Assembly: GCA_029251465.1 (NCBI GenBank)
Contig: JAQXDI010000007.1
Coordinates: forward strand, 1 to 64,000
Reading direction: 5' to 3'
Length of the DNA stretch: 64,000 nt
Source of the DNA: Ascidiaceihabitans sp.
GTDB lineage: Bacteria > Pseudomonadota > Alphaproteobacteria > Rhodobacterales > Rhodobacteraceae
Shown: piece by piece, positions 1 through 64,000 of the stretch
Layout of the letters: each line of letters starts with the position of its first letter
How positions within the stretch are numbered: the stretch's first letter is position 1
Notes under the pieces: model-generated
Databases searched by the model: none
Seen by the model: the letters and a program-made list of their open reading frames with translations, nothing else
Told to the model about the DNA's origin: nothing
Translations under genes and position numbers: made by a program

Positions 1-115
1 GGCAGGCTCAAAGATTGGCGACGCGTAGCTACACGCTACGACAGATCCCCAACCGTCTTTCTCTCCGCAATAGCTCTCGCAGCAACCGTTATCTTTTGGT
101 TATGAGTCCTGACCC
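1..115 (+). mobile_element. 3' end of an IS5-family insertion sequence (transposase C-terminus, cut by window edge)
   Basis: The open frame enters from the left edge and ends with TGA at 103-105. Its 34 visible residues include the run RVATRYDRSPTVFLSAIALA and end in ATVIFWL, the characteristic C-terminus of IS5-family (IS427-like) DDE transposases. The bases right after, 104-115 (gagtcctgaccc), look like the right terminal inverted repeat, followed by TA at 116-117, the dinucleotide target of this group; the repeat assignment is from memory of the family and the left end is outside the window. The element would end about 15 bases beyond the rlmN stop codon. Whether the transposase is intact cannot be judged here. 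Confidence 0.8.
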
Positions 116-131
116 TAGGCGGATGCGCGGG

Positions 132-1310
132 TTATAGCCCTGCGTCCGCCTCGATTTGTTTACGCGACTTACGTTCGCGTTCGGTAGCTGACTTCAACTG
201 ACCACAGGCGGCAAAGATATCTTCGCCGCGCGGTGTCCGGATCGGGCTGGAATACCCCGCGTCATGGATGATGTCCGCAAAGCGGTGAATCCGGTTGCCG
301 GATGAGCGTGTGTAGGGCGCCCCAGGCCATTCGTTGAACGGAATCAAATTGACCTTGGCGGGGATGCCCTCAAGCAATTTAACCAAGCGATGCGCGTCTT
401 CAACAGAATCGTTGATGCCCTCCAGCATCACGTATTCAAACGTGATCCGTTCCGAATTTGACACCTTCGGATAGGCGCGCAAAGCCTCTAGCAGCGCCTC
501 GATGTTCCAGCGCTTGTTGATCGGGACCAGCTTGTCGCGGACCTCGTCCGTGGTGGCGTGGAAGGACACGGCCAGCAAGCAACCGATTTCCTGCGCGGTG
601 CGGTGAATTTTTGGCACAACGCCCGAGGTCGACAGCGTGATACGACGGCGCGATAGCTGGATGCCTTCTTGGTCCATTGCGATTTTCATCGCGTCGCGCA
701 CATTTTCAAAGTTGTACAGCGGCTCGCCCATGCCCATCAAAACGATGTTCGACAGCATGCGTGCCTCGTAGGTGCGGGTGCCGTGTTCGGGCCATTCGCC
801 CAGATCGTCACGCGCCAGCATCACCTGTCCGATGATTTCGCCAGCCGTCAAATTGCGCACCAGTTTTTGGGTGCCAGTGTGGCAGAACGAACAGGTCAGC
901 GTGCAGCCAACTTGGGATGAAATGCACAGCGTGCCGCGATCAGCCTCGGGGATGTAGACGACCTCAACCTCGTGACCACCGGCGATGCGAACCAGATATT
1001 TGCGCGTGCCATCTTTGCTGACTTGCTTGTTCACGACCTCAGGAACCGCGATCACAAAATTCTCTGCCAGCTCGGCGCGGAAGGTTTTGGACAGGTTGGT
1101 CATTTCGTCAAAATCACGCACACCCCAATTGTAGATCCATTGCCAAATCTGACCGACCCGCATCTTGGCCTGTTTTTCAGGCGTGCCGTGTTCGATCAGC
1201 ACATCGCGCATCGCCTCGCGGGTCAAACCCACCAGATTGATCGGCCCCTCCGGCAATTTGCGCGGAATGGTGATTAGGTCTTGGGTGATCGGAGCGTTCG
1301 GCGTCGACAT
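132..1310 (-). CDS. rlmN: 23S rRNA (adenine2503-C2)/tRNA (adenine37-C2) methyltransferase RlmN
   Basis: Radical-SAM enzyme that methylates C2 of A2503 in 23S rRNA, and A37 of some tRNAs, in the cytoplasm. The 392-residue length is normal for the family. The iron-sulfur CX3CX2C motif is at C136, C140 and C143 in the context [13 protein letters not shown]. The two cysteines of the methyl-transfer mechanism correspond to C129 (RGTLC) and C369 (FAACG). A GMGEP motif follows the cluster. The gene stands alone, convergent with the IS5 fragment that ends just past its stop codon. Start is the ATG at 1310; the bases upstream (AGGGATATGTTTC on this strand) give a reasonable ribosome site. Confidence 0.96.
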
Positions 1311-1385
1311 GAAACATATCCCTCAGGGGCAAAGATGCGCCTCTATATATGCAAGAGGGGCCATAATAAAAGGATTCGAAAACGC

Positions 1386-1409
1386 AAAACAGCGCCGCAA
1401 TGGGCGCTG
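1386..1409 (-). terminator. Rho-independent terminator of the IalB-family gene
   Basis: On the minus strand a 7-bp stem, CAGCGCC paired with GGCGCTG around a 6-base loop, is followed directly by TTTT and more T-rich sequence. It lies 28-51 bases beyond the stop codon of the IalB-like gene. Confidence 0.65.
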
Positions 1410-1436
1410 CATCTGTTTCACACTGTCTTTTGCAGC

Positions 1437-1967
1437 TTAACCGCCGCAGCGTTTTTCCGCATCTTCAACCGCAGCCGTAAAGCCAAGCAGTGAAAACGTG
1501 TCTTTGGTTTTGGTGCCACGACCGGACACAGCGGTCACGATAGCTGATGCGCCACGCTTCATCGCCGTCACCATTTTGGTGTCATCCGCGGCACTTGCAG
1601 GCCAAGCCCATTCGCCGTCGGTAAACATCTCAAACTCGTTGCCCGAAATGTTCACGTTGACCGTGCTGCCGGACGCAAAGGTGTAGCCACCGGTAAACGC
1701 GACTTGGCCTTTGGCACCCTCGGAGGGGCGATAAAACACCATCAGCAAGATTTGGCTGCGTGTTACGGCAACAACTTGCCCATTTTTCGAATTCACAGTC
1801 TCTTCGGGTGCGGAAACGCTCCAGCACTCGGTCGGATTGCTTTCGACAAACACGCTCCATTTGGTTTTTTGCGCGACGCGGTTCGTGCTTTGATCCTGCG
1901 CCAATGCACCGGATGCAAACAGGGCTGCAGCCCCCAGCGTTCCGGTAAAAATCGTTTTAAATCCCAT
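1437..1967 (-). CDS. Invasion-associated locus B (IalB) family periplasmic protein
   Basis: 176-residue secreted protein of the IalB family, common in alphaproteobacteria and named from Bartonella; in free-living relatives its role is unclear. Residues 1-23 form a signal peptide (MGFKTIF, a hydrophobic core, then cleavage near ALA-Q). The mature part has the family pattern of a W-S-V strand, a central beta-rich region with GYTFASGSTVNV, and two cysteines (in TECW and near the C-terminus in KRCGG) likely to form a disulfide in the periplasm. I chose the ATG at 1967 because GGAGG lies 8 bases upstream and the signal peptide starts there; a longer frame to 2078 would put about 37 non-family residues in front. 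It is transcribed divergently from the asparaginase-type gene. Confidence 0.85.
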   Translation of the reverse strand: MGFKTIFTGTLGAAALFASGALAQDQSTNRVAQKTKWSVFVESNPTECWSVSAPEETVNSKNGQVVAVTRSQILLMVFYRPSEGAKGQVAFTGGYTFASGSTVNVNISGNEFEMFTDGEWAWPASAADDTKMVTAMKRGASAIVTAVSGRGTKTKDTFSLLGFTAAVEDAEKRCGG

Positions 1968-2143
1968 GTGTCCAGCCTCCAGACTGTCCTTAACCTCAAC
2001 TCGTTCATGCGCTTTGGCGGGTTCTTTTTTCGACCTCGCACTTGCCAGCGCACACATTCTTCTCGACAAGTGGCACATTAGCGCGAAATGGGCGAGTTGC
2101 GAAAGCCTGATTGGCGCTTTTTTGCCAACAAAAGAGTGTGAAT

Positions 2144-3124
2144 ATGACGAATCCAGCCCCTATGGCCGAAATTTGGCGTGGTCCTTTCCTTGAAAGTGTC
2201 CATTCAGGCCATGCAGTGATCTGCGATGACAGCGGCCAAATCGTGCAGGCGTGGGGCGATCCAGAGGCAGTTGTGCTGCCCAGATCGTCGTCAAAAATGA
2301 TCCAAGGGGTGCCTTTGATTGCCTCCGGGGCGGCGGATGCATTCGGGTTGACGACAGAGCATCTGGCGCTGGCGTGTGCGTCGCATCAGGGGGCTGCGAT
2401 TCACACCGACCGCGTGGGCAAATGGCTTGGTCATCTCGGGTTAGACGACAGCGCATTTCGCTGTGGGCCGCAAACACCGAACGATGTGCCGGCGCGTGAC
2501 GCTTTGATCAAATCCGACCAATCGCCGTGCCAAATTCACAACAACTGTTCTGGCAAACACACCGGTTTCCTGACGCTGGCCAAACACCTTGGCGCTGGTC
2601 CTGAATACATCGAACCTGATCATCCGGTTCAGACCGCAGCACTCGAGGTTTACGAGCGTCTAACCGGCGTCACATCGCCGGGCTTTGGTATCGACGGGTG
2701 CAGCGCGCCGAACTACGCCACGACCCTGTCTGGCATGGCGCGCGCCATGGCACACTTCGCGTCGGCCCCCGATGGCAGCGCCGAAGAACGGCTGCGATCC
2801 GCCATGATGTTGCACCCCGAACTGGTCGCGGGCGAAGGGCGGGCTTGCACCAATCTGATGCGCGCGATGGGCGGCAAGGTGGCGATTAAGACCGGAGCCG
2901 AGGCGTTCTTTGTCGCCATCATTCCGGAAAAGAAAATGGGCGTTGCGCTCAAGATTTCGGATGGCAGCACCCGCGCTAGCGAATGCGCGATCGCCGCGAT
3001 TTTGGTCAAGCTGAGGGTGCTGGATGCAGAACATCCAGAGACGATGAAATACCTGAACGCGCCGATCCGAAATTGGGTCGGAACAAAGACAGGGACACTG
3101 CGGGCAGCACCCACGCTGATCTAG
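2144..3124 (+). CDS. Asparaginase family protein (asparaginase II type)
   Basis: 326-residue protein matching the asparaginase-II family (PF06089 type) from rhizobia and relatives, which hydrolyses L-asparagine to aspartate and ammonia; these enzymes are unrelated to the E. coli AnsA/AnsB fold. Recognisable blocks are the N-terminal ESVHSGHAVICD region, RSSSKM with its serine-lysine pair, HNNCSGKHTGFL, GIDGCSAPNYA and a KTGAEAFF block near the C-terminus, resembling a serine-beta-lactamase-like active-site arrangement. The start at 2144 (MTNPAPMAEIW) is taken over an upstream in-frame codon at 2111 because the family begins here. The stop codon interleaves with that of the convergent YCII gene. 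Confidence 0.85.
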   Translation: MTNPAPMAEIWRGPFLESVHSGHAVICDDSGQIVQAWGDPEAVVLPRSSSKMIQGVPLIASGAADAFGLTTEHLALACASHQGAAIHTDRVGKWLGHLGLDDSAFRCGPQTPNDVPARDALIKSDQSPCQIHNNCSGKHTGFLTLAKHLGAGPEYIEPDHPVQTAALEVYERLTGVTSPGFGIDGCSAPNYATTLSGMARAMAHFASAPDGSAEERLRSAMMLHPELVAGEGRACTNLMRAMGGKVAIKTGAEAFFVAIIPEKKMGVALKISDGSTRASECAIAAILVKLRVLDAEHPETMKYLNAPIRNWVGTKTGTLRAAPTLI

Positions 3125-3438
3125 CCAATCGGCATGATTTCCGCGACTTCAACGCTGCCGCCGTGTGCGGTAACAATCGGGCAGGCTTGGGAAATTTCAA
3201 TCACGCCAGCCATGTCGTCAGCGCTGATGATGGAATAACCAGAGACCGGATTTGCCCCGCCATTGTCAGTGACACCATCGCCGCTGACGGTTGAGGACAC
3301 GCCAACCGGATTGCCGCCATCGACGACATTGGCACCGATTGATTCAAACCAAGCGTTCCACGCGGCCATCGCCTTGGCACCTTCTTCGGGGGACTGCGGG
3401 GCAGTGCCGCCTTGGTAGGCTAACAAATAATTCGGCAT
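3121..3438 (-). CDS. YCII-related domain protein
   Basis: Small 105-residue protein of the YCII/dimeric alpha-beta-barrel superfamily. The N-terminus MPNYLLAYQGG, the W-N-A-W-F block at about residues 26-30 and the C-terminal GGSVEVAEIMPI match the family. Function is not established; in actinobacteria relatives sit beside ECF sigma factors, but no sigma factor is present here. ATG at 3438 is preceded by AAGGAGAG with good spacing, so the in-frame extension to 3468 is rejected. The stop codon TAG shares the four bases CTAG with the stop of the opposing asparaginase-type gene. Confidence 0.8.
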   Translation of the reverse strand: MPNYLLAYQGGTAPQSPEEGAKAMAAWNAWFESIGANVVDGGNPVGVSSTVSGDGVTDNGGANPVSGYSIISADDMAGVIEISQACPIVTAHGGSVEVAEIMPIG

Positions 3439-3514
3439 GTTTCTCTCCTTGGGAAATTTGAGTCGCACACCAGTTTAGCACAGATCAAGCGTATCCGTTC
3501 ACTTAGGCAAAATG

Positions 3515-4393
3515 TCAGGCAACGACAAAGTCGTTTCGGCCGTAGCCCTGCAAAAACAAAAGCGCTGTTAGATCACCAAAGTTGATCCGCGTGCTGACTT
3601 CTGCTGCGACGACCGGTTTTGCGTGCAGTGCGACACCGACGCCGGCCTTGTGCAGCATGCCCAAATCGTTCGCGCCGTCGCCCACGGCCATCACGTCGTC
3701 AGGCGTCAAGCCAATGCGTTTGGTGATTTCGTTCAGCGCATCTACCTTGGCTTGTTTCCCAAGGATCGGGACGCCGACTTCGCCCGTTAAAACGCCGTCT
3801 TTCGCGATCAGTGTATTGGCGCGGTTTTCGTCAAACCCCAACTTGTTGGCGACAGCCCCGGTAAAGGCCGTAAAGCCGCCTGACACCAGCGCCGCGTAAC
3901 CCCCGTTGGCCTTCATCGTGCCGAGCAATTCTGGACCGCCGGGCATCAACGTGATCCGTTCAGACAACACTTTGTCGATGATCGAAGCGGGTAGTCCTTT
4001 TAGCAAACAAACCCGCTCGCGCAGGGCAGCGTCAAAATCCAATTCGCCGTTCATCGCACGCGCGGTAATATCTTTGACACGGGTACCAACGCCTGCCTCG
4101 TCCGCCAATTCATCAATGCATTCCTGCTGGATCATCGTGCTGTCCATGTCCGCCAAAAGCATCTTTTTGCGGCGCCCGATTGTGGGCTGTAACACCAGAT
4201 CAACGCTCATGCTTTGCGCGGTCTCCCAGACCTCCCAAAAGTTCGCGGGTTCGGCAGTCAGCGAAAATTCAGCAGACTCATCGGGGGCCAACCAGATCAC
4301 ATCGCCGCCACCCCAAGCATTGCGCAATGAGTGCACCAAAGCTGGCTCAAGATTACGGCGATCCGGAGAGGCGAGAAACGTGGCAGTGAACAT
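3515..4393 (-). CDS. serB: Phosphoserine phosphatase SerB
   Basis: Last step of serine synthesis: dephosphorylates O-phospho-L-serine in the cytoplasm. HAD-superfamily motifs are complete: DMDST with nucleophile D82 and acid/base D84, the SGG serine motif at 171-173, a downstream lysine (GKQAK), and GDGAND at 238-243 binding Mg2+. The 292-residue length with an N-terminal extension of about 75 residues is usual for proteobacterial SerB. It is divergent from serC-serA, so the whole phosphoserine route is encoded around one roughly 250-base intergenic region. Confidence 0.95.
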   Translation of the reverse strand: MFTATFLASPDRRNLEPALVHSLRNAWGGGDVIWLAPDESAEFSLTAEPANFWEVWETAQSMSVDLVLQPTIGRRKKMLLADMDSTMIQQECIDELADEAGVGTRVKDITARAMNGELDFDAALRERVCLLKGLPASIIDKVLSERITLMPGGPELLGTMKANGGYAALVSGGFTAFTGAVANKLGFDENRANTLIAKDGVLTGEVGVPILGKQAKVDALNEITKRIGLTPDDVMAVGDGANDLGMLHKAGVGVALHAKPVVAAEVSTRINFGDLTALLFLQGYGRNDFVVA

Positions 4394-4590
4394 CAGAAAT
4401 CCTCAGATTGGGTGCGCGGGATTTAGCGTACCATCCGCTGATTTACCAGTCATTGCGCAGGGCCATCAGGTCGGGTTCGATGCCTGCAAGTTTCCAATTG
4501 GCGTCAAAATGCGTCGCACAAATTTCACGATCCGTCGCATTTGACCTGATTTTAGGTTGCATGCCGTGCCGCATCCCCCTACCTCTGCCC

Positions 4591-4640
4591 GTGGGACACC
4601 TCTCCCCAACGAGAGGCAATTATCTGTAAGGGTAGCAGCA
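4591..4640 (+). promoter_or_regulatory. serC leader RNA motif (putative cis-regulatory element)
   Basis: Immediately ahead of the serC ATG there is a 6-bp hairpin, CCTCTC at 4599-4604 with GAGAGG at 4611-4616 around CCCAAC, preceded by GTGGGACA and followed by an unpaired AATTATCTGTAAGGG that includes the ribosome site. Position, size and layout match the serC RNA motif described upstream of serC in alphaproteobacteria. The ligand or trigger of that motif is not known to me; the match is by recollection, not by covariance search. The rest of the serB-serC gap (4394-4590) shows nothing else I can name. Confidence 0.6.
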
Positions 4641-5780
4641 ATGGCTATACAACAACCGGCAACGCGGCCGGCAAATCCGCGTTTTTCCTCTGGCCCATGC
4701 GCCAAACCCCCCACCCATGATTTGGCAAAATTGTCTGGCGCACCGCTTGGTCGCTCGCATCGTGCTGCCGTTGGCAAAGCCAAACTGTTGGCCGCCATCG
4801 AAGAGACACGCGAGATCCTCGGCATCCCCGCAGATTACAAAATCGGCATCGTTCCGGCGTCTGACACCGGTGCGTTCGAGATGGCGATGTGGTCGATGTT
4901 GGGTGAGCGCCCGGCGCAAATGGTCGCGTGGGAATCCTTTGGCGCAGGCTGGGTCACGGATGTGGCCAAGCAGCTGAAAATCGAACATTCCGTCCACACC
5001 GCTGAGTACGGCGAGATCGTGGATATGACCGCCCTGAACTACGACAATGACGTGTGTTTCACTTGGAACGGCACGACGTCTGGCGTGCGCATGGCTAACG
5101 GTGACGCAATTCCTGACGACCGCGCTGGGCTGACGTTGTGCGATGCCACATCCGCAGCATTCGCGATGGATCTACCGTGGGACAAACTGGACGTGACCAC
5201 GTTCAGCTGGCAAAAAGTGTTGGGCGGCGAAGCGGCGCACGGCATGCTGATCCTGTCGCCACGCGCTGTTGAGCGGCTGGAAAACTACACGCCACCATGG
5301 CCGCTGCCAAAGATTTTCCGCCTGACCAAAGGCGGCAAGCTGATCGACGGCGTGTTCAAAGGCGAGACGATCAACACACCTTCAATGCTTGCGGTCGAAG
5401 ACTACCTGTTCGCGCTTGATTGGGCCCGTTCTGTAGGTGGTCTCAAGGGTCTTATCGGGCGCGCAGATGCGAACACGGCGGCCATCACTCAGTTTGTTAA
5501 TGACAACGACTGGATCGATTTCTTAGCGACTGATCCCGCGACACGCTCCAACACATCCGTGTGTCTAAAGTTCACTGATGAGCGGATCAAAGACGGGGCC
5601 GCGTTCGCCAAAGCAATCGCCAAACGACTGGCTGATGAAGGCGTGGCGCTCGACGTTGGTGCCTATCGCGACGCGCCATCGGGGCTGCGCATCTGGTGCG
5701 GTGGAACGGTCGAAACTGATGACATCCAAGCTATGTTGCCTTGGCTGTCATGGGCGTTCGAATCCGAGATCAACGCTTAA
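4641..5780 (+). CDS. serC: Phosphoserine aminotransferase SerC
   Basis: PLP enzyme converting 3-phosphohydroxypyruvate and glutamate to O-phosphoserine. The sequence is the alphaproteobacterial type ([15 protein letters not shown] near the N-terminus), and the PLP lysine is K192 in [15 protein letters not shown]. The family region [10 protein letters not shown] and the substrate-binding [12 protein letters not shown] block are present. Length 379 residues is normal. The ATG at 4641, with TAAGGG upstream, is chosen over an in-frame upstream codon at 4557 whose extension would run through the leader-RNA hairpin. It forms an operon with serA, 58 bases downstream. Confidence 0.95.
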
Positions 5781-5795
5781 TTTACATACCTGTAA

Positions 5796-5814
5796 GGTGT
5801 GCCTGTGGCACACC
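5796..5814 (+). promoter_or_regulatory. Intercistronic hairpin between serC and serA
   Basis: A perfect 8-bp stem, GGTGTGCC with GGCACACC around the triloop TGT, sits 16 bases after the serC stop and 24 bases before the serA start. It has no T-run, so it is not a standard terminator. It could stabilise the upstream message or tune serA expression; this is inference. Confidence 0.5.
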
Positions 5815-5838
5815 ACACCTATTCAAAGGACCATCCTC

Positions 5839-7434
5839 ATGGCACCTAAAGTACTTATCTCCGACAAACTCTCAGAAGCAGCGGTTCAAATTTTCAAAGA
5901 CCGTGGCATTGACGTGGATTTCCAGCCTGACATCGGCAAAGACAAAGACAAACTGGCCGCGATCATCGGCGATTACGACGGCCTTGCGATCCGCTCTGCC
6001 ACAAAAGTAACCGAGAAAATCATCGCAGCCGCGGATAACCTCAAGGTCATCGGGCGTGCTGGCATCGGCACCGATAACATCGACAAAGAGGCCGCGAGCA
6101 AAAAGGGTATCATCGTGATGAACACGCCCTTCGGCAACATGATCACGACGGCTGAACACGCCATTGCGATGATGTTTTCGGTTGCGCGCCAAATCCCCGA
6201 AGCCTCCGAATCCACGCATGCCGGCAAATGGGAAAAATCCAAATTCATGGGGGTTGAACTGACTGGTAAAACCCTTGGCGTCATTGGTGCCGGCAACATC
6301 GGTGGCATCGTGTGTGACCGTGCGCGCGGATTAAAAATGAAAGTTGTCGCCTATGATCCGTTCCTCGGTGATGAAAAAGCCGACAAAATGGGCGTTGAAA
6401 AAATTGAACTTGATGATCTGCTGAAACGCGCTGATTTCATCACGCTGCACGTTCCTTTCACGGATCAAACAGCAAACATCCTAAGCCGTGAAAACATTGC
6501 AAAAACCAAAAAAGGCGTGCGCATCATCAACTGCGCCCGTGGTGGTTTGGTCGATGAAGAGGCATTGGCAGACGCGCTTAAATCCGGCCACGTCGCGGGC
6601 GCTGCGTTTGATGTCTTTGCCAAAGAGCCAGCGAACGAAAACCCGTTGTTCCACTTGCCAAACGTCGTTTGCACGCCGCACTTGGGCGCTGCCACCACCG
6701 AAGCACAAGAAAACGTGGCCCTGCAAGTTGCGGACCAGATGGCCAACTATTTGCTGACAGGTGCTGTTGAAAACGCGCTGAACATGCCGTCGGTCACTGC
6801 CGAAGAAGCCAAGGTTATGGGCCCTTGGGTTTCGCTGGCCGGCCACCTCGGGTCTTTCATCGGTCAAATGACGGACGAACCGATCAAAGCGATCAACATT
6901 TTGTACGACGGTGTCGTGTCAGAAATGAACCTGGCCGCGTTGAACTGTGGCGTGGTTGCAGGAATTATGAAGCGCGCGAACCCCGACGTGAACATGGTTT
7001 CTGCGCCGGTGATCGCTAAAGAACGCGGCATTCAGGTGTCCACCACAAACCAAAATAAATCCGGCGTTTTCGACGGGTATATCAAGGTCACAGTGGTCAC
7101 AGATAAACGCGAACGTTCAGTCGCGGGCACTGTGTTTAGCGACGGCAAGCCACGTTTTATCCAGATCAAAGGCATCAACATTGACGCCGAAATTGGTGCA
7201 AACATGCTGTACACCACGAACGAAGATGTGCCGGGCATCATCGGTTTGCTCGGCAACACGATGGGCAAAAACGGGGTTAACATCGCGAACTTTACCTTGG
7301 GCCGTAATTCGGTCGGCGGCGAGGCGATCGCGCTGCTGTACATCGACCACCCCATCGCAGCCGAAGTCACAACGGCGCTCGAAACTACGGGTATGTTCAC
7401 GCAAGTCAAACCGCTGGCCTTTGACGTGGTATAG
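5839..7434 (+). CDS. serA: D-3-phosphoglycerate dehydrogenase SerA
   Basis: First committed enzyme of serine synthesis, oxidising 3-phosphoglycerate with NAD+. At 531 residues it is the long type: catalytic and nucleotide-binding domains, then the intervening ASB domain (about 315-450) and a C-terminal ACT domain (about 455-531), which binds serine for feedback inhibition in long-type relatives. The Rossmann glycine motif GAGNIGG starts at 150; catalytic R234 (CARGG), E263 (KEP) and H281 (PHLGAAT) are all present. The ATG at 5839 begins MAPKVLISDKL; a longer frame overlapping serC is not real. Downstream lies a strong hairpin (7443-7470). Confidence 0.96.
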   Translation: MAPKVLISDKLSEAAVQIFKDRGIDVDFQPDIGKDKDKLAAIIGDYDGLAIRSATKVTEKIIAAADNLKVIGRAGIGTDNIDKEAASKKGIIVMNTPFGNMITTAEHAIAMMFSVARQIPEASESTHAGKWEKSKFMGVELTGKTLGVIGAGNIGGIVCDRARGLKMKVVAYDPFLGDEKADKMGVEKIELDDLLKRADFITLHVPFTDQTANILSRENIAKTKKGVRIINCARGGLVDEEALADALKSGHVAGAAFDVFAKEPANENPLFHLPNVVCTPHLGAATTEAQENVALQVADQMANYLLTGAVENALNMPSVTAEEAKVMGPWVSLAGHLGSFIGQMTDEPIKAINILYDGVVSEMNLAALNCGVVAGIMKRANPDVNMVSAPVIAKERGIQVSTTNQNKSGVFDGYIKVTVVTDKRERSVAGTVFSDGKPRFIQIKGINIDAEIGANMLYTTNEDVPGIIGLLGNTMGKNGVNIANFTLGRNSVGGEAIALLYIDHPIAAEVTTALETTGMFTQVKPLAFDVV

Positions 7435-7442
7435 CCATTGTT

Positions 7443-7470
7443 GGGCACGTCACTTATTGTTGACGTGCCC
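7443..7470 (+). terminator. Strong hairpin ending at the base before the sulfotransferase ATG
   Basis: Perfect 10-bp stem GGGCACGTCA / TGACGTGCCC with an 8-base loop, beginning 8 bases after the serA stop. It is GC-rich but lacks a downstream T-run. The 3' arm ends exactly where the following ATG begins (7471), so it may act both as the serA 3' end and as a lid on translation of the next gene. Confidence 0.55.
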
Positions 7471-8208
7471 ATGACATTTTTCGACAGTTACATTTTGTGC
7501 ACGACACCACGCAGCGGCAGCACATTTTTGTGCGGGCTTTTGCGTAAAACCGGATGTGCTGGTGATCCTCAAAGTTACTTTCACCGCCCCTCTCTGGCTG
7601 ATTGGCGGGACCGTCTTCACCTTGCTGCGGACTGCAATCTCAAGAGCATTTTTGATCAAGCGCGCCACGTTGGTACCGGAAACTCGGACATCTTCGGTTT
7701 GCGTTTGCAGCGTCACAGTTTTGATTTCTGGATGACGCAACTGACGGCGCTGCATCCAGAGCAATCCTCGGACGTGGGCCGTATTGAAAAAGCGTTTGGA
7801 ACCACGGCTTTTATCCATTTGACAAGGCAGGACAAGATCGCACAAGCGGTGTCGTTAGTGCGTGCTGCGCAAAGCGGTTTGTGGCATCGAAACGCCGATG
7901 GATCAGAATTGGAACGCCTAAAGCCATCACAGGGATTGCACTACGATCGTGCCGCGATTTCACGGGAAATGGCTGAATTGACGGTATTCGATCATGCGTG
8001 GCGCGATTGGTTTGAAACTGAAAACATCACTCCATTTAACATTGACTATGAAACCCTGGCCGCTGCCCCGACAGACACGATACGCCAGATTTTTGGCCAT
8101 CTCGGATTGGATGTAAATCAGGTCCAAAATCTTGAACCTCCGACAGCGCAACTGGCGGATGACATAAATTTGGAATGGGCGCGAAAATTCATGCGTGAAA
8201 CCGCCTGA
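7471..8208 (+). CDS. Stf0-type sulfotransferase family protein
   Basis: 245-residue protein resembling the Stf0 family (trehalose 2-sulfotransferase of mycobacteria), which transfers sulfate from PAPS. The N-terminal CTTPRSGSTFLCGLL is the 5'-phosphosulfate-binding loop; PQSYFHRPS and IHLTRQDKIAQAVSLVRA (the 3'-phosphate-binding R-D-K region) are also characteristic. The acceptor in this organism is unknown; relatives in marine alphaproteobacteria may act on surface or storage glycans (inference). The ATG at 7471 fits the conserved start but has no visible Shine-Dalgarno because a hairpin occupies that space. It is downstream of serA on the same strand, with no functional link obvious. Confidence 0.8.
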   Translation: MTFFDSYILCTTPRSGSTFLCGLLRKTGCAGDPQSYFHRPSLADWRDRLHLAADCNLKSIFDQARHVGTGNSDIFGLRLQRHSFDFWMTQLTALHPEQSSDVGRIEKAFGTTAFIHLTRQDKIAQAVSLVRAAQSGLWHRNADGSELERLKPSQGLHYDRAAISREMAELTVFDHAWRDWFETENITPFNIDYETLAAAPTDTIRQIFGHLGLDVNQVQNLEPPTAQLADDINLEWARKFMRETA

Positions 8209-8279
8209 GGTTACTCGTCTTTTAGATGAAAAACGCGTATGCGCAGTCTGGATCAGTAGGCAACAGAACGGAACCGGAT

Positions 8280-9011
8280 ATGACACAACCCATTTACGCC
8301 ATCGGCGATGTGCACGGTCAATTGCGTCGGATGAATTGGGTTCTGGACCTGATTGAAAAAGACGGTGGCAAAGACGCCAAGATCGTCTTTGTCGGTGATT
8401 ACACTGACCGTGGCCCCGACAGCAAAGGTGTTCTGGATCAACTGGTTGAGGCCAAACAGGCGGGGCACAACTGGACCTTTCTGCTGGGCAATCATGACGA
8501 AATGTTCAGCATGTTCATGCAGTCTCCGCCCCAGCATGACGCGCATTTACCGACTGAGCTGTACTGGTTGCATCAGCGCCTTGGCGGCGACACGACAATG
8601 GCGTCGTATGGCGTGGTGTCAGAGCCGAAAAAGCGGCTGTCTGTGACCCACGGCGAAGCGCTTGAGACGATCCCGCAAACGCACGTCGATTTTCTGAAGT
8701 CGCTGGAATTGTCGCACACGCATGATGATTTATTTTTCTGTCACGCGGGTATCCGCCCCGAGGTGTCCTTGGCCGATCAAATCAAGCATGACCTGATCTG
8801 GATTCGCCAAGAATTCCACGACTACACCGACCCGCATCCGAAATTGATCGTGCATGGTCACACGCCTGTCGATCAAGCAACGCACTACGGCAACCGCGTG
8901 AACATTGATTCCGGTGCCGGCTATGGCAAAGAACTGACCGCGACCGTGTTCGAGGACGGGCGCATTTGGAAGCTTACGGATCAGGGTCGTGTTGAACTGA
9001 CAGCCAACTAA
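8280..9011 (+). CDS. Metallophosphoesterase (bis-5'-nucleosyl tetraphosphatase / PPP-type phosphatase family)
   Basis: 243-residue calcineurin-like phosphatase. Metal-binding motifs are all visible: GDVHG (residues 9-13), [16 protein letters not shown], the later FCHAG histidine and the HGHTP motif near the C-terminus. This arrangement is shared by PrpA/ApaH-like and serine/threonine phosphatases, and the sequence alone does not decide between them. The start at 8280 ([13 protein letters not shown]) leaves no room for an upstream domain; the frame extends to 8226 but without family similarity. The TAA stop interleaves with the stop of the convergent tdh. Confidence 0.85.
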
Positions 9012-10045
9012 CCCCAATCCAAAACGACCTTGCCCGACGTGCCGGACTTCATCGCGGCGAAACCTGCTTCAAAATCATCGACGGGCAAACGGTGCGTGAT
9101 CACGCCAGACACGTCTAATCCGTTCTGCAACATTGCGATCATCTTGTACCACGTCTCGAAAATCTCGCGGCCGTAGACGCCTTTGATGGTGATCGCTTTG
9201 AACACGATGCGCGACCAATCGACAGGTGATTTGCCCGGTGGAATGCCCAGCATCGCGATGCGGCCACCCATCACCATGGCCTCGATCATTTGATCTAGGG
9301 CTGCTTGGTTTCCGGACATTTCTAGGCCGACGTCAAAGCCCTCGGTTATGTTCAATCGCGCCCGCACGTCGTTCAAATCCTCATGCGCGACGTTCACGGG
9401 AACGACGTCAGCGACCTGCGCGGCCAAGGTCAACCGCGCGTCATTCACATCGGTGATCACCACATTGCGCGCACCTGCGTGACGGGCGACAGCGGCGGCC
9501 ATAATGCCGATCGGGCCAGCACCGGTGATCAAAACGTCTTCGCCGATCAAATCGAAACTTAGCGCGGTGTGCACGGCATTTCCCAACGGGTCGAGGATCG
9601 CGCCGATGTCGTCGCTGATCTCATCTGGCAGGGGGACGACGTTGAACGCGGGCAAGCGCAGATATTCGGCAAATGCCCCCTGTTCATTAACGCCAATGCC
9701 ACGGGTTTCCGGGTCCAGGTGGAACCGCCCTGCGCGCGATTGGCGCGATTGCTTGCCAATCAAGTGGCCTTCGCCGGAACACCGCTGACCCAAGCGTAGC
9801 CCGTCAACATTACGCCCGATCTCAACGATCTCGCCCGCAAATTCATGGCCAGTGATCAACGGAACAGGCACCGTGCGCGCGGCCCATTCATCCCAGTTCC
9901 AGATGTGCACATCGGTGCCGCAAATTCCAGTTTTGCGAACGCGGATCAGCACGTCGTCCGGGCCAATTTCAGGCACTGGTGCTGTCTCGGCCCACAGACC
10001 TTCGCGGGGATGGCGTTTCACCAACGCTTTCATTTCATTGCGCAT
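9008..10045 (-). CDS. tdh: L-threonine 3-dehydrogenase Tdh (lacking structural-zinc cysteines)
   Basis: Oxidises L-threonine to 2-amino-3-ketobutyrate with NAD+; the unstable product goes to Kbl, encoded next door. Medium-chain zinc dehydrogenase of 345 residues. Catalytic-zinc ligands C42 (GICGTDVH) and the GHE pair H67/E68 are present, as is the GAGPIGI nucleotide motif. The four cysteines that hold the structural zinc in E. coli Tdh correspond here to G97, S100, S103 and D111, so that site is lost although the surrounding sequence stays in register. The chosen ATG at 10045 overlaps the kbl stop as TGATG, typical of translational coupling; the internal ATG at 10033 is an alternative. Confidence 0.93.
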
Positions 10046-11229
10046 CAGATCACCCCGCAAGCTTTGCCTGCTACCTCAAATGCCGACAAGGCGCGGTCCA
10101 GCTGATCACGGGTCAATGCGGCGTTCATCTGCGTGCGAATACGAGCCTGTCCGCGGGGGACCACGGGAAAGAAGAAACCCGAAACATAAACGCCTTCGTC
10201 GAACAGGCGGGCGGCCATGTCTTGGGCCAATTGCGCCTCGCCCAACATAACCGGCACAATGGGGTGTTCGCCTGGCAACAGATCGAATCCTAGCCGTTCC
10301 AAACCTGCACGCCAGTACCGTGTATTTTCTAACAATTGGGTGCGCAAGTCGTCACTTTTTTCAACCAAATCAATGGCTTTTATCCCAGCAGCCACGATGG
10401 ACGGGGGCAGTGAATTAGAGAACAAATAGGGCCGAGCGCGCTGGCGCAGCAGATCGATGACAGGCTGTGGGCCGGCGATGTAGCCACCGATTGCACCACC
10501 TAACGCCTTGCCTAAGGTGCCTGTCAAAATATCGACATCGACGCCGAAATGAGCGGGTGTGCCAGCGCCTTTTGGCCCCATGAAACCGGTTGCATGGCAA
10601 TCATCGACCATCACGAGCGCTTCGTATTTTTTGGCAAGCGCGGTGATCTCGGGCAGGTTCGCCAGCGTCCCATCCATGCTGAAAACGCCGTCGGTTGCGA
10701 CCATGATGAACCGTGCACCTTCGTCTCGGGCCAGCTGCAATTGCCCTTCCAGATCGGTCATGTCGTTGTTGGCATAACGATAGCGACGCGCCTTGCACAA
10801 CCGAATTCCGTCGATGATCGACGCGTGGTTCAGGCTGTCGGAAACAACTGCATCCTCGGGACCCAATAGTGGTTCGAACAACCCACCATTGGCATCAAAA
10901 CAAGCGGCAAACAGGATGGAATCATCCTTGCCCAGAAACGTCGCCAACCGCTGTTCCAATTCACGGTGAATGTCTTGGGTTCCGCAGATAAACCGGACCG
11001 ACGCCATGCCGTACCCTTTGGGATCCATTGCCAGTTTTGCGGCATCAATCAGCTCAGGATGATCGGCCAGCCCAAGGTAATTGTTGGCGCAAAGGTTAAT
11101 GACGTCGTGATCGCCCACCGAGATCTGCGCCCCCTGAGGCGAGGTGATCATGCGTTCGGTTTTCATCATGCCATCGGCCCTAATTTGGTCAAGCGTGGCG
11201 GCGATGTGGTTTAGGTATTTCTGGGTCAT
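10045..11229 (-). CDS. kbl: Glycine C-acetyltransferase (2-amino-3-ketobutyrate CoA ligase) Kbl
   Basis: PLP enzyme of the alpha-oxoamine synthase family that cleaves 2-amino-3-ketobutyrate with CoA into glycine and acetyl-CoA, completing threonine breakdown begun by Tdh. The PLP lysine is K241 in [11 protein letters not shown], with the DDCHATGF aspartate/histidine block at 209-216 and LCANNYLGL near residue 50. Length 394 residues is normal. It is the first gene of a kbl-tdh operon; ATG at 11229 follows AAAGGAGATTC on this strand, a good ribosome site. The promoter region carries repeated palindromes (11271-11323) likely bound by the adjacent XRE-cupin regulator. Confidence 0.95.
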
Positions 11230-11270
11230 GATGAATCTCCTTTAAGCGAAGTTCTACCATAGCGGACGCG

Positions 11271-11323
11271 ATTCCGGAATAGAGGATTTCCGTAATGAGG
11301 GAAATTTTCCGTGATTACGGAAT
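11271..11323. promoter_or_regulatory. Array of TTCCGTAAT-like palindromes in the kbl-tdh promoter region
   Basis: Three related sites lie between the kbl start and the end of the regulator gene: ATTCCGGAAT (11271-11280, a perfect palindrome), ATTTCCGTAAT (11286-11296) and TTCCGT-gatt-ACGGAA (11307-11322). The second also forms ATTTCC-N8-GGAAAT with bases 11300-11305. Repetition of one half-site in a 53-base stretch ahead of kbl suggests an operator; binding by the neighbouring XRE-cupin protein is inferred from proximity. Confidence 0.55.
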
Positions 11324-11325
11324 AT

Positions 11326-11889
11326 TTACGCGTCCTGGACGACCAAATACGCGCGTGCTTCACCCAAAGCTGTGATTTTGTGTGGCACGTCAGCGGCGTA
11401 GCGCGCGGTGTCGCCGGCATCGATTCGCATCACACTGTCACCGCTTGTGACTTCTAATGCGCCTTCGATCACACTCAGGTGTTCGCGGGCGCCGTGCATG
11501 TGCGGCTGACTATTCAAAACTCCGTCTTTGGCAAAGCGTAACTCGTACACTTCGTGCCGGCCCGCTTCTTCGGGGGGCGACAAAATCAGGATCGAACAGC
11601 CTGTGCCGCGCGCCTCGATTGTGGGTACGTCGGCGGCGCGCAAAACCTCGATCTGCGTCTGGGTTGCACCTGCATCCAGCAGCCCCGCGAAATCGACCTG
11701 CAAGGCGCGGGTCAAATTCCAAAGCGTTGCAATTGTCGGGCTGCTTTCGCCGCGCTCAATCTGGCTGACCATGGACCGACTGACGCCAGACAGCTTTGCA
11801 ACTGCGTCCAGCGATAGCCCTTGGGTGCGCCGCGCCTCTTTCAGGCGAGCAGGCAAAAGCGTTAGGATAGCGTCAGGGTTTTCCGTCAT
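11326..11889 (-). CDS. XRE-family transcriptional regulator with C-terminal cupin domain
   Basis: 187-residue DNA-binding regulator. Residues about 13-67 form a helix-turn-helix of the Cro/CI type (LSLDAVAKLSGVSRSMVSQIERGESSPT), and the C-terminal half (about 110-185) is a cupin barrel with the H-M-H-G-A-R-E-H metal/ligand region. Members of this class sense small molecules through the cupin and often control amino-acid catabolism; threonine or glycine metabolism is suggested here by the kbl-tdh neighbours. The ATG at 11889 (MTENPDAILTLL) is chosen; an in-frame extension to 12096 would overlap the divergent thiolase gene. A degenerate copy of the nearby palindrome covers its start codon. Confidence 0.85.
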   Translation of the reverse strand: MTENPDAILTLLPARLKEARRTQGLSLDAVAKLSGVSRSMVSQIERGESSPTIATLWNLTRALQVDFAGLLDAGATQTQIEVLRAADVPTIEARGTGCSILILSPPEEAGRHEVYELRFAKDGVLNSQPHMHGAREHLSVIEGALEVTSGDSVMRIDAGDTARYAADVPHKITALGEARAYLVVQDA

Positions 11890-11896
11890 ACCGGAT
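11881..11896. promoter_or_regulatory. Possible autoregulatory operator over the regulator start codon
   Basis: TTCCGT-cata-CCGGAT has the same half-site and 4-base spacing as the best site of the kbl promoter (TTCCGT-N4-ACGGAA), with mismatches only at the outer bases of the second half. It overlaps the start codon of the XRE-cupin gene. Weak evidence on its own, since half of it is coding. Confidence 0.3.
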
Positions 11897-11992
11897 ATGT
11901 GCCGCCGCACAGGGCTGGTGTCAATGACGGCACGTTCAGGCTGACAACGCAGGGCAGGGCGGTTAGAGCCTGCGTAAACAAAGGGACACATC

Positions 11993-13168
11993 ATGACTGA
12001 CATCGTAATTCTGGACGGCGCGCGTACGGCAATCGGCACTTTTGGGGGGGCGCTTGCGAACACAACACCCATCGATTTGGGGGCGGTCGCGGCCAAGGCG
12101 GCGCTGGAGCGGTCAGGCGTTGAGGGCGGTCAAATCGGGCACGTCGCATTCGGGCACGTGATCAACACAGAGCCACGCGATATGTATCTGTCACGCGTCG
12201 CGGCGATGCAGGCAGGTGTGCCGGACGTCGTGCCAGCAATGAACGTGAACCGTTTGTGCGGATCTGGCGTACAAGCGATCGTGTCTGTTGTGCAGTCCTT
12301 GATGCTGGGTGACGCCGAATTCGGCTTGGCCGGTGGGGCGGAAAACATGTCGCGCAGCCCGTTCATCAATTCGTCCCAACGCTGGGGTGCCAAAATGGGC
12401 GATATCCGCACCCAAGACATGATGTTGGGCGCGTTGAATTGCCCGTTCGGGACTGGTTACATGGGCGTGACGGCGGAAAATGTCGCAAGCGAATTTGACG
12501 TCAGCCGTGCCGAGCAGGACGCGTTTGCGATGCAAAGCCAGCAACGCGCAGCAGCGGCAATTGCTGCGGGCCATTTTCAAAGTCAGATCACGCCAGTCGA
12601 GGTCAAAGTCAAACGCGATATGGTACCGTTTGAGGTCGATGAACACCCAAAAGCAACGAGCCTTGAAATCTTGGGCGGGTTGCGTCCGGTATTCCAAAAA
12701 GACGGGTCGGTGACCGCAGGTAACGCAAGCGGGATCAACGACGGTGGTGCCGCGATTGTGCTGGCAACAGCAGAGGCAGCCGAAAAGGCCGGTTTGAAAC
12801 CCAAAGCGCGCATTTTGGGCTACGCCCACGCTGGCGTTCGTCCGGAAGTCATGGGGATCGGACCAATCCCTGCAGTGCAAAACCTGCTGGCCAAGACGGG
12901 TCTGTCCGTTTCTGATTTTGATGTGATCGAAAGCAACGAAGCGTTCGCGTCACAGGCGTTGGCCGTGTCTAAGGAGCTTGGGCTTGATCCTGCCCGTGTG
13001 AACCCGAATGGCGGCGCGATCGCGCTGGGTCATCCCGTTGGTGCGACCGGTGCGATCATCACGGTTAAGGCGCTGTACGAGCTGGAACGCATCGGTGGGT
13101 CCAAAGCGTTGATCACCATGTGCATCGGTGGCGGGCAAGGGATTGCGTTGGCGATTGAACGTCTTTGA
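11993..13168 (+). CDS. Acetyl-CoA C-acetyltransferase (thiolase family)
   Basis: 391-residue thiolase that condenses or cleaves acetoacetyl-CoA. Active-site residues are all present: nucleophile C89 in NRLCGSGVQA, H347 in ALGHPVGATG and C377 in CIGGGQG. PhaA/AtoB-type biosynthetic thiolases and degradative ones are hard to separate by eye; the length and the lack of a linked hydroxyacyl-CoA dehydrogenase fit a stand-alone acetoacetyl-CoA thiolase. ATG at 11993 with AAAGGGACAC upstream. It is divergent from the XRE-cupin regulator and ends in a perfect terminator palindrome. Confidence 0.92.
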   Translation: MTDIVILDGARTAIGTFGGALANTTPIDLGAVAAKAALERSGVEGGQIGHVAFGHVINTEPRDMYLSRVAAMQAGVPDVVPAMNVNRLCGSGVQAIVSVVQSLMLGDAEFGLAGGAENMSRSPFINSSQRWGAKMGDIRTQDMMLGALNCPFGTGYMGVTAENVASEFDVSRAEQDAFAMQSQQRAAAAIAAGHFQSQITPVEVKVKRDMVPFEVDEHPKATSLEILGGLRPVFQKDGSVTAGNASGINDGGAAIVLATAEAAEKAGLKPKARILGYAHAGVRPEVMGIGPIPAVQNLLAKTGLSVSDFDVIESNEAFASQALAVSKELGLDPARVNPNGGAIALGHPVGATGAIITVKALYELERIGGSKALITMCIGGGQGIALAIERL

Positions 13169-13196
13169 AGGGGCAAATTTGCCCCTTAAGGTTTTT
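13168..13196 (+). terminator. Terminator after the thiolase gene
   Basis: A 20-base perfect palindrome, AAGGGGCAAATTTGCCCCTT (13168-13187), begins on the last base of the stop codon and is followed by AAGGTTTTT. It separates the thiolase gene from the convergent ubiB. Confidence 0.75.
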
Positions 13197-13208
13197 GAGT
13201 ATTTGTGA

Positions 13209-14741
13209 TCAGAACAAGCTTTGGGCAGCGGTCCAAAGTCCGATCCCTGCGCCGGATGAAACGATCGCTGTTAAGACAATCCAACGCCAGAACGTTTGGC
13301 GCTTGGGTGGTTCTGGATTGCCTTGTTTGATCAGTGCAGCCTCGACCAATCCGGGCAAGCGAGGGCCGAAACGACCCAAGACCCGAGCTGTCTTTGCAAG
13401 GTCGGACAGCATAGCTTTTGGCCCAATGGATTTGCCGATGTAGCTGGTGACAATCGGGTTGGCGACTTGCCAGATGTTGATGTCTGGGTTCAGGCTGCGT
13501 GCCACCCCTTCGACGACGACCATTGTGCGTTGCAGCAAGATCAGTTCAGTGCGGGTTTCCATGCCAAAGCGTTCGGTGACCTCGAACAAATAGCTTAGCA
13601 AACGACCCATCGAAATGTTGGTGGCGTTCATGCCAAAGATCGGTTCGCCTACGGCCCTGAGAGCACGCGCAAATTCATCTACGTTTTTGTCAGCGGGGAC
13701 GTAGCCTGCCTCAAAATGAACCTCGGCGACGCGTTTGTAATCTTTGCGGATAAAGCCGAACAGGATTTCGGCGTAAACGCGGCGGGTGTATTCGTCGATG
13801 TGCCCCATGATCCCGAAATCATAGGCAATGATGTTGCCATTTGGTGCGACCTTGAGGTTGCCTTGATGCATATCTGCGTGAAAGAAACCGTCGCGCAATG
13901 CGTGGCTTAGGAACAGTTGTAGCACCCGTTCGCCAAGCACTTGGCGGTCGTGACCAGCGCCGTCAATCGCGTCGTTGTCGCCCATCGAAACACCGTCAGC
14001 CCAGCCCAGTGTCATCACGCGCCGCGCCGAATATTCCCATTTGATGGGGGGCAATTCGAAACCTTCGTCTTTTTCTGTGTTGGCCGCAAATTCCGAAGCT
14101 GAAGAGCTTTCTAACCGCAGATCAAGTTCGCCCTGAACGACGCCGTCAAAATGTTCGATGACTTCCATCGGGCGCAAGCGACGTGCACCAGGGGCGAAAA
14201 TATCGACGATGCGGGCGGCGAAATAAAACGCATCCACGTCTTTGGAAAACGCCCGCTCGATGCCGGGGCGCAGGATCTTGACGGCGACATCTTCACCAGT
14301 CGTTTTCAGTTTGGCTTTGTGTACCTGCGCGATTGAGGCGGCCGCGATTGGCCCGCTGAATTCCGAAAACATATCGGATACGGGCTGGCCCAATTCACGC
14401 TCTACCTCTGCCTTGGCTTCCTCAACGGAAAACGGCGGCAGTTTGTCTTGGAGCACGCGCAACTGCACCGCCAATTCGTCGCCAACCACGTCCGGGCGGG
14501 TCGACAAAACTTGACCGAATTTGATGTAGGCCGGACCTAGTGCCGTCAATGCGCGCGGGGCAGGCGGGACCGATGGATCCCCTTTGTACCCCAGCCACAT
14601 GAATGGTTTTCCCAGCGCATGTGCGATAAATCGCAGGGTTGGTGGCGCGTCGAACGCGTCCAGAACGACGTTCATCGCGCCGGTGCGTTCCAGCGTGGCC
14701 CCTGTGCGGATCAGGCGCCAAATGTTGTGCGGGCCGCGCAC
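13209..14741 (-). CDS. ubiB: UbiB-family protein (ubiquinone biosynthesis ABC1/ADCK-type atypical kinase)
   Basis: 510-residue membrane-associated member of the UbiB/COQ8 family, needed for ubiquinone synthesis. The family motifs include a KxGQ block (KFGQVLSTR), AAASIAQVHKA in place of a normal P-loop, VAVKILRPG with the kinase lysine, the catalytic DMHQGN and YDFGIMG. Two hydrophobic stretches close the C-terminus (after KRQTFWRW), a membrane anchor. I place the start at the GTG at 14741 (residues VRGPHNIWRL), which is where family members begin and lies 1 base after the ubiE stop; the open frame to 14777 would overlap ubiE. Gene order ubiE-ubiB is the usual one. Confidence 0.93.
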   Translation of the reverse strand: MRGPHNIWRLIRTGATLERTGAMNVVLDAFDAPPTLRFIAHALGKPFMWLGYKGDPSVPPAPRALTALGPAYIKFGQVLSTRPDVVGDELAVQLRVLQDKLPPFSVEEAKAEVERELGQPVSDMFSEFSGPIAAASIAQVHKAKLKTTGEDVAVKILRPGIERAFSKDVDAFYFAARIVDIFAPGARRLRPMEVIEHFDGVVQGELDLRLESSSASEFAANTEKDEGFELPPIKWEYSARRVMTLGWADGVSMGDNDAIDGAGHDRQVLGERVLQLFLSHALRDGFFHADMHQGNLKVAPNGNIIAYDFGIMGHIDEYTRRVYAEILFGFIRKDYKRVAEVHFEAGYVPADKNVDEFARALRAVGEPIFGMNATNISMGRLLSYLFEVTERFGMETRTELILLQRTMVVVEGVARSLNPDINIWQVANPIVTSYIGKSIGPKAMLSDLAKTARVLGRFGPRLPGLVEAALIKQGNPEPPKRQTFWRWIVLTAIVSSGAGIGLWTAAQSLF

Positions 14742-14742
14742 G

Positions 14743-15507
14743 CTAGATTTTCCAACCCGAATGCAGTGCCGCAACACCCATCGTCATGTTCCGATATTTT
14801 GCGTTCTCAAAACCAGCGGCGCGCAGCATCCCAAGGAACGTGTCTTGGTCGGGGAAGTTGCGGATCGATTCGACCAGATATTGATAGCTGTCGCGATCAT
14901 TTGCGATCATTTTGCCCATCTGCGGGATCACGTTGAACGAATACAGATCGTAGGCTTTTTGCATGGCGGCGTTCGGCAGTTGCGAGAACTCCAGAACCAT
15001 CAAGCGACCACCGGGCTTGAGCACGCGGAACGCTTCGTTCAGGGCCTCTTGGGGGCGGGTGACGTTGCGAATGCCGAAGCTGATTGTGTAGACATCGAAG
15101 GTGTTATCGGCAAAGGGCAATGCCATCGCGTCGCCCACAACCCAATTCAGGCTGTCTTCCATCGACGCGGCCTCGGCCCGTTTGCGCCCCTCGATCAGCA
15201 TGGGTTCGGTGATGTCCAAGACGGTCGCGTGGCCATGCCCCGCGCGTTTCAGAAACTTGAACGAAATGTCGCCGGTGCCACCCGCCACGTCCAGCAGCTT
15301 TTGACCGGGGCGCGGGGCGAGCCAATCCATCATCGCGTCTTTCCAGACGCGGTGAATTCCCATGCTCATGACGTCGTTCATGATGTCATACTTTGAGGCA
15401 ACAGAGTTGAACACGCCTTGCACGCGCCCCGCTTTTTCGCCCTCGGGCACGGTTTCAAATCCGAAATGTGTTGTTTTTGCCGGAGTATTTGCGGTGTCTT
15501 GGGTCAT
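14743..15507 (-). CDS. ubiE: Demethylmenaquinone/ubiquinone C-methyltransferase UbiE
   Basis: SAM-dependent C-methyltransferase acting on 2-octaprenyl-6-methoxy-1,4-benzoquinol-type intermediates of ubiquinone synthesis. Family signatures are visible: [17 protein letters not shown] near residue 40, the SAM motif [11 protein letters not shown], and the UbiE signature [15 protein letters not shown] followed by [16 protein letters not shown]. Length 254 residues is typical. Its TAG stop is followed after 1 base by the ubiB GTG, so the two are co-transcribed. Divergent from mutM across a 95-base gap. Confidence 0.96.
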
Positions 15508-15602
15508 GAGGGCTTGCTGTCCTTGAATTCAACACTTGTTATAGAGCAGACGTGGCCGCGCACAATGCGGCGCTTTCGTCACATGATAAAGGTGAGCATC
15601 CC

Positions 15603-16454
15603 ATGCCCGAGTTGCCAGAGGTTGAGACAGTCCGTCGCGGGTTAACCCCGGCCATGGAAGGGCAGGTGATCGCGCGCGTAGATGTGAATCGTCCAGATTT
15701 ACGCTGGCCGTTTCCGGATCGGATGGCCGAGCGACTGACGGGGCAAACGGTTCTGCGTCTGCGGCGACGGTCAAAATACGTGCTGGCTGATCTCAGCAGC
15801 GGCGAGACATTGTTGATCCACCTTGGCATGTCTGGGCGGATGACCGTGTCGGGTGACCCGCTTGGGCAATTCACCCATGACCACCCAGCGCAACAAAAAC
15901 ACGATCATGTTGTGTTTCACATGGGCAACGGGGCGCGGATCACGTTCAACGATCCGCGGCGTTTCGGGGCGATGGATTTGCTAGATACGGCCACAGCAGA
16001 ACAGCACAAATTGCTCGCTGTTTTGGGACCCGAACCGCTGGGCAATGATTTTCACGATTCGGTTCTGATCGAGGAGTTCTCAGGCAAGAACTCCCCCGTC
16101 AAATCAGCGCTGTTGGACCAAAGAATTGTCTGTGGGTTGGGCAATATCTACGTTTGCGAGGCGCTTTTTCGCGCAGGAATTTCCCCCACACGCAAAGCTG
16201 GACAGATCAGCAAGGCCCGCATTGCCGCCCTTGTTCCCATCATCCGCAACGTGTTGTCAGAGGCAATCGAGGCAGGTGGATCCTCGCTCAAGGATTTCCG
16301 CCAAGCTGATGGAGAGCTTGGATATTTTCAGAAATCCTTTGATGTTTATGGCCGCGAAGGCGAGCCATGCCACACCACTGGTTGCGGTAACATGATTGAG
16401 CGCATCGTACAGTCGGGCCGATCCTCGTTTTACTGCAAGTCATGCCAAAGCTAG
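15603..16454 (+). CDS. mutM: Formamidopyrimidine-DNA glycosylase MutM (Fpg)
   Basis: Base-excision repair enzyme that removes 8-oxoguanine and formamidopyrimidines and nicks the abasic site. The catalytic N-terminus [14 protein letters not shown] (P2 nucleophile, E3) fixes the start at ATG 15603, with GGTGAG upstream; an in-frame extension to 15552 would destroy the N-terminal proline chemistry. The C-terminal zinc finger is complete ([10 protein letters not shown] ... FYCKSCQS). Length 283 residues is normal. Confidence 0.96.
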
Positions 16455-16528
16455 GGCAAACTTTGCTTGAAACCTGCGCTGCTCGTGATAACTAAATCCT
16501 CTAAACGGGGATAATGAAAGCACACCAC

Positions 16529-17305
16529 ATGGCCTATGAAACGATCACCGTTGTAGTAGACAATCACGTCAGTCTGATCACGCTAAATCGGCCTGACGCG
16601 ATGAATGCGTTGAACGATCAATTGCTGACGGAACTTGCCCAGGCAATGACCGACGCGCAAGCCAACGACAAAGTGCGGTGCATCGTTCTGACCGGCTCGG
16701 AAAAAGCATTTGCCGCCGGCGCAGACATTTCCATGATGCGCGACAAGACGTTTGTCGACGTGTTCACCACGGATTTGTTCACCTCGGAAACCGACCAGAT
16801 CAGTCGCGTGCGCAAACCAATTATCGCTGCCGTTGCAGGCTATGCGCTGGGCGGTGGCTGCGAATTAGCGATGATGTGCGATTTTATCATTTGCGCGGAC
16901 AATGCGAAATTTGGACAACCCGAAATCAACCTCGGCGTCGTTGCTGGCATCGGCGGCACACAGCGCCTGACCCGCGCAATCGGCAAAGCCAAGGCGATGG
17001 ACATGAACCTGACCGGCCGCTTTATGGATGCCGAAGAGGCTGAGCGTTCCGGACTGGTCAGCCGCATCGTGCCTGCGAAAAAGCTGATGGACGAAGCCAT
17101 GGGTGCCGCGCAAAAGATCGCTGAAAAATCCATGATCACCACCATGGTTGTCAAAGAGGCAGTGAACCGTTCATTCGAGGTGCCATTGCGCGAAGGTTTG
17201 CTGTTTGAACGGCGCGTGTTCCATTCGCTGTTCGCAACCGAGGATCAAAAAGAAGGCATGTCCGCCTTCCTCGAAAAACGCCAGGCACAATTCCGCGACA
17301 AGTAA
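16529..17305 (+). CDS. Enoyl-CoA hydratase
   Basis: 258-residue crotonase-family enzyme hydrating 2-trans-enoyl-CoA in fatty-acid oxidation. The oxyanion-hole segments ([11 protein letters not shown] and [16 protein letters not shown]) and the catalytic glutamates are in place: the one in GCELA and the one in the downstream [18 protein letters not shown] block. MAYETI is the usual start and gives ATG 16529; ATG 16514 five codons earlier is possible. Neither start has a strong Shine-Dalgarno. A short hairpin (CAGCC/GGCTG, 17307-17319) follows the stop and may be its terminator, with a weak T-tract. Confidence 0.92.
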
Positions 17306-17321
17306 CCAGCCCAAGGCTGCT

Positions 17322-17615
17322 TTAGTCAGCCAAAATACTGATTTGATAAGATAGAAACGCCCTTGCGCGGATTTCTTTTAGCGGGCCATATTCCGCGCTA
17401 TCAAACACGCTTTCTAGGTCTTCGATGGTAGGATATTCTACGATCGTGACTGTGGACGGGACGGTGTCACCGACTATTGTGCGGGCGACAGCGTAGGTGA
17501 CTACAATCTTGGCCTTGGCTTTCTCTAACAGTGGCGTTGTGGTCGCCATGTAAGCGCTAAGTGCTTCTGTTTCGTTTGGGTTGACGGTTGTTAAAGCGCA
17601 AACACGGACGGTCAT
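17322..17615 (-). CDS. DUF1330-type small protein
   Basis: 97-residue protein in the dimeric alpha-beta-barrel superfamily resembling DUF1330 proteins: an N-terminal strand (VRVCALTTVNP), a helix with LSAYMATTTPLLEKA, the VEYPTIEDLES block and an F-DSAEYGPLKEIR segment. The function is unknown. ATG at 17615 begins MTVRVCALT. Convergent with the enoyl-CoA hydratase gene (16-base gap). The assignment rests on pattern recognition of a short sequence. Confidence 0.7.
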   Translation of the reverse strand: MTVRVCALTTVNPNETEALSAYMATTTPLLEKAKAKIVVTYAVARTIVGDTVPSTVTIVEYPTIEDLESVFDSAEYGPLKEIRARAFLSYQISILAD

Positions 17616-17770
17616 TCATATTCCAGTACATTTAGATCATGCATCATAACTAGCCTTAATCTTGCGACATCGGAAATGACAAAGCGAACTGTGCTGCGTG
17701 TAACAAGCCGAGTTGGGCACCGTAATTGGTTGACTCGTAACCCAACCGGGCCTAAGTGAGCGACTTCACC

Positions 17771-17784
17771 GCAGCTAGTGCTGC
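17771..17784 (+). promoter_or_regulatory. Small hairpin in the rpsT leader
   Basis: GCAGC-tagt-GCTGC about 40 bases before the rpsT start. A -35-like TTGACT lies upstream at 17730-17735, but the expected -10 position (TAAGTG) is poor, so I do not call a promoter. S20 represses its own translation in E. coli, so structure here could matter; this is inference. Confidence 0.3.
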
Positions 17785-17824
17785 ATAAAACTACCGCACC
17801 GAACATGAAACGGGACGAGATAAA

Positions 17825-18088
17825 ATGGCAAATACGCCTCAAGCCAAAAAACGCGCGCGTCAAAACGCAGCACGTTTCGAAGTCAACAAAGCGCGTCGTT
17901 CGCGCATTCGCACATTCCTGCGCAAAGTCGAAGAAGCTATCGAATCTGGCGACAAAGACGCAGCAAACGCAGCCCTTCGTGCCGCTCAGCCAGAGCTGAT
18001 GCGCGGCGTGACCAAGGGTGTGTACCACAAAAACACAGTCGCGCGCAAAATGTCGCGCTTGTCTGCACGGGTCAAATCGGTCGGTTAA
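17825..18088 (+). CDS. rpsT: 30S ribosomal protein S20
   Basis: 87-residue primary-binding protein of the 30S subunit, in contact with 16S rRNA helices. The sequence is a clear S20: [17 protein letters not shown], then [16 protein letters not shown] and the C-terminal [15 protein letters not shown], rich in lysine and arginine. ATG at 17825 with GGGACGAG upstream. A terminator follows at 18124. The gene lies ahead of dnaA, an arrangement common in Rhodobacterales. Confidence 0.97.
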
Positions 18089-18123
18089 CCCTCGCTATTT
18101 ATGGCTAAGCAGTTGATAGAAAA

Positions 18124-18150
18124 GGCATCGCATAACGCGGTGCCTTTTTT
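18124..18150 (+). terminator. Rho-independent terminator of rpsT
   Basis: Stem GGCATCGC (18124-18131) with GCGGTGCC (18137-18144), eight pairs including one G-T, loop ATAAC, followed by TTTTTT. Confidence 0.85.
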
Positions 18151-18607
18151 CCGTTTCAGACCAGTTTTTTGACCAAGAGATTCTTTTTCTAGATTCAATG
18201 AGTCAACACAGAAGATCAGTTGCCGGGCTGCTCACGAACTTGCTACCATTATTCTAGCGATTCACTTCGCGGGGGGACAGGTCACTAAAAGAGCTCGGTA
18301 AAACGTAGCTGTGAACGTGGGTAACTGCGCAAGAGCAAACGATCGCTTTTGTAGGTGTCTGCATTGAGTTGCTTAGCAACCAAGCACTGTCAAAAACATA
18401 TTTGGATGCATTAAGCATTCAGTCAAAGTGTCGGTAATGCTCCGGCGACGACTGAGTGCGCAGCTGTTAATATCCAAGTCGGACACTTGTTTCTGTTGGG
18501 GGAACTGGTCCGAGAAGTGTTCCCGGACGAAGTGATGTGTGAGGCAAACAGAGTGCGCCAGGAAGCAACTCTGACAGGCGACGAGTGTACGGGACGGTAA
18601 GCGACGC
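18151..18607. other. Long intergenic region before dnaA, with four clustered GANTC sites
   Basis: About 460 bases without a gene between the rpsT terminator and dnaA. Four GANTC sequences (CcrM methylation sites in alphaproteobacteria) lie within 85 bases: 18179-18183, 18192-18196, 18200-18204 and 18259-18263; none occur in the rest of the region. Nearer dnaA are a short inverted repeat (GTCCG ... CGGAC around 18508-18528) and two copies of GAGTGCGC, suggesting a structured leader. No DnaA boxes matching TTATCCACA and no strongly AT-rich unwinding element are visible, so I do not call an origin. Confidence 0.5.
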
Positions 18608-19966
18608 ATGACACAGGACGAGTGGGAAAAACTGAGCCACAAGCTGGTTAAGACAGCGGGCCAAAACAACTTCAAAACATGGATTGAACCGCTGCGATTG
18701 CGTGACGTCACCGAAGGTATCGCATCCTTTAACGCGCCGACGAATTTTTTGGGCAACTACGTAAGCCAGAATTTCTCGGACATGATCCTGCACGAATTAA
18801 AGGCGGCCGATCCGTCTATCCGTCGCCTTAGCTTTGCCGTGTCCGCAGCACCTGCACCGCGTTTGAACATCGCAGCCAAGCCTCAGATGACCGCCCAGCC
18901 CGTCCGCACACCGGCTGCAAACGGGTTGAACACAGCATCTCTCGATAAGCGGTTTACGTTTGATAAATTTGTCGTCGGCAAACCGAACGAACTGGCCCAT
19001 GCCGCGGCCAAACGCGTCGCCGAAGGCGGCCCTGTCACGTTCAATCCGTTGTTCCTGTACGGCGGTGTCGGCCTTGGTAAAACCCACCTGATGCACGCCA
19101 TCGCATGGGAGCTGCAAACTTCGCGCCCTGATCTGAACGTGCTGTACCTGTCTGCTGAGCAATTCATGTACCGTTTTGTCCAAGCGTTGCGGGATCGCAA
19201 AATGATGGATTTCAAGGAAATCTTTCGGTCCGTCGACGTGCTGATGGTCGATGATGTGCAATTCATCGCTGGCAAAGATTCCACGCAAGAGGAATTCTTT
19301 CACACCTTCAACGCGCTGGTTGACCAGCAAAAACAGATCATCATTTCCGCTGACCGCGCACCGGGCGAAATCAAGGACCTTGAAGACCGCGTGAAATCGC
19401 GCCTGCAATGTGGCTTGGTTGTCGATCTGCATCCAACTGACTACGAACTGCGCCTCGGCATTTTGCAGAGCAAGATCGAAACCCAGCGCGTGAACTATCC
19501 GGGTCTTGAAATCGAAGACGGCGTTCTGGAATTCCTCGCCCACCGCATTTCGACAAACGTGCGCGTGCTCGAAGGCGCGCTGACCCGTCTGTTCGCCTTT
19601 GCCTCGCTTGTTGGTCGCGAAATCGACATGGCGCTAACCCAAGATTGTCTGGCCGACGTGCTGCGCGCATCCGAACGCAAGATCACTGTCGAAGAAATTC
19701 AACGCAAAGTGTCTGACCACTATAACATCCGCCTGTCCGACATGATCGGCCCAAAACGCCTGCGCAGTTTTGCGCGTCCGCGTCAGGTGGCGATGTATTT
19801 GTCCAAACACATGACCAGCCGGTCCTTGCCTGAAATCGGGCGTCGTTTTGGCGGTCGTGATCACACCACGGTCATGCACGGCGTCAAACGCATCGAAGAG
19901 CTGAAACAGGCTGACGTCCAGATCGCCGAAGACCTCGAATGGCTGCGCCGCGCGCTAGAGGCGTAA
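18608..19966 (+). CDS. dnaA: Chromosomal replication initiator protein DnaA
   Basis: AAA+ ATPase that binds DnaA boxes and melts the replication origin. 452 residues: N-terminal domain I (1-80), a short linker, and an AAA+ domain with Walker A GGVGLGKT at 152-159 and Walker B MVDDVQF around D215/D216. The C-terminal DNA-binding domain carries the signature GGRDHTTVMHGVKRI. ATG at 18608. The last 28 bases overlap the start chosen for the next gene. The long upstream region may hold cell-cycle control signals (see the GANTC cluster). Confidence 0.97.
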   Translation: MTQDEWEKLSHKLVKTAGQNNFKTWIEPLRLRDVTEGIASFNAPTNFLGNYVSQNFSDMILHELKAADPSIRRLSFAVSAAPAPRLNIAAKPQMTAQPVRTPAANGLNTASLDKRFTFDKFVVGKPNELAHAAAKRVAEGGPVTFNPLFLYGGVGLGKTHLMHAIAWELQTSRPDLNVLYLSAEQFMYRFVQALRDRKMMDFKEIFRSVDVLMVDDVQFIAGKDSTQEEFFHTFNALVDQQKQIIISADRAPGEIKDLEDRVKSRLQCGLVVDLHPTDYELRLGILQSKIETQRVNYPGLEIEDGVLEFLAHRISTNVRVLEGALTRLFAFASLVGREIDMALTQDCLADVLRASERKITVEEIQRKVSDHYNIRLSDMIGPKRLRSFARPRQVAMYLSKHMTSRSLPEIGRRFGGRDHTTVMHGVKRIEELKQADVQIAEDLEWLRRALEA

Positions 19967-20745
19967 GACTACGCAAATTGGATGTGTATCTGGCGAATTT
20001 CTTTAGATGGGCCTTTGGGCTAGCAGCCTTAGCGATTGTTTCGTTTTTTGGGCTGATTTGTATCATTCTGGTGCGTGGCTACATCTACGCACCAGAACCC
20101 AAAATCTGCACGCATGTTCCGTCTGCTGATATCGTTATGAATGGGAAACAGCTTTCGATTCCCGTTCAAAAAACCCACTATCTTATGTTCCCGCCACCCA
20201 AAGACGGATCGCCTTTGCCTCGGCTGGTTTCACCGGATTACTCGGCCTTTCCAGAACCCACCAAAGGCTTCTGCGCCGAGGACATCGCGGGTAGATCAAA
20301 AATTGATTCTGTCTTGCTGGATAAGACTGCAAATAAAAAAATTGCGGAGCAGTTGACGCTTCCGTCCGCCGAGTCTCTTTTTCGGTTTCAATTCGGAAAC
20401 GCGATTAGAGATTTGGTGCGACCCAATCCAATCAGTTTGGATTCTACTGACCCAAATCATTTTCGACGAACCAAACCCTTCAACGAAGTCCTGAACAGAC
20501 AATACATGGAAACAGCCGGTTGGCTGAAAGATGAATACCGGATTGCCTCGTCCTGCGCAGTGTACCCGCACGAGACTGACAAGACTTGCATTATCAAGGT
20601 GAAATTGAAGTCCAGTGGACTGGTCTTCGAGGCTTGGGGGCTGAAAATCCCTGACTGGCCGCAAGAAAACCAGCCACCACCAGCAGTGTTCATTGAGTTT
20701 GCTGAAAAAATCCCTGCAATCTTGGATCTGTTCGAAAAACCATAG
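19939..20745 (+). CDS. Hypothetical single-span membrane protein between dnaA and dnaN
   Basis: 268 residues that I do not recognise. One strong transmembrane segment lies at about residues 24-46 (FGLAALAIVSFFGLICIIL), followed by a hydrophilic, probably periplasmic, domain with four cysteines (in KICTH, GFCAED, SSCAVY and KTCII) that could form disulfides. The ATG at 19939 starts inside the end of dnaA; TTG 19978 or GTG 19984 just after the dnaA stop would remove 13-15 residues and are equally possible. It lies in the dnaA-dnaN gap, so it is probably a local insertion into the replication cluster. It has an even reading frame with no sign of decay. Confidence 0.65.
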   Translation: MAAPRARGVRLRKLDVYLANFFRWAFGLAALAIVSFFGLICIILVRGYIYAPEPKICTHVPSADIVMNGKQLSIPVQKTHYLMFPPPKDGSPLPRLVSPDYSAFPEPTKGFCAEDIAGRSKIDSVLLDKTANKKIAEQLTLPSAESLFRFQFGNAIRDLVRPNPISLDSTDPNHFRRTKPFNEVLNRQYMETAGWLKDEYRIASSCAVYPHETDKTCIIKVKLKSSGLVFEAWGLKIPDWPQENQPPPAVFIEFAEKIPAILDLFEKP

Positions 20746-20909
20746 GCGATTACGTGGCGTTTTTAGTGGCGGACTCGGATCGAGACGCACCGCTTGGGTG
20801 CTGTCACCCTTGACGCCCCAATCAAACCCCCGCACAAGCAAGATAATGCTTGAGAATATGCTGTGAGAGAGTAGTTTAACCCTCCGGCAGTCCGGATGGG
20901 AGAAGACAC

Positions 20910-22028
20910 ATGAAAGTCAGTATTGAACGCGCAAATCTGCTCAAAGCAGTGTCCCAAGCGCAGTCCGTGGTTGAACGGCGCAATACTATTCCGATCCTCG
21001 CAAACGTGCTGATCGAAGCCGAAGGGTCCGATGTGACGTTTCGCGCCACCGATTTGGACATCGAAGTTGTCGACAAAGCGCCGGGCCAAGTTGAGCGCGC
21101 AGGTGCCACGACCGTCGCCGCAACAACGTTGCACGAAATTGTTCGTAAATTGCCGGACGGCGCGTTGGTTACCTTGACGGCAGACAGCGCCGCTGGTCGA
21201 TTGACAGTCGAAGCTGGGCGCTCGAACTTTTCGCTCGCGACCTTGCCAAAAGAAGATTTCCCGGTGATGGCGTCGTCCGAATACGCCTCCAATTTCTCGA
21301 TCGAAGCACCAAAATTGCGTCGCGTGTTCGACAAATCGAAGTTCGCGATCTCGACCGAAGAAACCCGCTATTATCTGAACGGCGTGTACATGCACGTGTC
21401 CGATTTTGACGGCGGCAAAGTATTGCGCTGCGTGGCCACCGACGGCCACCGTTTGGCGCGGATCGATACCGACCTGCCCGAAAACGCATCTGACATGCCC
21501 GGCGTAATCGTGCCGCGCAAAACTGTCGGCGAATTGCGCAAGCTGCTCGACGACGACGACATGAAAATTGCCGTGTCCGTGTCCGAGACAAAAATTCGCT
21601 TTGCCACGCCGGACATCACGCTGACATCCAAAGTCATCGATGGCACATTCCCCGATTACACGCGCGTCATCCCGCAAGGCAACACGCGCAAAATGGAAGT
21701 CGACGCCGCAGACTTTGCCAAGGCCGTTGATCGTGTTGCAACCGTGTCATCTGAACGCTCGCGTGCCGTGAAATTGCAGTTGGACGAAGACCGCCTGATC
21801 CTGTCGGTCAACGCGCCTGACAGCGGTGCTGCCGAAGAAGAGCTGGCAGTTGCCTACGGTGACGAACGTCTGGAAATCGGGTTTAACGCCAAATACTTGC
21901 TGGAAATTGCCAGCCAGGTTGATCGCGAAAATGCAGTGTTCATGTTCAACTCTTCTGGCGATCCGACCTTGATGCGCGAAGGCAATGACCACTCAGCGGT
22001 CTACGTCGTCATGCCGATGCGTGTTTGA
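20910..22028 (+). CDS. dnaN: DNA polymerase III beta subunit (sliding clamp) DnaN
   Basis: 372-residue subunit of the ring-shaped clamp that tethers DNA polymerase III and many repair proteins to DNA. The start MKVSIERANLLKAVSQAQSV, the central ETRYYLNGVYMH block and the C-terminal YVVMPMRV (the hydrophobic cleft that binds clamp-binding motifs) are typical. ATG at 20910 with GGGAGAAG upstream. The 164-base gap before it shows only weak inverted repeats and no clear promoter. Confidence 0.97.
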   Translation: MKVSIERANLLKAVSQAQSVVERRNTIPILANVLIEAEGSDVTFRATDLDIEVVDKAPGQVERAGATTVAATTLHEIVRKLPDGALVTLTADSAAGRLTVEAGRSNFSLATLPKEDFPVMASSEYASNFSIEAPKLRRVFDKSKFAISTEETRYYLNGVYMHVSDFDGGKVLRCVATDGHRLARIDTDLPENASDMPGVIVPRKTVGELRKLLDDDDMKIAVSVSETKIRFATPDITLTSKVIDGTFPDYTRVIPQGNTRKMEVDAADFAKAVDRVATVSSERSRAVKLQLDEDRLILSVNAPDSGAAEEELAVAYGDERLEIGFNAKYLLEIASQVDRENAVFMFNSSGDPTLMREGNDHSAVYVVMPMRV

Positions 22029-22081
22029 CGCACATCTGATGAACGGGTGCGTTTTCGACAGCGCAAATCGGCCCCTTTAAC

Positions 22082-23185
22082 ATGACCTTGCACCTGTCCT
22101 CTTTGACGGTTTCCCACTTTCGCTCGCATAAACTGGCGCGCGTGTCTGTTGATCCGCGCCCTGTCGCGATCTTTGGGCCAAACGGTGCCGGCAAAACCAA
22201 CATCATCGAAGCCGTCTCGCTGTTTTCACCCGGCCGTGGATTGCGCCGTGCCAGTGCCGAAGACATGACGCGCAGGCCCGAGGCGCTGGGTTGGAAAGTC
22301 TCGGGCGTTTTGCATTCCTTGTCGCAGGTGCACGAAGTCGAAATCTGGTCCGAAAGCGGCAAGGCCCGTCAAACCAAGATCGATGAAAAATCTGCCGCTC
22401 AGACTGCATTGGGCCGTATTGCGCGCGTGCTGTGGCTGATCCCGTCGATGGACCGTTTGTGGATCGAGGGGGCCGAAGGGCGGCGCCGTTTTCTAGATCG
22501 CATGACGCTGAGCTTTACGCCATCGCATGCGGATTTATCGCTGACCTACGAAAAGGCGATGCGCGAACGCAATCGTCTGCTCAAGGACATGGTGCGTGAT
22601 CCGCATTGGTACAGTGCGCTTGAGACCAAGATGGCCGAGACCGGTCGCGCGATTCATGAAAACCGGATGGCGGCACTGGCACAGTTGAAGGACGCCCAAA
22701 GCGGTGCGCAGACAGCGTTTCCCGCAGCGGATTTGACCCTCACCCACAGTGACGGTGATTTGCCCGAAACTGTTGATGAATTGCGCACTGCACTGTCTGA
22801 GGGTCGCGCGCGTGACTTGACCGCAGGGCGCACGTTGATCGGGCCGCACCGTGCCGACATTTATGGGGTCTATGCGGCCAAAGATGTGCCTGCCAAGGAC
22901 TGTTCCACGGGCGAGCAAAAGGCGCTCTTGGTGTCCTTGATTTTGGCCAATGCACGCGCCTTGGCCCAAGATTTTGGCGCACCACCGCTGTTGTTGCTCG
23001 ACGAGGTTGCGGCGCATTTAGACGCGGATCGCCGCGCCGCCCTGTACGACGAAATTTGCGGGCTCAAGGCGCAAGCTTGGATGACGGGAACCGGAATGGA
23101 GCTGTTTGCTGATTTGGGCACGCGCGCGCAATATCTTGAGGTGACAGAAGAGGCCGGCGTTTCGCGCGTGCATCAGTCGTCATGA
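22082..23185 (+). CDS. recF: DNA replication and repair protein RecF
   Basis: SMC-like ATPase that helps load RecA at single-strand gaps. 367 residues with Walker A GPNGAGKT (32-39), the ABC-type signature region STGEQKALLVSLILA and Walker B LLLLDEVAAHLD. Its TGA overlaps the ATG of the LysE-type gene (ATGA), so the two are translationally coupled. No good Shine-Dalgarno precedes ATG 22082, which may be read with dnaN. Confidence 0.95.
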   Translation: MTLHLSSLTVSHFRSHKLARVSVDPRPVAIFGPNGAGKTNIIEAVSLFSPGRGLRRASAEDMTRRPEALGWKVSGVLHSLSQVHEVEIWSESGKARQTKIDEKSAAQTALGRIARVLWLIPSMDRLWIEGAEGRRRFLDRMTLSFTPSHADLSLTYEKAMRERNRLLKDMVRDPHWYSALETKMAETGRAIHENRMAALAQLKDAQSGAQTAFPAADLTLTHSDGDLPETVDELRTALSEGRARDLTAGRTLIGPHRADIYGVYAAKDVPAKDCSTGEQKALLVSLILANARALAQDFGAPPLLLLDEVAAHLDADRRAALYDEICGLKAQAWMTGTGMELFADLGTRAQYLEVTEEAGVSRVHQSS

Positions 23186-23802
23186 CAATCGCTGCATCCG
23201 ATCTGCTGTTGTACTGCGGGGCTTTGCTGATCTTGTTCGCAACGCCGGGCCCTGTGTGGCTGGCCATCTCGGCCCGCAGTTTGGCTGGCGGATTCCAAGC
23301 GGCGTGGCCATTGGCGATAGGCGTCGCTGTTGGCGATATCGTTTGGCCACTGGTCGCCGTGCTGGGCATCAGCTGGATTTTGTCGGTGTTCGACACGTTC
23401 ATGACAGTCTTGCGCTGGGTGGCGTGCGGCGTTTTCATCCTGATGGGCCTTGCGTTGATCCGACATGCAGGTCACGCGATTTCAGCCAACAAAACCCTGA
23501 CACGGCCGGGCATGTGGGCGGGTTTTATCGCCGGTGTCGCCACAATTTTAGGCAACCCCAAAGCCGTCCTATTTTACATGGGCGTCTTGCCGGGCTTCTT
23601 TGATTTGCGTGCAATCACCTGGATTGACGTCGGAATAATCATTGCGGTGTCCATCGCTGTCCCGCTGGCGGGAAACCTCGCAATGGCCGCATGTGTCGGC
23701 CAAATGCGTGGCTTGATCGGGTCCCCAAATTCGCTTCGTCGCATCAATATCGGCTCTGGCGTTCTGCTGATTTTGGTCGGGGTTGTTATTGCCGTCCTCT
23801 GA
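23182..23802 (+). CDS. LysE/RhtB-family amino-acid exporter
   Basis: 206-residue inner-membrane protein with five to six hydrophobic segments and the family hallmark near the N-terminus: LLILFATPGPVWLAISARSLAGGFQAAWPLAIGVAVGD. LysE/RhtB proteins export basic or neutral amino acids; the substrate here is unknown. It overlaps recF by 4 bases and lies directly before gyrB, so this replication cluster carries an unrelated transporter. A hairpin (23801-23818) begins within its stop codon. Confidence 0.88.
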   Translation: MTIAASDLLLYCGALLILFATPGPVWLAISARSLAGGFQAAWPLAIGVAVGDIVWPLVAVLGISWILSVFDTFMTVLRWVACGVFILMGLALIRHAGHAISANKTLTRPGMWAGFIAGVATILGNPKAVLFYMGVLPGFFDLRAITWIDVGIIIAVSIAVPLAGNLAMAACVGQMRGLIGSPNSLRRINIGSGVLLILVGVVIAVL

Positions 23803-23818
23803 CACAAAATCTTGTGTC
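23801..23818 (+). terminator. Hairpin after the LysE-type gene
   Basis: Inverted repeat GACACAA-aatc-TTGTGTC overlapping the stop codon. There is no T-run, and it sits just ahead of the gyrB promoter, so it could be a weak terminator or an operator. Confidence 0.4.
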
Positions 23819-23824
23819 TGAGCC

Positions 23825-23853
23825 GTGACATTCCCCCTGAAAAATCGTATAAA
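23825..23853 (+). promoter_or_regulatory. Sigma-70-type promoter of gyrB
   Basis: GTGACA (23825-23830) and TATAAA (23848-23853) are separated by exactly 17 bases, close to the TTGACA/TATAAT consensus, 28 bases before the gyrB start. GAAGGT before the ATG provides the ribosome site. Confidence 0.6.
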
Positions 23854-23874
23854 ATGACAAAATTACGAAGGTAA

Positions 23875-26298
<2,424 letters not shown>

Positions 26299-26326
26299 GA
26301 TACCGATAGGCCAGATTTAAATTACA

Positions 26327-26353
26327 ATCGCCGCTCTTTTATGGGGCGGCGAT
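26327..26353 (+). terminator. Hairpin downstream of gyrB
   Basis: Eight-base-pair stem ATCGCCGC / GCGGCGAT with an 11-base loop, 28 bases after the gyrB stop. There is no immediate T-run, though a CTTTTTG run follows about 20 bases later. The rest of the gap up to 26454 shows nothing clear. Confidence 0.45.
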
Positions 26354-26454
26354 CTGCGTTGTTAACACCCTCTTTTTGTCCTTCTGCGAATTTGCAAATT
26401 GGGAAAAGGGTAGAGTGAAAATGAAGCTTTCGGTTTGGCAGCTGTACTTAGTGC

Positions 26455-27603
26455 ATGGGCAAGATAATGTCTGACCCGGTCTATCACACTGGGCGTTCGG
26501 GCATTTTTGAATGGCCGATAACAGTTCTGTGCGGCATCATATTGTGCGCTGTTACGCTGTCTGGCGTTCAGGCCCACCGATCCCACGGCATCTTAGTGCT
26601 GGTCGTAACGTTAATCGCTGTTACTGGAATCGCTCAATCCTCCGCGTCTCAGGGATTACGAGGACCTGCAAAAGTGTTGGGGATGGTGATTGTTTCTTTG
26701 GCCACCTCAAGCATCTTGTGGCTGACAGGCTTTTTGCCGTCGCTTTTCATTGCTAGCGCGTTTTGTCTGACGCAGGTTTGCACAATCACAGCACGGATGA
26801 CTTTGGGAAATGCGGTCAATGGAACGGCGTTAGTTCTGGGATTGTCGACGCTGATATTATCCGTACTGAGCATATTTGCAGCTTGGAATTTGGAAATGGT
26901 GGTTTTGCTGATGTGTCTAACGTCGCTTATGATTGCGCTGTGTGACCTTTCTTTCAAGCCACAACGCGTTTTTGAAAATGCGAGGCTGCAGATAGACTGC
27001 CTTTCGTTGACAAATACCGCCGACCTATGGATCGCAGCAATGTTGTTGTCTCCGGCACAAGCAATTTTGTATTTTGCCGCGCGGCTAACGACGCTTTTAC
27101 TGCCTGCTGTTTTGCATAGTTTCGAGACTTTGATCGCGCCAGCAATTGTTCAAACACATCGGCAGTCCAAACATTCGGATTTTGTGAGTGCGATGGCACG
27201 AGTCAATCTTAGCTTCTTTTTGATCGCGGCAGCCGTGGCGACGATGCTAGCAACTTTTCAGCCTTCTGTATCAACGACATATCTGAATGTGGAATCCTTT
27301 GGCACGACCGCGACATATCTATTGGTCGCGATTTTTGTTCCCGCAGCTCTAGGTCAATCCGCCATTGTGGCGCAAATTCTGCTACCGCGTTCTGCCCAAG
27401 ATCTTGCGTCGATTTTCGGATCAATTGGCGCGGCTGGCATGTTAGTTTTCCGTCCAGAAATATATGCAAATGACATCGCTCAATCATATGCAGTATACAG
27501 AATATTGAGTGCCTCAATCTTGAGTTTTCACGTTATAAAACATCATCGAATTTGGCCGGGGCCGACAGCACTTTTTGTGAAAAAGATCCGGGTTTTCACG
27601 TAA
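26455..27603 (+). CDS. Unknown polytopic inner-membrane protein
   Basis: 382 residues with about ten hydrophobic segments spread over the whole length and short loops. I do not recognise a signature; the alternation of paired spans and the mid-protein ETLIAPAIVQTHRQ stretch are loosely like polysaccharide-flippase or MATE-type exporters, but this is a weak impression. An internal ATG at 26467 is an alternative start; no clear ribosome site is visible for either. The surrounding DNA looks less GC-rich than its neighbours, which may point to transfer. It ends 3 bases before the end of flgI on the opposite strand. Confidence 0.6.
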   Translation: MGKIMSDPVYHTGRSGIFEWPITVLCGIILCAVTLSGVQAHRSHGILVLVVTLIAVTGIAQSSASQGLRGPAKVLGMVIVSLATSSILWLTGFLPSLFIASAFCLTQVCTITARMTLGNAVNGTALVLGLSTLILSVLSIFAAWNLEMVVLLMCLTSLMIALCDLSFKPQRVFENARLQIDCLSLTNTADLWIAAMLLSPAQAILYFAARLTTLLLPAVLHSFETLIAPAIVQTHRQSKHSDFVSAMARVNLSFFLIAAAVATMLATFQPSVSTTYLNVESFGTTATYLLVAIFVPAALGQSAIVAQILLPRSAQDLASIFGSIGAAGMLVFRPEIYANDIAQSYAVYRILSASILSFHVIKHHRIWPGPTALFVKKIRVFT

Positions 27604-27606
27604 AAG

Positions 27607-28707
27607 CTAGTTCACAACGAATTCTGCATGCAATGCACCTGCGGCTTTGATACTTTTGAGAATATCGATCATGTCCCTCGGCGACACGCCCAGCGCATTC
27701 AAACCTGCAACAACCTCGGATAGCGAGGCACCGTCAGGAACTTCGGCCAGGCCGATTCCAGGCTCTTCCTCGATTGCGGCGTTGGTGCGTGGGACCACGA
27801 CAGTTTCACCTTCCGCAAAGGGATTAGGTTGAACAACAATCGGCGCTTCTTGAATGCGAAGCGTCAAGTTCCCTTGAGACACAGCCACTCGTGAAATGCG
27901 AACGTCTTCGCCCATGACGATAGTCCCGGACCTTTGGTCTACAACCACACGTGCTTTGCGTTCCGGTTCCACGGATATATTTTCGACACGCCCCAAAGCA
28001 TGGGCAACGGAAATCATTCTCGTCTGGGCGATATCCAAAGATACAGTTCCCGAATCCAACATCAATGCGACACGCCGGCCAAAATTCGAATTGATAGCTT
28101 GTTCAATACGGGCCGCCGTCGTGAAATCTGCATCGCGCAGAGCCAAACGTACGGTGCTTAAGCTTCCAAGATCAAAGTCAATTTCCCGTTCCACACGTGC
28201 ACCGGATGGGATGACGCCCGCCGTCGGAACGCCACGCGTAACTTTTGCGCCATCACCTTCAGCAACCGCACCGCCAGCAATAATACTGCCTTGGGCCACT
28301 GCGTAGATATCGCCATCTGCTGCGTTCAACGGTGTCATCACCAAAGTACCGCCAAGTAGGCTTTTTGCGTCCCCGATTGCAGAGACGGTCACATCAATTT
28401 TGCCACCAGCACGAGAAAACGGCGGCAAACTTGCCGTGACCAAGACTGCTGCTACATTTTTCGGCCTGAACTGCTCGCCTGCAACATTTACACCGAGACG
28501 CTCCAAAATATTTGACATAATCTCTTCAGTGAAAGGCGCGTTCCGCAAGCCGTCACCGCTGCCATTTAAGCCAACAACCAGCCCATACCCGACCAAATCA
28601 TTGCCGCGAACGCCATCAAATTCGACCAAGTCTTTGATCCGCACAGGCCCGGCTAGACTTACACTCGCCAGACAAAGCCAGGCTATAATGACCCTAAGCA
28701 TACTCAT
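27607..28707 (-). CDS. flgI: Flagellar P-ring protein FlgI
   Basis: Forms the P ring around the flagellar rod in the peptidoglycan layer. 366 residues: an N-terminal signal peptide (WLCLASVSLAG) followed by the family-defining VRIKDLVEFDGVRGNDLVGYGLVVGLNGSGD, and later PNPFAEGETVVVPRT and the C-terminal GVSPRDMIDILKSIKAAGALHAE. Its start overlaps the flgL stop as ATGA, so it is the last gene of a motB-flgE-flgK-flgL-flgI run. Confidence 0.96.
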   Translation of the reverse strand: MSMLRVIIAWLCLASVSLAGPVRIKDLVEFDGVRGNDLVGYGLVVGLNGSGDGLRNAPFTEEIMSNILERLGVNVAGEQFRPKNVAAVLVTASLPPFSRAGGKIDVTVSAIGDAKSLLGGTLVMTPLNAADGDIYAVAQGSIIAGGAVAEGDGAKVTRGVPTAGVIPSGARVEREIDFDLGSLSTVRLALRDADFTTAARIEQAINSNFGRRVALMLDSGTVSLDIAQTRMISVAHALGRVENISVEPERKARVVVDQRSGTIVMGEDVRISRVAVSQGNLTLRIQEAPIVVQPNPFAEGETVVVPRTNAAIEEEPGIGLAEVPDGASLSEVVAGLNALGVSPRDMIDILKSIKAAGALHAEFVVN

Positions 28708-29711
28708 CGTAGAAAGTTCAAAAGTGTAAGCTCGGAAGATCTTGACGTGACGGTGTACAGGCTTTGCAATTGAAATTGGACTTCCTCCAGGCGGGTGACG
28801 GTTTCAAACGGATCGACTGACAGCAACGTTCCTTTAGCGTATTCCATCGACGTCATTTCTGATGCATTGCGTGTTGAAATTTGGTCTATTCGCGCTTCGG
28901 TGAAGCCAACATTTGCACGCAAAGCAGTCAAGTTATCTTGGGCTTTTATGAGCCCTTCACCCGACGCCAACAAGATATCGCTGCGTTCAGCGGCATCTAT
29001 CGATAGGCTAGCATCGTTTGCCAATCCAGCCAGCGCCAAATGCCGGATAACCTCCTTCAACTCCTCAGAATTCGCCCGAATGTCTAGAGAGATATCCTCT
29101 GTATCAGACAACCGAAAAGGAGCCAAAGCATCGTTGGATCCTTGATAAATGACGGTATCAAAACCAGCTGGATCATCGAACCATGCCTTGGCTGCTGCGG
29201 CTTTTGATGCGGACCCAGTAACACCAGCCAATTCTGTGCGTAGCGCGTCAATAATTGTATCTGATGTCGGCATGGGTACTGTGTTTGTGGCAGTACCAGA
29301 AAACAAGTTTCGCCCTGCAAAATTGGTATTTAACGCGGACACCACACTGCCCAGTTGTTGGCGGGCCTCGGTCGCACTTTGCTGGGCGATGGAATCCAAA
29401 CCCCCAGATGACACAGCCAGAAGATCAGCGGCAAAATCGCTACTGATATTTTGTACGTTTTCCAGGACCGCTTGCATCGTGCCTGAAAGTTGCGTTGCTT
29501 CTGCGCCAGCTACCTTATAGCCGGCCAGAGTTTTCATGCTGTTTTCAATGTCACTGAGATAGCTGAAATTTCCAGCCAGCACCGTCTTGATGTCGGTTAC
29601 TTGCCCCGTCGCCAATTCTTGTGTGAGACGGGACATCTCTGTTTTCAATGCAGTACCACGTCGTTGTAGCAGAAAAGAGTTGGCCAGATCGCCAATAGAT
29701 AAACCATTCAT
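28704..29711 (-). CDS. flgL: Flagellar hook-filament junction protein FlgL (HAP3)
   Basis: 335-residue flagellin-like protein joining hook and filament. The N-terminal coiled region (ANSFLLQRRGTALKTEMSRLTQELATGQ) and the C-terminal region with MEYAKGTLLSVDPFETVTRLEEVQFQLQSLYTVTSR form the conserved D0/D1 helices, with a variable middle. It begins 4 bases after flgK and overlaps flgI by 4 bases. Assignment to FlgL rather than flagellin rests on position and size. Confidence 0.85.
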   Translation of the reverse strand: MNGLSIGDLANSFLLQRRGTALKTEMSRLTQELATGQVTDIKTVLAGNFSYLSDIENSMKTLAGYKVAGAEATQLSGTMQAVLENVQNISSDFAADLLAVSSGGLDSIAQQSATEARQQLGSVVSALNTNFAGRNLFSGTATNTVPMPTSDTIIDALRTELAGVTGSASKAAAAKAWFDDPAGFDTVIYQGSNDALAPFRLSDTEDISLDIRANSEELKEVIRHLALAGLANDASLSIDAAERSDILLASGEGLIKAQDNLTALRANVGFTEARIDQISTRNASEMTSMEYAKGTLLSVDPFETVTRLEEVQFQLQSLYTVTSRSSELTLLNFLR

Positions 29712-29715
29712 AGCG

Positions 29716-31170
29716 TTATAACCTCAGCAAAGTTTGCATCATTTCGTCAACGGTTTGGATCATCCGCGCGTTGGCAGCGTAGGCTTGTTCGATCAAGATC
29801 AATTGTTGCAACTCAGTGTCGCTGTCGACGCCTTGCGCCAATTCTTGGCTCGTTAGCTCACTCAGCATTGAAGAAGCAAAGCTAAGGTGTTGCTCTGAAT
29901 TGGTTCGATCCGCCGCGATCTGTGACATCATTGAAGTGGTCAAACCGGAGGCATCGAAAGCTCCTGATCCAAATGCCCCGGAACCCGGGACACGGGTTTG
30001 CGTCAGTGCATCTCCTAACGCTTGCAGCAAGTGTGCATCACCCACATTTCCAGGGGCTGCCGCGCCTAAACCATCCCGGATGCGCCAAGTTTCGCCGCCC
30101 TGATCTGGATCAACTAACGCGTTGACTGTCAGACGGCTGGACACACCCGCCTCATTTATTGCGTCAAACGCAGATCCGCTGTCAGTGAAAAGCCCAGCCG
30201 CACCTGCGGCCAAAGTCGAATCTACACCACTGTCTTGAAAACGTTCGATAAGATCGCGCGTGACTGCGTCAAGATTTGTTTCCGCTTCTGGCGCAAGTTC
30301 GTCGCGAATTTCAAATTGCGCTGACAGTGTTCCGCCCTTTAGTGCGCCATTGTGAGATGCCGTTCGAACGCTGTTTCCGTTGATCGTTAGACCAGAAAGA
30401 GAACCCGCCTCGATAGACATGCCAGACGCGACAAGATTGACTGGCTCAAATCCGATCTCAGCAGCTTTGCCATCTAGCAAAGTTGCGCCGCCGTTGGTGT
30501 AGAGCGCGATGCCGCCATTGGCACGTGCGACCGTGCGTACAGGCACCATTTCACTCACTTCGTCGACCAATCGTTGGCGATGGTCTTGCAATGCCGCGTC
30601 ATCACCGCCCTGAACGCGGGTGGCGGTGATGGCACCATTCAAGGTTTGAAGTTCCCCTAGAGCATCATTTAGACGGGTAACTTGTGCATCAATGGAACGG
30701 TCAGCACGTGTCCGTTGATCTTGGATACCGGCTGCCGCTGTTCCAACTGTATCTACTAAATCCCGCGCTGCATTCACAGCTGAGGCGAGTCGATCTGGAG
30801 CGTCCGGTCGACTTGCGGCAGTGATCAAACTGCTTTCGAAATTGGCGAACTGGCCTGCCAATGATCCAGCTTGATCTGGTGTTCCCAGCAATCGTTCCAA
30901 TTCGGATAAGAACGCAGACGTGTCACGCTTGTTACCAAAACTGGCGCTGGCCATTTGCCTATCAGCTAACAAGCCCGGGTCTACATGCCGCACCTGACCG
31001 TCAACACGTACGCCCCCGTTGCCGCCCAAAGCAGACGACGACAGTTCCAAGCTGCGCCGCGCATAGCCCGGAGTTAATGCGTTTGATAGGTTGGATGACA
31101 CCACCTGCGAAGCGTAGCCCGCAGCCCTTAATCCTGACATTGCGTTGTTCAATGCGCCTGTGATCGTCAT
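29716..31170 (-). CDS. flgK: Flagellar hook-associated protein FlgK (HAP1)
   Basis: 484-residue first junction protein between hook and filament. The N-terminal rod/hook motif (ALNNAMSGLRAAGYASQVVSSNLSNALTPGYARR) and the C-terminal SELTSQELAQGVDSDTELQQLILIEQAYAANARMIQTVDEMMQTLL are the conserved ends, with a variable surface domain between. Operon partner of flgL, downstream of flgE. Confidence 0.93.
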   Translation of the reverse strand: MTITGALNNAMSGLRAAGYASQVVSSNLSNALTPGYARRSLELSSSALGGNGGVRVDGQVRHVDPGLLADRQMASASFGNKRDTSAFLSELERLLGTPDQAGSLAGQFANFESSLITAASRPDAPDRLASAVNAARDLVDTVGTAAAGIQDQRTRADRSIDAQVTRLNDALGELQTLNGAITATRVQGGDDAALQDHRQRLVDEVSEMVPVRTVARANGGIALYTNGGATLLDGKAAEIGFEPVNLVASGMSIEAGSLSGLTINGNSVRTASHNGALKGGTLSAQFEIRDELAPEAETNLDAVTRDLIERFQDSGVDSTLAAGAAGLFTDSGSAFDAINEAGVSSRLTVNALVDPDQGGETWRIRDGLGAAAPGNVGDAHLLQALGDALTQTRVPGSGAFGSGAFDASGLTTSMMSQIAADRTNSEQHLSFASSMLSELTSQELAQGVDSDTELQQLILIEQAYAANARMIQTVDEMMQTLLRL

Positions 31171-31237
31171 TTAGACCTCAATTCTTGAAGCTGTAGAAGC
31201 GTGGAACTACCGACCCGGTTGGGTCAGCCGCTATCGT

Positions 31238-32539
31238 TTATCGTTTGATATTTGTGGTTTCTTGCAACATTTCATCTACTGTCTGGATGACTTTTGCGTT
31301 CGAAGAATACGCGCGTTGTGTTTGAATCATCGCTGTAAGTTCACCAGCAACGTCCGTGGCAGATTCTTCGCGGGCATAGGCAACGACATCACCAGTTGGT
31401 CCGTCACCGGCATCCCATAGAAAATACGAACCGCTTTCTGGCGACGGCAAATAGGTCTGTTGATCTAGCGCAACCATGCCATTTGGATTGGGCAAGTCGA
31501 CCAACGGAACTTGGTAAATTATGCGCGTGATTCCGGTATCAAAGAATGCGTGAACGTAGCCATTTGCGTCGACTTCAACGCTTGTCATGTGGCTAACGGG
31601 TGACCCGTCTTTCAAAATCGAAACTGGCGCAAAGTTGTCAGACAATTGGGTCAAACCATCGCTTTCGCCAATTTTGCCGACGTTGATTTCCATCGGTCCG
31701 CCGTCGACGTTCACAATGATCGAACCTGTGGCCGGATCGTATGCACCGCCAGTCGATGTCACGATTGATTGCAGCGTACCGCCTGACGTACGGCCGTCAT
31801 CAAAGGTCAGAACATATTCACCAATCAATGCGCCCGATTGGGCGGAATCAGTCAATGTGACGGTCCACTCGTTAGATGACCCCGTACCCGGAACAGACGG
31901 TGTAAAGGTAATCCCGATACTTTCCGATGTGCCTAGGTTATCGAAGTATTCAACTGATAGCTCTTGCGTGTCACCATCCGCGCCAGCATCAGTTTCTGTC
32001 GCAGGCAGGTTAACACCAAGTGTCATCTGAGTGGTCGGCTCACCTGAAAATTGGTTCACATTGATCTGCACAGGTTCCAACCCGTCAGATGTGTCACGCG
32101 GATAGGTGGGGATTGTGCCATCAGCCAAAGCAGGCCAACCCATCAAAACCAACCCAGATTGAGATACCATATAGCCGTCTGCATCTGTGCGGAATGAACC
32201 TGTTGTTGTCAGGTACATTTGGTTGTCGCCATTGCCAACTTGCACTTCAGACACTTGTGCGACGGGTAGCATACCGCGACCACGAACCGCCAAGTCTGTT
32301 GCATTTGACGTTGATACCAAAGACCCACGTTGGTCAATCAACCGTTCTGTCGTGGCACGCACGCCGCCTGCGGAATGTGTCCCACCTTTGGACGAGATCA
32401 CCATGGACTGAAAATCGGTCGTCACACGCTTGTACCCGTAGGTCGACGAGTTAGCGATGTTATCGGAAATGGACGCCAGTCGCGTTGCGTTGGATTGCAA
32501 CCCTGCTACACCTGCATTGAGGGAGGATGATATTGTCAT
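31238..32539 (-). CDS. flgE: Flagellar hook protein FlgE
   Basis: 433-residue subunit of the flagellar hook. The N-terminus SSLNAGVAGLQSNATRLASISDNIANSSTYGYKR and the C-terminal AYSSNAKVIQTVDEMLQETTNIKR are the coiled rod/hook motifs, with a beta-rich middle rich in T, G and D. The ATG at 32539 has AAAGG upstream, preferred over the frame start at 32560. A CtrA-like motif sits about 55-70 bases before it. Confidence 0.93.
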   Translation of the reverse strand: MTISSSLNAGVAGLQSNATRLASISDNIANSSTYGYKRVTTDFQSMVISSKGGTHSAGGVRATTERLIDQRGSLVSTSNATDLAVRGRGMLPVAQVSEVQVGNGDNQMYLTTTGSFRTDADGYMVSQSGLVLMGWPALADGTIPTYPRDTSDGLEPVQINVNQFSGEPTTQMTLGVNLPATETDAGADGDTQELSVEYFDNLGTSESIGITFTPSVPGTGSSNEWTVTLTDSAQSGALIGEYVLTFDDGRTSGGTLQSIVTSTGGAYDPATGSIIVNVDGGPMEINVGKIGESDGLTQLSDNFAPVSILKDGSPVSHMTSVEVDANGYVHAFFDTGITRIIYQVPLVDLPNPNGMVALDQQTYLPSPESGSYFLWDAGDGPTGDVVAYAREESATDVAGELTAMIQTQRAYSSNAKVIQTVDEMLQETTNIKR

Positions 32540-32592
32540 GGATACGCCTTTCTGCTGCACCTAAGATTTGAGAGATACTTAGACGGCTCCGC

Positions 32593-32608
32593 TTAACGTG
32601 CGCCTAAC
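32593..32608 (-). promoter_or_regulatory. CtrA-like binding site before flgE
   Basis: On the flgE strand the sequence GTTAGGCGCACGTTAA gives TTAG-N7-TTAA, one mismatch from the TTAA-N7-TTAA CtrA consensus of alphaproteobacteria. CtrA controls flagellar genes in Rhodobacterales. Only one site and one mismatch, so the call is tentative. Confidence 0.4.
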
Positions 32609-32648
32609 AGATAAAATGCGTTCTATTTGTCTTGAAAATTTGTCGGGC

Positions 32649-33491
32649 TTATTTGCGCAACAGAATGATTTCCAACCGGTTATTCCGCGTCGCCATAGGG
32701 TTGCGCGATGCGGGTTGGCGATCAGCATGACCCGTTACACGTTGTACACGTCGCGGTGAAATACCTACGTCTAACAATAGCTTACGCATCGCATCGGCTT
32801 GTGCCGCCGATGTGTCCCAGACCCTGTTGTTTGCCAAAACAATTGGTTGGGCGGCGACATGGCCGCCGATTGCCATTTGGTTGGTCACAGTCTGCACGGT
32901 ATCGGTAATCATAGCTGCCAAGCTGCGCAAAAGCGGCGTCGGGGTCAGTCTGTCAGATTCGAATAACGGCTGACCTTCGACAGCGAAAAGCTCAATCACC
33001 AGACCTTTGTCCGTAATGCGTGTCACAATGTGCTGAAGCTCGTTTTCCATGACCTGGCTTTCGCCGCCTTTGCCCAACAACTTGACCTCAAGTGACTCGA
33101 ATGATTCTTCTTCTAAGGCCGCCGCCGCATCACCCTGATCGGACATGCCGGATTCACCACGCGCCTGATTCTGCGAGGTCGGACGCTCAGCCGAGGCACC
33201 CGTCCCGTTCTGCGGCAATGTGTTTTCAGAAAATACAGAATCACCGCCAAAGGCACCTTCACCACCGCCTGAAATCCGGTTGATCGGAATCGTGGGTGAA
33301 AAGTAATCCGCAATCCCTTTGCGTTGCTTTTCCGTTGTCGCATTCAGCAGCCACATCAACATAAAAAACGCCATCATCGCAGTCACGAAATCCGCATAGG
33401 CAACTTTCCATGCACCACCATGGTGGCCACCGCCTTTGATGACCTTTTTCTTTTTGATAATGATTGGACGTACGTTCACTTGCGCAGTCAT
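32649..33491 (-). CDS. motB: Flagellar motor protein MotB
   Basis: Stator subunit anchored to peptidoglycan, conducting ions with MotA. 280 residues: a lysine-rich start, one transmembrane helix at about 30-50 with the proton-carrying D34 (AYADFVTAMMAFFMLMWLL), and a C-terminal OmpA-like domain ending VTGHADRQP ... NNRLEIILLRK. ATG at 33491 has GAGGTGGCGGAT upstream. No motA is in this window. It is the first gene of the minus-strand flagellar run. Confidence 0.9.
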   Translation of the reverse strand: MTAQVNVRPIIIKKKKVIKGGGHHGGAWKVAYADFVTAMMAFFMLMWLLNATTEKQRKGIADYFSPTIPINRISGGGEGAFGGDSVFSENTLPQNGTGASAERPTSQNQARGESGMSDQGDAAAALEEESFESLEVKLLGKGGESQVMENELQHIVTRITDKGLVIELFAVEGQPLFESDRLTPTPLLRSLAAMITDTVQTVTNQMAIGGHVAAQPIVLANNRVWDTSAAQADAMRKLLLDVGISPRRVQRVTGHADRQPASRNPMATRNNRLEIILLRK

Positions 33492-33632
33492 ATCCGCCAC
33501 CTCTATTTCACCCAAAGGCAGACTTAGCAGCGCTGAATTACGCTTGGCTTAACGTCTCAAATTGTCACGATTTTCTGACATGGGTTGCGCAGGCGCACCA
33601 ATTGCCCCCACAAAGAAACCAGAAGTATTTTC

Positions 33633-34850
33633 ATGTCAGCATTAACCGTTCTCGACAGCCGATATTCGTGGATTCGAATGGGCCTGACCCTGGCCGTGGC
33701 GATGGTCATCAATGCGGGCATGTGGCTGATCATTTCGATCATGCCAGCGATGCAGTTCGAATTGGGCGTGGATCGTGCCGACGCCTCACTACCTTATACG
33801 CTTACGATGATTGGCTTTGCGCTGGGCAACTTTTTCATCGGACGGGCGGTGGATAGATTCGGCGTCAGTCTGTGCTTGATCGGGGCGGCAGTTGGCGTGT
33901 CTTTGGGTATGATGTTGGCGGTGATCAGCACGTCTATCGCCATGATTTCGTTGGCACAATTACTGGTCGGGTTTGCCTCTGCCGTGGGGTTTGGACCGCT
34001 AATCGCAGACATTTCGCACTGGTTTATGCGCAGGCGCGGCATCGCAATGGCGATCGTGGCCAGCGGCAATTATCTAAGCGGCGTGATTTGGCCCGTCGCC
34101 CTTTCGGGGATGCTGGCGGACCTTGGGTGGCGCAGCGTTTATTGGACAATGGCGATTGTAACGGTGGTGGTTGTGATCCCCCTTGCCCTCATTTTGCGCC
34201 GCAAAGTTCCGGAAGAAGCCCACGCCCGCGCCAAGGCAGTATCATCGGCCAATGCCAAAAGCTCGGGCTTGTCACCGACGGCACTGGCCTGCCTGTTGGG
34301 GCTGGCCGGCATCGGGTGCTGCGTGGCGATGTCGATGCCACAGGTGCACATCGTGTCCTACTGCGTCGATCTAGGTTACGGACCTGCGGTGGGCGCAGAA
34401 ATGTTGGCGCTGATGTTGGCGGGCGGCGTGGTGTCGGGCCTGATCTCTGGCACATTGGCGGACTGGTTGGGTGGCGTGCGCACCATCCTGATCGGTTCGG
34501 CGTTAAAGTGTATCGCGCTATTCTTGTACCTGCCGTCTGATGCGCTGATTTCGCTGTATGTGGTCAGCCTGATCTTTGGGCTTAGCCAAGGGGGCATCGT
34601 GCCCAGCTACGCCGTTGTCGTGCGCGAATACATGCCCGCGCGCGAAGCCGGGGCCCGCGTCGGTTTCGTCCTGATGGCGACGATTTTTGGAATGGCGATT
34701 GGCAGCTGGATGTCCGGCTGGATCTACGATTTGACAGGGTCATACCAATTGGCATTCATCAACGGAATCGCGTGGAATTTCCTGAACATCGGCATTCTGG
34801 TGTGGTTGCTGTCACGCAGTCGAACGCAAGGGGCATTGCAAGCGGCGTAG
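33633..34850 (+). CDS. MFS transporter
   Basis: 405-residue major-facilitator transporter with about 12 membrane spans. The loop motif after TM2 is GRAVDRFG, and IGFALGNFFIGRAVDRFG with the later RRGIAMAIVASGNYLSGVIWP resembles the oxalate/monocarboxylate-type family. The substrate is unknown. The ATG at 33633 (MSALTVLDSRYSWIRMG) is chosen over a frame start at 33585. It ends near a palindrome separating it from trhO. Confidence 0.9.
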   Translation: MSALTVLDSRYSWIRMGLTLAVAMVINAGMWLIISIMPAMQFELGVDRADASLPYTLTMIGFALGNFFIGRAVDRFGVSLCLIGAAVGVSLGMMLAVISTSIAMISLAQLLVGFASAVGFGPLIADISHWFMRRRGIAMAIVASGNYLSGVIWPVALSGMLADLGWRSVYWTMAIVTVVVVIPLALILRRKVPEEAHARAKAVSSANAKSSGLSPTALACLLGLAGIGCCVAMSMPQVHIVSYCVDLGYGPAVGAEMLALMLAGGVVSGLISGTLADWLGGVRTILIGSALKCIALFLYLPSDALISLYVVSLIFGLSQGGIVPSYAVVVREYMPAREAGARVGFVLMATIFGMAIGSWMSGWIYDLTGSYQLAFINGIAWNFLNIGILVWLLSRSRTQGALQAA

Positions 34851-34855
34851 GGACT

Positions 34856-34873
34856 GGTGGGTCAAGACCCACC
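34856..34873. terminator. Palindrome between the MFS gene and trhO
   Basis: GGTGGGT-CAAG-ACCCACC is a perfect 7-bp stem between the two convergent genes. It lacks a T-run. It resembles a short dispersed palindrome I recall in Roseobacter-type genomes, but no second copy is seen in this window. Confidence 0.5.
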
Positions 34874-34891
34874 TTACCTCACCGCGCGCGT

Positions 34892-35794
34892 TTAGCTGCC
34901 GAAGTGTTCGCCACCACGGCTACGCGCCAATTCGATCTGTTTTTGGCGTTCGCGAAACCGGTTCTTGTCAGCCTCGGACGTCTCATCAATGCACTGGTGG
35001 CAGCTGACCCCAACGACAAATTCCACCTTCTTCACATCCTCAGGAAACAGCGGACGACGACAAGCATGACACAGCTGGTGGGGTCCGACCTTTAGGCCAT
35101 GTCCAACGCTGACACGGTTGTCGAAAACAAAGCAATCGCCCTGCCACGTGCTGTCGGCCTCAGGCACCTCTTCGAGGTATTTCAGAATGCCACCCTTTAG
35201 GTGAAACACGTCCTCGACGCCTTGGCCCAGCAGATAATTTGTGGATTTTTCACAGCGAATTCCGCCTGTGCAAAACATCGCGACTTTCTTGTTATGAAAG
35301 CGATCTTTGTTGGCCGCCCACCATGCGGGAAATTCGCCAAAAGTCGACGTTTCAGGGTCGATCGCGCCGTCAAACGTGCCAATCGCCACCTCGTAATCAT
35401 TGCGCGTGTCGATCACGGCAACATCATCGCGTGTGATCAGATCGTTCCAATTGGCGGCCTCGACATAGTTGCCAACCCGTGCTTTTGGATCGACGTCGGG
35501 CTGACCCATTGTCACGATTTCACGCTTGAGCCGAACCTTCATTTTGCCAAACGGCGGGGTGTCGGAAAAGCTTTCTTTCCACTCTAAACCGTCACATCCG
35601 GGCAGGGCGCGAATGTGGGCCAGAACTGCGTCAATTCCGGCACGCGGACCGGCAATCGTGCCGTTGATGCCTTCGCTTGCAATCAGCAGCGTGCCTTTGA
35701 CGGCACTGCCTTCGCACACCGCACGCAAAGCAGGGCGCAGACCATCGGGATCGGCAAAACGGGTAAAGTGGTAAAGGGCGGCAATGGTGTACAT
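34892..35794 (-). CDS. trhO: tRNA uridine(34) hydroxylase TrhO (rhodanese domain)
   Basis: 300-residue protein that hydroxylates uridine 34 of some tRNAs on the way to 5-methoxyuridine-type modification. The N-terminal acylphosphatase-like domain (about 1-95) is followed by a rhodanese domain with the active-site loop FCTGGIRCEKS (C175 and C181). A C-terminal cysteine-rich part (CHACRRP and SCHQCIDE) follows. Length and layout match the YceA/TrhO family. ATG at 35794 begins MYTIAALYHF. Confidence 0.94.
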   Translation of the reverse strand: MYTIAALYHFTRFADPDGLRPALRAVCEGSAVKGTLLIASEGINGTIAGPRAGIDAVLAHIRALPGCDGLEWKESFSDTPPFGKMKVRLKREIVTMGQPDVDPKARVGNYVEAANWNDLITRDDVAVIDTRNDYEVAIGTFDGAIDPETSTFGEFPAWWAANKDRFHNKKVAMFCTGGIRCEKSTNYLLGQGVEDVFHLKGGILKYLEEVPEADSTWQGDCFVFDNRVSVGHGLKVGPHQLCHACRRPLFPEDVKKVEFVVGVSCHQCIDETSEADKNRFRERQKQIELARSRGGEHFGS

Positions 35795-35891
35795 GCGCGC
35801 TCAGATACGCCGATCTTTTTGCACAGGCAAGGGGGAGGCGGACGCGACGGAACCTTTGACGCATGCAGGTCCTGTGCCCGACGATTTGGAA

Positions 35892-36737
35892 ATGACAATA
35901 GACGGTTTGATCAAAGTACAAGATTGGCAGGGGCCGGGCCAGTTGTGGCGCGTGATCGGCGATCAGTCTGAGGGTGCGCCTGTGTTGATCACGCACGGCA
36001 CATTTTCAAACGCAGAAACATGCCTACCGATTGCGCAGCATTTTGGGAAACTTGCCCCGACTTATGTCATTGAATGGCGTGGGCGTGATTTGCGGCGCGG
36101 CAACATCACGCGCTTTGACTACCACGATTTGGCCGAGGACGAGATGACCAATGCTGTGGCGCACGTTCACCAACAACACCCGAAAAGCGGCGTGCATGTT
36201 GTGGGGCATTCGGGCGGCGGACTGGCGATGGTTCTGGCGCTGGCGCAAACGCCAAATCTGGTGCGGGTGATGCGCACACTGACCTTGATGGGGGCGCAGG
36301 CGACCTATTCGCATTTGTCCCCGAAACGCGTGCAACTGTTCATGCGTTTGATGGGGTTTGCCGGGCGGCGGTTGGGGTATTGGCCTGGGCGCATTGTGCG
36401 TCTGGGACCGTGCAGTGAGGCGACGGGCATCATGCAAAACTGGGCGCTGTGGAACCGCAAACGACAATTCACCGACCGCGCAGGGCACGATGTGATTGCG
36501 CAATTGTCCGATGTTGCCCTGCCTGTGCTGGTTCTGGCGGGCGCGGCCGACAAGGTCATCGCGCCCCAAGCAGGATGTCGTGCAATCGCCGATGGATTCG
36601 CAGGACACGCGACGTTCGAAATCTGTGGTCGCGCCCAAGGCTACCCCGAAGATTTCAACCACGCGCGTCTCATCCGGTCCCGCGCTGCGGCAAACAGTTT
36701 GTGGCCACGTGTCGCCGAATGGATGCAGCAACATTGA
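35892..36737 (+). CDS. Alpha/beta hydrolase
   Basis: 281-residue esterase/lipase-like protein. The oxyanion region THGTF (about 34-38), the nucleophile elbow GHSGGG with S107, and late D and H residues make up the expected triad. The open frame begins at 35784, overlapping the divergent trhO start; I prefer ATG 35892 (MTIDGLIKVQDW), with GTG 35874 as a possible alternative. The substrate is unknown. Confidence 0.8.
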   Translation: MTIDGLIKVQDWQGPGQLWRVIGDQSEGAPVLITHGTFSNAETCLPIAQHFGKLAPTYVIEWRGRDLRRGNITRFDYHDLAEDEMTNAVAHVHQQHPKSGVHVVGHSGGGLAMVLALAQTPNLVRVMRTLTLMGAQATYSHLSPKRVQLFMRLMGFAGRRLGYWPGRIVRLGPCSEATGIMQNWALWNRKRQFTDRAGHDVIAQLSDVALPVLVLAGAADKVIAPQAGCRAIADGFAGHATFEICGRAQGYPEDFNHARLIRSRAAANSLWPRVAEWMQQH

Positions 36738-36789
36738 CGGACCGCCCGGCGCCACCTAGGGATGTGTGACACCAAATTGGAGCGCTCCG

Positions 36790-37386
36790 ATGACCAAAGC
36801 CTTGATTGTGATAGATGTGCAGAATGATTTTTGCCCCCACGGCGCGCTTGCCGTTTCGGGTGGCGATGAAATCATCGAAGGCATCAACGCTTTGATGAAC
36901 GACGCCGAAGCGGTTGTGCTGACCCAGGACTGGCACCCAGCGGGACATTCATCCTTCGCATCCTCGCACACCGACAAAGCGCCCTATGATTTGATCGACA
37001 TGCCCTACGGCGATCAAATGCTGTGGCCTGATCACTGCATTATCGGGTCCACAGGCGCGCGGTTTCACACAGATTTGCACCGCGACCGCGCTGATTTGGT
37101 CATTCGCAAAGGCTACAACCCGCAGATCGACAGCTATTCGGCGTTTTTCGAAAACGACCAAACAACCCCAACAGGGCTAGAAGGGTATCTGAAATCCCGC
37201 GGTATCTCCGAACTGGTCATGGTCGGATTGGCCTTGGATTTCTGCGTGAATTTCTCAGCCGTGGATGCGGCAAAACTGGGGTTTGATGTGACGGTCAAAA
37301 CAGATCTGTGCCGCGCAATCGATCTGAACGGATCCCTCGAATCAGCGATGAGCGGGATGCAATCGGCCAAGGTGAAACTCGCCTAA
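36790..37386 (+). CDS. pncA: Nicotinamidase PncA
   Basis: Hydrolyses nicotinamide to nicotinic acid in NAD salvage. 198-residue isochorismatase-like protein with the triad D9 (IDVQNDF), K107 (RKGYNP) and C152 (LDFCVN), and metal ligands D47, H49 and H82. The ATG at 36790 has GGAGCG upstream. It lies 90 bases before pncB, which acts on its product. Confidence 0.95.
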   Translation: MTKALIVIDVQNDFCPHGALAVSGGDEIIEGINALMNDAEAVVLTQDWHPAGHSSFASSHTDKAPYDLIDMPYGDQMLWPDHCIIGSTGARFHTDLHRDRADLVIRKGYNPQIDSYSAFFENDQTTPTGLEGYLKSRGISELVMVGLALDFCVNFSAVDAAKLGFDVTVKTDLCRAIDLNGSLESAMSGMQSAKVKLA

Positions 37387-37476
37387 GGCACCGATCATTA
37401 TCCCCATCTGCAACAACCGCTTGCCCCCAATCGCGCTGGCTGATCTAAAAAGGCGTGAAATACGGAGAAGCCTAGA

Positions 37477-38769
37477 ATGGTCGACATCGCCACCCGCGTC
37501 TGGAATCACAAGTGGAAGATCGACCCGATTGTGCGGTCCCTGATCGACACGGATTTCTACAAATTGCTGATGTGCCAAAGCATCTATCGCAACAAACCCG
37601 ACACCCAAGTCACGTTCAGCCTGATCAACCGGTCAAAACATGTGCCGCTGGCGCATTTGATTGATGAGGGCGAGTTGCGCGAACAGTTGGACCACGTCCG
37701 GTCCCTGTCGCTTAGCCGTGGCGAAAGCACGTGGCTGCGTGGCAATACGTTTTACGGTAAACGCCAGATGTTCACCTCTGATTTCATGGAATGGTTCGAG
37801 GGATTGCGCCTGCCAGCCTACCATTTGGAACGTAAAGGTGACCAATACGAGCTGACGTTTGAGGGCAAATGGCACGAAGTTATGCTGTGGGAAATTCCCG
37901 CCTTGGCGATTTTGATGGAGCTGCGCGGCCGCGCTGTTCTGGACCAAATGGGCAAGTTCGAACTGCAAGTTCTATACGCCCGTGGCATGACCCGCGTTTG
38001 GGAAAAGATCGAGAAACTACGCGAATTGCCCGATCTGTCGATTGCCGATTTTGGCACGCGCCGTCGCCATTCGTACCTCTGGCAAGATTGGTGCGTTCAA
38101 GCCATGCGCGAGGGGCTGGGCGACAAATTCACCGGTACGTCGAACTGCAAAATCGCCATGAACCGCGAGGTCGAAGCGATCGGCACCAACGCCCACGAAT
38201 TGCCGATGGTCTACGCGGCTTTGGCGCCTGATGACGCGGCCTTGGCGCAGGCACCCTACGATGTTTTGCAAGACTGGCAGGACGAGCACGAAGGCAACTT
38301 GCGCATCATTTTGCCGGACACCTACGGCACCCAAGGGTTCCTCGACAAAGCCCCTGATTGGCTGGCGGGCTGGACGGGTATCCGCATCGACAGCGGCGAT
38401 CCAGCAACGGCGGCGAACGTCGCGATTGATTGGTGGAAATCACGCGGCGAAGATCCCCGCGACAAGCGTGTGATCTTTAGTGACGGTCTGGATGTCACGA
38501 AAATTCAGGAATTGCAGGCGCAGTTTGCTGGCAAAACCAACATCTCGTTCGGGTGGGGCACGTTGCTGACAAACGATTTCCGCGGGCTGGTGCCGGATGA
38601 CGCATTGGCCCCGTTTTCGTTGGTGTGCAAAGCGGTCAAGGCGAACGGCCAGCCGACGGTTAAGCTGTCGGACAATCCGAAAAAAGCGATGGGACCCGCG
38701 TCCGAAATCGCGCGTTACAAACGGGTGTTTGGTGTCGGTGAACAGGACGAACAGGACGTGGTGGTTTAA
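37477..38769 (+). CDS. pncB: Nicotinate phosphoribosyltransferase PncB
   Basis: Forms nicotinate mononucleotide from nicotinate and PRPP, feeding NAD synthesis after PncA. 430 residues with LIDTDFYKLLMCQSIYRN near residue 25, FGTRRRHSY (the phosphorylated-histidine region), GTSNCKIAM, IRIDSGDP, VIFSDGLDV and FGWGTLLTND. ATG at 37477 with GGAGAAG upstream. Its TAA interleaves with the stop of the convergent EamA gene. Confidence 0.96.
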   Translation: MVDIATRVWNHKWKIDPIVRSLIDTDFYKLLMCQSIYRNKPDTQVTFSLINRSKHVPLAHLIDEGELREQLDHVRSLSLSRGESTWLRGNTFYGKRQMFTSDFMEWFEGLRLPAYHLERKGDQYELTFEGKWHEVMLWEIPALAILMELRGRAVLDQMGKFELQVLYARGMTRVWEKIEKLRELPDLSIADFGTRRRHSYLWQDWCVQAMREGLGDKFTGTSNCKIAMNREVEAIGTNAHELPMVYAALAPDDAALAQAPYDVLQDWQDEHEGNLRIILPDTYGTQGFLDKAPDWLAGWTGIRIDSGDPATAANVAIDWWKSRGEDPRDKRVIFSDGLDVTKIQELQAQFAGKTNISFGWGTLLTNDFRGLVPDDALAPFSLVCKAVKANGQPTVKLSDNPKKAMGPASEIARYKRVFGVGEQDEQDVVV

Positions 38770-39650
38770 CCCCGCTTCCGTTCGCGCCACACGATCAGCA
38801 ATCCGCCCGCTGCGATCAAAATCGCGCCGGGGAAAAGCGTGCTCCAAGGGGCCTCGTCAAAGAACAGCCAGCCCATGACGAACGCCAGCGGAATGCCAAA
38901 ATAGCTGAACGGCGCGAGGTTGCTTTGTTCGGTCATGCGGTAGCTAACCACGAGGAATAGCACCGCCGTGCCACCAAATCCGCCCATCGCGATGATCCAA
39001 CCCATGTCAGCGGCGGACGCAATTGGTGTAAAACCACCCCAAAAAAATGCGATGGTGAACGCGCCGACGACAGCCGTTAACGACGAATACAGATTGACCA
39101 GAGGGCTCGATACGTCGTCGTCAAACAGGCGCGCTGTGACCCCGACCAACGCGTAAAACGCGGCTGCTGCCAGCGGCAACAATGCATAGACAGAAAACCC
39201 GTCGCTGCCCGGTTGCATGATCATGATGACGCCGACAAAGCCGACTAAAACAGCCCCCCAACGCACCCAGCCGACGCGTTCGCCTAGGATCGGGATTGCC
39301 AGCGCTGTCATGAACAACGCATTGGCGTAAGTGATGGTCGATGCGGTCGCAAAAGCCATTAATCCCAACGACATATAAAAACACAGCTGCGCAAAGGTCA
39401 CGATGACACCGCGCATCAACGCGAGCTTCCATTGCCGGATTTTCAAGCGCCTGCCGCCCGCATGCCACGCGCGCGACGACCACAGCGCAATGATCGACGG
39501 AACCAGCCCGAACAGATTGCGCCAGGCCGACAATTCAGCGGCGGAATATCCGTTCGACAGGTGCTTGATGATCAGGCCCATCGCGTCAAACAACGTCAGC
39601 GCGATAAGGCTTAAAATGATGGCGAGGCCGGTTTTGTCAGGGGTGCTCAT
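38766..39650 (-). CDS. EamA/DMT-family transporter
   Basis: 294-residue inner-membrane protein with about ten transmembrane helices arranged as two EamA repeats, starting MSTPDKTGLAIILSLIALTLFDAMG. The family exports or imports metabolites; the substrate is unknown. ATG at 39650 is chosen over the frame start at 39686. Confidence 0.88.
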   Translation of the reverse strand: MSTPDKTGLAIILSLIALTLFDAMGLIIKHLSNGYSAAELSAWRNLFGLVPSIIALWSSRAWHAGGRRLKIRQWKLALMRGVIVTFAQLCFYMSLGLMAFATASTITYANALFMTALAIPILGERVGWVRWGAVLVGFVGVIMIMQPGSDGFSVYALLPLAAAAFYALVGVTARLFDDDVSSPLVNLYSSLTAVVGAFTIAFFWGGFTPIASAADMGWIIAMGGFGGTAVLFLVVSYRMTEQSNLAPFSYFGIPLAFVMGWLFFDEAPWSTLFPGAILIAAGGLLIVWRERKRG

Positions 39651-39722
39651 ATGCGTCCACCTTAGTGGCCCGCCGATCAATGTCATGGCGAAAAGCGACG
39701 TGCGTCGGGGTTGGCATCTGGT

Positions 39723-40145
39723 TTAATCGTCGGGGTCCACGCGGCCACGCATGTTTTTGACTTCGCCGCGCACTTTCTTGGCCTTCAGGCGGCGTTTTTT
39801 CGACCCTAATGTTGGTCGTGTTGCGATCCGGCGTTTCGGGGCAACCAAGGATTTGCGGATCAGTTCGGCCAACCGCTGGCGCACGATGTCGCGATTGCGC
39901 GCTTGGGACCGCGTCTCGTCACACTGCAAAATCAGCGCACCATCCAGCGTCCAGCGTCGTCCGGCCAGCCGTTTCAGGCGCACTTTGACGGGGGCGGACA
40001 ATGACGGGCTACGCTCTGCTTCAAACCGCAATTCCACGGCCGACGACACCTTGTTCACGTTCTGCCCACCGGGACCAGACGCGCGTACAAAGCTTTCGGA
40101 AAGCTCCCAGTCGTGCAGGGTTATGTCATCGTTGATGCGAACCAT
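39723..40145 (-). CDS. arfB: Alternative ribosome-rescue factor ArfB (peptidyl-tRNA hydrolase)
   Basis: 140-residue class-I release-factor-like protein (YaeJ/ICT1) that releases nascent chains from ribosomes stalled at mRNA ends. The catalytic GGQ is at 26-28 (ASGPGGQNVNKV) and the C-terminal tail is rich in lysine and arginine (RPTLGSKKRRLKAKKVRG), as needed to enter the empty mRNA channel. ATG at 40145 with AAGGG upstream. The frame extends to 40250, but those residues would cross the terminator hairpin. The region before it holds the leader described at 40176-40352. Confidence 0.94.
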   Translation of the reverse strand: MVRINDDITLHDWELSESFVRASGPGGQNVNKVSSAVELRFEAERSPSLSAPVKVRLKRLAGRRWTLDGALILQCDETRSQARNRDIVRQRLAELIRKSLVAPKRRIATRPTLGSKKRRLKAKKVRGEVKNMRGRVDPDD

Positions 40146-40175
40146 GCAGCCCTTATACACCTTTGATGAGACACG

Positions 40176-40204
40176 AAAAAGGGCCGCCCAATCATAGGCG
40201 GCCC
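40176..40204 (-). terminator. Terminator just upstream of arfB
   Basis: On the minus strand GGGCCGCC and GGCGGCCC form an 8-bp GC stem with an 8-base loop, followed by TTTTT, ending 30 bases before the arfB ATG. A palindromic CTTTCGAAAG precedes it. Confidence 0.75.
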
Positions 40205-40279
40205 TTTCGAAAGTTTCAGGAGGGATCTCGGTTAGACCGGGTGGATCCACTTGGGCGGTTTACACCGTCATGGGCTGCC

Positions 40280-40336
40280 TTAACGGGCGACCTCCCAAGC
40301 TGTTCCGACACCTCGCTCCAATATCTTCCTCGACAC
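40280..40336 (-). CDS. 18-residue leader-type ORF before arfB
   Basis: GTG-initiated frame ending in TAA: V-S-R-K-I-L-E-R-G-V-G-T-A-W-E-V-A-R. AGGAGG lies 7 bases before the GTG within a 13-base match to the complement of the 16S rRNA tail, so translation initiation should be very efficient. The final codons (W, E, V) encode one arm of a downstream stem, as in attenuation leader peptides. No protein family is recognisable at this size. Confidence 0.5.
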   Translation of the reverse strand: MSRKILERGVGTAWEVAR

Positions 40337-40415
40337 TAGATCACCTCCTTTACATTTGTTGAACTCATTCGTACCGTCGCACAAGTTCCCCGGATCGCAA
40401 AGCCTTTTTTGTGAA

Positions 40416-41039
40416 TTATCCAGCCGCCGCGGTAATACGCGCAGTAATTAGGCGGAACGGGATCAGCGCCAACAGCGCCAAAGTGAGTTTTACAGCCCAG
40501 TCGGCGACCGCCAGCGACACCCACAACGGGGCCATCACGCCGACGCCCAACAAAGGGAGAACTTCGTTGGCCCAAGACACATCATTGGAAGGTTCCAAAA
40601 ACGTCAGCGGCGCGGCAAAGGCGATTGTGAAGAACAACGCGGTGTCGACGGTGGACCCGATCAAGGTCGAAGCCAGCGGTGCTTTCCACCATGTGCCATT
40701 GCGCAAGGCCGAGAAAATACCGACGTCCAGCATTTGCGCGATCAAGAACGCGAGGCCAGAGCCGATCGCGATGCGCAGTGTGACCAGTGGTCCGAATTCG
40801 CCCATGATCTGTGTGCCAACCAGCGAGCAGAACACGCCAACCACAAAACCCGTCAGCACGACGGTGCGCGCAGGGCCGGCCCCGTAAACGCGGTTCATCA
40901 CGTCGGTGACAAGAAACGCGAGCGGATAGGTGAACGCGCCCCACGTCAGCCATTGGCCAAACAAATGTTGCACAAGAATATTTGAGGCCACAACGATGGC
41001 GGCCATGGCAAGAATGCCGGGAAGGTGAATGCGTGTCAT
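40416..41039 (-). CDS. yhhQ: Queuosine-precursor transporter family protein (YhhQ/VUT-1)
   Basis: 207-residue inner-membrane protein with about six helices, matching YhhQ/VUT proteins that import 7-deazaguanine precursors of queuosine. The blocks YPLAFLVTDVMNRVYGAGPAR and ASTLIGSTVDTALFFTIAF are characteristic. ATG at 41039 (MTRIHLPGILAMAAIVVASN) is preferred over the frame start at 41096; its ribosome site is weak. No convincing preQ1 riboswitch is visible upstream. Confidence 0.9.
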   Translation of the reverse strand: MTRIHLPGILAMAAIVVASNILVQHLFGQWLTWGAFTYPLAFLVTDVMNRVYGAGPARTVVLTGFVVGVFCSLVGTQIMGEFGPLVTLRIAIGSGLAFLIAQMLDVGIFSALRNGTWWKAPLASTLIGSTVDTALFFTIAFAAPLTFLEPSNDVSWANEVLPLLGVGVMAPLWVSLAVADWAVKLTLALLALIPFRLITARITAAAG

Positions 41040-41130
41040 GATTTTGATCCGTTTTACAAGGTAGCGGAGAACTCGGCCTGCACCATGCAGACGCACGGTC
41101 TATAGGCGGGGTTGTCGGACGGCGCAAGAG

Positions 41131-41955
41131 CTATCGCAGGATATATTCTACGATTTCATTGCGCAAAACTGGCAGGAAATTGTCGTCAGACACCATGGTC
41201 AGGTGGATGTCATCGTTTGCGTCGCGCCACACGCTAAGCCCCTCGAGGTTGCCGTGACGTGCTGGATAGGTGCGCAAAAGTTCGACAGGTTTTTGAGTAT
41301 TTTTGATCAGGTCAAAGCGGCGGATGCGCGTGCGAAACCCTAGTGGGGTGAATGCTCGTTCAAGAAGATAGAACAATCCGTCGGGCCCAAAATCGGCACC
41401 AACTGGCAGGAACGGTCCGTTGCGGGGGATCTGATACGCGATGGTCCAGGCACCGTCTTTGAAGGCGTACAGCGGGAACGGTTTGCCGACTTCACCGGAG
41501 CGTTCGGGCAATGTGTAAAGCGTGCCGGCCTCGTCGATGGCCAACGCCTCAAGCGCGCTGTTGGGGGCCATGGTTTTGAAATCCGGATGGCTGGGCAGGG
41601 CTTTTCCACCCAATTTTCGAACCTGCCCCGGTCCCTCAAACGACACAAAGGTGCCGCCTTTGCCAATCGCCAAACCTTCGGTGTCGCGTTTGAATTTTGG
41701 GTGTTTTGAGCGCGTGACTTTTACGTCCGAAATGTTGTTATCGTCGTCCCGTGTGATTGCCAGATCAAAGATGTGGCCGCGGTCAGACAGGGTTAGCGCG
41801 GACAGACCATCGGGCGATACCTCGAGGGCGGACAGCCCACCAAACGTGCCGAACGGGTCCTGCATGTTTGTGCCAGACATGAATTCCAGCGATTGGGCAT
41901 CAGCGGTAGAACCGCCAAAGGCCAGCGCTATTGCGAGCGTAAAACGTTTGAACAT
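41131..41955 (-). CDS. Secreted esterase-like phytase-family protein
   Basis: 274 residues: a signal peptide (MFKRFTLAIALAFGGSTADA) and a beta-propeller-like domain of the 'esterase-like activity of phytase' family (GGLSALEVSPDGLSALTLSDRG, DTEGLAIG, HGNLEGLSVWRDA ... LTMVSDDNF). The actual substrate is unknown. Its start overlaps the mepA end by 28 bases, so they are co-transcribed. The end lies 92 bases before the yhhQ start. Confidence 0.85.
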   Translation of the reverse strand: MFKRFTLAIALAFGGSTADAQSLEFMSGTNMQDPFGTFGGLSALEVSPDGLSALTLSDRGHIFDLAITRDDDNNISDVKVTRSKHPKFKRDTEGLAIGKGGTFVSFEGPGQVRKLGGKALPSHPDFKTMAPNSALEALAIDEAGTLYTLPERSGEVGKPFPLYAFKDGAWTIAYQIPRNGPFLPVGADFGPDGLFYLLERAFTPLGFRTRIRRFDLIKNTQKPVELLRTYPARHGNLEGLSVWRDANDDIHLTMVSDDNFLPVLRNEIVEYILR

Positions 41956-42848
41956 TGCTGCGGCAGATCGGCGACCGTGAATTCGCGGCGCTTTTTACGA
42001 GGTGTCGGGTTGGGGTTTGGCGGCGGCGGATTCAGAATGTTGTTCACCCATTGTTGGGCATCTGCGCAGCCGTCGCCAGCCGGTGGTGGGGTCTGGTCCT
42101 TGCACCCTTTGGCCCCACGCGGGCAGGCCAAGCGCACGTGGAAATGATAGTGGTGCCCGTACCATGGGCGCACTTTGCGCAGCCAGTCGCGGTTGCCTTT
42201 TTCGTCTTTGCACATCTGCACCTTGGCCCCTGGAAACACAAAAATGCGGGCGGTGCGTTTGTCTTTGGCAGCAGCTTTGATGATGTTGTGATGTGCGCGC
42301 GACCAGCTAGAGTTGGTGAACGCTCCGCTGGATCGGCGGGTGGAAATGGACGAGATATTTTCGCGCTCTGTCACTGACAGGTTCAAATTCGTGGCAGGCA
42401 GCATCCAGATGTCCGCGTCCAAACCGACTTGGTGACTGCGGTGACCTGTCAACATCGGACCGCCGCGTGGTTGGCTCATGTCGCCGACATACAGACCGTT
42501 CCACCCGGGTTGCGCTGCCGCAACTTTGGACAGGTTCTGAACCATGTTGACCAGTTCGGGGTGACCCCAATTGCGGTTGCGTGACAGGCGCATGGCTTGC
42601 CATGTCGGGCCAGTTTCAGCCAACTGTTCGGACCCTGCCAAACATCCCCGTGCGTACCCACCAAGCGGCGCGGATTTCTGCGAAGACCCTACACGGGCTG
42701 CACCAAAAGCGGCCTTGGCCAGCCCACGGATTTCGGCAGGCGCGGGTTCTTTAACCTGCGTGCCGTCAATGTTGGTGTCTGATTTTCCCGAACAAGCGAC
42801 CAAAGAAAGCGCCAGCATCAGGCTAAATGTGCGTCGAAACTTGACCAT
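41928..42848 (-). CDS. mepA: Penicillin-insensitive murein endopeptidase MepA
   Basis: 306-residue LAS-family zinc peptidase cleaving D-alanyl-meso-diaminopimelate cross-links in peptidoglycan. The N-terminus carries a lipoprotein signal with lipobox LVAC. Zinc-ligand motifs are present: GHRSHQVGLDADIWM and HHYHFHVRLACP. The C-terminus runs on as a proline-rich, low-complexity tail (PPPPNPNPTPRKKR). ATG at 42848. Co-transcribed with the phytase-like gene. Confidence 0.92.
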   Translation of the reverse strand: MVKFRRTFSLMLALSLVACSGKSDTNIDGTQVKEPAPAEIRGLAKAAFGAARVGSSQKSAPLGGYARGCLAGSEQLAETGPTWQAMRLSRNRNWGHPELVNMVQNLSKVAAAQPGWNGLYVGDMSQPRGGPMLTGHRSHQVGLDADIWMLPATNLNLSVTERENISSISTRRSSGAFTNSSWSRAHHNIIKAAAKDKRTARIFVFPGAKVQMCKDEKGNRDWLRKVRPWYGHHYHFHVRLACPRGAKGCKDQTPPPAGDGCADAQQWVNNILNPPPPNPNPTPRKKRREFTVADLPQQCSNVLRSQ

Positions 42849-42925
42849 ATCGTACTACCCTCACGTCGTTCGGCCTGATGGTAACAGGACCACGGGGCAA
42901 ACGAAAAGATGAAAGTTGTAACCAA

Positions 42926-44299
42926 TCAGGCGGCAGCGGTGTCTTCGCCTTGTGCATTGACCCAAATGAGTAAGAACAAGCCGATTGCGAACAAAAACAA
43001 CACGGGCGAAATCCCCAATCGGGCGCTGCCGGTGACATGCGTGGTGATGCCGATCAGCAGTGGGGCTAGAAACGCAGTCGCGCGCCCTGACATGCCGTAC
43101 AGGCCGAAATACTCGGTCGAGGTTTCGGGATCGCAGTGGCGTACCATCAAGGACCGGCTTGCCGACTGCACGATGCCGCCCATCCCGCCGATGAACACGC
43201 CGCAGACCAAAAACACCATGTCGGGTAGGCCGGTGCCTGCCGCCAATGCGACGCCGAAAAAGGTTGTGGGTGACAGGTTGATGATGACAAAACTGACGAT
43301 CATCAGCATCACAATTGCGTAAACGACCACGGGTTTGGGCCCGAATTTGCGATCCATAAAGCCACCAAAGTAGCTAAAGACCATGGCCCCGATGGCCGCA
43401 ATAACGCCGAACATGCCGATCTGGCTGACTTCCCAATTTAGCACCAGCGCGGCGTAGACACCGCCAAATGTATAAAGCCCGTTTAGCCCGTCACGGTACA
43501 GCATCGATGACACCAGATACACGCCAAGGCTGGGGCGTGATTTCAGGCGTTTGATGGTGTCGATAACGGTGCTCAGTGCTTGGGGGATGCTGGCGCGTTT
43601 GCGGGTTGTGCGGACTTCGCGCACCCACAAAAAATAGGGGATCATAAAGATCGCAAACCACAGGGCGGCAAAGGGGCCGGTCGCGCGGGTGCCTTCGCGC
43701 ATCGATGCATCAAGCCCGAATATCGGGTCCAGCCCGGCAATGGTTTTGCCGGTGTTCTGCTCGACCACAAACACCAGCACGATGGCCAGCGAAATGACGC
43801 CGCCCATGTACCCAAACGCAAATCCCGAGCCCGAGATTTTGCCGATTTCTTCCTTGGTGCCCAACGCGGGTAATTGCGCATTGATAAAGATCAGCGCGTA
43901 TTCCGCCCCGATGAATCCCATTCCAAAGGCCGCCAGCATCCAGTATAGGTTGCCCGCCGCAGGATCGGTGAACCACAACAGCCCGGCGCCCACGACGTAC
44001 ATGATGCTAAAGCCGACAATCCAAGGCATCCGCCGCCCCGTGCTGTCTGCCATCGCCCCGAAAATCGGCGCTGTGAATGCGATGATCAGACCGAACAATG
44101 CTGTGCTCCATGCCCAAAGCGATTGGGCTTTGGCGTCAGCAACGTCTTCGGTCAGTCCCAAGTTTAGGAAATATGTCGCCGCGATAACCGCAAAGAACGG
44201 GCCGAAAATAAAGGTGTTCAGAACAGTGTGATAGGGCTGGCTTGCCCAATCGAAAAAATACCATCCCCAGATGCGCTTGCGCAGTGATACGTCGGCCAT
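42926..44299 (-). CDS. MFS transporter, UMF1/Atg22-like
   Basis: 457-residue transporter with about 12 helices, of the UMF1 (Atg22-like) family: WGWYFFDWASQPYHTVLNTFIFGPFF at the N-terminus and GIVQSASRSLMVRHCDPETSTEYFGLYGMSGRATAFLAPL in the second half. The substrate is unknown. I place the start at ATG 44299 (MADVSLRKR), with GGGACAG upstream; ATG 44311 four codons earlier is possible. Confidence 0.88.
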   Translation of the reverse strand: MADVSLRKRIWGWYFFDWASQPYHTVLNTFIFGPFFAVIAATYFLNLGLTEDVADAKAQSLWAWSTALFGLIIAFTAPIFGAMADSTGRRMPWIVGFSIMYVVGAGLLWFTDPAAGNLYWMLAAFGMGFIGAEYALIFINAQLPALGTKEEIGKISGSGFAFGYMGGVISLAIVLVFVVEQNTGKTIAGLDPIFGLDASMREGTRATGPFAALWFAIFMIPYFLWVREVRTTRKRASIPQALSTVIDTIKRLKSRPSLGVYLVSSMLYRDGLNGLYTFGGVYAALVLNWEVSQIGMFGVIAAIGAMVFSYFGGFMDRKFGPKPVVVYAIVMLMIVSFVIINLSPTTFFGVALAAGTGLPDMVFLVCGVFIGGMGGIVQSASRSLMVRHCDPETSTEYFGLYGMSGRATAFLAPLLIGITTHVTGSARLGISPVLFLFAIGLFLLIWVNAQGEDTAAA

Positions 44300-44391
44300 T
44301 GTCTGTCCCATTCTTTTTGTTGAAAGAGTAAGAACAGGCGCGCTTGGGTTAATCAAGTCATGGTTTCATGACCTTACCTGCGGTTGCGATG

Positions 44392-44934
44392 TCAGGTTTC
44401 AGCCATCGGTGGCCATGGTCGTTTGCTTTCTGCCTCGACCCACGCGGCAATATGTTCTGGCATGGGCGGCGAAATCGGGCTTTGACCTAGGGCCTCGGCC
44501 ATACGGGTGGGCGCGATGCCTTTGCCCTTTTCGGTCAAGGCCGCTCGGTAAATCACGTGACTGGCGCAGTCGCCGTTTTGCTTCCACATCGACTGTTCCA
44601 AATACATGAAACGGTCGTCCCAACACACCATTTTGCTGCGCATCTCAAAGCGTTCAAACGCAGTCAACCGACGTCGATAGCGCACGGATGCACCCGCCAT
44701 TGTCAGCCCCCACTTGTGCTTGAACAAGGCCGCAACCAACCCGCCGCGCTGGGCCAGTGCAAAGCGACCCAAATCGTAAATCGTCAACACCCGCCCGTTG
44801 TTCATCTCGGCGAACATATCCAAATCCCACGGCCAGCAAAAGTGGTGTGACACGTGGATTTCATCGAACCCCGAAATCGGCGGCATTCTGCGGGCCAGTG
44901 CTATGTCTTTGAAAAACCGGACGAAGGGAAACAT
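44392..44934 (-). CDS. Hotdog-fold acyl-CoA thioesterase-like protein
   Basis: 180-residue protein with the single-hotdog pattern of 4-hydroxybenzoyl-CoA thioesterase relatives: the DLDMFAEMNNGRVLTIYDLGRF block near residue 40, with an active-site-like aspartate and asparagines, and GASVRYRRRLTAFERFEMRSK. The substrate is unknown. ATG at 44934 is preferred over the frame start at 44955. Divergent from yggT. Confidence 0.8.
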   Translation of the reverse strand: MFPFVRFFKDIALARRMPPISGFDEIHVSHHFCWPWDLDMFAEMNNGRVLTIYDLGRFALAQRGGLVAALFKHKWGLTMAGASVRYRRRLTAFERFEMRSKMVCWDDRFMYLEQSMWKQNGDCASHVIYRAALTEKGKGIAPTRMAEALGQSPISPPMPEHIAAWVEAESKRPWPPMAET

Positions 44935-45069
44935 GCGGGAACGCTCCTTTAACACATGTTGGGCAAGATGGGCGGATTGCGGTTTTGGTCAAGGCCATAC
45001 CTCGGGGCAGGCTTGCGCTTTTTCGTCACGCCGCTTACTTGCGATATATCGAATTTAAAGGACGCCACC

Positions 45070-45360
45070 ATGCTGATCATCATTTACGACGCGCTGCAAT
45101 TGATATTGGGAGTCGTCTATGGGGTGATGATCGTCCATATCATCATGAGTTGGTTGATTAATTTCCAGGTTCTGAACTTGCACCAACCGCTGGTTTCGCA
45201 AATTTGGTACGGCCTGAACCGTCTGCTAGAGCCGCTTTACAACCGTATCCGCCGCTTTTTGCCAGACACAGGCACGCTTGATCTGGCCCCGCTGGTGGCC
45301 TTGCTGATCGTGATTTTGCTGACAAATTCTGTCTTGCCCACGGTTTTTGGGCTGCGCTGA
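45070..45360 (+). CDS. YggT-family membrane protein
   Basis: 96-residue inner-membrane protein with two YggT hydrophobic segments (LQLILGVVYGVMIVHIIMSWLI and LAPLVALLIVILLTNSVLP) and the linking LNRLLEPLYNRIRRFLP helix typical of the family, which is linked in bacteria to osmotic tolerance or cell shape. ATG 45070 has AAGGACG upstream; an in-frame extension from 44956 is not family-like. Confidence 0.9.
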   Translation: MLIIIYDALQLILGVVYGVMIVHIIMSWLINFQVLNLHQPLVSQIWYGLNRLLEPLYNRIRRFLPDTGTLDLAPLVALLIVILLTNSVLPTVFGLR

Positions 45361-45440
45361 CCTTAATCCCTTGTCCACGGAATCTTAGTGTGTGAGTCTG
45401 CATCAAAATAGCAGACAATTTTACTTACAGGGTTCCATAA

Positions 45441-47486
45441 ATGGCCAGCGCTGCCACGCTGTTAAGCGACGTATTCGGCTTTGACGCCTTCCGCCCCGGC
45501 CAGCAAGAAATTGTTGAAGCCGTAACAGCGGGCGAAAACGTGCTTGCCATTATGCCGACAGGTGGCGGTAAATCCCTGTGTTTCCAATTGCCTGCACTGA
45601 TGCGCGAGGGGGTCACAGTGGTGATTTCACCGCTGATCGCATTGATGCGCGATCAAGTTCGCGCCTTGCAAGAAGTGGGGGTTTGCGCCGGTGCGCTGAC
45701 CTCTGGCAACACCCCTGAGGAAACCGATGCGGTGTGGGAAGGGTTGGAACGCGGCGATCTGAAACTGCTCTACATGGCCCCCGAACGGCTCGCATCAGGT
45801 GGGGCGATGAACATGCTGCGCCGCGTCGGTGTGAACATGATCGCGGTCGACGAAGCCCACTGCGTCAGCCAATGGGGCCATGATTTCCGCCCCGACTACC
45901 TGCGCATCGGTGAATTGCGCCGCATGCTCGACGTGCCTTTGGCCGCATTTACCGCAACGGCAGACGCCGAAACCCAAACCGAAATTGTGCAAAAGCTGTT
46001 CGACGGTGCCCCGCCACGCGCATTCCTACGCGGCTTTGACCGGCCCAACATCCACCTCGCGTTTGCTGCCAAAGACGGCCCGCGCGGCCAAATTCTGGAT
46101 TTCGCAAACGCCCGCAAAGGCCAATCCGGCATTGTTTACTGTGGCACCCGTGCCAAAACCGAAGGGTTAGCCGGCGCGTTGCGCGACGCTGGTCACGTGT
46201 CACTGCACTATCACGGCGGGATGGATGCCGAGGATCGCCGCATCGCGGAACGCCGTTTCCAACAAGAAGACGGGTTAATAGTTGTCGCCACCGTTGCCTT
46301 TGGCATGGGCGTCGACAAACCGGATATTCGCTGGGTCGCACACGCCGATTTGCCCAAATCGATCGAGGCATACTATCAAGAAATCGGACGCGCAGGCCGT
46401 GACGGGGCCCCCGCCGAAACCCTGACGTTGTTCGGGCCCGAAGACATCCGCTTGCGTCGCTCGCAAATCGACGAAGGGCTCGCGCCGCCCGAACGCCGCG
46501 CCGCAGATCACGCACGGCTGAACGCGTTGCTTGGTCTGGCAGAAGCGCTGCAATGCCGCCGCAAAAACTTGCTCGGCTATTTTGACGAACACGACATCAC
46601 CTGTGGGCGCTGCGATTTGTGCGATGCGCCGGTGGATGTGTTCGACGGAACAACGGCAGTGCGCAAGGCGCTTTCGGCGATTTTGCGCACCGACGAACGC
46701 TTTGGCGCTGGGCATCTGATCGACATTCTTTTGGGCAACATGACCGACCGTGTCCGCGAACGCGGGCATGACGCCCTGCCGACATTTGCAGTGGGCAAGG
46801 AATACGACAAACGCCAATGGCAGGCCGTGTTTCGCCAAATGATAGGGCATGATTTGGTGCGTCCGGACCCCGAACGCCATGGCGCGTTGCGCATGACGGA
46901 TGACGCGCTACCGATCCTGCGCGACGAGGCAACAATCGAGCTGCGCCGCGATACGATCAAGGCTGCAGGTCGCAATCGGCGTCCGGCGGTTAAGGAAATG
47001 GTATCCGAAGAAGACGCGCCGTTGCTCAGCGCGCTTAAGGCCAAGCGGCGCGGGTTTGCAGAGGCAAACAAAGTGCCCGCCTACATCATTTTCAACGATA
47101 AAACGCTGATTGAAATGGCTGAAACCCGACCCGCAAATCTGGATGACATGGCCCGCATCGGCGGCGTAGGCGCAAAGAAACTGGAAAGTTACGGCTCTGC
47201 GTTTCTTGAGGTCATCAACGGTGAAGCCGAAGTGATGCATCCCAAACGGCGCAAGCTGGCAGGGCGCGAGGCAGCATCAGTCTATGATCGTTTGCTCGAA
47301 GTGCAGGCGGAACTTGCCCGTGGCATCGAAGGCATCGACAAGCCGCTGAGCTGTTCAGCCGCGATGCTGGCCAAGGTCGCGCAAATGCGCCCCAGCGACG
47401 ACGCAGGTCTAAATCGATTGCTGGGTGAACGGCGCGCAGAAAGATTCGGTCCCGCATTTCTGGACGTGCTACGCGAGGCGGGCTAG
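45441..47486 (+). CDS. recQ: ATP-dependent DNA helicase RecQ
   Basis: 681-residue 3'-5' helicase in recombination and repair. Walker A GGGKS (41-45), DEAH (137-140), the aromatic-rich CVSQWGHDFRPDY loop, the zinc-binding cysteines CRRKNLLGYFDEHDITCGRCDLC and a C-terminal HRDC domain (about 530-595) are all present. ATG 45441 has only a weak ribosome site. Confidence 0.95.
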   Translation: MASAATLLSDVFGFDAFRPGQQEIVEAVTAGENVLAIMPTGGGKSLCFQLPALMREGVTVVISPLIALMRDQVRALQEVGVCAGALTSGNTPEETDAVWEGLERGDLKLLYMAPERLASGGAMNMLRRVGVNMIAVDEAHCVSQWGHDFRPDYLRIGELRRMLDVPLAAFTATADAETQTEIVQKLFDGAPPRAFLRGFDRPNIHLAFAAKDGPRGQILDFANARKGQSGIVYCGTRAKTEGLAGALRDAGHVSLHYHGGMDAEDRRIAERRFQQEDGLIVVATVAFGMGVDKPDIRWVAHADLPKSIEAYYQEIGRAGRDGAPAETLTLFGPEDIRLRRSQIDEGLAPPERRAADHARLNALLGLAEALQCRRKNLLGYFDEHDITCGRCDLCDAPVDVFDGTTAVRKALSAILRTDERFGAGHLIDILLGNMTDRVRERGHDALPTFAVGKEYDKRQWQAVFRQMIGHDLVRPDPERHGALRMTDDALPILRDEATIELRRDTIKAAGRNRRPAVKEMVSEEDAPLLSALKAKRRGFAEANKVPAYIIFNDKTLIEMAETRPANLDDMARIGGVGAKKLESYGSAFLEVINGEAEVMHPKRRKLAGREAASVYDRLLEVQAELARGIEGIDKPLSCSAAMLAKVAQMRPSDDAGLNRLLGERRAERFGPAFLDVLREAG

Positions 47487-47515
47487 ATCAAAGAACAACA
47501 ACATGAGGTGATGCG

Positions 47516-48289
47516 ATGCTAGTGGTGATTTCGCCGGCCAAACGGCTGGATTGGGCAGAACGGGATGTGGCTGCGACTGCGCCTGATTTTCAGGATGACG
47601 CAATCAGTTTGGCGCGGACGGCCCGAAATCTGACGCTTGGTAACCTTAAGGTTTTGATGCATCTGAGCGATGATTTGGCCCGCCTGAACCGCGACCGGTT
47701 CAAAGCATTTCAGGATGCCCCGACGGATGACGTGACGCGCCCCGCCGCGTTGGCCTTTGCCGGTGACACCTATCAAGGGTTAGAAGCGGGCACTTTGGAC
47801 GTTGATGAAATGGCCTACGCCCAAGATCATTTGCGGATTTTATCCGGCCTTTACGGGGTGTTGCGCCCGCTCGATTCAATTCAAGCGTATCGGTTGGAAA
47901 TGGGTAGCCGCCTGAAGACACGCCGTGGCGGGAATTTGTATGACTATTGGCGTGATGATTTGTCAAAGGCGTTGAACGCTCAGGGCGCGGCGACGGGGTC
48001 TGATGTCTTGGTTAACTGTGCGAGCCAGGAGTACTTTGGGGCCGTCGCTCTTAAGGCGCTAAAGCTGCGAGTGGTCACGCCAGCCTTCATGGAAGACAAA
48101 GGCCAAGGCCCCAAAATCGTCAGCTTTTTTGCCAAAAAAGCCCGTGGCGCGATGGCGCGTTACATGGTGCAAAATCGTTTGAAAGACGTGGCTGATTTGC
48201 AGGATTTTGACATCGGCGGATACACGTATCAGCCAGATCTTTCGACGCCAGACAAGCCGGTTTTTGTACGCCCGTACCCCGAAGCTTAG
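47516..48289 (+). CDS. yaaA: Peroxide stress protein YaaA (UPF0246)
   Basis: 257-residue protein of the YaaA family, which limits intracellular free iron and damage during peroxide stress in E. coli. The start MLVVISPAKRLDW and the internal YRLEMGSRLKTRRG and NCASQEYFGAV blocks match. ATG 47516 has GAGGTGAT upstream, 29 bases after recQ, suggesting shared transcription. Its TAG interleaves with the TAA of the convergent EamA gene. Confidence 0.93.
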   Translation: MLVVISPAKRLDWAERDVAATAPDFQDDAISLARTARNLTLGNLKVLMHLSDDLARLNRDRFKAFQDAPTDDVTRPAALAFAGDTYQGLEAGTLDVDEMAYAQDHLRILSGLYGVLRPLDSIQAYRLEMGSRLKTRRGGNLYDYWRDDLSKALNAQGAATGSDVLVNCASQEYFGAVALKALKLRVVTPAFMEDKGQGPKIVSFFAKKARGAMARYMVQNRLKDVADLQDFDIGGYTYQPDLSTPDKPVFVRPYPEA

Positions 48290-49245
48290 CGCCGTTTTCG
48301 CAGCGCATCACCAACCCGCATTGCCATTGTATGGCCGATGCGAGTGCGGGTTTTGGAGACAGGCGTGTTCGAGGAGACATTGCCTGTTGCCTCGCGGCGC
48401 AGAATGTAAAAGCCGGACATGGCAATCACCGCAGTGCCCAAATAAGTTTGCCATTCAGGGTATTCGTTAAAAATTAGAATTCCGAAAATCGTTGCCCAAA
48501 TGATCTGGGAATACTGCATGGGTGCGACCAAAATTGCGTCGGCGTTTGTGTAGGCTTTGACCAGCAAAGTCATTGCGATCAGCACCAAAACGGAATCGAC
48601 TGCGAACATGCCAAGGTGCGCCAGCGGAACCTCGACATAGACAAACGGCAGGGCAATTGCGGTCACGATCAGATTGGTCATCATCGGGTACAAAATCATG
48701 ACGACGCCGCGTTCTTCGCGCCCGATCTTACGTGTGATGACCGACACCAACGCCCCTGCAAAAGCCGCGATGAGGGCTGCGATGTGTCCGCCTGTCAAAG
48801 GTTCGGCACCTGGGCGCAAGACGATCAAAACGCCAAACAATCCAACCAAAACGGCCAAACCGCGACGCAGCCTTACGGTTTCGCCCAGCATCGGAATCGC
48901 CAGCAAAGTGATCAACAAAGGTGAGGCAAAAATAAATGCGTAAACCTGTGACAAAGGCAGTGTGCTGATGGCGTAAAACGCGGACAAACCAGAGACAACG
49001 CCAGCAAGACTGCGAATAGCGATCCAATACGGATGCACCGGGCGCAATGTCGTGGGTTTATGATCGCCGATCATCACCAGCGTCAGCAACGGAAAGCTGA
49101 ACAAGGCCGTATAGAACACGATTTGAAACGTCGAATAGGTCGCGCCAAGTTGCTTGATAATCAGGTCATGCGTCGAAAAAACCGCAAACCCAACCAGCGC
49201 AAAAACTGCACCAGCACTGTTTGGGGAAAGTTTGAGTGTCCGCAT
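48286..49245 (-). CDS. EamA/DMT-family transporter
   Basis: 319-residue inner-membrane transporter with ten predicted helices in two EamA repeats (GFAVFSTHDLIIKQLGATYSTFQIVFYTALFS at the start). The substrate is unknown. ATG 49245 begins MRTLKLSPNSAG. It lies downstream of the hybrid histidine kinase on the same strand, with a 36-base gap, but need not be linked. Confidence 0.87.
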   Translation of the reverse strand: MRTLKLSPNSAGAVFALVGFAVFSTHDLIIKQLGATYSTFQIVFYTALFSFPLLTLVMIGDHKPTTLRPVHPYWIAIRSLAGVVSGLSAFYAISTLPLSQVYAFIFASPLLITLLAIPMLGETVRLRRGLAVLVGLFGVLIVLRPGAEPLTGGHIAALIAAFAGALVSVITRKIGREERGVVMILYPMMTNLIVTAIALPFVYVEVPLAHLGMFAVDSVLVLIAMTLLVKAYTNADAILVAPMQYSQIIWATIFGILIFNEYPEWQTYLGTAVIAMSGFYILRREATGNVSSNTPVSKTRTRIGHTMAMRVGDALRKRR

Positions 49246-49281
49246 TTGAGGTGTCCCGTTTCGACGATAGATAACCTTGAT

Positions 49282-51486
49282 CTATCCCTCGTTTTGCTCA
49301 GGCGGCAAGGGCGGCATCGCATCTTTTGGGCAAGTTTGCGCTATCTGCGCGTGGATTTGCGGTTTGCGCAAAGGTTTGGTCAAATAGTGATCTAGACCCG
49401 CCTCAAGGATGCCTTGGTCGTCGCCGTCCATCGCGTGGGCGGTCAGAGCGACAATCACAACTTGGTCTTTGTCGTCTTTTTGCAAGGCGCGAATCTGGCG
49501 GGTCGCCTCTTTGCCATCCAATTTCGGCATCGAAATATCCATAAAAATTAGATCAGGGGCAAAGGTTTTGAACGCCTCAACCGCTTCAATTCCATTGTTG
49601 GCGAACTGCAGATCGATGTCCAAATCTTTGACCATTTTACGGAACACCAATTGGTTGGTTTTGTTGTCCTCAGCGGCGAGCACGCGCATTTTTCTGGTGG
49701 CTGTAGACGCTGCCAATGGGACTGGTTTTTCCACAACGACATCCTCATGAATGCCGCCCAACGATTCCAACTTGGCGAACAGCTCTTTGCGGCGTACCGG
49801 TTTTTGCATCAAGGCGTGCAGATGCCTGCGCGAGGGATCCTTTTCGGCAAATCCGGGGTTCGAACTGAGCAAGATAATCGGCGTTTCATTGCCGCGTTGG
49901 CGCAATGCCTCGGCCAGTTCCAAGCCGTCCATTTCTGGCATGTTGTGATCTGTCAAAACCAGATCAGTCTGACTATTTTGTCCGGACACCAGATGCACCA
50001 ACGCCTCTTTTCCGTTGGTGCAAGACGTGACTTTCAGCCCCAATTGTTCCAACTGCCGTTCCAGAATCGTGCGATTGGCGGCGATATCATCGACAACCAA
50101 AACGTGGCGCAGCCCATCTGGAATGACCAGATGGGCATCAACATCAATCTCCGTGGTGTCCATCGGCACACGAAAGCCAAAACACGACCCGACGCCTTCC
50201 TCGCTTGTCACCCAGATTTCGCCGTCCATCAAATCAACCAGTCGTTTGGAAATTGCCAATCCCAATCCGGTGCCGTCAAACTGTCGGTTACGCTCGTTTT
50301 CGACTTGATTGAACTCACCGAAAATATGTCCGACCATGTCTTTGGAAATGCCGATACCGGTGTCTTCGATCGTGATCGTGACATCAGCGCACCCCAATTC
50401 TTCGTTGGGAACACCAAGAACACGCACCAAAACATGGCCTGACGCGGTGAATTTGACCGCGTTGCCCATCAGGTTGGTCAGCACTTGCCGGATGCGTCCC
50501 GGATCGCAAATGAACCGCGTCGGCAGGAATAGATCATAGTCCAGAACGATGCTTAGACCTTTGTCGCGTGCCGAGGGTTGCAGCAGCATGATCACCTCGT
50601 GAATACTGCGTTTCAGATCAAAGGGCTCGGGATAAAGCTCCATCTTTTTGGCCTCGATCTTTGAGTAATCCAGCACGTCGTTGATGATCACCAACAGCGC
50701 CTCGCCAGAGTTTTTGATCGTGTCCACATACAGCTGCTGTTCTTCGGACAGGCCAGTTTCGCCCAGCAAATCCGACATGCCCACGACACCGTTCATGGGC
50801 GTGCGAATTTCATGGCTCATGTTGGCCAAAAAGGCGGACTTGGCGCGGTTCGCGGATTCAGCAATCTGGCGGGCCTCGTCCAGCTGCTTGGTGTTCTCAA
50901 CAATCGTTGTGATGTTCAGACCCAGCGACACGATATCCCCACCCTGACCATGACGATCGATCAGCTTGACGTATTGATCGTTCCACAGGTGCAAAGTCAC
51001 GGGGGGCGGCTGCGGTTCGTACCACCGCTGCACCATCATTTCACGCCATTCAATCGCGCTCATGTTTTCGGTGTTAACAATGCCTTCGTCGGTCAGCATT
51101 TGCAAAATGGTGACGTAGTTCACGCCCGGTTTGATTTCTTCTAACCCGTCAAAGATGGACAGGTAGGCCTGATTGGCGGCGATCATCCGGTTTTCAGCGT
51201 TGAAAAAGGCAAACCCGTCAGTGATCGTTTCGACTGAATGCCAAAGGCGACGTTCAGCAATCAGGATCTTTTGATTGGCAACACCCAGATCGGATTTCAC
51301 CCGCTCGTTTTCACCACGCACCTCTTCGACTTCGGCGCGGGTTTCGACGATTTCTTCGCTAAGGGCCTGCGCATGCCGCCCCAGTTTGCGATTCGCGGCA
51401 AACAGCTCGGCTTGCTTTAGCTCAAGCATACGCTCGGCAGCCAAGCGACCGCGCCGTTCCTCAGCCAGTTTGGTGGCAAGAATCAT
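49282..51486 (-). CDS. Hybrid sensor histidine kinase with two receiver domains
   Basis: 734-residue cytoplasmic protein with no transmembrane segment. In order: an N-terminal coiled coil (about 5-80), a PAS-like sensor (about 85-195), a histidine kinase with phospho-acceptor H225 (LANMSHEIRTPMNG), N-, G- and F-boxes (NLMGNAVKFT, EDTGIGI, FDGTGLGLA), then receiver 1 with D513 (LTDHNMPEMDG) and receiver 2 with D650 (MDISMPKLDG). No phosphotransfer domain, so it must pass phosphate on or act by dephosphorylation. Start at ATG 51486 rather than 51582; the ribosome site is weak. Divergent from the alpha-2-macroglobulin gene across 138 bases. Confidence 0.92.
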   Translation of the reverse strand: MILATKLAEERRGRLAAERMLELKQAELFAANRKLGRHAQALSEEIVETRAEVEEVRGENERVKSDLGVANQKILIAERRLWHSVETITDGFAFFNAENRMIAANQAYLSIFDGLEEIKPGVNYVTILQMLTDEGIVNTENMSAIEWREMMVQRWYEPQPPPVTLHLWNDQYVKLIDRHGQGGDIVSLGLNITTIVENTKQLDEARQIAESANRAKSAFLANMSHEIRTPMNGVVGMSDLLGETGLSEEQQLYVDTIKNSGEALLVIINDVLDYSKIEAKKMELYPEPFDLKRSIHEVIMLLQPSARDKGLSIVLDYDLFLPTRFICDPGRIRQVLTNLMGNAVKFTASGHVLVRVLGVPNEELGCADVTITIEDTGIGISKDMVGHIFGEFNQVENERNRQFDGTGLGLAISKRLVDLMDGEIWVTSEEGVGSCFGFRVPMDTTEIDVDAHLVIPDGLRHVLVVDDIAANRTILERQLEQLGLKVTSCTNGKEALVHLVSGQNSQTDLVLTDHNMPEMDGLELAEALRQRGNETPIILLSSNPGFAEKDPSRRHLHALMQKPVRRKELFAKLESLGGIHEDVVVEKPVPLAASTATRKMRVLAAEDNKTNQLVFRKMVKDLDIDLQFANNGIEAVEAFKTFAPDLIFMDISMPKLDGKEATRQIRALQKDDKDQVVIVALTAHAMDGDDQGILEAGLDHYLTKPLRKPQIHAQIAQTCPKDAMPPLPPEQNEG

Positions 51487-51624
51487 CCTGAGTGTCGCCC
51501 CTTGCGTTCGATACCCCTGCAAAATCGGACAGTTCAGTGAACATCGCCTTAATCTGCGGGGAAATCGTTGCAAATTGTACAAACCCTATGCGACCCTAAA
51601 GCACATTAATGGTGGAGCATTTTG

Positions 51625-54600
51625 ATGAAACGTTTGACTTATGTCCTAACGGCCCTTGCGGTATTTTGCGCACAGGCGGCCTACGCTCAGTCCAGTTTGC
51701 CCAAGGATCGCTACGTTTATTCATCGGGTGTCGATTACTACGGCTCGGATTTGACCCCGCTTTTTGACACCACCCAAGACGCGTGCCGGCGCAGTTGCTC
51801 GGCGTCCTCTGCCTGCGTTGCATTCACCTACAACAGTCGTTCCAGCGCGTGCTTTCCCAAATCGGCCGTCAGCGATCAAACACCTTACGCGGGCGCGATT
51901 TCAGCGCAGAAAGTCACCACATCAGATAGGGCAATCGCAGTGGCCGCCGAACGCCTGAACGCGGCACCTTTCATCACCGAACGTGACATCGCTGACGCCC
52001 GCCGCTTGGCCCGTGGCATTGGCGCACGTTTCCCGTTGAACGAACGCGATTACGACCGCATGCTGGCGGATGCGTTGTCGGCATGGACACCGGCCAACGC
52101 CAAATCCGCGCGCACCCAAGTCGGGACTGCCTTGGCCGTCATTGACCGGGCTGATCTATGGACCCGTTTCGGCCGTCAAACGCTCGCTCTGAAAAACACA
52201 TCCAAGGCTGATGCGATCCCCGCCATCGTCAACGGTTATTTGCGCGCGCAAACCCCGCAAGATCAATCATGGGCCCTGCGCCAATTGGCCCGCGCCTACG
52301 AGGACCGCCGCCGCGGCAAAGACATGGTGCGCGCCTTGCGCCTTGCGTTCGAAATCCAACCCTCGCAACGGGTGACCGAAGCACTAGACAAAGCCATCGC
52401 AAAATACGGGTTCCGCGTGGTCGACACGCGCGTTGACAACAACAGCGCCGTGCCGCGCATCTGCGCTGAATTCTCGGAAAATCTGGCCTCGGGCCAAGAT
52501 TACGAAGACTTCGTACGTGTCGACGCCCCAGGCACAATCGTCAGCGCCGAGGGCCAAACCCTGTGCGTCGAAGGCGTCGAGTTTGGCGCACGCTATGCTG
52601 TCACGTTCCGCAGCGGTTTGCCCAGCGAAACCAACGAAACACTGATCCGCGATGTCGGCGTCAATCTGTACGTCCGTGACCGCCCTGCTGCTGTCCGCTT
52701 TCCGGGTCGGGCCTTTGTTTTGCCTCGCTCGGCTGACGCTGCATTGCCTGTGCAAACCGTCAATCTGAACGCGTTGGAACTGCGCCTGCGCCGCGTCAGT
52801 GAACGCAATGTTTTGCGCGCAATCCAAGACAGCTATTTCGGCAAACCGCTCAGCGGTTGGGAGGACAAGAACTTCGTCAACGATATTGCGCAAGAAATCT
52901 GGACCGGCACTGGTGATGTGCAAAACACGCTGAACACAGAGATGACCACGCGCCTGCCGATGGGCGACGTGATCGGTGATCTTGCCCCCGGAATTTACGC
53001 GCTGAGTGCCCGTGTCCCGGGCGCTGACCCGTATGAAAACGCCGGTGCGACCCAGTGGTTTGTGCTGTCCGATCTTGGGATTTCGACGTGGAAAGGCAAC
53101 GATGGGCTGACCGTCGGCTTGCGCGGTCTTAGCGACGCTGGTGCGCGCGCCGGCGCCGAGGTCACGCTGATCTCGCGCGCCAACGCTGTGCTGGGCACGG
53201 CGACCACAGACACCGATGGCTTTGTACAATTCGCGGCCGGTTTGACCCGTGGCACAGGGGCGTCTGCGCCTGCGTTGGTCGTGGCGCGTTTGGGTGACGA
53301 TGACATCGCATTCTTGCCCCTGACCGACCCCGCGTTTGACCTGTCGGATCGTGGCGTCGAAGGGCGCCCACCGGCCCCCCCAATCGACACGTTCCTGACC
53401 ACAGACCGAGGAGCCTACCGCCCGGGTGACGTCATTCACGCCACCGTTTTGACCCGCGACGCGCAGGCCCAAGCGATCCTTGATCTGCCGTTGACCGCGA
53501 TCCTCAGCCGCCCCGATGGCGTCGAATACAGCCGCCACACCAGCACAGGCGGTGTGGCCGGTGGGCACGTCTTTGCGCTGCCGGTCGCGAACACTGTTGC
53601 GCGCGGCACGTGGCGCTTGCAATTGATGTCCGATCTGGACGCCGCACCGCTGGCCACTCAAACCGTTCTAGTCGAAGATTTCTTGCCCGAACGGATCGAC
53701 GTGGACCTGTCGCTGCCCGAGGCACCCTTGCGCTTGGGCGACCGCCCACCGCTGACCGTCAACGCGCAATATCTGTTTGGCGCACCAGGCGCCGATCTGG
53801 TTGTCGAAGGGTCGGTCCGGCTGCGCAGTCGCGACACGCTGAGCGGCTGGAACGGTTACGTCTTTGGCCGCCACGACGCGAAACTGACGACGCGCACCGC
53901 CTACCTGAACGGCGGGCGCACGGACGCGAATGGCATCGCGCAAATGGAACTGACGTTGCCATCCGTTGACGGCGATCATCCGATCCTCGAGGCGACGGCA
54001 ATCATCGCTGTGACCGAAGGGTCAGGGCGACCGGTTGAACGGCGCATCAGCAAAGCGATCACGCCCGATCAGCCGGTCATCGGGATCAAAGCCGGGTTCG
54101 AGGATATCCTCTCGGAAAACAGCGACGCCTTGTTCGAACTGATCGCGGTCGGGGCCGATGGACAAGCCACAAAAATGGACGTGACCTGGACCGTAAACCG
54201 CGTGCAAACCCGCTATCAATGGTACCGCCTGTTTGGCAATTGGAACTGGGAACCGATCACACGACGCACGCGGATCGCAACCGGCGACGCGGCCCTTGGA
54301 GCCACCCCAACAGCGATCAGCGCGCCGACGCAATGGGGTGAATACGAACTGGTGGTCGAGAGCGCCTCTGGCCAATTCACGGCGTCGTCCTTCGGGTTTT
54401 CCGCAGGCTGGTACGGGGGCGGCGATGCGTCGGCCACACCGGACCGTTTGGACGTTTCGCTGGACGCCACCAGCTATTCGGCGGGCGACACAGCACGGTT
54501 GCGGATCGTCCCACGCTACGCGGGCACGGCGCTGATCAGCGTCTTGTCAGGCCACGTGATCGAGCGGCAAGTGGTCGAGGTTTCGGAGGGCGAAAACGTC

Positions 54601-57012
54601 ATCCCGTTGAGCGTCTCGGATGCGTGGGGCACAGGCGCGTATGTCAGCGCCACGGTGATCCGCCCGATGGACGTCAGCGCGGGGCAAAATCCCGCACGCA
54701 GCCTAGGGTTGGCACACGCCAGCATCGATCCTGCGGACAAGGCGCTGAGCGTTTCGATTGAGGCCCCAGACTCGGTTTCTGGCCAATCGGGCCGCACAAA
54801 CATCTCGGTCAAAGTCGACGGGGTCAAGGCAGGCGAAACGGCCTACGTCACACTGGCGGCGGTTGATTTGGGCATTCTGAACCTGACCGGATTTGACGCG
54901 CCAGATCCCCAAGACCACTACTTTGGACAACGTCGTTTGGGTGTCGAAATGCGCGACGTCTACGGGCGTTTGATCGACGGGCTCAACGGAGCTGTCGGGC
55001 AGGTGCGATCCGGTGGCGACGCGGCGTCTAGCATGCGCTTGCAATCGCCGCCGCCGACCGAAAAATTGATGGCGTTTTTCTCGGGGCCTGTGACCGTGGG
55101 GCCAGATGGCGCTGCAAGCATCGCAATCGATCGCCCGGATTTCAACGGCGCAATTCGACTGATGGTGGTCGCGTGGTCGAAGGGTGGCGTGGGGCAAGCG
55201 TCACGCGATATCCTTGCGCGTGATCCCGTGGTTCTGACGGCCTCGTTGCCGCGGTTCCTTGCGCCCGGCGACAACTCGCGTTTGTTGCTGGAACTGGTCC
55301 ACGCAGACGGTCCGGCAGGCGACGTCGGGCTGCAAGTGCAAGCCTCTGGTGTCATGCTGGAAACCGCGCCCGTGTCTGTCACGCTTACTGAAAAAGGCAG
55401 TGCCAAAATCGACCTTGGCCTGACAGTTGATGCCATTGGCGATCATCCGATCACGGTCACGCTGACCCTGCCAAACGGGGCGACGTTGACCAAAAACCTG
55501 ACCCTTGGCGTGCGCAGCAATGATCCTGTTACCGCAACTACACGGCGCTTTAGCCTTGGTGCGGGCGAGACGTTTACCTACGACGCAAACGTGTTCGCAG
55601 GGCTGCTGTCTGGCACGGGCAACGCAACGCTTACCGCAGGCCCGCTCGCGCGCTTTGACGTGCCGGGATTACTGCGCCAGCTTGACCGTTACCCCTATGG
55701 CTGCACCGAACAAGTCACCTCGGCGGCGATGCCGTTGCTGAGCGTCGGGGCGTTTGCAAACCAGGCAGGCATCGACGATGTGCAGGCGCGGATCAACGAT
55801 GCAATCGCCCGCGTTTTGACCCGCCAAGCCAGCAACGGTGCCTTTGGTTTGTGGCGCGCACAATCCGATGAATTCTGGTTAGACGCCTACGTTACCGATT
55901 TTTTAAGCCGTGCAAAAACCGGCGGATATGACGTGCCGAAGTTGGGCTTTAGCATCGCGCTCGACAACTTGCGCAACCGCGTAAACTACGCCCCTGATTT
56001 CGACATAGGCGGCGAAGACATTGCCTACGCGTTGCTGGTTTTGGCGCGCGAAGGGGCCGCATCCATGGGCGATTTGCGCTATTATGCAGACACAAAAGCG
56101 GGCGCGTTTTCGACCCCACTGGGGGCCGCACAACTGGGCGCGGCACTGGCGCAATACGGTGATCAAACCCGCGCAGACCGGATGTTCAACCGCGCCGCTG
56201 GCCTGTTACTGAAAAAGCCCGCGAAAAACGTTTGGCGCTCTGATTTCGGATCGCAATTACGCGACACCGCAGGGGTTTTACGACTGGTGGCCGAGGCCGG
56301 CAGCACAGCGATTGATCAAAACGCATTGTCCGCATTTGTCACCCGTGCGGGCCGGCAATTGTCGACACAAGAAGCCGCGCAAGTCGTCATGGCAGCCCAA
56401 GCGTTACGCCAATCTGTCGGGGCCAGCGGTGTCGAAATCAACGGGCAGACGCAGCAAGGTCCATTCACCCAAACGCTGGCCGACACAGACCGAGCCAGCC
56501 ACACAATCCGCAACACATCCACCAGCGCGATGGACGTCACGCTGACGACCTACGGCGTGCCAGACGCGCCCCAAGAACCGATCGGGTATGGCTATAGCAT
56601 CAAGCGCGATTACTTCACGTTGGACGGGGACTACGCAGAGGGCGATTTCAAGGCTGGCGAACGCCGCGTTGTGGTGCTGTCGATCGAACCATTCGAAAAC
56701 GTCGGGGCGCGGTTGATCGTGGATGACGCACTGCCAGCGGGGCTCGAAATCGACAACCCGAACTTGCTGCGTTCTGGCGACATCAAAGGGCTGGACTGGT
56801 TGAAACCCAAATCCGCGCTGCACGCAGAATTTCGCGCGGACCGGTTCCTTGCGGCGGTCGATCACCGTGGCAACGACGCGTTCCAACTGGCCTACATCGT
56901 GCGCGCCGTCAGCCCGGGCGATTACCACCATCCGGCGGCCTTGGTCGAAGACATGTACCGCCCCGAATACCGCGCATTGACGGCCAGCGGCACGCTGACG
57001 GTTCGACCCTAA
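51625..57012 (+). CDS. Alpha-2-macroglobulin family protein with N-terminal PAN/apple domain
   Basis: 1795-residue periplasmic protein that traps foreign proteases. A signal peptide ends near AYA-Q, followed by a PAN/apple-like domain with paired cysteines (about 20-95). The usual MG domains and bait region follow, with the thioester motif CTEQ at 1360-1363 (YPYGCTEQVTSAA) intact, so covalent trapping should be possible. Unlike the E. coli protein no lipobox is present, so it is soluble in the periplasm. ATG 51625 with GGTGGAG upstream. It is followed after 3 bases by pbpC, the classical alpha-2-macroglobulin/PBP1C pairing in which trap and peptidoglycan synthase guard and repair the envelope. 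Confidence 0.95.
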   Translation: MKRLTYVLTALAVFCAQAAYAQSSLPKDRYVYSSGVDYYGSDLTPLFDTTQDACRRSCSASSACVAFTYNSRSSACFPKSAVSDQTPYAGAISAQKVTTSDRAIAVAAERLNAAPFITERDIADARRLARGIGARFPLNERDYDRMLADALSAWTPANAKSARTQVGTALAVIDRADLWTRFGRQTLALKNTSKADAIPAIVNGYLRAQTPQDQSWALRQLARAYEDRRRGKDMVRALRLAFEIQPSQRVTEALDKAIAKYGFRVVDTRVDNNSAVPRICAEFSENLASGQDYEDFVRVDAPGTIVSAEGQTLCVEGVEFGARYAVTFRSGLPSETNETLIRDVGVNLYVRDRPAAVRFPGRAFVLPRSADAALPVQTVNLNALELRLRRVSERNVLRAIQDSYFGKPLSGWEDKNFVNDIAQEIWTGTGDVQNTLNTEMTTRLPMGDVIGDLAPGIYALSARVPGADPYENAGATQWFVLSDLGISTWKGNDGLTVGLRGLSDAGARAGAEVTLISRANAVLGTATTDTDGFVQFAAGLTRGTGASAPALVVARLGDDDIAFLPLTDPAFDLSDRGVEGRPPAPPIDTFLTTDRGAYRPGDVIHATVLTRDAQAQAILDLPLTAILSRPDGVEYSRHTSTGGVAGGHVFALPVANTVARGTWRLQLMSDLDAAPLATQTVLVEDFLPERIDVDLSLPEAPLRLGDRPPLTVNAQYLFGAPGADLVVEGSVRLRSRDTLSGWNGYVFGRHDAKLTTRTAYLNGGRTDANGIAQMELTLPSVDGDHPILEATAIIAVTEGSGRPVERRISKAITPDQPVIGIKAGFEDILSENSDALFELIAVGADGQATKMDVTWTVNRVQTRYQWYRLFGNWNWEPITRRTRIATGDAALGATPTAISAPTQWGEYELVVESASGQFTASSFGFSAGWYGGGDASATPDRLDVSLDATSYSAGDTARLRIVPRYAGTALISVLSGHVIERQVVEVSEGENVIPLSVSDAWGTGAYVSATVIRPMDVSAGQNPARSLGLAHASIDPADKALSVSIEAPDSVSGQSGRTNISVKVDGVKAGETAYVTLAAVDLGILNLTGFDAPDPQDHYFGQRRLGVEMRDVYGRLIDGLNGAVGQVRSGGDAASSMRLQSPPPTEKLMAFFSGPVTVGPDGAASIAIDRPDFNGAIRLMVVAWSKGGVGQASRDILARDPVVLTASLPRFLAPGDNSRLLLELVHADGPAGDVGLQVQASGVMLETAPVSVTLTEKGSAKIDLGLTVDAIGDHPITVTLTLPNGATLTKNLTLGVRSNDPVTATTRRFSLGAGETFTYDANVFAGLLSGTGNATLTAGPLARFDVPGLLRQLDRYPYGCTEQVTSAAMPLLSVGAFANQAGIDDVQARINDAIARVLTRQASNGAFGLWRAQSDEFWLDAYVTDFLSRAKTGGYDVPKLGFSIALDNLRNRVNYAPDFDIGGEDIAYALLVLAREGAASMGDLRYYADTKAGAFSTPLGAAQLGAALAQYGDQTRADRMFNRAAGLLLKKPAKNVWRSDFGSQLRDTAGVLRLVAEAGSTAIDQNALSAFVTRAGRQLSTQEAAQVVMAAQALRQSVGASGVEINGQTQQGPFTQTLADTDRASHTIRNTSTSAMDVTLTTYGVPDAPQEPIGYGYSIKRDYFTLDGDYAEGDFKAGERRVVVLSIEPFENVGARLIVDDALPAGLEIDNPNLLRSGDIKGLDWLKPKSALHAEFRADRFLAAVDHRGNDAFQLAYIVRAVSPGDYHHPAALVEDMYRPEYRALTASGTLTVRP

Positions 57013-57015
57013 ATC

Positions 57016-59022
57016 ATGGCGCGCTGGCTGTTCATTCTGGCGTTCGCGGCCTTTGGCACAGCCCTGTTGCGCGACAGTTGGCAGGACTGGGTTGCGCGCA
57101 CGGAACTGCCGCTTTTACTGGCGGAAACCTCGGTCGAAGTGCGTGGGCAAAACGATGCGCTCTTGCGGGTGTTTCCGGTCGAAGACGGGCGTCAGCGGCT
57201 TGCCGTTCACCTTGACGATGTTGATCCTCAATTCATTGAAATGCTTGTTGAATTCGAGGACAAACGGTTCTGGAACCATGGCGGAGTAGACGGGCGCGCC
57301 GTGCTGCGTGCGGGGGTGCAAGCGGCATGGAACAGGCGGGTGATTTCGGGTGGCTCGACCTTGTCGATGCAGGTGGCGCGCCTGCTTGAAAATACCGGCA
57401 CCGGGCGTTGGTCCGGCAAGCTGCGCCAGATGCGCGTGGCATGGGCGCTAGAAACGCGATTGACCAAGCCGGAAATCCTGACGCTGTACCTGCAACACGC
57501 GCCCTACGGTGGTCCGGTTGAGGGCATCCGCGCAGGGTCGCTCGCGTGGTTTGGCAAAGAACCCAAACGCCTGACACCGGCGCAATCCGCCCTGCTGATT
57601 GCCCTTCCACAAGCACCAGAATCGCGCCGCCCTGACCGCCATCCGTTGGCTGCAGAAACCGCGCGAAATCGGGTCTTGGCGCGTACAAATCTAGGCAATC
57701 CACGTGGCATTATCCCGTCCAAAATGACGCCATCTCCCCGCCTTGCTCCGCATCTGGGTGACCATTTGCGCGCCCTAAATCTTGTCGCACCAATCCACCG
57801 TTTGACCCTGAATGCCACGTTGCAAAACCAGCTCGAAACCCTCGCGCGCTGGTCCGTGCGTGACCAAGCAAAAGGCGTGTCTGCTGCGATTTTTGTGGCC
57901 GATCACCAGTCGGGGCACATCCTCGCCTCGGTTGGGTCCTCGGCCTATTCCAGCGCGAACGGAGCGCTTGGATTTGTCGACATGACCCGCGCGGTCCGCA
58001 GCCCTGGATCGATACTGAAACCGCTTATTTACGGACTGGCGTTTGACCAAGGCTTGGCCCATCCCGAAACCGTTTTCAACGACGCACCCACCGCGTTCGG
58101 GCGCTACGTGCCGCGCAATTTCGACGGGCAATTCCGGGGCGAAGTCACCGCCCGTGAAGCCCTGCAATTGTCCCTGAATATTCCACCAGTTCAGTTGGTC
58201 GACGCGCTGGGTCCACACCGCTTGATGGCGGCGATGAAACGGGCAGGTGCCGAGCCGAAATTGCCGGGCAACGGCGCGCCGGGTTTGGCGGTTGCCTTGG
58301 GCGGTGTTGGCCTGACTTTGCAAGATTTGGTGCAGATTTTCGCGGGAATTGCGCATGGCGGACAAGGCCCAATTCTGACGTGGAACCCGCAGGCAGAGAC
58401 GCGCAAAACCAAGCAGTTTATGTCGCCGCGTTCCGCGTGGTACGTGGGGAATATCCTTGGCGGTCTTGCCCCGCCTGCGGGTGCGCGTCAGGGGCGGCTT
58501 GCCTACAAAACCGGCACCTCGTATGGGCACCGCGACGCGTGGGCGATCGGGTTTGACGGGCAGCACGTCGTTGGTGTTTGGATGGGTCATCCCGACGGAA
58601 CCCCCGTCCCCGGTGCCTTTGGTGGTGACCTCGCAGCCCCGATCATGTTCGAAGCGTTCGGGCGGATTAAACCGATGTTTGAACCCCTCGCAGCGCCCCC
58701 TTCAGATGCCTTGATTTTGTCATCAGCGCGATTGCCTAAGCCTTTGCAAAGCTTTGGAAATCGGCGAACTCAAGCCGAGGTAAACGATCTGCGTGTCGCC
58801 TTTCCACCGGACGGTGCGGTGCTGGCAGCAGGCGACGTGGTTCCTTTGAAATTACGGGGCGGGACAGCGCCATTTACCGTGCTTGTGAACGACGCAGCGA
58901 TGATCACCGGCCTGCGCGGACGCGAGACATTGCTGTCCAGTCCGGGCATTGGATTTAGCCGGATTTCCGTGGTCGATGCGACGGGGCAAAGCCAAGCGGT
59001 GCAGATCCAATTGGCGAACTGA
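57016..59022 (+). CDS. pbpC: Penicillin-binding protein 1C
   Basis: 668-residue bifunctional peptidoglycan synthase, at the short end for the family. An N-terminal membrane anchor (about 1-17) leads into a GT51 glycosyltransferase domain (EDKRFWNHGGVD, GGSTLSMQVARL, LTKPEILTLYLQHAPYGG). The transpeptidase domain follows, with S332 in SILK and K498 in KTGTS, and a C-terminal beta-rich BiPBP domain. In E. coli its transpeptidase function is unclear. Co-transcribed with the alpha-2-macroglobulin gene. Its stop abuts that of the convergent cluster. Confidence 0.95.
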   Translation: MARWLFILAFAAFGTALLRDSWQDWVARTELPLLLAETSVEVRGQNDALLRVFPVEDGRQRLAVHLDDVDPQFIEMLVEFEDKRFWNHGGVDGRAVLRAGVQAAWNRRVISGGSTLSMQVARLLENTGTGRWSGKLRQMRVAWALETRLTKPEILTLYLQHAPYGGPVEGIRAGSLAWFGKEPKRLTPAQSALLIALPQAPESRRPDRHPLAAETARNRVLARTNLGNPRGIIPSKMTPSPRLAPHLGDHLRALNLVAPIHRLTLNATLQNQLETLARWSVRDQAKGVSAAIFVADHQSGHILASVGSSAYSSANGALGFVDMTRAVRSPGSILKPLIYGLAFDQGLAHPETVFNDAPTAFGRYVPRNFDGQFRGEVTAREALQLSLNIPPVQLVDALGPHRLMAAMKRAGAEPKLPGNGAPGLAVALGGVGLTLQDLVQIFAGIAHGGQGPILTWNPQAETRKTKQFMSPRSAWYVGNILGGLAPPAGARQGRLAYKTGTSYGHRDAWAIGFDGQHVVGVWMGHPDGTPVPGAFGGDLAAPIMFEAFGRIKPMFEPLAAPPSDALILSSARLPKPLQSFGNRRTQAEVNDLRVAFPPDGAVLAAGDVVPLKLRGGTAPFTVLVNDAAMITGLRGRETLLSSPGIGFSRISVVDATGQSQAVQIQLAN

Positions 59023-61080
59023 CTAGCGCTGCCCTTCGCGCAACCACGCAGCGATAATCAGCAGTGACGAGAGTAGCAAAACCAGCCATCCGGGCAGCAG
59101 TTGGGTGAGGCGAACGTCACGTACTTCGTACGCGTTGCGCGGCGTGATCCCGACCCAAGTGCGGCCAGATGCAACACGACCCGCGCGCACGGTGCGCACC
59201 GATGGCGTGCCATCCTCGAGCCGCAAAATACCGCCGCGCGTAGAGCTGACCAGCGGCTCCAAAACATCCGGCGTCGCGATGGTGTTCACGAATTCGCGCG
59301 GGGCGGCGGGGCCAAGGCCGATCACCGTGGTTTGGTCGCCATTTTCCAAACGGTACAGGCCTATTTCGAGACCGGAAAAATCAGCTGTAAACTGACCGGG
59401 TCCCGTTTGGGTCAGGGGCAAAACGGTGACCGTTCCGTCGGGCGCTGTGATCGTCACGTCGGGCACGGTTTCTTGCAGCGTGCGCCGTTCGATCCGCATG
59501 TCTTGGCCAGTGGCAATCGCCGTCAGCGCCTCTTCCTCAAGCTCGGGTTCTTTCATCATCCAATGGGACAAACGGCGTAGCAATTCCAGCTGCGGGCCAC
59601 CGCCCTCGTAGCCGCGATTCCACAGCCACGCGTGATCAGACGCGAGCAAGGCAACACGGCCTTCGCCGACACGATCCAACACCAACAAGGGGCGCCCGTC
59701 GATGCCCTCCATCACGACGTTGCCAGAGGTCGCGCGCACATCGATTTGGCGCAACCAGCGGCCCCAATTCCCGTTCGATGGCAGGTCGTTCGTTACGGGG
59801 TGGCGCGTGCCCAAATCAGTGACGCTTGGGCGGTAGGCTTGCTCTAGCACGCGGGCCGTTGGTTCGGCCGGAACAACGCGACCCAGAGGCGAGCGAAAGA
59901 TGCTGTCCGCTGTCGCATAATCAGGACCGGCAGCAATCAAAACCGCGCCGCCCTGTTCGACGTAATTGGACACATTATCAAGGTAAAGAGCCGGCAAAAT
60001 TCCGCGCCGTTTGTAGCGATCAAAGATGATCAAATCAAAGTCGTTGATCTTTTCCAAAAACAGCTCGCGCGTTGGGAACGCGATCAGGCTAAGTTCGGTG
60101 ACAGGCACGCCGTCCTGTTTTTCTGGTGGCCGCAAAATCGTGAAATGCACCAGATCAAGCGAGCTGTCGGATTTCAACAAATTGCGCCACGTTCGCCCGC
60201 CCGCATGCGGTTCGCCAGAGACCAGCAAAACCCGCAATCGATCCCGCACGCCGTTCATTTGAACAAGCGCTGTGTTGTTGCGATCCGTCAGTTCCGTGTC
60301 GATCGCAGGCGAGGTAAATTGGATCACGTTGCGCCCGCCGTGTGGCAGGGTCACGGGCAATTCCAAGTCCTGCCCGATGGGGATGTTGAACCGCTGCGCA
60401 GGCTCGCCGTCGATGGAAATATCCAGCGGTGCGGTGCGGCCAACGTCGGGCACGTCCCCCATGTCTTCGACCCGCAAAGTCAGCGTGACAGGTTCGCCGA
60501 TCACAGCGAATGCTGGCGCGTTTCGAATGGTCAGGCGGCGATCCCAATCCGACGATTTGCCGCTCAGCAACAGGTGCAAAGGCGCGGGCAAATCGATGGG
60601 TAAATCACCGTCGTGGACTTGACCGTCACTCAGCGAAATGACCCCCGCGATGCGGCCACGCGGTTCTTGCGCCAAGGCATCGGTCAGGGTGCTGAGCAAC
60701 CGTGTTCCGGCGTCGCCTTCGCCGTCCGGCACGGTGACCCGGCGCACTTCTGTGTTGGCGCGTGCCGCGATTTCATCCGCCAAGGCATCAGCCGCTTCAC
60801 GTGTCTGCGCCCCACGATCCGAAAGGTTCTGCGAGGCCGTCGCGTCCTCGGCCAAAATCACGATATCGCTAAGCGGCGCGCGGTCTTCTTGTTGAAATGA
60901 CGGGCCAAAAAGTGCTGCAAAAACAACGATTGCGGCCAAGCTGCGCAAGGCCCAACCGCGCAATCCACGCAGCAGCGCCAGCAAAACACCAAGTGCCACG
61001 ACAACCGCCAAAGCCACCAGAACCGGCACCGGCAAAAGCGGATCAAACAGTATGCTACCGGCGTTGAAATCGCCCATCAT
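59023..61080 (-). CDS. Membrane-anchored GATase-like/von Willebrand-type protein of the BatA cluster
   Basis: 685 residues: two transmembrane helices at the N-terminus (LLPVPVLVALAVVVALGVLLALL and LRSLAAIVVFAALFG), a long extracytoplasmic part and a C-terminal helix (GWLVLLLSSLLIIAAWL). The region around residue 340-400 (FDLIIFDRY ... YVEQGGAVLIAAGPDY) resembles a class-I glutamine-amidotransferase fold, without its catalytic cysteine as far as I can see. Partner of the DUF4159 protein, whose stop overlaps its start as ATGA. Such clusters occur in alphaproteobacteria, but their function is not established. Confidence 0.75.
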   Translation of the reverse strand: MMGDFNAGSILFDPLLPVPVLVALAVVVALGVLLALLRGLRGWALRSLAAIVVFAALFGPSFQQEDRAPLSDIVILAEDATASQNLSDRGAQTREAADALADEIAARANTEVRRVTVPDGEGDAGTRLLSTLTDALAQEPRGRIAGVISLSDGQVHDGDLPIDLPAPLHLLLSGKSSDWDRRLTIRNAPAFAVIGEPVTLTLRVEDMGDVPDVGRTAPLDISIDGEPAQRFNIPIGQDLELPVTLPHGGRNVIQFTSPAIDTELTDRNNTALVQMNGVRDRLRVLLVSGEPHAGGRTWRNLLKSDSSLDLVHFTILRPPEKQDGVPVTELSLIAFPTRELFLEKINDFDLIIFDRYKRRGILPALYLDNVSNYVEQGGAVLIAAGPDYATADSIFRSPLGRVVPAEPTARVLEQAYRPSVTDLGTRHPVTNDLPSNGNWGRWLRQIDVRATSGNVVMEGIDGRPLLVLDRVGEGRVALLASDHAWLWNRGYEGGGPQLELLRRLSHWMMKEPELEEEALTAIATGQDMRIERRTLQETVPDVTITAPDGTVTVLPLTQTGPGQFTADFSGLEIGLYRLENGDQTTVIGLGPAAPREFVNTIATPDVLEPLVSSTRGGILRLEDGTPSVRTVRAGRVASGRTWVGITPRNAYEVRDVRLTQLLPGWLVLLLSSLLIIAAWLREGQR

Positions 61081-63836
61081 TGGCTCAGCCTTTCCAGCAG
61101 TTCCGGGACGTGAACCTGATCGCTTTTGTAGTTACCAGTCAGCACGTGCATCACCAAATTCACGCCGAACCGGTTGGCCAATTCGCGCTGACGTTCGCCG
61201 CTAAATCCACGACCGACAGGCAACATTGGTCCGCCCGAAGATGTGATCGCCCACGCGCCCGCCCAGTCATTGCCGCCGATGATCACCGGTGTGACGCCAT
61301 CGTTCAGATTTCGAAATGGCATGCCTTCGATCTGCTCGGCATTTGGCGATGCTTCGACCCAAACGTCGCGGCTGTTGTGGCGTCCGGGAAAATCCTGAAG
61401 CAGGTAAAAGGTGCGCGTCAAAACATGATCACGCGGCAGTGGTTCCAGGGCCGGAATATCCAGTGGGCCGGCCAGCGCTTGCAGCTTGCGCCCATTCGGA
61501 CTGGCCGCGCCAAAGCCCGCGATATTGGCGTCACGCGTATCAAACAGGATCAATCCACCAGAGCGTAGATAAGCGTTCAACTTGGCATATGCCTCAACCG
61601 AAGGGGTTGGTTGTTCGGGCGTAATTGGCCAGTACAACAGGGGGTAAAACGCCAATTCGTCTGTCTCAAGATTGATGCTGGTGGGCGGTGCGGGTTCGAT
61701 CGAGGTGCGGAAATACAACGTGTCGGTCAGGCCCAAAAGACCGGCATAGGCGACGTCGTCCACCTTTGCGTTTCCGGTGATGACATTTGCCAGAACGACC
61801 TCGGCCGCAGCACCGGTATCGATGGCGTCTTGCGCCCTCGTGGCGTCAGGGTGCGTTAGCATCACCCCCAGCGCCAACATGGTTAACGTAGCGCGTGCAG
61901 ATTGCCCCAGCAGTCGACCGGACAAGGCCAGCGATGCGACGATATCCAGCAGCAACAGAACCAATGCCAGCGCCAACAACATACCGCCCAAAGGTTGCGG
62001 CGGACGCACCGTCAGGCCCGATACGGGGATGCGCGCAGGCCACATCGCAGGGGTCAAAACCGCGCCCGTTTGCAAGACATTGCGCGCCAGGCTGCGTTCG
62101 CGCGATTGGTACAATCCGGGCAGCAGATCAGGGCGCGTGGCACCGTCGATCAGCTCGGGTCCGGCAACCCCCGGCATGGCACCCGCGTCGCGCAAAATGC
62201 CAAAGCCGTTCATCACCTGCAACGGCGTCCACGTGGTGCCGTTCAAATCCTCGGCGTCGGGCAGGCGGGCGGATGACGAGATGGACAGCCGTTCCAGCAT
62301 TTCGACGAACAAACCCGACAGCGGCAGCGTCGACCATTCGGCATTAGCGGTGACGTGAAACAGCACGATCTGCCCTTGGTCGATAACCTTGCGGGTAACC
62401 AGCGGCGTGCCGTCGCTTAGCTCTGCGATGACGCGGTTGGCCAGTGTCGGATCGGGTTGTGCGACGACCTGCGATCGCACGACAACATCGTCCGGAATCG
62501 ACAGCCCAAAGAATGGCGACGTGTCGGCAAAAGCGGCAACTGATTTGGGTTCTCCCCAGCTCATTGCGCCGCCAACTGACCGGCCACCAGATCGCAATCG
62601 CACCGGCATCAAAGGGTGTTCTTCGACGCGGCTGACGTCGCTGGCGGCAACGCGCGGTCCGGCAAATCGCAGCAGCATGCCACCGGTTTCGATCCACGCA
62701 AGCAACGCGTCGGTTTCGCGCTCGGACAACGTCGCGACATCGGCCAAAACAATCACGTCAGGGTTGGCCGGCAACACGTCGCTGAGCGCGCCTTCGATCA
62801 GGTCCGCTGTCGGTTCCAGCGCCTGTTTCAAAAAGTGGAGGGGGGACAATAATTCCAGCCCCTCGCGGCCTTCGCGGGCTGAAACCAAAGCGACTTCGCG
62901 GCGGCGCAAACCGTCGTCGACAAGCGTGGTCGCCCCGGCTGATCGGGTCCCTTGAATTTCGAAACGGGTGATGCGTGCGCGCAATTCTGAAGGCAAGACA
63001 AGCGCCACATCCGTGCTGGTTTGCCCCGCGTCAAAACTGGCCGTCGCGGTCGCCAAAGTGGCCCCGTTGCCCGCAGGATCACGGCCCTGCGCCAACACGA
63101 TCACGTCGCGCGCTTGGGTCGCACCAGAGCGTTCAACCGTCAGATCAATCGCCCCGTCGATGTAGCTGGCAGGGGTCAGCGCCAGTGTCTCACGACCCGA
63201 CTGAAACACCTGCAACGGACCAACCGTTTCGAGCGCTTCCAACACGGTGTCACGCCCGCCGTATTCTAGCCCATCGCTGAACCAAAGGCTGGATGACGCA
63301 TCCGCATCCGCGATGATTTGCGTGGCTTTCGAAACATTCTCGGCACTTGGTTGCCACGGGCGGGGGGGCAATCCGGCGAGCCGCGTGGCCCAAGTTGCGG
63401 CGGGCAGAAACAGCAAATCCGCAGGATTGCTCAGCTGCAAAACAGCGACGGTTTGACCGGCAGCACTGGCACGCGACATTTCCGATTGAACCGAATTCAT
63501 CCGCTGTGTGTGCCCGGCGGCACCGGCCCAAGACCCATCCAGAACGATCAGTAGCGGACCATTGGTCGTCGCGCTTGGATCTTCGGGATTAAGCACCGGT
63601 TGCGCGAGCCCGACAATGATTGCGGCAACCGCCAACATGCGCAGCAACAGCAACCACCACGGCGTGCGATCGGACACGGTTTCGTCGTCCTTGAGGCCCA
63701 GCAACAGCGCGACGCCCGGAAACTGCCGCTTGATCGGCGCGGGCGGAACGGCACGCAGCAACAGCCACAAAATCGGCAAAGCTGCCAACGCCACCAGCAA
63801 CCACGGCGCTGCAAATCCGACACCAAAAATGGTCAT
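61077..63836 (-). CDS. BatA-like protein with C-terminal DUF4159
   Basis: 919 residues. An N-terminal BatA segment (FAAPWLLVALAALPILWLLLRAVPP and a second helix, LLLLRMLAVAAIIVGLAQPVL) is followed by a von Willebrand-type domain starting LLIVLDGS. Further domains follow, a helix pair near residues 620-690, and a C-terminal DUF4159 domain (FYPLLYWPITPEQPTPS ... GLILFDTRD ... LPVGRG). Co-encoded with the GATase-like protein and with the DUF58 gene; its start overlaps the DUF58 stop (ATGA). Elsewhere such clusters include a MoxR AAA+ ATPase, expected just beyond the window. Function is inferred only as envelope maintenance. Confidence 0.85.
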   Translation of the reverse strand: MTIFGVGFAAPWLLVALAALPILWLLLRAVPPAPIKRQFPGVALLLGLKDDETVSDRTPWWLLLLRMLAVAAIIVGLAQPVLNPEDPSATTNGPLLIVLDGSWAGAAGHTQRMNSVQSEMSRASAAGQTVAVLQLSNPADLLFLPAATWATRLAGLPPRPWQPSAENVSKATQIIADADASSSLWFSDGLEYGGRDTVLEALETVGPLQVFQSGRETLALTPASYIDGAIDLTVERSGATQARDVIVLAQGRDPAGNGATLATATASFDAGQTSTDVALVLPSELRARITRFEIQGTRSAGATTLVDDGLRRREVALVSAREGREGLELLSPLHFLKQALEPTADLIEGALSDVLPANPDVIVLADVATLSERETDALLAWIETGGMLLRFAGPRVAASDVSRVEEHPLMPVRLRSGGRSVGGAMSWGEPKSVAAFADTSPFFGLSIPDDVVVRSQVVAQPDPTLANRVIAELSDGTPLVTRKVIDQGQIVLFHVTANAEWSTLPLSGLFVEMLERLSISSSARLPDAEDLNGTTWTPLQVMNGFGILRDAGAMPGVAGPELIDGATRPDLLPGLYQSRERSLARNVLQTGAVLTPAMWPARIPVSGLTVRPPQPLGGMLLALALVLLLLDIVASLALSGRLLGQSARATLTMLALGVMLTHPDATRAQDAIDTGAAAEVVLANVITGNAKVDDVAYAGLLGLTDTLYFRTSIEPAPPTSINLETDELAFYPLLYWPITPEQPTPSVEAYAKLNAYLRSGGLILFDTRDANIAGFGAASPNGRKLQALAGPLDIPALEPLPRDHVLTRTFYLLQDFPGRHNSRDVWVEASPNAEQIEGMPFRNLNDGVTPVIIGGNDWAGAWAITSSGGPMLPVGRGFSGERQRELANRFGVNLVMHVLTGNYKSDQVHVPELLERLSQ

Positions 63837-64000
63837 ACCCGCACCCCGCCATTCAGCGCTTGGTAAAGCCACAAAAGCCCGGCCTGCGCGCTGCTATCGG
63901 TGTGGTGCAAACCGTATTGCCAACCGGTCAGGGCGCATAGCGATTGCAGCTCGGCCTTGCGTTCGGCGAGCCGCTGAAGATAGCGATCCTTGAGGTCATT
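63833..64000 (-). CDS. DUF58 domain protein, C-terminal end (cut by window edge)
   Basis: The last 55 residues enter from the right edge and end with TGA overlapping the BatA-like ATG. LKDRYLQRLAERKAELQSL, then GWQYGLHHTDSSAQAGLLWLYQAL, is the characteristic DUF58 C-terminus. DUF58 proteins work with MoxR ATPases in many bacteria. The start is outside the window. Confidence 0.85.
   Translation of the reverse strand, partial: NDLKDRYLQRLAERKAELQSLCALTGWQYGLHHTDSSAQAGLLWLYQALNGGVRV

Follow-up and report, generated by a model that had tools for sequence, protein, structure and literature searches.

A probable independent small RNA of Rhodobacterales with a translated micro-ORF and a self-locking Shine-Dalgarno sequence

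We propose that the intergenic region between yhhQ and arfB in Ascidiaceihabitans sp., located in the 64,000-nt stretch of DNA analysed here ('the window'), probably encodes a ~190-nt small RNA with its own transcription start and a Rho-independent terminator, which carries a translated micro-ORF and a Shine-Dalgarno sequence (SD) able to lock itself, rather than a dedicated arfB attenuator. The element is most likely the Rhodobacterales form of an RNA that is found across Alphaproteobacteria and is represented in Rfam so far only by the Caulobacter sRNA CC2171. A sequence-only reading of the same DNA had favoured control of arfB by attenuation, but had also allowed that the region might be a separate small RNA or encode a separate small protein; it is this alternative that fits best, and we accordingly rank a translation-coupled small RNA or mRNA first and arfB attenuation low. 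The 13-base SD, GTG ORF, anti-SD, stem across the end of the ORF and T5 terminator noticed in that reading were all found in place on the minus strand, and the element and its neighbours comprise the following parts (window coordinates):

40,176–40,365, minus strand: putative RNA gene as a whole, in the yhhQ–arfB intergenic region
40,372–40,400, minus strand: promoter-like site, with −35 TTGCGA (40,400–40,395), a 17-nt spacer and −10 ACGGTA (40,377–40,372)
~40,365, minus strand: predicted transcription start, placed from the promoter-like site
between the −10 and the SD, minus strand: lead-in TTCAACAAATGT, read from the sequence
40,339–40,351, minus strand: super Shine-Dalgarno AAAGGAGGTGATC, antisense to the 3′ tail of 16S rRNA
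40,280–40,336, minus strand: 18-codon GTG ORF VSRKILERGVGTAWEVAR with TAA stop, read from the sequence
40,244–40,300, minus strand: inner stems P2 (CUUGGG:CCCAAG) and P3 across the stop codon (CCGUUA:UGACGG), with compensatory changes
40,218–40,227, minus strand: anti-SD GATCCCTCCT, which masks the SD (helix P1), with the pairing conserved in relatives
40,176–40,207, minus strand: Rho-independent terminator with T5, in nearly all homologues
40,416–41,042, minus strand: yhhQ, queuosine-precursor transporter (TIGR00697, 94 bits against a cut-off of 51; PF02592)
39,723–40,145, minus strand: arfB, ATG at 40,145 (NCBIfam NF006718, 177 bits against a cut-off of 100)

The 13-mer AAAGGAGGTGATC, separated from the GTG of the ORF by two nucleotides (TA), occurs nowhere else in the draft genome (3.32 Mb), in which ~0.1 copies are expected by chance. 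The window RNA is predicted to be unusually stable, with a minimum free energy of −84.9 kcal/mol as compared to −58.2 kcal/mol for shuffled sequences (z −6.1). The window copy of the promoter-like site is a weak match and not the best-scoring site of the scan, and was placed by comparison with a relative (L162). In Rhodobacterales relatives, counted from the AAAGG block, a TTG recurs around −49/−48 and a −10 around −27, and the distance is similar in other orders; this comparison shows the putative promoter to be conserved. Elsewhere in the window (4,589–4,640, plus strand) lies a serC leader RNA (Rfam RF00517, 71.8 bits).

To examine the fold, we used an alignment of 36 Rhodobacterales elements (A1), in which the nested fold is made up of P1 (SD:anti-SD), P5 (a start-codon hairpin), P4 (GUCGG:CCGGC), P2, P3 (spanning the stop codon) and the terminator stem. 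Across the 41 pairs of A1, 92.5% of the cells are paired and 108 double-sided changes were counted against 35 in shuffles, with none of 500 shuffles as high (here, as in all shuffle and swap statistics below, the relatedness of the sequences is ignored); sliding the partners resulted in far fewer double-sided changes. With 87 sequences the figures are 93.5% and 259 against 73, in an alignment that was fitted to the model and leans towards it. P1 is paired in 98.4% of cells in the 36 sequences and in 98.7% in 87 Rhodobacteraceae, and the SD pairs better with its own anti-SD than with swapped partners (p=0.00035). Since the SD strand hardly varies – its core is invariant in A1 – P1 is backed mainly by one-sided, pairing-compatible changes: nearly all changes on the anti-SD side keep the pair. 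Compensation at column 20, the base after the SD core, was considered as further support for pairing: C20 has a G opposite in 3 of 3 cases and G20 has a C opposite in 25 of 28, yet a C is also opposite A20 in 47 of 55, which leaves the support weak. P2 and P3 carry compensatory changes on both sides, with one P2 pair occurring as AU, UA, GC and CG across genera, and the terminator stem shows such changes in 10 of its 13 pairs. P5 showed no double-sided changes in A1 and a p of 0.05 for own versus swapped strands; closure of the start codon by this small hairpin is probable. Among 61 other-order elements, an SD partner is predicted in each, and the helix joining the start side to the terminator side is more stable with own than with swapped strands (−15.0 versus −10.3 kcal/mol, p<5e-5). 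The SD:anti-SD helix, the stop-codon stem and the terminator that had been noticed in the single sequence are thus conserved in relatives. The GGATC/GATCC hairpin suggested to compete for the same bases is present in the window (palindrome GTGGATCCAC, ~40,250–40,241), but the surrounding stretch is rich in indels and the hairpin is not conserved.

Coding conservation of the ORF also holds among relatives in start, length and stop. The start is GTG in 36/36 elements of A1, gaps are absent all the way from the start of the SD to the end of the stop codon, as opposed to 52 gapped columns after the stop, and the stop falls at codon 19 in 35/36 (TAG 17, TGA 10, TAA 8). TGG was never seen at the stop in A1 (p 2.4e-4 if the two columns are independent). 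In the family sample, which includes the window, the ORF has 18 codons in 80 of 86 loci, and the stop type has changed ~26 times on the YhhQ tree; that the length is held despite these changes suggests that translation is selected.

It is less clear that the peptide is what matters. A small mRNA whose only function is an 18–26-residue peptide, its synthesis limited by the fold, would account for the conserved start, frame, length and stop, and for the single-codon conservation of residues in Rhodobacterales (L 33/36, E 36/36, V 33/36, G 33/36, T 34/36). However, conservation of the same block extends to its nucleotides, very rare codons included, and peptides from different orders are alike only in their first residues, with little in common beyond. 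In A1, variation at third codon positions only slightly exceeds that at first and second positions, and AGA makes up 116 of ~1,430 codons in the ORFs (~80 per thousand) as compared to 1 of 2,140 (0.5 per thousand) in seven genes of the window. The small third-position excess and the odd codon usage suggest that the peptide itself may not matter, and we regard a peptide-only role as unlikely, though the strongest of the competing explanations. In the Rhodobacterales micro-ORFs of A1, the very rare AGA (at codons 3 and 8) is strongly used, and so is ATA, as in tRNA-depleting minigenes; such codon usage might cause pausing or peptidyl-tRNA drop-off. In elements of other orders (L002–L031 and others), CAT, AAT/AAC or GAT is frequent at the second to fifth codons; these codons are read by queuosine-modified tRNAs, and the Rhodobacterales element lies behind a queuosine-precursor transporter gene; this link of early codons and yhhQ may be a coincidence.

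The SD block extends beyond a normal SD, and in most relatives ~17 nt are antisense to the 16S tail. The 16S genes of four Rhodobacteraceae end in GCGGCTGGATCACCTCCTTTCT, and the block in its common form, GAAAGGAGGTGATCCAG, complements CTGGATCACCTCCTTTC exactly over 17 nt. The window block differs from this form by a T for C, which yields a G-U pair, and by a T for the leading G; the duplex with the 16S tail is predicted at −26.9 kcal/mol for the window, with a median of −32.8 kcal/mol. A full-text search for the 13-mer AAAGGAGGTGATC returned mostly 16S primer papers. The length of the antisense, together with the listing of the Caulobacter relative as an sRNA in Rfam, could be taken to indicate a purely non-coding sRNA that binds 16S rRNA or anti-SD-like targets through this block, the ORF being incidental. 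We find this improbable: the stop codon has stayed in frame through its many changes of type. That the start varies only between GTG and ATG across elements also speaks against it, although weakly, as the search pattern (RTG) itself imposes this restriction. At three loci (L118, L138 and L180) this super-SD precedes ORFs of 55–57 residues with signal-peptide-like starts, seemingly exported, which suggests that the ribosome site is used by other small genes too.

The sequence-only reading had translation of the ORF decide whether arfB is transcribed, i.e. a cis-acting attenuator in which leader translation chooses between terminator and read-through. The gene arrangement lends this some appeal: arfB is the downstream gene, in the same orientation, in 71 of 86 Rhodobacteraceae loci, an adjacency that weighs against independence of the element from arfB, the end of the terminator stem is 12–50 nt from the arfB start codon in 37 of 69 cases, and the stop codon sits within a conserved stem. 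However, the element keeps its anatomy in the 15 of 86 loci without adjacent arfB, and it also occurs without arfB in other orders. The presence of arfB has undergone ~12 gains or losses on the YhhQ tree; the element is found behind yhhQ in Paracoccus denitrificans, P. indicus, P. shandongensis, Szabonella and Rubrimonas while the arfB that was fetched lies elsewhere, and in Hyphomonas the element is on the strand opposite to arfB. In other orders the element is flanked by differing, unrelated genes, and no constant neighbour gene was found across orders; arfB stands beside it outside Rhodobacterales only in L087/L095, L129 and L145, of which L087/L095 were fetched through arfB and are thus biased. 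Moreover, no covarying antiterminator was detected (own −14.5 versus swapped −14.8 kcal/mol, p 0.92), and the micro-ORF peptides contain no runs of one residue.

The arfB start itself also argues against attenuation. In the window, TATAAG lies just upstream of the arfB ATG. Among 58 Rhodobacterales arfB genes, A is found at −11 in 32 (p 1e-9), with A/T at −12 and C at −1, and the 69 arfB genes with the element upstream have A at −11, A/T at −12 and C at −1/−2, with SD-like bases in only 6 and none in the other 63. For the arfB nearest to the element, TA falls within −14 to −10 in 18/36, as compared to 1–3 in control places; no clear −35 box for arfB was found. Leaderless messages are frequent in Caulobacter, with 375 given in the genome paper (PMC4117421). 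The −10-like box, the scarcity of SDs and the C at −1/−2 suggest that transcription of arfB starts at its own ATG, and arfB is probably a leaderless transcription unit of its own. A start for arfB between the terminator and its ATG, which the sequence-only reading had named as counting against attenuation, is thus indicated by sequence features. The distance from the terminator stem to the arfB ATG peaks at 31–35 nt in many genomes, which would place the terminator T-run where the −35 of a leaderless arfB promoter would be. Overall, we hold an arfB attenuator to be improbable. That the element is the tail of the yhhQ transcript is more improbable still: the gene immediately before the element, in the same orientation, is yhhQ at 83 of the 85 Rhodobacteraceae loci that could be assessed, but the spacing between the promoter-like site and the SD block is almost constant, even in orders whose elements have neighbours other than yhhQ.

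The independent small RNA that we favour is widely distributed. The pattern AAAGGAGGTGATC-N0-4-RTG occurs in 78 of 385 genomes of Alphaproteobacteria. In a sample of the phylum it was found in 48 of 86 genomes within the class versus 7 of 213 from other classes, none of the 7 with the canonical two-base spacing. Within Rhodobacteraceae, a slightly looser pattern gave matches in 122 of the 149 genera sampled, a few of them at other sites. While no Rfam family matched the element at gathering score, RF01867 (CC2171) matches the window end to end with 32.3 bits (E 3.9e-5), mainly through the 5′ block and the terminator, and its genome-wide scan picks out the element in the window's genome and in three other sampled Rhodobacteraceae. 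RF01867 matches at E<=0.1 were found in 82 of 289 alphaproteobacterial genomes, the window included, the weakest being partly chance; 9 of the 289 score above the gathering cut-off. Conversely, R1, a covariance model of the Rhodobacterales form, matched most of the other-order elements over the full length of the model (best 56 bits). The suhB/mmgR sRNA family (RF00519) reached 22 bits against a gathering score of 41, with only the 3′ part and the terminator aligned. One genome (G012) contains two elements (L172 and L173) with different ORFs.

The window RNA and CC2171 have in common the 5′ block CAACAA..G AAAGGAGGUGAUCC.GUGUC, a GTG at the same place, a similar length and a G+C-rich terminator, which in both directly follows the folded body; over the RF01867 block AAAGGAGGUGAUC..GUGUC the window equals the consensus except for CC changed to CU. 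In contrast, the middle of the window RNA is unrelated in sequence, and the closing helix of RF01867 (CAUUGUC/GACAAUG) is absent from the window and A1, its place being taken in Rhodobacterales by SD:anti-SD and neighbouring helices. The anti-SD follows the ORF in the window RNA, whereas in CC2171-like forms the SD partner is inside the ORF, often as CUGGAUC..GCCUCC, resembling the 16S end. As the 16S tail determines the sequence of the SD block, the likeness may be partly convergent; common descent is favoured by the promoter spacing, TCAACAA lead-in, RTGTC start, length and terminator that the two share. We therefore consider the window element a probable diverged relative of RF01867, built on the same plan; it is not filed under that family because it scores below the gathering cut-off (75 bits) and lacks the closing helix. 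The literature searched yielded no function for CC2171 or for sRNAs complementary to the anti-SD; the Caulobacter genome paper describes two earlier ncRNAs, which could not be linked to a name, as translated (PMC4117421).

How might such an RNA work? In the nascent RNA the SD would be open and a ribosome could load; the anti-SD lies ~120 nt downstream of the SD, and once it is transcribed with no ribosome holding the site, the RNA would lock and fall silent. In agreement with this order of events, the SD is predicted to be unpaired at a median of 57% in nascent RNA before the anti-SD, as compared to 2% in the full RNA. If ribosomes load early, once or a few times, before the RNA locks, the state of the RNA would be a record of ribosome engagement. 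What serves the cell may be the peptide, the capturing of a ribosome as such or a surface of the RNA that is exposed in one of its states; release of the 16S-like anti-SD is a further possible use. Taken further, the RNA would be a sensor of free 30S subunits, in which the 16S antisense competes with the internal anti-SD: the latter imitates the 16S 3′ end in many orders (CUGGAUC..CCUCC), and 30S binding would free this imitation to act on the SDs of other messages. We consider this extension a long shot; if true, it would tie global translation to ribosome supply by RNA.

An antisense to 16S longer than an ordinary SD, combined with a built-in lock and kept over much of the class, points to an undescribed coupling of RNA state to ribosome engagement, and a tempting story of arfB control is removed as probably wrong. 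Type I toxin mRNAs are small mRNAs with a self-masked SD. The window RNA similarly has a short ORF locked by a long-range anti-SD, but its peptide is short, charged and does not obviously resemble a membrane toxin. The dual-function leader sRNA rnTrpL of Sinorhizobium meliloti (PMC10117765), another alphaproteobacterial RNA, is likewise small, contains a translated micro-ORF and ends in a terminator; however, rnTrpL is leaderless and derives from the trp attenuator, whereas the window RNA has a strong SD, a promoter-like site and no constant downstream gene. Finally, E. coli arfA, controlled by trans-translation (PMC10107115), is also a rescue-factor gene with control at the RNA level, but there the control feature is in the arfA message itself, while the window RNA is separable from arfB.
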